Source of the DNA: a virus
Strand: one strand, 5' to 3'
Length of the DNA: 26,483 bases
IMG/VR virus record: IMGVR_UViG_3300042113_000282
Span: 1 to 26,483 of that record
Shown here one piece after another: positions 1 through 26,483 of this stretch. The position numbers and the translations under genes were made by a program. Numbering within the stretch: the stretch's first letter is position 1; every line of letters starts with the position of its first letter. The notes under the pieces were generated by a model. That model had not been told where the DNA came from and ran no database searches. It was given only the letters and a program-made list of their open reading frames with translations.

Positions 1-308
1 TTAACTACATAATTTCTATTAGCATCGTAATAAAGAACTGAATGCTTTTTGCTGCTATTCCATACAAAATAGTATAATCTGTTTCTTTTCTTATCTTCTC
101 TTGAACCTATTACCTTATTTGTTCCAGAAGGCAAGGTATATGGTATAAGTACATTTCCAATATTGTTAGAAATAACAGTATCTTGACCTTCTCCAGGCGA
201 ATCCCTTGTTACGTTTACAGCATCAATATAATCCCCCTTGCCTAATATTCTAAAATCGGCATCATCAAGATTTAATCTACCACTAAAGGGGTTTGATATA
301 ATTGGCAT
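1..308 (-). CDS. Large tail protein, crAss-like 'stabilisation/muzzle' type, N-terminal part
   Basis: An open frame starts with ATG at 308 and runs off the window at base 1 with no stop, so only about 102 N-terminal residues are seen. The start MPIISNPFSGRLNLDDAD is followed by a KGDYIDAVNVTRDSPGEGQD segment and then an RNRLYYFVW stretch. I recognise this pattern (N.F.GRLNLD, then a Y..A.N....S.G motif) from the large tail 'stabilisation' proteins of podoviruses, called muzzle proteins in crAss-like phages. Such proteins close the end of the short tail. It starts 3 bases after the stop of the upstream connector gene, so it is in the same operon. The full length and C-terminal domains cannot be seen. 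The frame is certain; the family call is from memory of the motif. Confidence 0.72.
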   Translation of the reverse strand, partial: MPIISNPFSGRLNLDDADFRILGKGDYIDAVNVTRDSPGEGQDTVISNNIGNVLIPYTLPSGTNKVIGSREDKKRNRLYYFVWNSSKKHSVLYYDANRNYVV

Positions 309-310
309 TT

Positions 311-1084
311 TTAAGCTTTAACGGTTAATCTCTGGGCTTCAAGGTTTTGCTCATAAGCATCAGAAAGGTACAATGGCTTATATCTTGCTATTGCTTGTCT
401 GCGTTGGTTGTAAAATTCTCTTTTTCTTTCTGCCTTATCGCTTATGCTTCCCCTTCTTGTATTTGGCATAGAAGCAATATCTCTCCAAGACAACCAAGAT
501 ATTAATGCTTCTCGGAACACCAATGGAATCATATATTGCTCATCAGGATTTGGGCTGGAAAGGTATTCAATCATCACATAATCGTAATCAAAGTTTTGGC
601 TTAACAATATCACTCCTGCGGTTACATCTAATGCAAACGAACCTACGAATGGAGTTCCGCTTGGCAATCCGTAAATATTGGTAAAGCCATATCCATCCCA
701 ATAATTGTAAAACATTGGGGTATTCGGGTAGTACCAATTAATTAAAGTATTGTCTTGCGTTTTTTCTAATCTGTCGGGTAATTGGTCTGCAAACGTTGTT
801 AGCTTGTTGTTGAATTTCAATGGTATAATTTCTCCCTTAGCATTTAATACTCCAATTTTTGTATAGTTGATGTAATCTGCAGGAAGCGGTGCTGTGAAAT
901 TTGTTTTATCTACGGGTATTTTTATTGACCTTACTCTGTAAAAAAAATCAATGCCAAGCTGTTCCATACCTCTATAAGCTATGTTATAAAGTTTGGCGTA
1001 CTTGTTTTGGCTTTGCTCACTTTCATCTATGTAATCATAAATTACTGATTCAAGTGTAATAAAATTTCTTTTTTCTTCTGCCAT
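311..1084 (-). CDS. Head-tail connector / tail ring protein (P22 gp4-like type)
   Basis: 257 residues from the ATG at 1084, which overlaps the stop of the GroES-like gene in a TAATG junction. A longer frame to 1120 exists, but it would overlap that gene by 37 bases, so the internal start is preferred. The N-terminal part is helical (FITLESVIYDYIDESEQSQNKY), followed by a beta-rich middle beginning with VRSIKIPV and LPADYINYTKIGVL. The C-terminal helical region (FREALISWLSWRDIA, then KREFYNQRRQAIARYKP) is the kind of layout found in gp4-like adaptor rings below the portal. It lies directly upstream of the large tail protein, where ring proteins sit in crAss-like phages. No catalytic motif is visible. 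A structural role is well supported by context; the exact ring layer is not. Confidence 0.6.
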   Translation of the reverse strand: MAEEKRNFITLESVIYDYIDESEQSQNKYAKLYNIAYRGMEQLGIDFFYRVRSIKIPVDKTNFTAPLPADYINYTKIGVLNAKGEIIPLKFNNKLTTFADQLPDRLEKTQDNTLINWYYPNTPMFYNYWDGYGFTNIYGLPSGTPFVGSFALDVTAGVILLSQNFDYDYVMIEYLSSPNPDEQYMIPLVFREALISWLSWRDIASMPNTRRGSISDKAERKREFYNQRRQAIARYKPLYLSDAYEQNLEAQRLTVKA

Positions 1085-1344
1085 TAGTTTCCATTTGTGA
1101 GATATGCCAAAATATCGCAATCTCTTATTATGTAATGGGGTTCACCACCAATGATTATTTCTTGTCCTGCTTCTTTAATATGAATAATCGTATCTCCGGG
1201 CTGCGCCTTGCTGTTCTTACCGCTACTTACTACTCCTGCCATACAATTTCTTGTTCTTGCTGATTCGGGTATAAAAAGACCCCCTTCGCTTATTTCATCA
1301 GGTATAAGTGGCTTTACCAGCAATAAATCTCTTAACATTTCCAT
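1084..1344 (-). CDS. GroES-like co-chaperonin (Cpn10 fold)
   Basis: An 86-residue protein that follows the GroES pattern along its whole length. LRDLLLVKPL matches the first strand (LHDRVIVKR in GroES). SEGGLFIPESA has the glycine-glycine-hydrophobic core of the mobile loop that docks on GroEL. GVVSSG, AQPGDTIIHI and GGEPHYIIRDCDILAYL match the GxVxxxG, VGDxV and final E(Y/V)LI...DILA strands. T4 gp31 and similar phage proteins replace host GroES so that GroEL can fold the capsid protein; a comparable role for this phage's virion proteins is inferred. It sits between a DUF6321 gene (3-base gap) and a connector gene (overlapping stop and start), so it is made with virion proteins. It is slightly shorter than the usual 95-100 residues. 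Confident in the fold, moderate on the partner. Confidence 0.85.
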   Translation of the reverse strand: MEMLRDLLLVKPLIPDEISEGGLFIPESARTRNCMAGVVSSGKNSKAQPGDTIIHIKEAGQEIIIGGEPHYIIRDCDILAYLTNGN

Positions 1345-1347
1345 CGT

Positions 1348-1641
1348 TTAATTTTTATTCCTTGCAGATATGTTTTTTGCTTTTTGTCTTGCATCTGCTT
1401 TTGAAGATGCTCCCCATGCTCTTAAAGAAAGTAGCAATCTTGTTGGTTTACCATCTTTGTATTCCTTTCCGGGCATATTTCCCATTCTTGCTAAAAAACT
1501 TGCCCTTCTTGGATTATCACCCGATTTTACAGGCGCTTTCAATGTTCCTCCTGTTTGTGCTTTATACGATGCTCTTCCTTTTTCGTTTAAGCCTCCATTT
1601 GGATTTTTACCTTCCTTTCTTGTCCAAGCAGGTGATTTCAT
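1348..1641 (-). CDS. Small phage structural-type protein, DUF6321 family
   Basis: 97 residues from the ATG at 1641. The first residues MKSPAWTRKEGKNPNGGLNE and the following KGRASYKAQ, LKAPV, RRASFLARM and RLLLSLRAWGA stretches are the hallmark of the DUF6321 family found in phage genomes and marine viruses, usually among head or connector genes. The protein is very basic and glycine/asparagine-rich in its first half, with a helical, Lys/Arg/Ala-rich end, so contact with DNA or with acidic virion surfaces is plausible. A frame extending to 1650 would need a TTG start. Its gene lies 11 bases after the preceding connector gene and 3 bases before the GroES-like gene. The family's function is not known to me. 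Confidence 0.72.
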   Translation of the reverse strand: MKSPAWTRKEGKNPNGGLNEKGRASYKAQTGGTLKAPVKSGDNPRRASFLARMGNMPGKEYKDGKPTRLLLSLRAWGASSKADARQKAKNISARNKN

Positions 1642-1652
1642 TTTTATCAAAT

Positions 1653-2273
1653 TTAGTTTGGTGTGTCTACTCCATCGTTTGCTTGTTCAATCGGTCTTTG
1701 TTTGTTTGCTATAAGCAATCTCATATACTCTACAATAACGGGAATATAATCATCTGGAACATTCAATTCGGAGTTCAAATCTGTTGAAGCCCCTCCGCTT
1801 ATCATTCTCACTTTTGCCTTGTAATTAGTAATGATTGTTCCTGCTTTTATGTATAATTTATTACCCTCATACCAATATACATATTTGTTTTGAATTGGTC
1901 TAATTTGAGATTGATAAACTGATTGAGATGTGCTTAATGGAACTCCTGCTTTTGACAAATTATTTTGATACACTTGCAATGATGCAATACCCTCTGTTAC
2001 TCCAATACCCAATGGAACTTGCGGAAGTGTTACCAAATACAAATCTGGTTCTGCTTGTGTAATTGTAAGGTTTGTAAATGTTGTGTAAAAAGAATTGTTT
2101 ATTGAAGCTATGCCCTCAAATTGCAGGTTATCTGCGTAATTCTTTTTTACTGCCAAGCCAATGCCGTCATTAAGCCATTCGTTAACCAAATTGACAGTTA
2201 TAGATGAATCATCTGTTGGTTGGTCGTTGTAAATTAACCTTAATATTCTTTCAATTAATTTTGCTCTTGTCAT
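1653..2273 (-). CDS. Head-tail connector / adaptor-like virion protein
   Basis: 206 residues. The N-terminal helix (MTRAKLIERILRLIYNDQPTDDSSITVNLV...) with a 'D.P.DDS..' turn is common in adaptor proteins of Bacteroidota podoviruses, which stack below the portal. The middle is beta-rich, with an NKYVYWYEGNKLYIKAG segment, and the C-terminus returns to helix (YIPVIVEYMRLLIANKQRP). No enzyme motif is seen. The ATG overlaps the stop of the upstream gene in an ATGA junction, so the two are likely co-translated. Together with its upstream neighbour and the gene at 311-1084 it probably forms the ring stack between portal and tail. The family assignment is inferred from position and secondary-structure pattern. 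Confidence 0.55.
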   Translation of the reverse strand: MTRAKLIERILRLIYNDQPTDDSSITVNLVNEWLNDGIGLAVKKNYADNLQFEGIASINNSFYTTFTNLTITQAEPDLYLVTLPQVPLGIGVTEGIASLQVYQNNLSKAGVPLSTSQSVYQSQIRPIQNKYVYWYEGNKLYIKAGTIITNYKAKVRMISGGASTDLNSELNVPDDYIPVIVEYMRLLIANKQRPIEQANDGVDTPN

Positions 2274-2938
2274 TGTCCTTGTTGGATTATAGAATTAGCG
2301 TATTGAAGAACATCTCCGTCTTTTAGGTTAACTCCTGCAAGTTTTAGTATTCTGGCTATGATTTCAAGCAAGTCCAAGTCCGACCATTTCGGCTGTTCGC
2401 TTAATGCAGGTGAATAAACTTTTCTTCCATTTCCGTCAATGGTAAATCCCCAATATATCCTTGTAGGCTTTTTTATGTAAGACATTCTTGCTGCAGCGAT
2501 ATTGTTTGGGAAAAACCTCATTCCATTGTCCTCAATCATAAATATCGGATTGCTTTGAACGGGGTCTATTTGAGAATTATACATTGAGTACAGCTTGTCT
2601 TGTGCTGTCCATCTTATTCTTTGAAATCCGTACATAGTCCACATTGCATCGTACTGCAAATAATCGCCAGGGTATTGAACAAAACCATTTACGTCAACAG
2701 TCAAATTTGTATTGTATATGAATGGCTGTAATCTTTGCCTTACATTGCTGTTTTGACCATAACTAACTCTTGACTGCGCCCTTTGATATTGATATTGCTG
2801 AAATTCTCCAATAAGATAATCTGCCCAAGAATTTTGTGCTTGTTCTACAAGTAGATTGAACTCTGATGGTGTTAATGAGCCGTTTTGCGCCTTGTTGATA
2901 GCGTATTGGCATATTTTATACATATCATCAACGGTCAT
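2270..2938 (-). CDS. Structural protein of the connector block, unknown family
   Basis: 222 residues from the ATG at 2938 (MTVDDMYKICQYAINKAQNG). A frame reaching 2956 would need TTG and would fall on the predicted promoter box. The N-terminal half is helical and glutamine/tyrosine-rich (EFQQYQYQRAQSRVSYG). The centre is beta-rich, with YPGDYLQYDAMWTMYG, IFMIEDNGMRFFP and RMSYIKKPTRIYWGF segments, and the C-terminus is helical (LDLLEIIARILKLAGVNL). This resembles unannotated virion proteins in Bacteroidota phages. It is the first gene after the terminator-promoter pair at 2954-3019, so it opens the connector/tail transcription unit. No catalytic residues are apparent. Confidence 0.5.
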   Translation of the reverse strand: MTVDDMYKICQYAINKAQNGSLTPSEFNLLVEQAQNSWADYLIGEFQQYQYQRAQSRVSYGQNSNVRQRLQPFIYNTNLTVDVNGFVQYPGDYLQYDAMWTMYGFQRIRWTAQDKLYSMYNSQIDPVQSNPIFMIEDNGMRFFPNNIAAARMSYIKKPTRIYWGFTIDGNGRKVYSPALSEQPKWSDLDLLEIIARILKLAGVNLKDGDVLQYANSIIQQGQ

Positions 2939-2953
2939 ACATCGTGTTTGATA

Positions 2954-2983
2954 CAATATTAATGTAGAAAAAATTAAAACAAT
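2954..2983 (-). promoter_or_regulatory. Bacteroidota-type promoter, leftward
   Basis: Read on the minus strand there is ATTG, 18 bases, then TAATATTG, close to the Bacteroidota consensus of TTTG and TAnnTTTG with one mismatch in each box. The spacing equals that of the two better boxes at 9392 and 21083. It lies between a terminator hairpin and the ATG at 2938. The -7 box ends about 15 bases before that ATG. Confidence 0.45.
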
Positions 2984-3019
2984 AAAAAACCCCCCGATAC
3001 ATTTTGACCGGGGGGGGTT
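2983..3019 (-). terminator. Intrinsic terminator, minus strand
   Basis: The arms AACCCCCCG (2988-2996) and CGGGGGGGGTT (3009-3019) enclose a 12-base loop. On the minus strand the hairpin is followed by TTTTTTATTG, a proper U-tract. It lies 85 bases beyond the stop of the gene at 3104-3991 and ahead of the next gene's promoter, separating the capsid block from the connector block. Confidence 0.85.
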
Positions 3020-3103
3020 GTAACCTAAATGGCTACTTTTTGGGCTTGGGGCGCATGGGCGAACAAGAAGAACCTTTTTTCATTGTTAAAAGTTTCAACT
3101 AAT

Positions 3104-3991
3104 TTAGGACAATTTTTTTAATTGCTCCAAAAAAGCTTTGCTTTCATCTTGCTGAAACAATGCGAAATCAACCAAGTATTCGTGTGGAGTTCTTTCTGGG
3201 GGTATCTTACAGATAAAGCCACCGTCATTTGACCAATAGGCAGTTCCGGGTTTACTTGTTAAGTCAATCTTGCTGTCAATAATTGCTTTTTTAACAACAT
3301 AGGCAACGTCAACTTCTTTGCTTCCGAATGATTTAATAAACTTATTGGGCTGCATTTCCGCATACATTTCATAGTCGTTGCGAAGCGCATCAACTGATTT
3401 AGGGAAGCCCATTTCATCAACAAAGCTAATGTTCAAATAGTTTGCGTGTTTTTTCATTTCTTCTTCGGAAGCACTTCCAGCAAGTTTGATTGCTTCAATT
3501 CTTACCATACGTTTTTGGCGGTCAATTTCTGCTTGTCTTAACGGATTCCACTCATAAAAAGTGTTTCTTTTGAAGCCCTTTCTGTTTGGGTTGTCAAGAT
3601 TTGAATTGCATTTTTCCAAAAATTCAATGGCTGCTGTATCGTATGCCGGAACTCTTAAAACCCTTCTTTGAAACAAAAGACTGCGCCTGTTTGCTTTGAT
3701 AAAATCTTCGGTAAGGGTTTTCTGGTCTTCCAAATAAATGCTCGGAAATCCTCTTAAAAGACGGATACGCTCCATTCTTTTCTTTTCGGGATTCCAAACA
3801 TCATCAATGCCTTCCATGTGAAAGTCTCCGTTTTTGGAAACATCGGAAAGCTTGTAGACTTTAAAATTGGTTTGTGTTTGAGGTGTTGCTGCTGTTGCTG
3901 CTGCGGATTCCTCGTGTTGAGTGTCAAGTACAGGTACAAATTCCTGTGAAGCTTGGTTTACATCTTGAAGTGATGCTGATTTTCTTGCCAT
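3104..3991 (-). CDS. Virion-associated protein downstream of the capsid gene, unknown family
   Basis: 295 residues from the ATG at 3991 (MARKSASLQDVNQ). A further in-frame ATG at 4021 would add MAAFPFKSPF, but that start lies inside the hairpin at 4006-4043, so the inner one is preferred though not proven. An alanine/threonine/glutamine-rich linker (EESAAATAATPQTQTN) separates a short N-terminal tail from the main domain. That domain contains FKVYKLSDV, an R/L-rich RMERIRLLRGFPSIYL stretch, and a charged helical middle (RQAEIDRQKRMVRIEAIKLAG). The C-terminus has a GTAYWSNDGGFICKIPPER segment. It lies just after the major capsid gene, where head-completion or auxiliary head proteins are common. 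I do not recognise the family. Confidence 0.55.
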   Translation of the reverse strand: MARKSASLQDVNQASQEFVPVLDTQHEESAAATAATPQTQTNFKVYKLSDVSKNGDFHMEGIDDVWNPEKKRMERIRLLRGFPSIYLEDQKTLTEDFIKANRRSLLFQRRVLRVPAYDTAAIEFLEKCNSNLDNPNRKGFKRNTFYEWNPLRQAEIDRQKRMVRIEAIKLAGSASEEEMKKHANYLNISFVDEMGFPKSVDALRNDYEMYAEMQPNKFIKSFGSKEVDVAYVVKKAIIDSKIDLTSKPGTAYWSNDGGFICKIPPERTPHEYLVDFALFQQDESKAFLEQLKKLS

Positions 3992-4005
3992 AAATGGAGA
4001 TTTAA

Positions 4006-4043
4006 AAGGAAAGGCAGCCATCAATATAGTGACTGCCTTCCTT
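4006..4043 (-). terminator. Hairpin after the capsid gene, likely terminator or attenuator
   Basis: The arms AAGGCAG (4011-4017) and CTGCCTT (4033-4039) pair, and beyond a bulged A the stem extends with GG against CC. The loop is 15 bases. On the minus strand it is followed by CCTTTTAAAT, a weak U-tract. It begins 15 bases past the capsid stop, so partial termination would keep capsid mRNA more abundant than that of the next gene. Confidence 0.5.
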
Positions 4044-4057
4044 GCCGGTTATAAATA

Positions 4058-5464
4058 TTAATCCTGAACGATGATAAACTGATTTGCAGCGCATACCCTT
4101 GTACTTCTGTAGGTCAGCATTGCAATCTGATTGGTCATTGTTCCGTCAGTCGGATTGGGAGAGCCACCACCGTACTGCCATACACGAATACCATTTCCAA
4201 CAGTACCGCCTTTTGGAGGTTCTTGGTACATAATGGTAATGTTTTTGTAGGTAGCACCAGAACGGCTATCTTTTGTTTCACCCATTGGGTAAATCATACC
4301 GAAGTTACGGAAATAGTCAGTAGTAGGAGTATATCCAGTAAGTACTTCTGTGTTAAATGCTCCGTATTTTTTAACTTGGAACATATAACCATCAATGTAG
4401 ATTGATTGGAAGCCGTAACTTACAGACGCTTCTTGCGACTTTTCGCCACTACCATATACGAAAGCACCAGCGGGGTAAGCGGAGAAGATTCCATCAGAGA
4501 AATCTTGGCGCTGAAAAATGTCCGCCAACCAAGCGCATTGTTTTGCCGCTCCGTTAACATCCATTACTCGGGTAATTTCGTGAAGTTTAGAAATATCCAA
4601 GTTGCCGGGTGTGTAACCAACGCTTACGCCATCTGCAATAGCTTTAGGGATAATACCTTGTGCGCCTACGGAGTTGGTAGAAAGACCAGTGTTTGTAAGA
4701 ACATCACCACGCATCAACTTGTTTTCAATGTTGTTTTTGTAGCGAACCAGGGTCTTATACATTCCTTTGTAGGTAAAGGCAGTTACACCATTTGCAGCCA
4801 TATCTGCAGAAACAGGGTATTCATAGTAGGTGTCAGCCATTTGAGCCAAGTCGGTATTGCTCCAGCCATCACGAATTTCGGTGATGTTGTTCTCATACCT
4901 TTGGTCAAGCGGAATCAACGGGTCTACTTGAGTTGAAGCTTCACCTGCTTCTGAAATACCACCAAAAATCAAAATTTCACCTGCTAACAATGAGGTAGAA
5001 CCTGCGGAAGCAAAGCGCTCAGTTGATTTCAATGGGCGAACAGTAAAGGTAAATGCACTCGGAGTAGTGGTGTTGATTGTCAGAATTTTACCTTCAATGT
5101 TTGAAGATGCAACGCGAACAATTTCACCTACACGAAGCGGAGATTGCGTACCAGAATTGTAGTGGTCACCTGCTGCAAGAGTGAGGGTTAAAGTAGCACC
5201 GGGAGTTGCTGCAACAGTACCGTTGTTGGTAACGGCTGGCATCAATTTACCACGATTCTCAAACCAAAAGAAGTTTCTGTTTTTCACTTCTTCCATTCCG
5301 GCATGGGCGGCTAACCACCAAGTAAAATCCTCGTTTCCGTACTTTTCAGTGTACTTTTTGTAGAATTGAGGGGTCAACAACTGAAGGTCTACCATAAGCT
5401 GCCGATTCTGCGAAGTAAGCGACACGCTACCGGGCTTCAGTATGTTTGAAGTAGGGATACTCAT
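4058..5464 (-). CDS. Major capsid protein (HK97-fold type)
   Basis: 468 residues, the usual size for capsid proteins of this phage group. The sequence is alanine/glycine/threonine-rich, without signal peptide or enzyme motif. It has an N-terminal arm (SQNRQLMVDLQLLTPQFY), an E-loop-like region (TWWLAAHAGMEEVKNRNFFW), a mixed insertion domain from about residue 80 to 165 (TPGATLTLTLAAGDHYN onward), and a long alpha/beta body ending in ALTYRSTRV-like strands (IAMLTYRSTRVCAANQFIIV). The GC content and codon choice look richer than in the neighbours, as expected for the most abundant protein. It follows the scaffold-like gene and is followed by a hairpin. The order portal, scaffold, capsid strongly supports the call. 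The ATG at 5464 is preceded by the A-rich stretch TTTTAAAAA. Confidence 0.85.
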   Translation of the reverse strand: MSIPTSNILKPGSVSLTSQNRQLMVDLQLLTPQFYKKYTEKYGNEDFTWWLAAHAGMEEVKNRNFFWFENRGKLMPAVTNNGTVAATPGATLTLTLAAGDHYNSGTQSPLRVGEIVRVASSNIEGKILTINTTTPSAFTFTVRPLKSTERFASAGSTSLLAGEILIFGGISEAGEASTQVDPLIPLDQRYENNITEIRDGWSNTDLAQMADTYYEYPVSADMAANGVTAFTYKGMYKTLVRYKNNIENKLMRGDVLTNTGLSTNSVGAQGIIPKAIADGVSVGYTPGNLDISKLHEITRVMDVNGAAKQCAWLADIFQRQDFSDGIFSAYPAGAFVYGSGEKSQEASVSYGFQSIYIDGYMFQVKKYGAFNTEVLTGYTPTTDYFRNFGMIYPMGETKDSRSGATYKNITIMYQEPPKGGTVGNGIRVWQYGGGSPNPTDGTMTNQIAMLTYRSTRVCAANQFIIVQD

Positions 5465-5503
5465 TTTTTAAAAGTATTAGTTGTTATGCCTGTCCGCAAA
5501 AGG

Positions 5504-5535
5504 CAATATTAAGAACTGAAAGCCCATTCTGCAAG
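5504..5535 (-). promoter_or_regulatory. Possible capsid promoter
   Basis: On the minus strand TAATATTG, the same octamer as in the box at 2954, lies 40 bases before the capsid ATG. An imperfect CTTG is found 20 bases upstream of it. A small hairpin (GCCT/AGGC) follows in the leader. The box sits at the very end of the scaffold gene. Suggestive only. Confidence 0.28.
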
Positions 5536-6522
5536 ACGTTCCATTGCGGCTTCATCTGACGGGGCTACAGGTCTTTGCGGAGTTGTGCCAACGTTTACAT
5601 TACCCGAATCTTTGATTTGTTGAAGTAGCCGTTGACTTGCTGCTTCATTACCAATCTTTTGAAGAATTTTGCTTTGATTTTGAAGCAAATAAACATCTGA
5701 CATCATTTGCTTTACAAGTGGCTTTCCATCCTCTGAAAACCATCTTTTATACAAAAATTCATCAGGGTTAAAATCGCTTAACATTTCTTTCAGCGATTGT
5801 TTTTCTTCATCAGAAACACTAAAGGAAACGGGCATTTCTTTTTCTCCATCTGTGATGGTTACAGAAAAGCCATTGAAATCCTTATAGTAGGTATTCAAAG
5901 ACTGCTCGTAAACTTCCCTTGCTTTTTTTAGTTCTTCGGATTCCTTCTCTGAACCATATTGGAAATCTACGTCAGGCAATTTTATTTCTTCTTTCAATTT
6001 AGCCAAATCTGGCTTGGTAATCTTGGCATCAATTATCAACTTCTTGTTGTAATTGTCCAATTCACTTTGCCATTGATTCAGCTTAACTTGATAATCTTCA
6101 TCATCTTCAAATTCTTGCTTCTCTGGTTTTGCCGGTGCTTTATATTTCTCCGACATGAGCAAAGCTACTTCATCATCTGTTAAATCGGAATATTTTGATT
6201 TGTAGCTTTTTTTAATAATTTCAAATGCTTTCGTTTCGTTGATGTCTCCATCCAAAAGTTCATTTAATTTCTTTTTTTCTTGAATAACATTTAATACTTC
6301 ATCTTCGTTTCCAGACTTAATCGCTTCGTACAAAGTTCTTGAAGCTTCATTTTCAAATACAGGTTGTTTAAATCTTTCAAATTCCTGCTTTGCTGCTTCA
6401 ACAGAATCAAATCCAAATGTTTCTTTAACAAATGAATCGTAATCTACCTTTTGCTCAACGGCAGGTTCTGTTTGGGATGCTTGTGTTTGAGTGTTTTCCT
6501 CAAAAATGTTCAAATCTTCCAT
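5509..6522 (-). CDS. Capsid scaffolding-like protein
   Basis: 337 residues, strongly acidic and rich in Glu, Lys, Gln and Asp, with almost no cysteine. Long predicted helices and coiled coils run through the centre (EEKKSYKSK-type and PEKQEFEDDEDYQVKLNQWQ regions, then REVYEQSLNTYYKDF). The C-terminus is short and mixed (PQRPVAPSDEAAMERLAEWAF), a size and place typical of the capsid-binding tail of scaffolds. It is located between portal-side genes and the capsid gene, which is the standard position for a scaffold. No protease motif is visible, so scaffold processing would need another enzyme. The assignment relies on composition and position. Confidence 0.68.
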   Translation of the reverse strand: MEDLNIFEENTQTQASQTEPAVEQKVDYDSFVKETFGFDSVEAAKQEFERFKQPVFENEASRTLYEAIKSGNEDEVLNVIQEKKKLNELLDGDINETKAFEIIKKSYKSKYSDLTDDEVALLMSEKYKAPAKPEKQEFEDDEDYQVKLNQWQSELDNYNKKLIIDAKITKPDLAKLKEEIKLPDVDFQYGSEKESEELKKAREVYEQSLNTYYKDFNGFSVTITDGEKEMPVSFSVSDEEKQSLKEMLSDFNPDEFLYKRWFSEDGKPLVKQMMSDVYLLQNQSKILQKIGNEAASQRLLQQIKDSGNVNVGTTPQRPVAPSDEAAMERLAEWAFSS

Positions 6523-6536
6523 AAATGGGATTTAGG

Positions 6537-6890
6537 TTATATAATCTGTAAAAATTCTCCAATATTGCTAAATCTTACAATTCCTGTTGCGGAAAGAGAT
6601 GTAACCGCAGTACCCGTTGTCAAGTTTGTACCTTGAACAGAAACCCAGTTTGTAGGAACTTGTGGAACAGGCGGCAGCGTTCCAGTAACACTTCCGTTAT
6701 CATTGGTTGTGTTGAAATTTATTGCTGCAGAAGGAGATACTATTTGTACCACGCAATTATCCCACCCACCTAAATCTTGAACGTATGCTTGTGCGCCAGT
6801 CGCACTAAAAACGTTTGTTACATCAATCGTTCTTGAAACCTTTGGGCTAATTTTTGATAACGTAATCAAAACTTTACTTGCTGTTGCCAT
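6537..6890 (-). CDS. Small beta-rich virion protein, decoration-like
   Basis: 117 residues, rich in Thr, Val, Ser, Asn and Gly, with alternating beta-type segments (KVLITLSKI, VSRTIDVTNVF, CVVQIVSPSAAINF, WVSVQGTNLTTGTAV, GIVRFSNIGEFLQII) and a proline-rich turn (LPPVPQVP). The composition is that of a compact virion surface or decoration protein. It lies between the 45-aa gene and the scaffold gene, with a 14-base gap to the latter. I do not recognise the family; a head-decoration role is inferred from position and composition. Confidence 0.55.
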   Translation of the reverse strand: MATASKVLITLSKISPKVSRTIDVTNVFSATGAQAYVQDLGGWDNCVVQIVSPSAAINFNTTNDNGSVTGTLPPVPQVPTNWVSVQGTNLTTGTAVTSLSATGIVRFSNIGEFLQII

Positions 6891-6893
6891 ATT

Positions 6894-7031
6894 TTATTTT
6901 TTTTCTTGTGATTTTATTTTGCGTTCTTGTTCCAACAATTGTTTTGTTGGTTTTTTACCTGAACCTTTGTTTGCCCGAATATTATCCCAAAGTCCACGCC
7001 TGGAATAACTTCCGTCTTTTCTTTTTAACAT
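6894..7031 (-). CDS. 45-aa basic phage protein
   Basis: The reading frame MLKRKDGSYSRRGLWDNIRA, followed by NKGSGKKPTKQLLEQERK and a lysine-rich end, uses the ATG at 7031 and stops with TAA at 6894. The 'GLW.NI..N.GSGK.PT..LL' pattern is a small basic protein type I know from many phages, usually near portal or capsid genes. It is packed tightly: 7 bases after the portal stop and 3 bases before the next ATG. Its function is unknown. A gene this short is easily missed by automatic calling, but the familiar pattern and perfect fit in the gap support it. Confidence 0.75.
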   Translation of the reverse strand: MLKRKDGSYSRRGLWDNIRANKGSGKKPTKQLLEQERKIKSQEKK

Positions 7032-7038
7032 TACGTCT

Positions 7039-9372
7039 TTAGGGCTGTGCTTCATTTTCAATTGGTTGTTGTTGTTCCATTTCAGCTTGTTGCTGTTGTT
7101 CTTGTATTGACTGCTGAATTTGTTGGTTTTCTAATTCAACAGGTACTTGAAAGTTTTGCACCACACTTGCTACCACGCCTTTCAATTCCTCTGGTATAGA
7201 AACTTGTATTTTAGCCAAATCAAACAATCCTTGAATAACCAATTCTTTTTGCTTGGATTCGGACTTTTTCTTTTCAATCATCTCGTCTGCTTGTGCCTTT
7301 AACTGAATACTTTGCTGATTTGCTTGGTTATTCATTTCGGCATTTTGCTGTGCCTTTTGCTGCTCAAATTTAATATATCTTTTTTGACCTTGTCTAAAAT
7401 ACATCTCTGCCAATTGCACATTTTCTTTTGCAATACGCATTATCTTGAACGGGTCTAAATATACTGTAAGCAAAGGAGTTGAACTTATCGCATTATTCAT
7501 CATCGCTTCCAGTTTGTCAATTTCAAATTGGGTTGGCAGCATTTCTACCTTTGCTAAAAAGTTTCTTCCTCTTGTATCTTCTTCGCTAAACATTTCCCGG
7601 TACGCCTTTCCAGCCATTGTAACGGAAGTATTTAACAAACAAGCTATTTTTCTTGATGTATCTTCCATTAAATACAAAAAAGCATCGTAAACGTAACCTG
7701 TTGAATTGTTGCTTAATTGTTTTGAAGATTCTATGTTTTGAACCGCTACTCTTGGTGTTGCGGCTTGTTGAAGAAGATTCGGGTCGTCTCCAAGTTCATC
7801 TTTTAGAACTTGGTAGTGAAATTGATACAACTGAATAAGCGCCTGTAATTGAGGTGCAAATCCAGAATTTGAAAGTTCTTTAATAGGAATTGGAATTGGC
7901 TGACCTTCGGCATCTCTACCACGATAATAAAGCTTACCTGTTTGTTCCCATATCTTTTGAACATCCATTGGTTTTGAGAAATCACCCAATCCCAAATCAA
8001 GTTCTTGCATAGCATCAACGTCAATAGCTGCTCCAGACGGAACCATCTTGGCTACAAGTTGCTGAATTTTCAACCTTGCCAAAATCATTTGTTCTATTGG
8101 TTCTTCAATCTTTTCTGCTATGGATACGTTTCGCATATCCTGCTGTTGGTACATATAAAACGAATACGAAAACTCCACATTACCGATTTCTTTCGGGTCT
8201 TGTGGTCTAATCATATTCTTTTTTATGTTCCACTTTATCATTTTTCTTGCCGTAGGACAATAAACTCCTTCGTATATGTTCCACTTTTTTTCTTCAAGAT
8301 ACTCTTGGTTATCATCAAGTTTTTCTGGCTTTTGCCCTTTTCTGATAATAGTAGAATTGTTCTTTTTCGTTTTGGTTACAATGTATCCATTTGAATCAAA
8401 AGATTTGATTTCAAAACACATTATATCTACGTTGAACTCATCATAGGGTCTTAAATAAGCTACATTCCAGTCTTGCATCCATTTTATCTTGTCTGTAAGC
8501 TGGTAGTCTTTTGAATATTTAGCAATCTCAAATATTTCTTCTTCTGTAAGTGTTCCTCCGTATTGCTTTCCGTACTTTGCTCTTAATTCGCTTATTTTTA
8601 TTGACTTTATTTGCCCCCTGTAAGTAGTATCTCTAAAATCCGGGTAGTCCGAATAAGAATAAAATGCGTTTTCTGGTCTTATCCAATCAACATGAATTTC
8701 TCCTTCTTCATCCATCCAAGTATAAGTTCCAATAAGTCCTGTTGTTGCCGAATCGTGCAATATCTTTTCTTTCAAAACTGTGTACCACCCACAAGCACTC
8801 AATACATTATTGCAGCCAAGACTGAACTTTATTTCTTCTGGAAGGTTGTTAAACTCAATTACCCATCTGTCTAATTCATCTTTATCTTCCGCTACAAACT
8901 GACCTTGCGGAATCATTGGAACGCCAGACTGCTCCGATATCTCTTGTAATACTTCTTTATTTTGGAAATAATACTCTGCTTCATCTGCTTTTTCTTTCTT
9001 TTTGGCTATGCTCATAGCGTCTACAGCCGTAATTTTTACCCTTTCGCTTCTTGTCATCCATTGACCTACAAGGCGTGATATAATTGTATTGCCTATCAAT
9101 ATTGGCTTCCAATTTATATTCACATAATTGCTTTTACCATTCATCTCTAACCTATCCAAATACACAGACATATCTATTTTTCCTGTCGCTATTTGTCTGT
9201 TTTTTTTGAATCGGTTATTGCGAATCCAAAAGTATGTTTGATTGCCGTATAGTGTAGAGTAAATGCTTTCGGCTACCTTTTTACCAAATGAAATATCGGA
9301 TTTGGAGGCAACATTAGTGGTAAGCTGAAAATCTTTTAATGGTTGACCTGAATATGTAGGTTCGCTATTCAA
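7039..9372 (-). CDS. Portal protein
   Basis: 777 residues. The N-terminal part is helical with many Arg and Lys residues (FWIRNNRFKKNRQIATGKID, then YLDRLEMNGKSNYVNINWKP), as in portal proteins of Bacteroidota podoviruses. A long charged body follows with a WIRPENAFYSYSDYP segment. The C-terminal third is helical (QQAATPRVAVQNIESSKQLSN and beyond) and ends in a glutamine-rich coiled tail (about residues 735-777). The start must be TTG at 9372, because an in-frame stop lies three codons upstream and the next Met is near residue 68. The gene lies directly after TerL and has its own promoter in the 63-base gap. The dodecameric DNA gate of the head is the role known for the family. Confidence 0.82.
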   Translation of the reverse strand: MNSEPTYSGQPLKDFQLTTNVASKSDISFGKKVAESIYSTLYGNQTYFWIRNNRFKKNRQIATGKIDMSVYLDRLEMNGKSNYVNINWKPILIGNTIISRLVGQWMTRSERVKITAVDAMSIAKKKEKADEAEYYFQNKEVLQEISEQSGVPMIPQGQFVAEDKDELDRWVIEFNNLPEEIKFSLGCNNVLSACGWYTVLKEKILHDSATTGLIGTYTWMDEEGEIHVDWIRPENAFYSYSDYPDFRDTTYRGQIKSIKISELRAKYGKQYGGTLTEEEIFEIAKYSKDYQLTDKIKWMQDWNVAYLRPYDEFNVDIMCFEIKSFDSNGYIVTKTKKNNSTIIRKGQKPEKLDDNQEYLEEKKWNIYEGVYCPTARKMIKWNIKKNMIRPQDPKEIGNVEFSYSFYMYQQQDMRNVSIAEKIEEPIEQMILARLKIQQLVAKMVPSGAAIDVDAMQELDLGLGDFSKPMDVQKIWEQTGKLYYRGRDAEGQPIPIPIKELSNSGFAPQLQALIQLYQFHYQVLKDELGDDPNLLQQAATPRVAVQNIESSKQLSNNSTGYVYDAFLYLMEDTSRKIACLLNTSVTMAGKAYREMFSEEDTRGRNFLAKVEMLPTQFEIDKLEAMMNNAISSTPLLTVYLDPFKIMRIAKENVQLAEMYFRQGQKRYIKFEQQKAQQNAEMNNQANQQSIQLKAQADEMIEKKKSESKQKELVIQGLFDLAKIQVSIPEELKGVVASVVQNFQVPVELENQQIQQSIQEQQQQAEMEQQQPIENEAQP

Positions 9373-9391
9373 CTTTTGTTAAATTTATATT

Positions 9392-9421
9392 CAAATATAG
9401 TTAGAATAAAAACTATACAAA
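9392..9421 (-). promoter_or_regulatory. Bacteroidota-type promoter before the portal gene
   Basis: Read on the minus strand: TTTG, 18 bases, TATATTTG, matching both consensus boxes exactly and with the same spacing as the promoter at 21083. An imperfect dyad (TATAGTT and AACTATA, spacer 8) lies inside the spacer and could be an operator. It drives the portal gene about 20 bases downstream, so head genes need not depend on readthrough from TerL. Confidence 0.72.
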
Positions 9422-9435
9422 AAAATTAAATTTTT

Positions 9436-11481
9436 TTAATTAATTAACTGAGGAATGTAAGTCTTAACCATTGGTTCTTTTTTTGGCTTTGGAGGTACAG
9501 GTTCAAGTATTAAAACAAGCATCATTAAAAAAGAAACTGTTATGTCAAATTTAGTTCTGTCATTGGGGTCGTATTTTTTAGCATCGGTCAACAATTCAAT
9601 AAAGTCAATTTTGTCTGCGTGGTATTCAAAATACATAATACCAACATCGTTTTGCTTTGTTAAACTAAACGGAGTAGTAGGAAATCCCCTAAATCTTTCT
9701 GCATCTCTTTTATTTGGGTCTATTACGGAAGCCGGGTAAAGCCCAAGATAAAGCATTCGTGACCTATCCTTAAAATAAGAGTAGTAGTCGTCAGAATTAT
9801 GCTCATACCACACTTTATACCCATAAAATTCTGCAGCCAACAACACTTGTTCGTGTAGTGTTTCCTTTACAGACGGTCTGCCATAAAGCCAACCTATTGC
9901 TTTGCCTGTGTTTTTGGCATCAGACATATTCCATCTTCTACCTATCCAGGCACTTGCCTTTGAACCAAATTTACCGCCCTGAGAGTTTGAGTATCCGTCT
10001 ACTGCTATTACGCCATCGTGAGTTCTTGCTGGTTTTTTTTGCTTTTGCTCTATGGTGTATTTGTTTTGGTCTTTTTCTTCTGGAAGTTGGGTTATTAACC
10101 AATGAAATTCTTCATCGTTTTTGGCTTGTCTCCATTTTACTTTTTGGTCTAAATCTCTGTAAAAAAGTACCTTTCTTTTAATTATCGGGTTTTCTTTTAA
10201 TTCTTGTTCCCTTTTAGCAATATTAATTACGTTGAAAATGCAATCATCGGCATCTATGCTAAATGCTTCCTCTATTGTTAGCGGCTCTTTCCTTATCCTT
10301 GCAGATAATGCTCTTGGGTTGTTTTTAACAGCTTTTCTTTCAAGAAGAATTGTTTGAAGGGTTTTTTCTTCATCGGGATAGCCGTATTTATTAAAATTCC
10401 TTGTTCTTTTGGCAGACATAAAGAAACGATAAAGCCCACTGCTTGTTTCTCCGTTTTCTTGTCTTTTTTCTTGGTCGGATTCATCCCATAACAATTTGAA
10501 AGCATCTTGTATTCCGTTGTTATCGGTATCAAGTTTTTCAACTGTGGTTGTGTACAGGGCTTTTCCTATAATCTTTCCTTCATCATCTTTTAAGCAATAG
10601 CGTACTACTTCGTGCCTGTCATAAACATTTGCTTCTGTGGTTTTTCCGCACTCGTCTGCAACGTATCTATGTATTTTTTGACCATCGTAAGCTGTTTCAT
10701 CGGAACTTTGCCAGTCAATAGCGCTCCCCAATTCATCTTTATCTACATTTTCTTCGGCTTTTTTACCTCTTACGTTTGTTTTTTGGAAACGCATTTCTGT
10801 TCTTGGGTTCACGCCCAAGCTTGTGTCGTATTCTGGTCTGAAAAATTTAGGAAGCCGCCTAAATGGATTTACAACAGTTTTAGAAAAAAACTTCTTGGCA
10901 TCTCCTCCTGTTTTGGACTGAATACCTGCAAATGTCATTTTTGTTCTTGTGATATATTCCATTAAGAATATACCTGCAAAAAATGATTTACCAAAACGTC
11001 TTTTTGTTACTTCAACCATTCCAAGACACAAATCATCTTCTATGCAATACTCAATAAAATATGATTTTTCTAAATCGGGCATACGAAACTTTGGATAGCC
11101 AACGTCTATTGACCACCATTGCATATAAAGGTAATGCAGCCCGGTAATGTATGTAGGAACTCCGTTGTTAGCAAACCAAAATCCATTTAATCTCCTATCC
11201 CATTCTTGTTTTTTGTATTCTTCAAGTCTTTCATCGTAAAAATCTGCATCTGTTTCTTTCTTGTGCTTATCGTAATTCTCCCAATCCTTCATTACTTGAA
11301 AATACCAATTGGGTTCTTTTATCCTTTCCCAATATTGCTCTTCCTTTTTAGGAGAACGTTGATAAACTCCTCTGTATTCAAGTTGCTTTGTAAAAAAATT
11401 AAACACATATCCTGCTGGGGGGATATTGCAAATTAGCCCTTGAATATTTACCGATGTGCCATTTTCGTATGGGGTAATCAT
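9436..11481 (-). CDS. terL: Terminase large subunit
   Basis: 681 residues with the two-domain plan of TerL. ATPase: a deviant Walker A near residue 157 (VTKRRFGKSF, with K165 and S166), a Walker B near 273 (RYVADECG, with the D-E pair) and a coupling-type TTT near 311. Nuclease: AVDGY near 493-497 supplies the first aspartate, VWYEHNSDD near 558 the second acidic cluster, and a DRTKFDITVSF stretch near 650 the third. It pumps DNA through the portal and cuts it. Its ATG overlaps the stop of the small upstream gene (ATGA), a likely terminase pair, and the portal gene follows. Three motifs are seen in the right order, so confidence is high. Confidence 0.93.
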   Translation of the reverse strand: MITPYENGTSVNIQGLICNIPPAGYVFNFFTKQLEYRGVYQRSPKKEEQYWERIKEPNWYFQVMKDWENYDKHKKETDADFYDERLEEYKKQEWDRRLNGFWFANNGVPTYITGLHYLYMQWWSIDVGYPKFRMPDLEKSYFIEYCIEDDLCLGMVEVTKRRFGKSFFAGIFLMEYITRTKMTFAGIQSKTGGDAKKFFSKTVVNPFRRLPKFFRPEYDTSLGVNPRTEMRFQKTNVRGKKAEENVDKDELGSAIDWQSSDETAYDGQKIHRYVADECGKTTEANVYDRHEVVRYCLKDDEGKIIGKALYTTTVEKLDTDNNGIQDAFKLLWDESDQEKRQENGETSSGLYRFFMSAKRTRNFNKYGYPDEEKTLQTILLERKAVKNNPRALSARIRKEPLTIEEAFSIDADDCIFNVINIAKREQELKENPIIKRKVLFYRDLDQKVKWRQAKNDEEFHWLITQLPEEKDQNKYTIEQKQKKPARTHDGVIAVDGYSNSQGGKFGSKASAWIGRRWNMSDAKNTGKAIGWLYGRPSVKETLHEQVLLAAEFYGYKVWYEHNSDDYYSYFKDRSRMLYLGLYPASVIDPNKRDAERFRGFPTTPFSLTKQNDVGIMYFEYHADKIDFIELLTDAKKYDPNDRTKFDITVSFLMMLVLILEPVPPKPKKEPMVKTYIPQLIN

Positions 11482-11858
11482 CTTTGACCAGCTTTATTTC
11501 CGTATATGTCTGCAATATTTTCTGCTGTTAGCGGAGACTTCTTTTCCTTTTTTTCCTTTTCTGGTTGTTCTTCTTTATTTACGGACATTTTTAATATCTG
11601 TATGCTTTCGGATATTGTTTTTGCATCAGTCCAAACGGCTTTAATTCTTTCAAATGCTTTAGAATTTTTATCATCAATATCTATGTCTTGTAATTTGTAT
11701 TTATTCAACAAATCAGCCATTTCGTTTGCCTTTCTTTGCAAGGCATTAAAAAGCTTTTCAATTCCGTCTTTTTCGTAAGAATCAAGCTTGTTTGAAAGAA
11801 TAGTATTTTCCTCTTTCAAGTTCTTGATTACGGCTAAAAGTTCTTGCTCTTTACTCAT
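11478..11858 (-). CDS. Coiled-coil protein, candidate terminase small subunit
   Basis: 126 residues, mostly helical and charged. Heptad-like stretches run over the first 80 residues (KNLKEENTILSNKLDSYEKD, then LQRKANEMADLLNKY). A lysine/glutamate-rich linker (EEQPEKEKKEKK) leads to a short C-terminal segment (LTAENIADIYGNKAG). The stop overlaps the TerL start in an ATGA junction, the usual place for TerS, whose N-terminus binds DNA and whose centre forms a helical ring. No clear helix-turn-helix is visible, so the call rests on position, size and coiled-coil character. Confidence 0.45.
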   Translation of the reverse strand: MSKEQELLAVIKNLKEENTILSNKLDSYEKDGIEKLFNALQRKANEMADLLNKYKLQDIDIDDKNSKAFERIKAVWTDAKTISESIQILKMSVNKEEQPEKEKKEKKSPLTAENIADIYGNKAGQR

Positions 11859-12495
11859 AAATTAATTTTGCATCGTTTGGATTAATACCTATCAACAATT
11901 TGCATTTGGTCAATTTATTTGTAGCATCGTGGTCTATGGCTACAACCTCGCTTCTTTCACCCGAATTTCTTATTCTTATAATTCTGTTTTCCTTGCCGTT
12001 TTTGTCTTGAAATATGAGTTCGTAATCGGCAAATTTCAATGTGTTTACAACCGAACCTGCATATTCCCCCTGCGTAACGTATATTTTATTTTTTATCAAA
12101 GTAGGTTGAATCCCTTTTATTTTACCCTTGTATGGCTGAAACAATCTGTATCCCAAAGAAAATCCATCAAAGGGCTTCCAGGTTTTATCAAAATAAACAT
12201 AACATTCGTCAACAGGAACGGAGTATATGCCGCAAAGTGGCTTGTGCTGGTAATTAAATACTTTGTTGGTATCGTGGGTAGAATTGTGGTGAACAATTAT
12301 TTCTGTTCCCTTTTTAAGACCCCCTCCGCTTATTACAATACCATTTACAGGGTTTGTGTATCTGCCGTTAAAGTTGTCGTAACCTCTTTCAATTCTTATT
12401 TTTTGACCAGAATCAAAAGTGTGTGAGTTTTTGTACTCCAAATCTACCTCAATAATTATCTTGCCTTCTGGTGCTATTAAATTACCTTTTTTCAT
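11851..12495 (-). CDS. Beta-rich protein of unknown function, possible GroES-like barrel
   Basis: 214 residues, beta-rich throughout, without enzyme motif. Residues about 15-110 contain IIIEVDLEYKN, IRIERGYDNFNGR, PVNGIVISGGG, LKKGTEIIVHH and CGIYSVPVDECYVYFD. The order 'GxV..G, (L)KxGxxIxxH, xYSVPxDECYxY' echoes the GroES strands 'GxVxAVG, VKxGDxVxF, xYLIxxExDILA', so a co-chaperonin-like barrel is possible. The C-terminal half (KGIQPTLIKNKIYVTQGEYAG and ELIFQDKNGKENRIIRIRNSG) looks like another beta domain. I recall similar proteins in Bacteroidota phages without a firm function. It overlaps the downstream coiled-coil gene by 8 bases and the upstream glycosyltransferase-like gene by 4, so it belongs to the same operon. 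Confidence 0.5.
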   Translation of the reverse strand: MKKGNLIAPEGKIIIEVDLEYKNSHTFDSGQKIRIERGYDNFNGRYTNPVNGIVISGGGLKKGTEIIVHHNSTHDTNKVFNYQHKPLCGIYSVPVDECYVYFDKTWKPFDGFSLGYRLFQPYKGKIKGIQPTLIKNKIYVTQGEYAGSVVNTLKFADYELIFQDKNGKENRIIRIRNSGERSEVVAIDHDATNKLTKCKLLIGINPNDAKLIYE

Positions 12496-13283
12496 CTTGA
12501 CAATTTTTCTAAATAATACTCAAGTGCTTGTTGGTGGTAAAAATCATATCCATCTTTTCCATTCGGTATTACATTGGGCAATACGGGTGATAATTCAAGC
12601 AATCTTGGTATTTTCATACTTTCAGCTAACTGATAGCAAAAAGATTGATTACCCAAGAAAAACTTGCACGACTTCAAATATACTGCTAATTCCTTAAAAT
12701 TGTTAAATTTCTTCAATGGTATATCCAGCCCCCAATGCTTACAAAAATGTGCGTGTTCTTCTGGCAAACCAAGAAATACTATGTTTTTATATTGCTTTAA
12801 GATATTGTAGTCTGCCAAAGTGTTCCTGTATCTGAAAGTAAAGTTTATTGCAATTACATCGGATTGACCGAAAACGTCAAGTTTTTTTGGGTATATCCAA
12901 GCATTTGAAAGGTCACAAGCCATTTGTGGATAAATGTAAAATATCCACCTGTTTATTGAACCTCTTGGTTGATTGGTAAAAACCTCCATTCGTGCCTTGT
13001 CAAGGTCTATTGAATATTCTTGCCCGGTGTATACTTCAAATAATTCTACATACTCTTGGGCTTCAATTAGTGGTTTTAGCATATCAAACATATACCTATT
13101 CATCATTACATCATCGCCTATTTCATCTTGAAAAGGGTTAATTGCGCCTTCGTATTTTATGGCAGCAACGTCTAATCTTTGGTAAATTATTGCTTTGGTA
13201 TTTTGAGATTCGCACAGGTGTTTAATTCCTGCCATCATAGCAATTAAATCACCTGCAGGAGAAGAAGTTTTTATTTTTAGCAT
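12492..13283 (-). CDS. Glycosyltransferase family 9-like (GT-B) protein
   Basis: 263 residues. The first part carries a Rossmann-like start (MLKIKTSSPAGDLIAMMAGIKHLCE). The C-terminal part has the donor-side pattern of heptosyltransferase-type GT9 enzymes: FNNFKELAVYLKSCKFFLGN, then SFCYQLAESMKIPRLLELSP, where the classic 'D(S/T)G..H.A.A.G.P' is degenerate (N-Q-S-F instead of D-S-G). That loss may change the activity. It is the first minus-strand gene downstream of the plus-strand island at 13352. A role in modifying glycans of virion or host surface is inferred from the neighbouring transferases, not seen. Confidence 0.6.
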   Translation of the reverse strand: MLKIKTSSPAGDLIAMMAGIKHLCESQNTKAIIYQRLDVAAIKYEGAINPFQDEIGDDVMMNRYMFDMLKPLIEAQEYVELFEVYTGQEYSIDLDKARMEVFTNQPRGSINRWIFYIYPQMACDLSNAWIYPKKLDVFGQSDVIAINFTFRYRNTLADYNILKQYKNIVFLGLPEEHAHFCKHWGLDIPLKKFNNFKELAVYLKSCKFFLGNQSFCYQLAESMKIPRLLELSPVLPNVIPNGKDGYDFYHQQALEYYLEKLSR

Positions 13284-13351
13284 AGGTTTTAATTTTTTTT
13301 ACTATTATTTTGAACAGCCAATCAATCATTAACAATTAAAACAATCAAAAA

Positions 13352-13630
13352 ATGGCAAACAATCACTTCCTCGCTTCTGTTTATGCAAGCAGAAAGGGAA
13401 ACAGCGCCCCTCGTGCTTTAAACAATCCGCTGGGCATCCCCGCTACTGCTGGAGTGCAAGTATCGTTACCCTCTGCAGGTTGCGTTATTTCGCCCTTGAC
13501 GGCTATTCAAGTATTTAACGGAGCAAACACTCAAACATTAATTGAAGTGTTGCCAACCGGCTTGAACCAGCCATCCACTTTTTATTTCAGTTCAGAAACC
13601 GTTTCGGCTTTGTCTACCAAAGCAGTTTAA
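13352..13630 (+). CDS. Isolated plus-strand small protein, virion-like composition
   Basis: 92 residues (MANNHFLASVYASRKGNSA...), rich in Ala, Ser, Thr, Val and Asn with few charges, with beta-type segments (GVQVSLPSAGCVISPLTAIQV, TQTLIEVLPTG, STFYFSSETVSAL). The composition is like that of small capsid or decoration proteins. The gene lies alone on the plus strand inside about 21 kb of minus-strand genes, 68 bases from the divergent gene at 13283, and ends in its own strong terminator. GC content and codon choice look richer than in its neighbours, as in the capsid gene, suggesting high expression. I do not recognise the family. Confidence 0.7.
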   Translation: MANNHFLASVYASRKGNSAPRALNNPLGIPATAGVQVSLPSAGCVISPLTAIQVFNGANTQTLIEVLPTGLNQPSTFYFSSETVSALSTKAV

Positions 13631-13651
13631 TCTTAGAACTGATAAGTTTAA

Positions 13652-13676
13652 AGCCCCCACTTGTTGGGGGTTTTTT
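13652..13676 (+). terminator. Intrinsic terminator, plus strand
   Basis: CCCCCA (13654-13659), a 5-base loop, TGGGGG (13665-13670) and six T make a textbook terminator for the 92-aa gene that stops at 13630. The minus-strand side has only CTTTAAAC after the hairpin, so it probably acts on plus-strand transcripts mainly. The last two T overlap the stop codon of the convergent minus-strand gene. Confidence 0.88.
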
Positions 13677-13833
13677 ATTTGTTTTTCTTTATGGAATCAA
13701 AGTAATGTAACTCCCAAGATATCCAATTTAATATTTCTGATGGCAATTTTAAAATAAAATAAATAATTGCAATAGGTATTAAAATAATACCAAAAAAAAC
13801 AAATTCAAAATATTCAAATAATCTTTGCTTCAT
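13675..13833 (-). CDS. Small single-pass membrane protein
   Basis: 52 residues from the ATG at 13833 (MKQRLFEYFEF...), 7 bases after the previous stop. Longer frames would start inside the upstream gene. One hydrophobic stretch (FVFFGIILIPIAIIYFILKLP) should cross the membrane, followed by ILNWISWELHYFDS and a lysine-rich end. The size and topology fit a small lysis or membrane accessory protein, but no lysis gene is nearby, so holin is only a possibility. It is the last gene of this leftward run before the convergent plus-strand gene. Confidence 0.55.
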   Translation of the reverse strand: MKQRLFEYFEFVFFGIILIPIAIIYFILKLPSEILNWISWELHYFDSIKKNK

Positions 13834-13840
13834 AAATTGG

Positions 13841-14167
13841 TTAAAATTGATAAAACTCATTTTGGCCATAAATGGGTTCTGACTTATGCCATTCCCCGTT
13901 AACGCAGCTATAAACTATTTTGAATACACGCCTTTCGGGATTTTGCGGAATCTCACCACTCCATATTCTATTTATTCTGTGTTGCACATAAATCATTTCT
14001 ATTGAGTGACCCGTATCTATGACATCAACCCTAAAGGGTTCACTCCATGACGTAAATGAATCTATACTACCTGTCCAAGTAATATTTGTGTGTACTGCTG
14101 CTGCGTTTGTTGTTGTAACTGACTGCATTTGTCCTATTTTTGCTAATTCTTTACTATCTATTTTCAT
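13841..14167 (-). CDS. Unknown 108-aa protein, beta-rich
   Basis: It begins at the ATG at 14167 (MKIDSKELAKIGQMQSV), overlapping the upstream glycosyltransferase stop in an ATGA junction; a longer frame to 14248 would lie inside that gene. After a threonine/asparagine stretch (TTTNAAAVHTNITW) comes a beta-rich domain (FRVDVIDTGHSIEMIYVQHR, then IWSGEIPQNPERRVFKIVYS). No motif recognised. It belongs to the transferase operon by spacing. Confidence 0.55.
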   Translation of the reverse strand: MKIDSKELAKIGQMQSVTTTNAAAVHTNITWTGSIDSFTSWSEPFRVDVIDTGHSIEMIYVQHRINRIWSGEIPQNPERRVFKIVYSCVNGEWHKSEPIYGQNEFYQF

Positions 14168-14925
14168 GGTCTTTGTTTTATCCAATTTTTCATAAATTTT
14201 GGATGGGTTACTGAAATTGGTTTCAAATCTTTTGCCGGGCCAAACCACAAATCGGGGTTAAATACTTCACATTCATCTAATTTTTTATCATAATCAATCA
14301 TTCCAAACACACCTTGTTGCATATTAATAATTTTGGATTTCATTACTTCTTTTTTTCTTACAAATCCGTAATGCACCAATACAATATCATCGCAAAATTC
14401 TACTTCGTGTGATGTATTTAAGCCAAGAGATTCGGCATCATCGTATGCTCTAAAGTTTGACCTTGCAAGTCTTAATACTTGCGTGTTGCAGGGTTGTCTT
14501 TCGTGTGGAACATTAAGTTCAAAATCTGGTGTTTTCCAAAGATTGACTCTTCTTATAATTGCCGCTTCGCCCCCTTTTTCTATAAACCTTCTTATTGCAG
14601 AATAACTGCTTTCGTGAACAACTTCATCTGCTTGACAAGAAAGTATGTACGGGAAACCAAGTCTATCTGCGTGTTGGATTGCTATATTGGTTATGTAGGA
14701 TAACCTATGCTTATCTGGGTACAAATTCCAATCCGATTCTTTTAATTGAATGATATAAATGTTTGGATTGTTTAATTTGGTTAATATATCCAATGTTCCA
14801 TCTTCGCTTTCTACATAAGCAACTATTACAGCATCGCATACTTCAAGCATAGAGTTGATTGATTCCTCAAAACAATAATCGTATTTGATTGCGTTCTTTA
14901 CTATTTGTATTCCTGCAAGTTTCAT
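14164..14925 (-). CDS. Glycosyltransferase family 2-like (GT-A) protein
   Basis: 253 residues. The N-terminus MKLAGIQIVKNAIKYDYCFE, then SINSMLEVCDAVIVAYVESE and DGTLDIL, is the nucleotide-sugar fold of family 2 enzymes that act on a distant acceptor ('VKNEXXXXXXXXSI...D.IVVVD..S.DGT'). The donor/metal region is ILSCQADEVV near residue 93-102, where the usual DxD is replaced by Q-A-D-E. The rest (RVNLWKTPDFELN, VHYGFVRKKEVM) resembles glycosyltransferases of this small class. It probably transfers a sugar in the cytoplasm; the acceptor is unknown. It overlaps the next gene by 4 bases and is separated by 2 bases from the methyltransferase-like gene upstream. Confidence 0.66.
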   Translation of the reverse strand: MKLAGIQIVKNAIKYDYCFEESINSMLEVCDAVIVAYVESEDGTLDILTKLNNPNIYIIQLKESDWNLYPDKHRLSYITNIAIQHADRLGFPYILSCQADEVVHESSYSAIRRFIEKGGEAAIIRRVNLWKTPDFELNVPHERQPCNTQVLRLARSNFRAYDDAESLGLNTSHEVEFCDDIVLVHYGFVRKKEVMKSKIINMQQGVFGMIDYDKKLDECEVFNPDLWFGPAKDLKPISVTHPKFMKNWIKQRP

Positions 14926-14927
14926 AA

Positions 14928-15449
14928 TTAATTTATTTTATAAGCAAATATTGCACCCTTGTTTAATTCGGGATGAAAGTTTGGAAAGATTATGCACGAA
15001 TAACCCATTTTTTCAAAGTCCTTTTCAGTCCATCCGCTTTTATGAGTATCCGGGTGGGTAGAGTTTTCATCAACCATATAATCTCCATAAGGGGTAAAAA
15101 TTATTGATGTTTTTGATTTTGCTTTTATTAGTTCAAGCAAATAATCTCCGTCTTTTTTGCTTAAATGCTCTATTCCATCGGAGCAAATAATGGCATCAAA
15201 AGTGTACGATTTTTCTAAATACTCAATAGCATCTTGTTCTACAAATTCATCGGTATTTCTTAATGGAAAATCAAGTCCACGATTTTGTATATCTACAAAC
15301 GTAATGCTTTGGAAGTCCAGTAAAGGCGTGTGCGGTGCTTTGTGGCACATTAAATCAAGCAAACTTAAGTTTGGTCTACCTTTAAGTATATCATTTACCA
15401 CTTCAAGCCATAAATCACCACTACCTTCATCGTTTCTATAACTTTTCAT
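14928..15449 (-). CDS. Methyltransferase-like protein (class I SAM fold)
   Basis: 173 residues. NLSLLDLMCHKAPHTP is the motif-I position, although the usual glycine-rich E.G.G.G is replaced by D-L-M-C-H-K-A. ITFVDIQNRGLDFP fits the acidic motif-II end, and EQDAIEYLEKSYTFDAIICS with DGIEHLSKKDGDYLLELI fits the motif III-IV region ('D.....G.EH'). The C-terminus has a TSIIFTPYGDYMVDEN segment. Methyl or other small group transfer in the glycan cassette is inferred. The start overlaps the end of the upstream methyltransferase gene by 14 bases. Confidence 0.6.
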   Translation of the reverse strand: MKSYRNDEGSGDLWLEVVNDILKGRPNLSLLDLMCHKAPHTPLLDFQSITFVDIQNRGLDFPLRNTDEFVEQDAIEYLEKSYTFDAIICSDGIEHLSKKDGDYLLELIKAKSKTSIIFTPYGDYMVDENSTHPDTHKSGWTEKDFEKMGYSCIIFPNFHPELNKGAIFAYKIN

Positions 15450-16125
15450 GGGCTTTTTTTATCTTTTTTTTCTTTTCTGTTTTTTTAAGATAAGCAACAT
15501 AAAATCCATTCCACCAACTATCGTTGTCGTGACTTCCCTTTGATTTTAGATATTTTTCAAACAAAATTTCATATCCAGCTTCTTCAATGCCTGCTGCTGT
15601 GCCTTTTTGAACTTCATCCCAATCAAAATCATCACAAATGAAAACAAATTCATCTGCAAGTACCGGCTTGTAAAATGTCAATGCTCTTTTTTGGCTTTCT
15701 TCGCTATGGTCTCCGTCATACAAATACAAATCAATGTCGGAGGGGATTTCTTTGAGAACTTCTGGATTGAAAGAATCAGAGTGTATCAAATTAAACTTTG
15801 TAGAACCTGGCAGAAACTTGCTTGACCAATGTAAAAAATCATCTTTTGCGCCTTCATTAGCTGTTACATCTGATACAAAGCTATCAATAGCGGTTGCCGT
15901 TTCTAAATTTACATTTCCACCAACAGAAGCGGTAAATGTTCCTCCCCTGTGAACACCTACTTCAAGATACCTTGTACCAAGTTTTCCCAAGCTATTAAGC
16001 AAGTGCCTAATTCTTAAAGAAGTCAATGCAGGAACTTGATATTGTTCTGCAGGTAAACTTGAAACTAATTGGTCTGCGTTTTCCAATGCTAATTGAATAA
16101 ACTCAATTTTTTCTTTTGGTTTCAT
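15436..16125 (-). CDS. Methyltransferase (class I SAM, Methyltransf_24-like)
   Basis: 229 residues. RYLEVGVHRGGTFTASVGG (about residues 52-70) is motif I with the E-V-G-x-x-x-G signature. TATAIDSFVSD is motif II with its acidic residue. KFNLIHSDSF and DIDLYLYDGDHSEESQKRAL (about 128-150) carry the D-G-D-H motif that marks the Methyltransf_24 type, and VFICDDFDWDEV follows. The reaction is S-adenosylmethionine-dependent methyl transfer, acceptor unknown, possibly the sugars made by the neighbouring enzymes. It shares a 4-base junction with the two-domain glycosyltransferase upstream. The C-terminal end is lysine-rich (KKTEKKKKIKKAHEK). Confidence 0.76.
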   Translation of the reverse strand: MKPKEKIEFIQLALENADQLVSSLPAEQYQVPALTSLRIRHLLNSLGKLGTRYLEVGVHRGGTFTASVGGNVNLETATAIDSFVSDVTANEGAKDDFLHWSSKFLPGSTKFNLIHSDSFNPEVLKEIPSDIDLYLYDGDHSEESQKRALTFYKPVLADEFVFICDDFDWDEVQKGTAAGIEEAGYEILFEKYLKSKGSHDNDSWWNGFYVAYLKKTEKKKKIKKAHEKL

Positions 16126-17516
16126 TTGATTTTGTTTATGATGTTAAATATATCTACATACGAAAAGTCCGAGCAAGGTGGTTCGTTTTCGTTTACTACA
16201 CATTTTTTGCCCGTACAACCAACTATATCGTGCCAACAAAGAGGGGTATCGCAAGATTTTTTGTTTATCCAATGTATGTTCGACATATCGGGGTGAATCA
16301 ATTTCAAATCCACAGAACCAGAGAATATAAATGAAGTTACTCCAAAAGCAACTGCTATATGAGATATTCCCGAATCAATGCCAATAAAATAATCAGCGCC
16401 GCCAACTACATATTTCAAAAAGTCAAGCGATTTTGTGCTTATTTGAAATGCGCCATAAATTGTTTCTTGTGTAGTGCCGACTTGAATAACCAAATACCCT
16501 TTGCTTTTTAACCAATGCACTAACTCTTTAAAGTTAAAGTTTCTTATATTTCTGTATGGCTGCTCTCTTGTGTCGTTGTGTATTACAACGTATTTTTTGA
16601 ATAGTTTATTGTTCTTTACATCTGGATAATACAAACTTGGGGCTTTTAACTCTGCTTTTTTAACTCCGGCAAAGGAAAAGTATGAACTTAAATGCAATTC
16701 TTTTGGAAATGATTCATAAGACATATCAAGATTAAAGTACTTGTGCGGAATTGAAGTGTCAAAGTTTTCGTAAAAAACAACAGGAAAATGGTGTCTATAA
16801 AATAATTCATAAAACACAGGAGTTGTTTTTAATACAACTTCATATCCTGCATTATAATAATGCGCCAAAACAGGTTCAACACCAATAACATCACCCATAG
16901 CACCCATTCTTTGTATTACAACAACGGGTCTGTATGGCTTGTGGTGAAATCCATGAAATCCAAATGTGTTGTTTTTTGGCTTTATCAATTCAAAAGAAAA
17001 CCTTTCAGCAACTTCATCCGGCGCCCAAACAAATGAATATTTTTCCTCCAAATACCTTCTGTATATTCTGCAAATAGAAACATCTTCTGGAGTAAGTATT
17101 TCAATAGTATCATCTATCCCAATAATTTCAAGCAATCTAAAAGACCGCCAAGAAAAACCTCCATTTCCGTTGTTTAGACCGTCTCTTTCTGACCACAAAG
17201 CCCCGCAATAATCATAATTGTAAAGAGATTTGTCAAAAAGTTTTCCGTTTAGGACATATCCATCGTGCTGAATTATCAATACAAACCCAGTTGTTATGTA
17301 CTTGTATAATTCTTTAATAACAAATCTGCTGTAATCGTCTACCGAATTTATTTCATTTACCACTATAGTTTCCACTCCATCGACTTCTACATCAGTATTG
17401 GTAAAAAATAATGCTTTGTCTGGTTGAACTTCTTGTAATGTTTTTCTTAATGCTATAATTGCTTCACCTACATTATAAGTATCAATACATACTACTGTTA
17501 CGTCTTTTAGTATCAT
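16122..17516 (-). CDS. Two-domain glycosyltransferase: DUF5672 fused to GT9-like
   Basis: 464 residues. The N-terminal part (about 1-200) is a DUF5672 domain: VTVVCIDTYNVGEAIIAL, then FVLIIQHDGYVLNGKLFD, YDYCGALW, NGNGGFSWRSFRLLEI, the EDVSICRIYRRYLEEKY segment and FGFHGFHH. The C-terminal part (about 205-464) is heptosyltransferase-like: VVVIQRMGAMGDVIGVEPVL, YVVIHNDTREQPYRNI and the intact donor motif YFIGIDSGISHIAVAFG. DUF5672 proteins are taken to be glycosyltransferases, so the fusion may add two sugars in turn. A short cysteine-containing end (CWHDIVGCTGKKC) follows. It lies in the transferase operon with 4-base overlaps on both sides. Confidence 0.82.
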   Translation of the reverse strand: MILKDVTVVCIDTYNVGEAIIALRKTLQEVQPDKALFFTNTDVEVDGVETIVVNEINSVDDYSRFVIKELYKYITTGFVLIIQHDGYVLNGKLFDKSLYNYDYCGALWSERDGLNNGNGGFSWRSFRLLEIIGIDDTIEILTPEDVSICRIYRRYLEEKYSFVWAPDEVAERFSFELIKPKNNTFGFHGFHHKPYRPVVVIQRMGAMGDVIGVEPVLAHYYNAGYEVVLKTTPVFYELFYRHHFPVVFYENFDTSIPHKYFNLDMSYESFPKELHLSSYFSFAGVKKAELKAPSLYYPDVKNNKLFKKYVVIHNDTREQPYRNIRNFNFKELVHWLKSKGYLVIQVGTTQETIYGAFQISTKSLDFLKYVVGGADYFIGIDSGISHIAVAFGVTSFIFSGSVDLKLIHPDMSNIHWINKKSCDTPLCWHDIVGCTGKKCVVNENEPPCSDFSYVDIFNIINKIK

Positions 17517-17788
17517 AATTCAGGTTTATAATTTTTCTCAAACCAATGCTCATCAATAGTTATTGTAGGATACTTTTTCTTTAACCATTCACAAGACTTA
17601 ATCCAAGAATTTAAAAATATAGCGTAAACTTCATTGTATTTTTCTGGTGTATCAATGTATGTAAAAACCAACTGAATAAAGTTTTCGTTTATTGGTTTTA
17701 AGTGCTTATACACCTTGAAAGCATTTTGTTCAAAGTGCCTTCTTTGCTCTCTGTTGAGTGTTTGTTCAAATCTTATTGCATCAGACAT
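17513..17788 (-). CDS. Unknown 91-aa helical protein
   Basis: The start MSDAIRFEQTLNREQRRHFE includes the 'LNREQRR' pattern found near the N-terminus of many small phage proteins. The rest is helical and rich in aromatic and charged residues (YIDTPEKYNEVYAIFLNSWI, KSCEWLKKKYPTI). It overlaps the SSB stop region by 8 bases and the transferase gene by 4, so it is part of the same leftward operon and links replication to the glycan cassette. No function is recognised. Confidence 0.55.
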   Translation of the reverse strand: MSDAIRFEQTLNREQRRHFEQNAFKVYKHLKPINENFIQLVFTYIDTPEKYNEVYAIFLNSWIKSCEWLKKKYPTITIDEHWFEKNYKPEL

Positions 17789-18119
17789 TTGGAGAAGATA
17801 CGTTTGGAGATGTGATTAATGAAAATACAGAAATTCTTACATGAAGCTGGGCTTGAATTTCCCCATCATCTTTTTTATATGTTTTTGTTTCCGGCTTTCC
17901 TTCAATGTAACAAGTGCAACCTTTTTTAATGTACTTAACAAGTTCTGTTTTTTCAGTCCACCAAGCACAATGTATCCAAGTTGTTTTGTCTACATAATCA
18001 CCATCGCTGTTTTTGTACCTTTCGTTGTGAGCGACATTAAAATTAATAACTGTTTTTCCGTTCACTTGATTTACTACAGCATCTTTACCGACTTTTGCTA
18101 TACATTCAATTTTCATCAT
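17781..18119 (-). CDS. ssb: Single-stranded DNA-binding protein (OB fold)
   Basis: 112 residues. MKIECIAKVGKDAVV, KTVINFNVAHNERY, KTTWIHCAWWTE and KYIKKGCTCYIEGKPETKTY follow the strand order of bacterial SSB ('G.v..f.vA....', '..W..v..wg.....v.kGs.v.veG.l....'). It coats single strands during replication and annealing. The end SPNVSSPNV lacks the acidic D-D-x-P-F tip by which cellular SSBs call in partners. Two ATGs are adjacent at the start. It follows the primase-helicase with 2 bases between. Confidence 0.88.
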   Translation of the reverse strand: MMKIECIAKVGKDAVVNQVNGKTVINFNVAHNERYKNSDGDYVDKTTWIHCAWWTEKTELVKYIKKGCTCYIEGKPETKTYKKDDGEIQAQLHVRISVFSLITSPNVSSPNV

Positions 18120-18121
18120 AA

Positions 18122-19963
18122 CTAAAATAAATTTTCGCTTGTTTGTGTTTGTGTATTATATGGTTGTTGATTATCTTCAAAGTTAAAATTAATTTTTTGG
18201 TCTTGTAAAATTTTTTGCATAGGGTCAACAGCATTGAAAAGAAATCTTCTCTTTTTGAATAGCATTTCAAATATGAAAAAGCCCTTTTTACCTACAATCT
18301 TTTGCCTTCTGATTTTTTTGCTATGAAATTCACAAGTTGGGTTCTGCGGGTCTGTTTGTGCAAATGGTCTGTGATATATCAAAATATTATCCATTTTGTT
18401 GTTCCACATAGCCCCGTCTGTCAAGTCAAATACATCCGGGCAGGGATAGTTCCCGTCTCCAGCTTTGGTCATTTGTCTTGGGTGTGCAATTATCCAAAAG
18501 AACACATTGTTTATTTGAGCAAATCTTGAAAATACCGAAAGCACCCATTCCAGGTACTTGTCCGTTCTGCCAAACTTTTGATATTCGTTTGTAAGCTGGT
18601 TAAAGGGGTCAATATCGCAACCATCAATGTTTTCCTTAATAATAAGTTCCAAAAATACCTCCATTACATATTGGGGAGTTGGGCTTACATCTTTTGGATA
18701 AACATAGAAAATATGCTTACAAACAAGGTCATAGACATATTCGTAGGTTTCTCTTGAAGGTCTGTTTGGATTATTTGGTGAACAATCGCACCCGAGTATA
18801 ATTTCAACGTAATCGTGGTAGTATTCTTCTGGTGGGTTATCTTCCGGGGCGAAAGAAGCAAACTTTTCTCCGTACATCAACATTCTCATAGCTTGATACC
18901 ACTTCTTGAAAGAACTTTTGCCATAGTTTCCGATACCTGATAGCAAAGTTATTTCCCCTCTTTTTGGCTTAAATCTTTCATCAAGTTCTGGTATGCTTAC
19001 CCCTCCAATTTGTGCATATCCTTCATCATATATTCTTAATGCTTGTTCTTTTACATCAATCCCATAAACAACGTCTTTCAGTTTCAGCCCATCATCATAA
19101 ACGGTATCATCTACGGGTATTTCGCTTTTGGTAACCTTGTCTGTAAGAACTTCCTTGTCAAAAAATGCCGTTCCAAAATTGGAATTATTTGCTTTGTACG
19201 CTGACTTTATTGCCCTCTCCGCTTCGCTATTTGTAAAATCGGAGTTAGTTACAAACTCATAATTAATTAAATTAATCGCTTTTGATTGCTCAATTCCAAA
19301 CCTGCAACAAGCGGAAGCAAGTTTGAAAATGAAGTTGTTTCTCTCCCCTGTTACAAAAGCATCGTTTTTATTGGAAAGCCAAGTTAATATTTTCTTAAAT
19401 ATCTGCTCATCTTCTTGCGTTCTTTCGTATGTTACTTGCTTTTCGGTCTTTTTTACTTTGGTAAATACCTTTGCTTCTGCGTTTATGTAAATCTCCGGGT
19501 CAAAACTTTCGTAACATACCCTTGATACGTTTATTCCAGACCTGTCTATTTCTGGAAAAACATCTTGCAACGCTTGGAAATGTTCCCTGTGTTTTTTTGG
19601 TGAAGCTATCTTAACAAGTGCCTTTAATCCTTTTCCAGACGGAGATACCCAACAAGCGTAAACAAATTCTTGGGATATTATTTCCGTCTGCTTTTCTCTG
19701 ATTTCAAAGACATCATCAAAATCTAAAACTATAAAGCCGCTATGCTGAATTAATTGGTTATCAGTCCTATCGTTGCCAAATTTACCCGAAAAACAAACGG
19801 AAGGAAGGTTTAATTTTAACTTGTTCGCCTTATCCTTGTCTATCGTATTTCGTATCTCGTTTACCGTTTTTTCACTTTTCCCTGATTTTATCCGATTTAA
19901 TGCTTCTTCAACTGAAACGTAAAAAGGTTCTTTGCTAAAAATGTTCTTAAAAATCGTTACCAT
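18122..19963 (-). CDS. Primase-helicase (BT4734/VirE-type N-terminus, DnaB-like helicase)
   Basis: 613 residues in two halves. The N-terminal half (about 45-170) is BT4734/VirE-like: SGFIVLDFDDV (D81, D83, D84) and SPSGKGLKALVKI are the primase-type metal and nucleotide motifs, followed by RVCYESFDPEIYIN. A helical linker (LTWLSNKND, GERNNFIFKLASACCRFGI) resembles primase C-terminal domains. The C-terminal half is a RecA-fold helicase: Walker A GIGNYGKSS (343-351), Walker B CDIDPFNQL (about 449) and a HPRQMTK sensor-type segment. It should unwind and prime at the fork. It lies after the initiator gene with 130 bases between and ahead of SSB. It ends with TAG. Confidence 0.9.
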   Translation of the reverse strand: MVTIFKNIFSKEPFYVSVEEALNRIKSGKSEKTVNEIRNTIDKDKANKLKLNLPSVCFSGKFGNDRTDNQLIQHSGFIVLDFDDVFEIREKQTEIISQEFVYACWVSPSGKGLKALVKIASPKKHREHFQALQDVFPEIDRSGINVSRVCYESFDPEIYINAEAKVFTKVKKTEKQVTYERTQEDEQIFKKILTWLSNKNDAFVTGERNNFIFKLASACCRFGIEQSKAINLINYEFVTNSDFTNSEAERAIKSAYKANNSNFGTAFFDKEVLTDKVTKSEIPVDDTVYDDGLKLKDVVYGIDVKEQALRIYDEGYAQIGGVSIPELDERFKPKRGEITLLSGIGNYGKSSFKKWYQAMRMLMYGEKFASFAPEDNPPEEYYHDYVEIILGCDCSPNNPNRPSRETYEYVYDLVCKHIFYVYPKDVSPTPQYVMEVFLELIIKENIDGCDIDPFNQLTNEYQKFGRTDKYLEWVLSVFSRFAQINNVFFWIIAHPRQMTKAGDGNYPCPDVFDLTDGAMWNNKMDNILIYHRPFAQTDPQNPTCEFHSKKIRRQKIVGKKGFFIFEMLFKKRRFLFNAVDPMQKILQDQKINFNFEDNQQPYNTQTQTSENLF

Positions 19964-20093
19964 TATATTAGAATTAAATTAACTATTTGAAATAAAGCCC
20001 AAAATTCAATTATTTTTATACGGGTGGTATCATTGTACTGTTTTTCATTTTAAATCGAAATTTGCCATGTTTCCTATTGAATGGCGATATGTT

Positions 20094-20867
20094 TTAGTAT
20101 TCGGACACAGGTTTAAAGTTCAATCTTGCCTTTTGAAGGTCGTTTTCGTATTTTTTTTGCTGCGGTTTTGGAATTTCCATCGGTTTGAGGTAGGGAATAA
20201 TGTTTTTAATTTTCAATTTTGGGTTTTTGATTTGTTTCCCATGTCCATCTTTCCATTCGCTTTCTTGCCAAGTTTCAAGTTTTGTTCTCAGCGAATATTC
20301 GTACTTGCTAAAGTCCAAATTTAGCTTTTCAATTTCGGCTTTTCCAAACGCAAGCAAATCATCAAAATTGAATTTTTGGACAAAATGTGTATTATTTGTT
20401 TTTTGTTTAAGTAGAGTATTAGTATTATGTAGAGTATTAGTATTAAGTATAGTATTATATTCTCTTGGTACTTTTGTACCATACCCCTCTGGTACGATTG
20501 TACCATACCCCTGTGGTAGCTGGTGTACCATACCCCCCTTGTTCTTTTGAACCATACCCCCCTTGTTAAATTGCATTGTTATTCGGATAACTCTTTTTTC
20601 AATTTCTTTTGAATTTTCCTTGTAAAAAAATTCAGTCTTTAAATATCCTTTTTTTTCTAAATCGCAAATCAATTTTGACACATAATTAGAGGACTTATTC
20701 ATACCCAAAATGGATGAAAAATACTCATTTGTGGCATAACATTCATCATCAATGTTTGTCAAGTTGCTTATTAAACCAAGTAATATCTTCTGGTTTGGAT
20801 TAATATCCTTTGCCATCAACACCTTTGCGTGAATAACGACTGCCCAATTTTGCTGAATTTCACTCAT
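20094..20867 (-). CDS. Replication initiator-like protein (lambda O / HTH_36-type layout)
   Basis: 257 residues. The N-terminal part (about 1-95) is a winged-helix domain of the HTH_36 sort: HAKVLMAKDINPNQKILLGL, CYATNEYFSSILGMNKSSNY and VSKLICDLEKKGYLKTEFFY. A middle region of low-complexity repeats (GGMV, GYGT units, then N-T-L repeats) is encoded by origin-like DNA repeats. The C-terminal part (about 160-257: FDDLLAFGKAEIEKLNLDFS, WQESEWKDGHGKQIKNPKLK) resembles helicase-recruiting ends. Lambda O has the same plan: DNA-binding N-terminus, origin in the middle of its gene, helicase-contact C-terminus. It lies between the small regulator (ATGA overlap) and the primase-helicase. The initiator role is inferred from domain plan and repeats. 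Confidence 0.72.
   Translation of the reverse strand: MSEIQQNWAVVIHAKVLMAKDINPNQKILLGLISNLTNIDDECYATNEYFSSILGMNKSSNYVSKLICDLEKKGYLKTEFFYKENSKEIEKRVIRITMQFNKGGMVQKNKGGMVHQLPQGYGTIVPEGYGTKVPREYNTILNTNTLHNTNTLLKQKTNNTHFVQKFNFDDLLAFGKAEIEKLNLDFSKYEYSLRTKLETWQESEWKDGHGKQIKNPKLKIKNIIPYLKPMEIPKPQQKKYENDLQKARLNFKPVSEY
20411..20460. repeat. AT-rich direct repeats beside the iterons (probable unwinding element)
   Basis: A perfect 17-base repeat, GTAGAGTATTAGTATTA, is found at 20411-20427 and 20429-20445, and a third, shorter AGTATTA copy ends at 20457. The tract is nearly free of C and very AT-rich. It abuts the iterons at 20467, the arrangement of the DNA-unwinding element of lambda-type origins. It is also coding (N-T-L repeats of the initiator). 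Confidence 0.7.
20467..20560. repeat. Four origin-type iterons inside the initiator gene
   Basis: The core (G)(T/A)ACCATACCCC occurs at 20476, 20500, 20525 and 20549, with periods of 24, 25 and 24 bases. Each is preceded by a dyad: GGTAC-TTTT-GTACC, GGTAC-GATT-GTACC, GGTA-N7-TACC and GTTC-TTTT-GAAC, the last two altered in both arms or in spacing but still symmetric. In the encoded protein, the four copies read as GGMV twice and GYGT twice because the 25-base step shifts the frame, so the DNA and not the peptide is what is conserved. They most likely bind the initiator encoded here. Confidence 0.82.
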
Positions 20868-21058
20868 AATTTTACTTTTAATATTTTTTCAATTAATTTA
20901 ATTTCGTAATCGTGAAACTTATCCAGCCCGTTTTTTTTCCTTGAAAAAGCGGAATCGGACATTTTTACTCCGCTTTCTCTCATTTTTTGCAAAATCCAAG
21001 TTTGCGTTCTGCCGTCTTTTGCCCGGTCAATTTTTTCCTTCAATGTCAAATTTTCCAT
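20864..21058 (-). CDS. Small HTH regulator, Cro/repressor-like
   Basis: 64 residues: MENLTLKEKIDRAKDGRTQT, then WILQKMRESGVKMSDSAFSR and KKNGLDKFHDYEIKLIEKIL. The spacing of helices and the 'M.....SR...G...F...E...I' end fit small helix-turn-helix regulators of Bacteroidota phages, comparable to Cro-like proteins. It is the first gene of the leftward replication operon and its stop overlaps the initiator ATG. The promoter at 21083-21112 lies just upstream with a 24-base leader. A likely role is control of the divergent promoters, including its own; not shown. Confidence 0.62.
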   Translation of the reverse strand: MENLTLKEKIDRAKDGRTQTWILQKMRESGVKMSDSAFSRKKNGLDKFHDYEIKLIEKILKVKL

Positions 21059-21082
21059 ATAATTTTAATTTTTTAAGAGGAA

Positions 21083-21112
21083 CAAATATAGATTAAAATA
21101 ATTCTCTTCAAA
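21083..21112 (-). promoter_or_regulatory. Leftward promoter of the replication operon
   Basis: On the minus strand: TTTG, 18 bases, TATATTTG, an exact Bacteroidota consensus (same box and spacing as at 9392). The -7 box ends 24 bases before the ATG at 21058. The TTTG box is half of a dyad (CAAAA-N4-TTTTG, 21109-21122) that also supplies the -33 box of the opposite promoter. Confidence 0.78.
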
Positions 21113-21118
21113 ATTTTT

Positions 21119-21145
21119 TTTGTTTACTTAATTTAATTACTTTTG
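21119..21145 (+). promoter_or_regulatory. Rightward promoter of the recombination operon
   Basis: TTTG (21119-21122), 15 bases, then TACTTTTG (21138-21145), an exact -7 consensus. The spacer is shorter than at the other promoters. The -7 box ends only 4 bases before the ATG at 21150, so a transcript from it would be almost leaderless. It stands back to back with the leftward promoter, the two -33 boxes being 6 bases apart. Confidence 0.55.
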
Positions 21146-21149
21146 TTCT

Positions 21150-21695
21150 ATGAACAGCACAATAATTCGTAAAAAAAAGCGTTGTATTACCTGTTTTGAT
21201 ATGACTTATATTTTTAGCAAGGGTAGATGTAAAAGTTGTGCGACCATTGAAGATACACAAAAAAGAATTGAAGATTATGAAGATAGTGATGATAGGGAAA
21301 GTTTTCAAAATCTTGTATCAGATTTAGACCAAATATTTTCAGTTTACATTAGAATAAAGTACGCTGATGTAAGTGGAATGGTAGAATGTTTTACTTCCGG
21401 GAAAAAGTACCATTGGAAGCAAATTCAATGTGGACATTTTATATCCAGAAGCAATTTATCTACAAGGTGGTTGGAATTGAACTGTAGACCGCAAAGCGAA
21501 CACGATAATTGTATGCTCAACGGGAACTTGTTAGTATTTGAAAAAAAGCTGAATGAAGAAAAAAGCGGAACAGTAGATTATTTAAGAGAAATATCAAGAC
21601 AAATATCTAAACCAACTATCAGTGAGCTTAAATCTTTGATTATTGAATATAGGTCAAAGGTGAATCAAGCAAAAAAGAAGTTTTTGCAGGGATAA
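21150..21695 (+). CDS. ninG: NinG/Rap-type recombination nuclease
   Basis: 181 residues. The N-terminal zinc ribbon has paired cysteines (C12xxC15 and C27xxC30) and the core reads QCGHFISRSNLSTRWLELNC, then RPQSEHDNCMLNGN: the G-H-F, N-C-R-P-Q and N-N/H-D motif set of lambda NinG (Rap) proteins, with HNH-like histidines. Lambda Rap resolves recombination branches made by the Red system, and this protein likely serves the annealing protein and exonuclease at 22134-23460. It is the first gene of the rightward operon. The start must lie before C12, so ATG 21150 is the only choice. Confidence 0.86.
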   Translation: MNSTIIRKKKRCITCFDMTYIFSKGRCKSCATIEDTQKRIEDYEDSDDRESFQNLVSDLDQIFSVYIRIKYADVSGMVECFTSGKKYHWKQIQCGHFISRSNLSTRWLELNCRPQSEHDNCMLNGNLLVFEKKLNEEKSGTVDYLREISRQISKPTISELKSLIIEYRSKVNQAKKKFLQG

Positions 21696-21717
21696 TCTCT
21701 GATAAGTTGGTTGTTTA

Positions 21718-21842
21718 GGTCAGGTGGCGGAATTGGTAGACGCTGAATTGCTTAACAGTAAAAAGTTCGATAACCCCGAGCTAAATGGTTAAGTAGATAA
21801 TACGAAAGGTATCGTATACAGGTTCGAATCCTGTCCTGACTA
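21718..21842 (+). tRNA. tRNA-Leu-like gene with expanded anticodon arm
   Basis: Acceptor GGTCAGG (21718-21724) pairs with CCTGACT (21835-21841, one G-U), followed by A. The D arm TGGCGGAATTGGTAGACGC has the leucine-tRNA signature. The T arm ACAGG-TTCGAAT-CCTGT (21818-21834) is perfect, and a long variable arm ATACGA/TCGTAT (21800-21817) is of leucine/serine type. Between D arm and variable arm, however, there are 56 bases, about 37 too many. They hold a 9-bp stem (21748-21756 with 21788-21796, with wobble pairs) and a nested 6-bp hairpin with a 7-base loop (21764-21782). No standard anticodon stem can be placed with certainty. CTTAA at 21751-21755 would fit a UAA anticodon. Functional state unknown. 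Confidence 0.7.
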
Positions 21843-21897
21843 CAAAATAATTTTAATTTAATTAAATAAATTAATTAAATTTACAAAAAAAATCGCT

Positions 21898-22086
21898 ATG
21901 GCAAAAAAATCATTGGCATTTATTCTTCAAAATTTAGAAGTAAACGAATCCGTTGAAGTAAACTACGGCTATATGGTAGTTATGGTAACTGTCAGCCGGG
22001 TAAAAAAAGAGTTTGGTAATTCAGACAAGAAGTTTGGTGTTTTGAAGGTTGATGAAAAAGTTACAAGCGTTAAGCGACTGAAGTAA
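21898..22086 (+). CDS. Unknown 62-aa protein, beta-rich
   Basis: MAKKSLAFILQNLEVNESVE is followed by VNYGYMVVMVTVSRVKKEFG and a KFGVLKVDEKVTSVKRLK end. The pattern 'R.k...g.kF.v..d..vt.vkR' is typical of small proteins in Bacteroidota phages of unknown role. The end is basic. The gene follows the tRNA-like gene after about 55 AT-rich bases and precedes the annealing protein, so a replication or recombination accessory role is possible. Confidence 0.6.
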   Translation: MAKKSLAFILQNLEVNESVEVNYGYMVVMVTVSRVKKEFGNSDKKFGVLKVDEKVTSVKRLK

Positions 22087-22133
22087 TCTGGTGTAAGTTT
22101 TAAGGTGTATTTTTTAACTTTTAATATTTTTCT

Positions 22134-22748
22134 ATGACTGTACAAGAGTATGCAAGTAATTTAATTGGCTTTGGAATAAATTCTCCTCAACACAAAGATT
22201 GGATTAAAACAAAGAAGTCAGAAGTAACAGGTACTGAATATCAGTTTAACGACATTGAATTAATTGAAGATTTGATGGATTATTTCTTTCAATGGAATTA
22301 TCGTATTGTTGACACCCAAATAGTCAGCGATAAAGTGGGCTTTTCTGTTACCGTTACGGTTGAATTATCATATTTGAAAAAAGCTACAGATAATTTTTGC
22401 AAAAGCAGTGCTGTTTACGGAATAGCAAGTGAATATGCTGCCAACACAAAGCAATTAACATTGATTACTCCAAAAGCCGCTTCTATGGCTTTTAAAAATG
22501 CAGCAAAGAAAATAGGAAAAGTATTTGGCAAGGACTTAAACAGGGGAATAGAAAACAACGAATTGCCTGTAGTTCAAGTAGAAAAAGAATCAAAGAAAAC
22601 TACTAAAGAAAAGATTTTAGAGCAGATTAGCAAATGCACAACTGTTGATGAGTTGGAAACATACAAGTTGCTTTGCTTGTCAGATGCGGATTTGAAAAGT
22701 GCGTATCACGAAAAAATAAAAATAATAAATAAATACAGAAATATATAA
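22134..22748 (+). CDS. Single-strand annealing protein, Rad52/Erf-like
   Basis: 204 residues. The N-terminal domain (about 1-140) shows IELIEDLMDYFFQWNYRIVD, then VGFSVTVTVELSYLKKATDN and AASMAFKNAAKKIGKVFGKD, ending in LNRG. The 'A...A.K.A.K.lG..fG.dL' helix after a beta-hairpin is the pattern of the Rad52-fold Sak/Erf annealing proteins. A flexible basic linker (EKESKKTTKEK) and a short helical end (VDELETYKLLCLSDADLKSA) follow. It is placed immediately before the YqaJ-type exonuclease with one base between, the usual pairing of phage recombination systems. Family call is from motif and neighbour, not from a search. Confidence 0.66.
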   Translation: MTVQEYASNLIGFGINSPQHKDWIKTKKSEVTGTEYQFNDIELIEDLMDYFFQWNYRIVDTQIVSDKVGFSVTVTVELSYLKKATDNFCKSSAVYGIASEYAANTKQLTLITPKAASMAFKNAAKKIGKVFGKDLNRGIENNELPVVQVEKESKKTTKEKILEQISKCTTVDELETYKLLCLSDADLKSAYHEKIKIINKYRNI

Positions 22749-22749
22749 T

Positions 22750-23460
22750 ATGTTTGATAACGTTAAAATAAGATGTTCTTCTTTGGGTAAATTAATGACA
22801 GAACCCAAAAGTGTAGCAGACAAAAACGCTGGGGCTTTGTCCGAAACAGCTAAAACAATGCTTATAGAAGTTTATGCAAAAGCGGTGTATGGTAGGGAAA
22901 AAGAAGTACAATCAAAGCCAATGAAAAAGGGCGTATTGGTAGAAGATGATTCTATTGCCTTGCTTTCCAGGCACGATGGTGTGCTTTATCAAAAGAATGA
23001 AATTAGGCAGGAAAACGAATTTATAGGCGGCACTCCAGACATCATAACAGATGAATTAGTAATAGACATAAAATCTTCATACGATATATGGACATTTCTT
23101 GCCAATGTAGATTCAAAGATAGATAAGGGTTATTGGTGGCAATTACAGGGATATATGATGTTGACCAAGAGGAGAAAAGCATCTTTGGTGTATTGTTTAT
23201 CAAATATGCCAGACCACATGGTTGAAACGGAAAAATATTATTTGCTGAAAAGATTAGATGTTATTTCGGAGGAAAGTCCAGAATACTTAATTGAAGCAGC
23301 GAAATTGGAAAGAATGCTAAAATACGATGATATACCCGTAAATGAAAGGGTAATTAAGTACGATATAGATTTTGATGATAGTGTAGTTGAATTGGTAGAA
23401 TCAAAGGTAAAAACGGCAAGGGAATATCTTAAGTTGTTTCATAAAAAAAGAGGGCTATGA
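22750..23460 (+). CDS. YqaJ / lambda-exonuclease-type recombinase nuclease
   Basis: 236 residues of the PD-(D/E)XK fold. RCSSLGKLMTEPK opens as in YqaJ proteins (S-x-L/IG-x-x). GVLVEDDSIALLS carries the conserved acidic helix. GGTPDIITDELVIDIKSSYD holds the D...(D/E)xK catalytic core (D in TPD, D and K in DIK). WWQLQGYMMLTKRR has the QxxxY motif. It resects double-strand ends 5' to 3' so that the annealing protein can pair strands. It overlaps the next gene in an ATGA junction. Confidence 0.9.
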   Translation: MFDNVKIRCSSLGKLMTEPKSVADKNAGALSETAKTMLIEVYAKAVYGREKEVQSKPMKKGVLVEDDSIALLSRHDGVLYQKNEIRQENEFIGGTPDIITDELVIDIKSSYDIWTFLANVDSKIDKGYWWQLQGYMMLTKRRKASLVYCLSNMPDHMVETEKYYLLKRLDVISEESPEYLIEAAKLERMLKYDDIPVNERVIKYDIDFDDSVVELVESKVKTAREYLKLFHKKRGL

Positions 23461-23867
23461 CAAAAACATCTCCACCAGACAATCAAGGCAATTACTTTAT
23501 AGTTGAAGAAACTCCCGGATATTCTTCCATAGCATTAAAATTGGCTACCGAAAGCCACGCAAGAACTATTGGCAAAATATTCCACAAGGAAAGATACCTG
23601 CAGATAAAAAGAATAAGGTCAAAGCATTTGTTTCAAAAGAACTTAAGCTATGGATTTAATGAGCATTTGATAAAAAACGCCACCAAATTTGACAACGTAT
23701 TGCTAATTGATGATTACGGAGAAAGATTAGTTCCTGTTTCTGTAATTATATCAAGCGGAAGTTATTTGCATTTTAAGCAGGAGGGATTTGAGAGGCAGTT
23801 GTTTGTTAAATTGAAAAAGCTGGATGAATATTTGTTAAAAAATGAAAATAAATTGTCTTTATTTTAA
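23457..23867 (+). CDS. Unknown 136-aa protein with clamp-binding-like tail
   Basis: The protein starts MTKTSPPDNQGNYFIVEETP and continues with a basic stretch (KIFHKERYLQIKRIRSKHLF) and a mixed alpha/beta part (VLLIDDYGERLVPVSVIISS). The last residues are KLSLF, similar to the QL(S/D)LF peptide by which many bacterial and phage proteins bind the replicative sliding clamp. It begins inside the stop of the exonuclease gene, so it is probably made with it. Function otherwise unknown. Confidence 0.6.
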   Translation: MTKTSPPDNQGNYFIVEETPGYSSIALKLATESHARTIGKIFHKERYLQIKRIRSKHLFQKNLSYGFNEHLIKNATKFDNVLLIDDYGERLVPVSVIISSGSYLHFKQEGFERQLFVKLKKLDEYLLKNENKLSLF

Positions 23868-23883
23868 CTAAAACAGAAATAAC

Positions 23884-24066
23884 ATGGCACAACAGAACAA
23901 CAAATACGCCCCTTACATACTTTCTACAATTGGTTATATTTTTATTGTAATGTTTGTATTAGGTGATAAGGAAACAACTGTATCAGATAGGTCTTTTATT
24001 GTTTATTTTTGGATGATATGGATGGGTATTACAATTATTATATTAAACATTAAAAATCTTTATTAA
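23884..24066 (+). CDS. Small two-pass membrane protein
   Basis: 60 residues. A short polar start (MAQQNNKYAP) is followed by YILSTIGYIFIVMFVL and, after a charged turn (GDKETTVSDR), SFIVYFWMIWMGITIIILNI: two membrane segments with the loop outside or inside undetermined. The small size and two helices would fit a holin-like or other membrane accessory protein, but no endolysin is nearby. The first 16 bases of its start region repeat at the next gene. Confidence 0.58.
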   Translation: MAQQNNKYAPYILSTIGYIFIVMFVLGDKETTVSDRSFIVYFWMIWMGITIIILNIKNLY

Positions 24067-24067
24067 C

Positions 24068-24292
24068 ATGGCACAACAGACGGCAGTAGAGTTTTTTTGG
24101 AATCTATTACCATTTACAGTAGATACAGAAACTGGAGTTAAATTGTTGAGAGCATTTGAACAAGCCAAAGAAATGGAAAAAGAGCAGCATTCCGATACTT
24201 GGATTGATAGTAGAGTATTTGACAAAGGAGACGATTATATTGGTAAAACAAAATCATTCGACCAATACTACAACGAAACCTACGGCAAATGA
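24068..24292 (+). CDS. Unknown 74-aa phage accessory protein
   Basis: MAQQTAVEFFWNLLPFTVDT with LRAFEQAKEMEKEQHSDTWI is a pattern I recognise from small proteins of Bacteroidota phages ('TAVE.L........F.QAKEMEK.Q'), of unknown role. The helix in the centre is strongly charged. The end reads SFDQYYNETYGK. Starts one base after the preceding stop and overlaps the next gene in an ATGA junction. Confidence 0.68.
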   Translation: MAQQTAVEFFWNLLPFTVDTETGVKLLRAFEQAKEMEKEQHSDTWIDSRVFDKGDDYIGKTKSFDQYYNETYGK

Positions 24293-24525
24293 TACATCAA
24301 TTAAATCCAACCATAGATGTTAAAACACCATTAGGAGATGGAGAAGCTATTTTTTTAATAGATTATGGGGTAAATACAAATACGGTCTGGGTTTGCCGGA
24401 TGAATGGAGGAGAAGTAAAACACTTTTGGTCAGACGACATAAAAATATACGGCAACCCAATGAACGGAAAAGGGTGGGATGTTGACAATGATTCGGAAAT
24501 CCCGAATTACTTACCAAAGCCATAG
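24289..24525 (+). CDS. Unknown 78-aa phage accessory protein
   Basis: The start MIHQLNPTIDVKTPLGDGEA is followed by IFLIDYGVNTNTVWVCRMN and GGEVKHFWSDDIKIYGNP. 'LNP.I.V.TPLG.G.A.FLIDYG' is a recurring small protein of Bacteroidota phages and mobile elements; its role is unknown. It ends the rightward operon and its last 19 bases overlap the last 19 of the minus-strand gene at 24507. Confidence 0.7.
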   Translation: MIHQLNPTIDVKTPLGDGEAIFLIDYGVNTNTVWVCRMNGGEVKHFWSDDIKIYGNPMNGKGWDVDNDSEIPNYLPKP

Positions 24526-24773
24526 TTTTTTAATATGTTAATTAATGCTGTTTCGTGCTTTTGTGGGATTTTTTTCATTTTTAAGTATTTGTCAAAGTTC
24601 GCCCTGTTTATTTCGGCTTCTCTACAAAGACCGGAAATGTTTATTAAGGGGTGAGCATTTAACCAATCTACAATGTTTTCGTTATTTTTTTCTTCTTTAG
24701 GAACTTGGGAAGGTACTGGACTTTTTTCGTACTCGCTTTCCTTTGATTTTTTGAATAAAATTTCTCTTGCCAT
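24507..24773 (-). CDS. Small HTH-like DNA-binding protein
   Basis: 88 residues from the ATG at 24773 (MAREILFKKSKESEYEKSPV); a longer frame to 24797 has no ATG support and would cover the promoter-like box. A charged, disordered N-terminal third is followed by IVDWLNAHPLINISGLCREA, EINRANFDKYLKMKKIPQKH and ETALINILKNYGF, a helix-turn-helix with the 'L...P.I..S.L.REA.I....F.KYL' pattern of Bacteroidota phage regulators. TTAGTA repeats lie just upstream and are probable binding sites. It faces the rightward operon and overlaps its last gene. Confidence 0.66.
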   Translation of the reverse strand: MAREILFKKSKESEYEKSPVPSQVPKEEKNNENIVDWLNAHPLINISGLCREAEINRANFDKYLKMKKIPQKHETALINILKNYGFGK

Positions 24774-24786
24774 ATTATATAAAATT

Positions 24787-24872
24787 TTAGTACTCAAAAA
24801 TAGGTAAAACTAAAATATTAGTACCAAAAAATTAGTATTTTTATCTAAAATACTATTATTTTACTACTAATA
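24787..24872. promoter_or_regulatory. Operator-like TTAGTA repeats with a perfect dyad and a leftward promoter-like box
   Basis: TTAGTACT (24787), TTAGTACC (24818) and TTAGTATT (24832) are followed by inverted copies ending in TACTA (24847-24855) and TACTAATA (24865-24872). Two of them form a perfect dyad: TAGTATTTT (24833-24841) and AAAATACTA (24847-24855) with a 5-base spacer. A minus-strand TATTTTTG box at 24795-24802 with TTTG 22 bases upstream overlaps the first copies. Autoregulation of the gene at 24507 is the simple reading. Confidence 0.58.
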
Positions 24873-25019
24873 TTTTATACCAAATAAATAGCATTAATTT
24901 TAACTTTCTCAATATAAGCCCCAAATTTCGCCTCAAATTGAAAAATAGTATAAATACCTCACTAAAATATTATCTGCCAAATTTGCCCTGTTTCTGTTGA
25001 TTTACCAAGAATCAAGAGA
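24873..25019. other. AT-rich spacer in the 587-base gap
   Basis: Between the operator repeats and the A/C tract the sequence is AT-rich with no reading frame or hairpin worth listing. I see only isolated oligo-A stretches here. Confidence 0.5.
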
Positions 25020-25200
25020 CTAAACCCATAACCCCCCTACCAAAACACAAACACAATGCAACCCACCACCACACCCAAAACACCGACAAGCAAACCACAA
25101 CCACGACCAGCCCCAAACCCACACCACGCAAGACGACACGCAGATAAATGCACGAAAAAAAGGCACCCAAAAAAATGCACCCCCCCCAGTGCAAGAAACC
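25020..25200. other. A/C-only, strongly strand-asymmetric non-coding tract
   Basis: By hand count bases 25021-25200 contain 8 T and 18 G; the other 154 of 180 are A or C. The minus strand is therefore almost purely G/T with runs of G (8 at most). A hairpin TGCAC/GTGCA closes an oligo-C loop (25176-25193), and AAATGCAC occurs twice (25147 and 25174). No adjacent sequence has this composition. A 70-residue frame across it (25056-25268) is low-complexity Pro/Thr/Lys/His and has no credible start signal. Confidence 0.72.
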
Positions 25201-25360
25201 CGAAACCCCAAAATTTGCCAATCGCCAAAATCATAACGGGCGGCTTTAAAACGTTCTGGCGCACTTAAAAATTTTGAAAATTTAGTTTATTTAAAATTTT
25301 GTGATTAATTAAGGTGTTGATATGGCTTTGTTTTGGTAATTTGGTGGAAATCTTTTGGAA
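25201..25360. promoter_or_regulatory. Leader before the rightward late-gap operon, no clear promoter
   Basis: An AT-rich stretch with oligo-A/T. Near-matches to the -7 box (TAATTTG at about 25338) have the wrong spacing. The promoter of the operon that begins at 25361 probably lies here or in the A/C tract, but I cannot place it. Confidence 0.3.
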
Positions 25361-25519
25361 ATGCCGTATAAAAGTGAAGCCCAGCGCAAATACTTCCACG
25401 CTAATAGGGCAAAATTGGAAATGCAGGGCGTAAATGTATCGGAATGGGATAAAGCTTCAAAAGGCAAGAAACTGCCTAAAAAAGCCCCTAAATTGCAAGT
25501 AATGAAAAAGTCAAAGTAA
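25361..25519 (+). CDS. 52-aa phage protein ('KSEAQRKYFHAN' type)
   Basis: The frame MPYKSEAQRKYFHANRAKLE continues with MQGVNVSEWDKASKGKKLPK and a lysine-rich end, and stops with TAA. 'M..KSE.QR.Y.HAN' starts a very widespread family of tiny phage proteins of unknown role. The protein is basic. The stop overlaps the next start in a TAATG junction. Confidence 0.78.
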   Translation: MPYKSEAQRKYFHANRAKLEMQGVNVSEWDKASKGKKLPKKAPKLQVMKKSK

Positions 25520-25695
25520 TGCCTGGAATAGTCAAATTAATCGAAAGCAATGGCAAAAATGCCAAATTACTGCAGACCAGAGTTTACAAAGACAGCAAAG
25601 AAATAAGGTCGGTATTCGAAAACCTCAATGATTTTGTCGCAAAGCATAAAAAACCCGGGAAAGTTTATTATTTCAGCATAAAAACTTCGGAATAA
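25519..25695 (+). CDS. Unknown 58-aa basic protein
   Basis: MPGIVKLIESNGKNAKLLQT starts at the ATG that overlaps the previous stop. It continues RVYKDSKEIRSVFENLNDFV and ends KPGKVYYFSIKTSE. The pattern of two short strands around one helix is small and regular; no family recognised. Gene packing (TAATG overlap) and unbroken frame support that it is real. Confidence 0.6.
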   Translation: MPGIVKLIESNGKNAKLLQTRVYKDSKEIRSVFENLNDFVAKHKKPGKVYYFSIKTSE

Positions 25696-25734
25696 GGAAA
25701 TAATTAAGTATAATTGCAAAAAATTACTTTAATT

Positions 25735-25914
25735 ATGGACTTGACACCTAAATCAGTACAAATCTGCTGCACTGTTTCCCTTGAAACCAAAGCACAATTA
25801 ATGGAATTGGCAGTAAAATCCAACAGAACATTAAGTCAAATGGCTTCCCAAGTTATTGCTACCGGCATAAAGGAAAAGACCAGAAAGCAAAAGAATGCAA
25901 AAGTACCTGCTTAA
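25735..25914 (+). CDS. Ribbon-helix-helix-like DNA-binding protein
   Basis: 59 residues from the ATG at 25735 (MDLTPKSVQICCTVSLETKA). A strand (VQICCTVSL) is followed by two helices (ETKAQLMELAVKSN and TLSQMASQVIATGIKEKTRK), as in Arc/CopG-type proteins, with the turn R-T between the helices. The end is lysine-rich. Such proteins bind operators as dimers. It overlaps the resolvase start by 20 bases. Confidence 0.68.
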   Translation: MDLTPKSVQICCTVSLETKAQLMELAVKSNRTLSQMASQVIATGIKEKTRKQKNAKVPA

Positions 25915-26368
25915 CATCACTCCCCAAACTCACGTTAGGGCAACAAAAGGTGATTCTGTGTTTTTTCGGATACCAAGAGCAAAACTCAAACCATCCGGGC
26001 TGAAAAGATTGATGCGACTTGAGAGATACAACGAATACAAAGAGAACTTACTTGCTGAAGCAAAGTCAAGACAATTCGTAATGCCACCATACGGCGCTTC
26101 CATTACGTTCTTTATTCCTTGCCCTCCCTCCTGGTCAAATAAGAAAAAGAACCTAATGCACCTCAAGCTGCATCAATCTAAACCAGACCTTGACAATTTA
26201 CTCAAAGCCCTACTTGACGGACTAATATCCGAAGATAAGCACATCGCACATTTTGGTGAAATGCAAAAGCGATGGGTTAATTTTCCTTTAGGGTGGATAG
26301 AGATAAAAATATCAGAACCAACAGAACCAGACCTACAAGAAGTATCGCAATATGCTATCGGTACTTAA
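25895..26368 (+). CDS. rusA: Holliday junction resolvase, RusA type
   Basis: 157 residues. The C-terminal half contains PPSWSNKKKNLM, then KPDLDNLLKALLDGLISEDK and HIAHFGEMQKRW: the K-P-D-x-D-N-x-x-K...D...D motif of RusA, whose aspartates bind metal at the junction (in E. coli RusA D70, D72, D91 and K76). The N-terminal half is longer and more basic than in E. coli RusA (120 aa). Cuts four-way junctions before packaging. It follows the RHH-like gene with an overlap and is the last complete gene of the window. Confidence 0.87.
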   Translation: MQKYLLNITPQTHVRATKGDSVFFRIPRAKLKPSGLKRLMRLERYNEYKENLLAEAKSRQFVMPPYGASITFFIPCPPSWSNKKKNLMHLKLHQSKPDLDNLLKALLDGLISEDKHIAHFGEMQKRWVNFPLGWIEIKISEPTEPDLQEVSQYAIGT

Positions 26369-26457
26369 TTATACTTACTTACAGCCACTCATACCCGGTC
26401 TTTCACTCCAACCAGCCCCCCACGCAAGGCGTTCCGTGAGTATTATACACGCACAAG

Positions 26458-26483
26458 CAAACAAGTAAGTATTTACTTGTTTG
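26458..26483. repeat. Perfect 11-bp inverted repeat at the window end
   Basis: CAAACAAGTAA (26458-26468), GTAT, TTACTTGTTTG (26473-26483). The symmetric sequence ends exactly with the window, so it may continue. TACTTACTTAC at about 26374-26384 shares its core (AAGTAAGTA on the other strand). It is a probable operator or the left end of a promoter region for the next gene. Confidence 0.65.

Follow-up and report, generated by a model that had tools for sequence, protein, structure and literature searches.

Initiator gene and neighbouring replication genes

The window, by which we mean the whole 26,483-base stretch analysed here, is a 26-kb fragment of a phage genome and carries on its minus strand a gene for a 257-residue predicted initiator (replisome organizer; 20094-20867) with an HTH_36 winged helix, a disordered linker and a helical C-terminal domain. 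The protein matches Pfam HTH_36 (PF13730) over the cutoff at 7.7e-6 and the PHROGs families phrog_270, phrog_2880, phrog_19658 and phrog_428 ('replication initiation protein'); a PDB sequence search returned generic winged-helix matches only. AlphaFold modelling returned a confident winged-helix DNA-binding domain at residues 14-96 (20580-20828, minus strand; pLDDT mostly above 90), a disordered linker at residues 102-162 and a confident helical C-domain at residues 168-226 approximately. The recognition helix occupies residues 60-72 (20652-20690, minus strand) and includes K65, whose covariation with the iteron half-site (described below) is the strongest of any residue; in the clade of the window this helix has two extra residues at its start relative to 202 other HTH_36 initiators. 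The downstream gene encodes a primase-helicase (18122-19963, minus strand; BT4734-like_N, PriCT_1 and a helicase part), which is the conserved partner of swapped initiators, and a single-strand binding protein lies beyond it (17781-18119, minus strand; Pfam SSB 3.3e-16). A preliminary description of this DNA had proposed a winged-helix gene followed by a primase-helicase and SSB, and Pfam, PHROGs and the AlphaFold model agree with that arrangement.

The named relatives of the terminase and the primase belong mostly to Flavobacterium, Cellulophaga and Maribacter phages (25-38% identity), which places the window phage in the Bacteroidota sphere. Elsewhere in the window, a Pro/Thr/Lys-rich open frame (MQPTTTPKTPTSKPQPRPAPNPHHARRH...) at 25056-25268 coincides with a higher-GC stretch and a C bias on the plus strand. 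GC skew was considered as evidence for an origin and set aside. Its minimum in the window lies at 21,168, near the initiator gene, and coincides with a divergent gene switch; in relatives it falls near the gene in one 69-kb sequence and about 3 kb away in another. Minima were always at or near a divergent strand switch, and the skew is not discriminating because it is confounded by gene direction.

Iteron array and AT-rich tract

Exact copies of the core ACCATACCCC start at 20478, 20502, 20527 and 20551, and the rest of the 26,483-base record contains none, which bears out the four iterons with periods of 24, 25 and 24 that had been described previously. When one mismatch was permitted, five matches were found in the record against 0.63 expected, and at least five occurred in none of 100 shuffles. 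All four iterons were annotated on the plus strand. The first (20467-20487) and the second (20491-20511) comprise the perfect dyads GGTAC-TTTT-GTACC (20467-20480) and GGTAC-GATT-GTACC (20491-20504), respectively, each with an ATACCCC box; the third (20515-20536) has a degraded dyad GGTA...TACC (20515-20529) with the same box; and the fourth (20541-20560) has the dyad GTTC-TTTT-GAAC (20541-20552) with CATACCCC. The earlier statement that every iteron follows a dyad therefore holds fully for three of them and weakly for the third, while the paired change from GTAC/GTAC to GTTC/GAAC in the fourth is real, with both sides of the dyad altered. This fourth iteron is the closest to the part that encodes the winged helix, and its half-site type is also present in the three close relatives discussed below (L001-L003). 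In the clade of the window the dyad arms flank the A-tract more closely, with a centre of 4 bp (AAAA) in place of the 6 bp common elsewhere.

An AT-rich tract, the putative unwinding element, adjoins the iterons as had been claimed, and consists of three 18-bp direct repeats (20407-20460, no strand assigned). Read from the start of the gene, the winged helix comes first, followed by the iterons, the AT tract and finally the C-domain. Residues 103-130 are encoded by the iterons and residues 136-154 by the AT tract. Both stretches belong to the disordered linker, so the putative origin would lie where the protein can accommodate change. Both in 20407-20460 and in the AT tracts of the wider family, T occupies nearly each third base of the coding strand. 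TnnT is the DnaD recognition element of the B. subtilis oriC (PMC10201434); the spacing recalls that element and may be a mere effect of Asn and Thr codons.

Selection on DNA rather than peptide

Translation of the array agrees with the reported peptide readings GGMV, GGMV, GYGT and GYGT. We counted identical 8-mers within 60 bases in each gene and compared the counts with permutations of synonymous codons within that gene, a procedure that preserves both the protein and its codon usage. The initiator gene contained 46 repeat pairs, fifteen of them out of frame, against a mean of about 7, and none of 500 permutations reached the observed number (z 8.4), while the sixteen other genes of the window that were tested were all below z 2.7. 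The positive controls lambda O and 80alpha ORF20 gave z 8.7 and z 4.2, and a comparable repeat excess was not found in their neighbours lambda P and ORF21 by the same test. TP901-1 Rep, whose origin has been experimentally shown, reached only z 2.3.

The array is 25 bases longer in the window than in L001-L003, and 2 further extra bases follow it, 27 in total (9 residues), so that the reading frame of the array was shifted and then restored with the DNA core still exact. The earlier claim of selection at the DNA level is upheld by repeats in excess of what the protein needs and by cores that remain exact across the frame change.

Close relatives

In three IMG/VR loci, L001-L003, the encoded initiator has a best tblastn segment that is 83-87% identical to the window protein. 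No other close relative has a complete array, and the initiator genes of L002 and L003 do not differ from each other. All three arrays contain three copies at a period of 24, in frame, whereas the window has four; the frame-breaking step emphasized in the preliminary description is thus present in the window but not in its closest relatives (24, 24). The AT tract is retained in all three. As to whether homologues keep the iterons, the array itself is kept, but the iteron sequence varies and does so with the recognition helix. The helix NKSSNYVSKLICD is paired with GGTAC iterons (the window, and iterons 2-3 of L001), while TKSSGRVSRLLSD is paired with TTGTTC iterons (L002 and L003, with which the partial L111 agrees). 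The iteron nearest the winged helix is of the GTTC type in the window and L001 also, so the pairing of helix and iteron is not perfectly clean. The mixed array in the linker of L001 (L109), in which a first iteron of the GTTC type is followed by two of the GGTAC type, looks as if its half-sites were undergoing conversion after a helix change.

The wider HTH_36 initiator family

Viral contigs, genomes and phages together supplied 239 HTH_36 initiator genes, of which 205 are distinct. In 93% of the distinct genes there is an array that exceeds the 99% null from shuffled sequence, and about 5-7% of the wider family lack a detectable one. The arrays start at a median of nucleotide 280 of the gene and are spaced at 22, 23 or 24 bases nearly throughout; because these spacings are mixed, steps that break the reading frame are usual across the wider family. 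Iterons occupy the equivalent gene position in HTH_36 initiators of Firmicutes, Fusobacteria and Cellulophaga phages, including four CCTATCACGAAAAA units in the HTH_36 initiator of Fusobacterium phage Funu2 and two GGGGTATGGTTCAAAAAGAC units, nearly those of the window, in an Acetoanaerobium phage. Repeats were looked for and not found in two distant relatives of the domain, the 94-residue protein of Bacteroides C3_41T2LP and Leptospira LE1 Orf5, and the presence of an HTH_36-related domain does not therefore by itself imply an array.

The position of the AT tract is equally fixed. AT content peaks in the 45 nucleotides after the array, at up to 0.88 against a gene mean of 0.67, and the AT maximum of the whole gene lies just 3' of the array in 76% of the family against 10% expected. 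Codons in this segment are biased towards A/T, with AAT accounting for 98% of Asn codons against 71%, and TAT for 98% against 67%.

A record named 'Acinetobacter phage D2SVT' has a match score and identity equal to those of an Enterococcus phage initiator (H102 PQ283533, H103 PQ554527), and is possibly mislabelled or a contaminating sequence.

Covariation of recognition helix and half-site

Once near-duplicates had been discarded (n=119, with automatic and noisy half-site calls), we set the dyad half-site of each array against the recognition helix. In a partial Mantel test, iteron distance was correlated with helix distance when the rest of the domain was controlled (r 0.40; none of 1000 permutations reached this value, maximum 0.15), while the rest of the domain with the helix controlled gave 0.08 and other domain segments of equal length gave at most 0.19. 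The correlation persists when dereplication is tightened and when the commonest half-site is left out. The permutation and Mantel tests lessen the influence of common ancestry without eliminating it. Taken singly, the columns that perform best are two recognition-helix positions, those of K65 and S59 in the window. By eye, the helix motifs pair with half-sites as E-T-I-S-R/TTGAC, H-T-V-S-Q/TGTAC, K-T-V/I-S-R/GTGAC, V-T-I/V-S-R/TTAAC, V-S-I/V-S-K/TTAAAG and K-D-T/AGGC. The simplest reading of this covariation is that helix residues would contact the half-site directly.

These results also bear on whether the repeats might be a minisatellite, made by slippage in a disordered linker and devoid of any DNA function. 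Such an account would suit the disorder of the linker and the variable copy number (four in the window, three in relatives), but it does not account for cores that are exact across a frame change, for a repeat count that no codon permutation matched, for a position and period common to 93% of the distinct genes, or for half-sites that track the recognition helix, together with the paired dyad change in one iteron. We consider it extremely unlikely.

Comparison with known replication initiators

The organizers of the Lactococcus phages TP901-1 and Tuc2009 bind repeats within their own genes (PMC8965321). In Staphylococcus phage 80alpha the essential ORF20 resists complementation in trans, and for this reason the ori is presumed to lie inside that gene (PMC5499656). 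The window initiator resembles TP901-1 Rep (ORF13) in its HTH_36 N-domain (2.4e-5 for TP901-1 Rep), and TP901-1 Rep and Tuc2009 ORF16 in having repeats and a probable origin in its own gene and an ssb in the module; these two differ from it in having a DnaB_2 C-domain and no adjoining BT4734-like primase-helicase. It resembles 80alpha ORF20, a relative of SPP1 G38P, in the succession of winged helix, iterons of about 24 bp and AAT-rich tract within the gene, and has phrog_428 and phrog_270 in common with it, while ORF20 differs by its weak HTH_36 match (0.0098), its Phg_2220_C C-domain and its DnaC-like loader partner. Among Bacteroidota phages, gp41 of Cellulophaga phage phi39:1 is an annotated HTH_36 protein with a helicase next to it, and its gene contains three 21-22-bp ACGACAAAATTGTC iterons; its half-site and C-terminal part are different, and no origin is among the features listed there.

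The preliminary description had likened the locus to lambda. The plan is indeed that of lambda O and ori-lambda, with four iterons and then an AT-rich tract placed midway along the initiator gene and replication genes downstream, but the likeness does not extend to sequence homology with O. Lambda O has the domain PF04492, its iterons are annotated as 18 bp at steps of 20-24 bp, and its partner P is a helicase loader, whereas the window protein matched HTH_36 only in Pfam, with no PF04492, a best blastp E of 0.38 and a phrog_391 (O-like) match of just 0.015. The window combines an HTH_36 N-domain with a 22-25-bp array after the winged helix and inside the gene, an AT-rich tract immediately 3' of that array and an adjacent primase-helicase. 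Judged from these features, the window initiator falls into the HTH_36 replisome-organizer class together with the Firmicutes phage organizers TP901-1 Rep and 80alpha ORF20; since organizers of this class have repeats or origins in their own genes and lambda O belongs to a different family, it is lambda-like in plan only.

Iteron arrays of plasmids can act in partition and incompatibility. By that analogy the repeats could be a centromere or a copy-number handle and not a site of initiation. The sequence of the window protein gave no match to the iteron plasmid initiator families Rep_3 or RepA_N of Pfam at E 0.1, and its fold resembles the N-domains of plasmid-type initiators or Rep proteins, e.g. 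4pt7 and 5kbj, only weakly. A partition role is very improbable, for the array is accompanied by a replication-initiation family member, a primase-helicase, an SSB and an adjoining AT-rich tract, and no partition protein was recognised among the proteins scanned.

A probable phage origin within its initiator gene

We therefore regard it as highly probable that 20407-20560 is a phage replication origin located in the linker region of its own initiator gene and bound by the product of that gene. In the mechanism that we propose, the HTH_36 winged helix would bind the four dyad iterons (half-site GGTAC/GGTTC on either side of AAAA, with G4 boxes as connectors), the half-site being read mainly by recognition-helix residues near K65 and S59. 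Multimers on the array would put strain on the neighbouring AT-rich 18-bp repeats and so open them, the C-terminal helical domain would recruit the primase-helicase encoded next door, and the phage SSB would cover the opened strands.

The same protein-DNA recognition could also serve an operator through which the protein represses or times its own replication operon, with the origin elsewhere. Winged-helix domains are common in repressors, the fold matches of this N-domain are mainly to transcription regulators, and covariation of helix and repeat demonstrates recognition rather than the process downstream of it. An operator would not be expected, however, about 300 nucleotides into the gene and far from its start, nor is it suggested by an AT tract that lies 3' of the array as a family rule, by related proteins that are experimentally replication organizers, or by primase-helicase and SSB neighbours. 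We judge an operator unlikely, though less remote than a minisatellite or a partition site.

Reading the region as an origin provides a precise predicted origin for a group of Bacteroidota-type phages and carries the origin-in-initiator plan beyond the few model phages where it was known, to about 200 sequences in which it can be assessed statistically. The suggested helix-to-iteron code would let metagenomic sequence yield origins matched to proteins. The earlier suggestion that such an origin may be undescribed stands for this kind of phage, in that searches of the open-access literature turned up neither an embedded origin reported for a Bacteroidota phage nor a helix-iteron code described for the HTH_36 family; it does not stand for the embedded-origin class, which has already been reported (TP901-1, 80alpha).

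Proposed initiator cassettes at primase loci

A scan with the primase identified 80 loci, certain of them on contigs 66-70 kb long. Most of the loci have an initiator open reading frame directly upstream. The N-domains of these initiators are of the HTH_36, DUF1376 or Lin1244_N type or are unassigned. Some pairs of initiators have the same N-domain (88-97% identity) with differing C-domains, and other pairs share C-domains (43-65%) without detectable similarity between their N-domains. Each N-domain type has its own repeat DNA in the linker, namely AAGGA at a 5-bp period, GGATAT at 6/12, units of about 11 bp or 24-bp iterons, and most of these repeats are also above codon permutation. In lambdoid O genes the origin and the DNA-binding domain travel together. 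By the pattern of shared and exchanged domains, the origin and the DNA-binding domain appear to move together here also, swapped before shared C-domains and primase, with covariation lending support for the HTH_36 arrays and not for the short-period repeats.

On balance we favour a broader proposal, with less assurance than the origin itself. The HTH_36 initiators would constitute one very large family, with its own origin in the disordered linker of each gene and a few helix residues setting the half-site, and Bacteroidota primase-linked phages would exchange unrelated DNA-binding domains and repeat DNA as interchangeable initiator-plus-origin cassettes. If this is true, a half-site set by so few helix residues would make origin and specificity readable from sequence in phages of Firmicutes, Fusobacteria and Bacteroidota.

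The initiator linkers of L018, L020, L043 and L078 (nucleotides 320-430 approximately) contain repeats at periods of 5, 6/12 and about 11 bp, several of them out of frame, and our guess is that they represent a different kind of origin. In L058 (4749-5720), and likewise in L059, an HNH domain (Pfam HNH 1.1e-11) is situated within the linker of a Lin1244-type initiator beside GGAAAGGAAA-type repeats, and is possibly a homing endonuclease in an origin.
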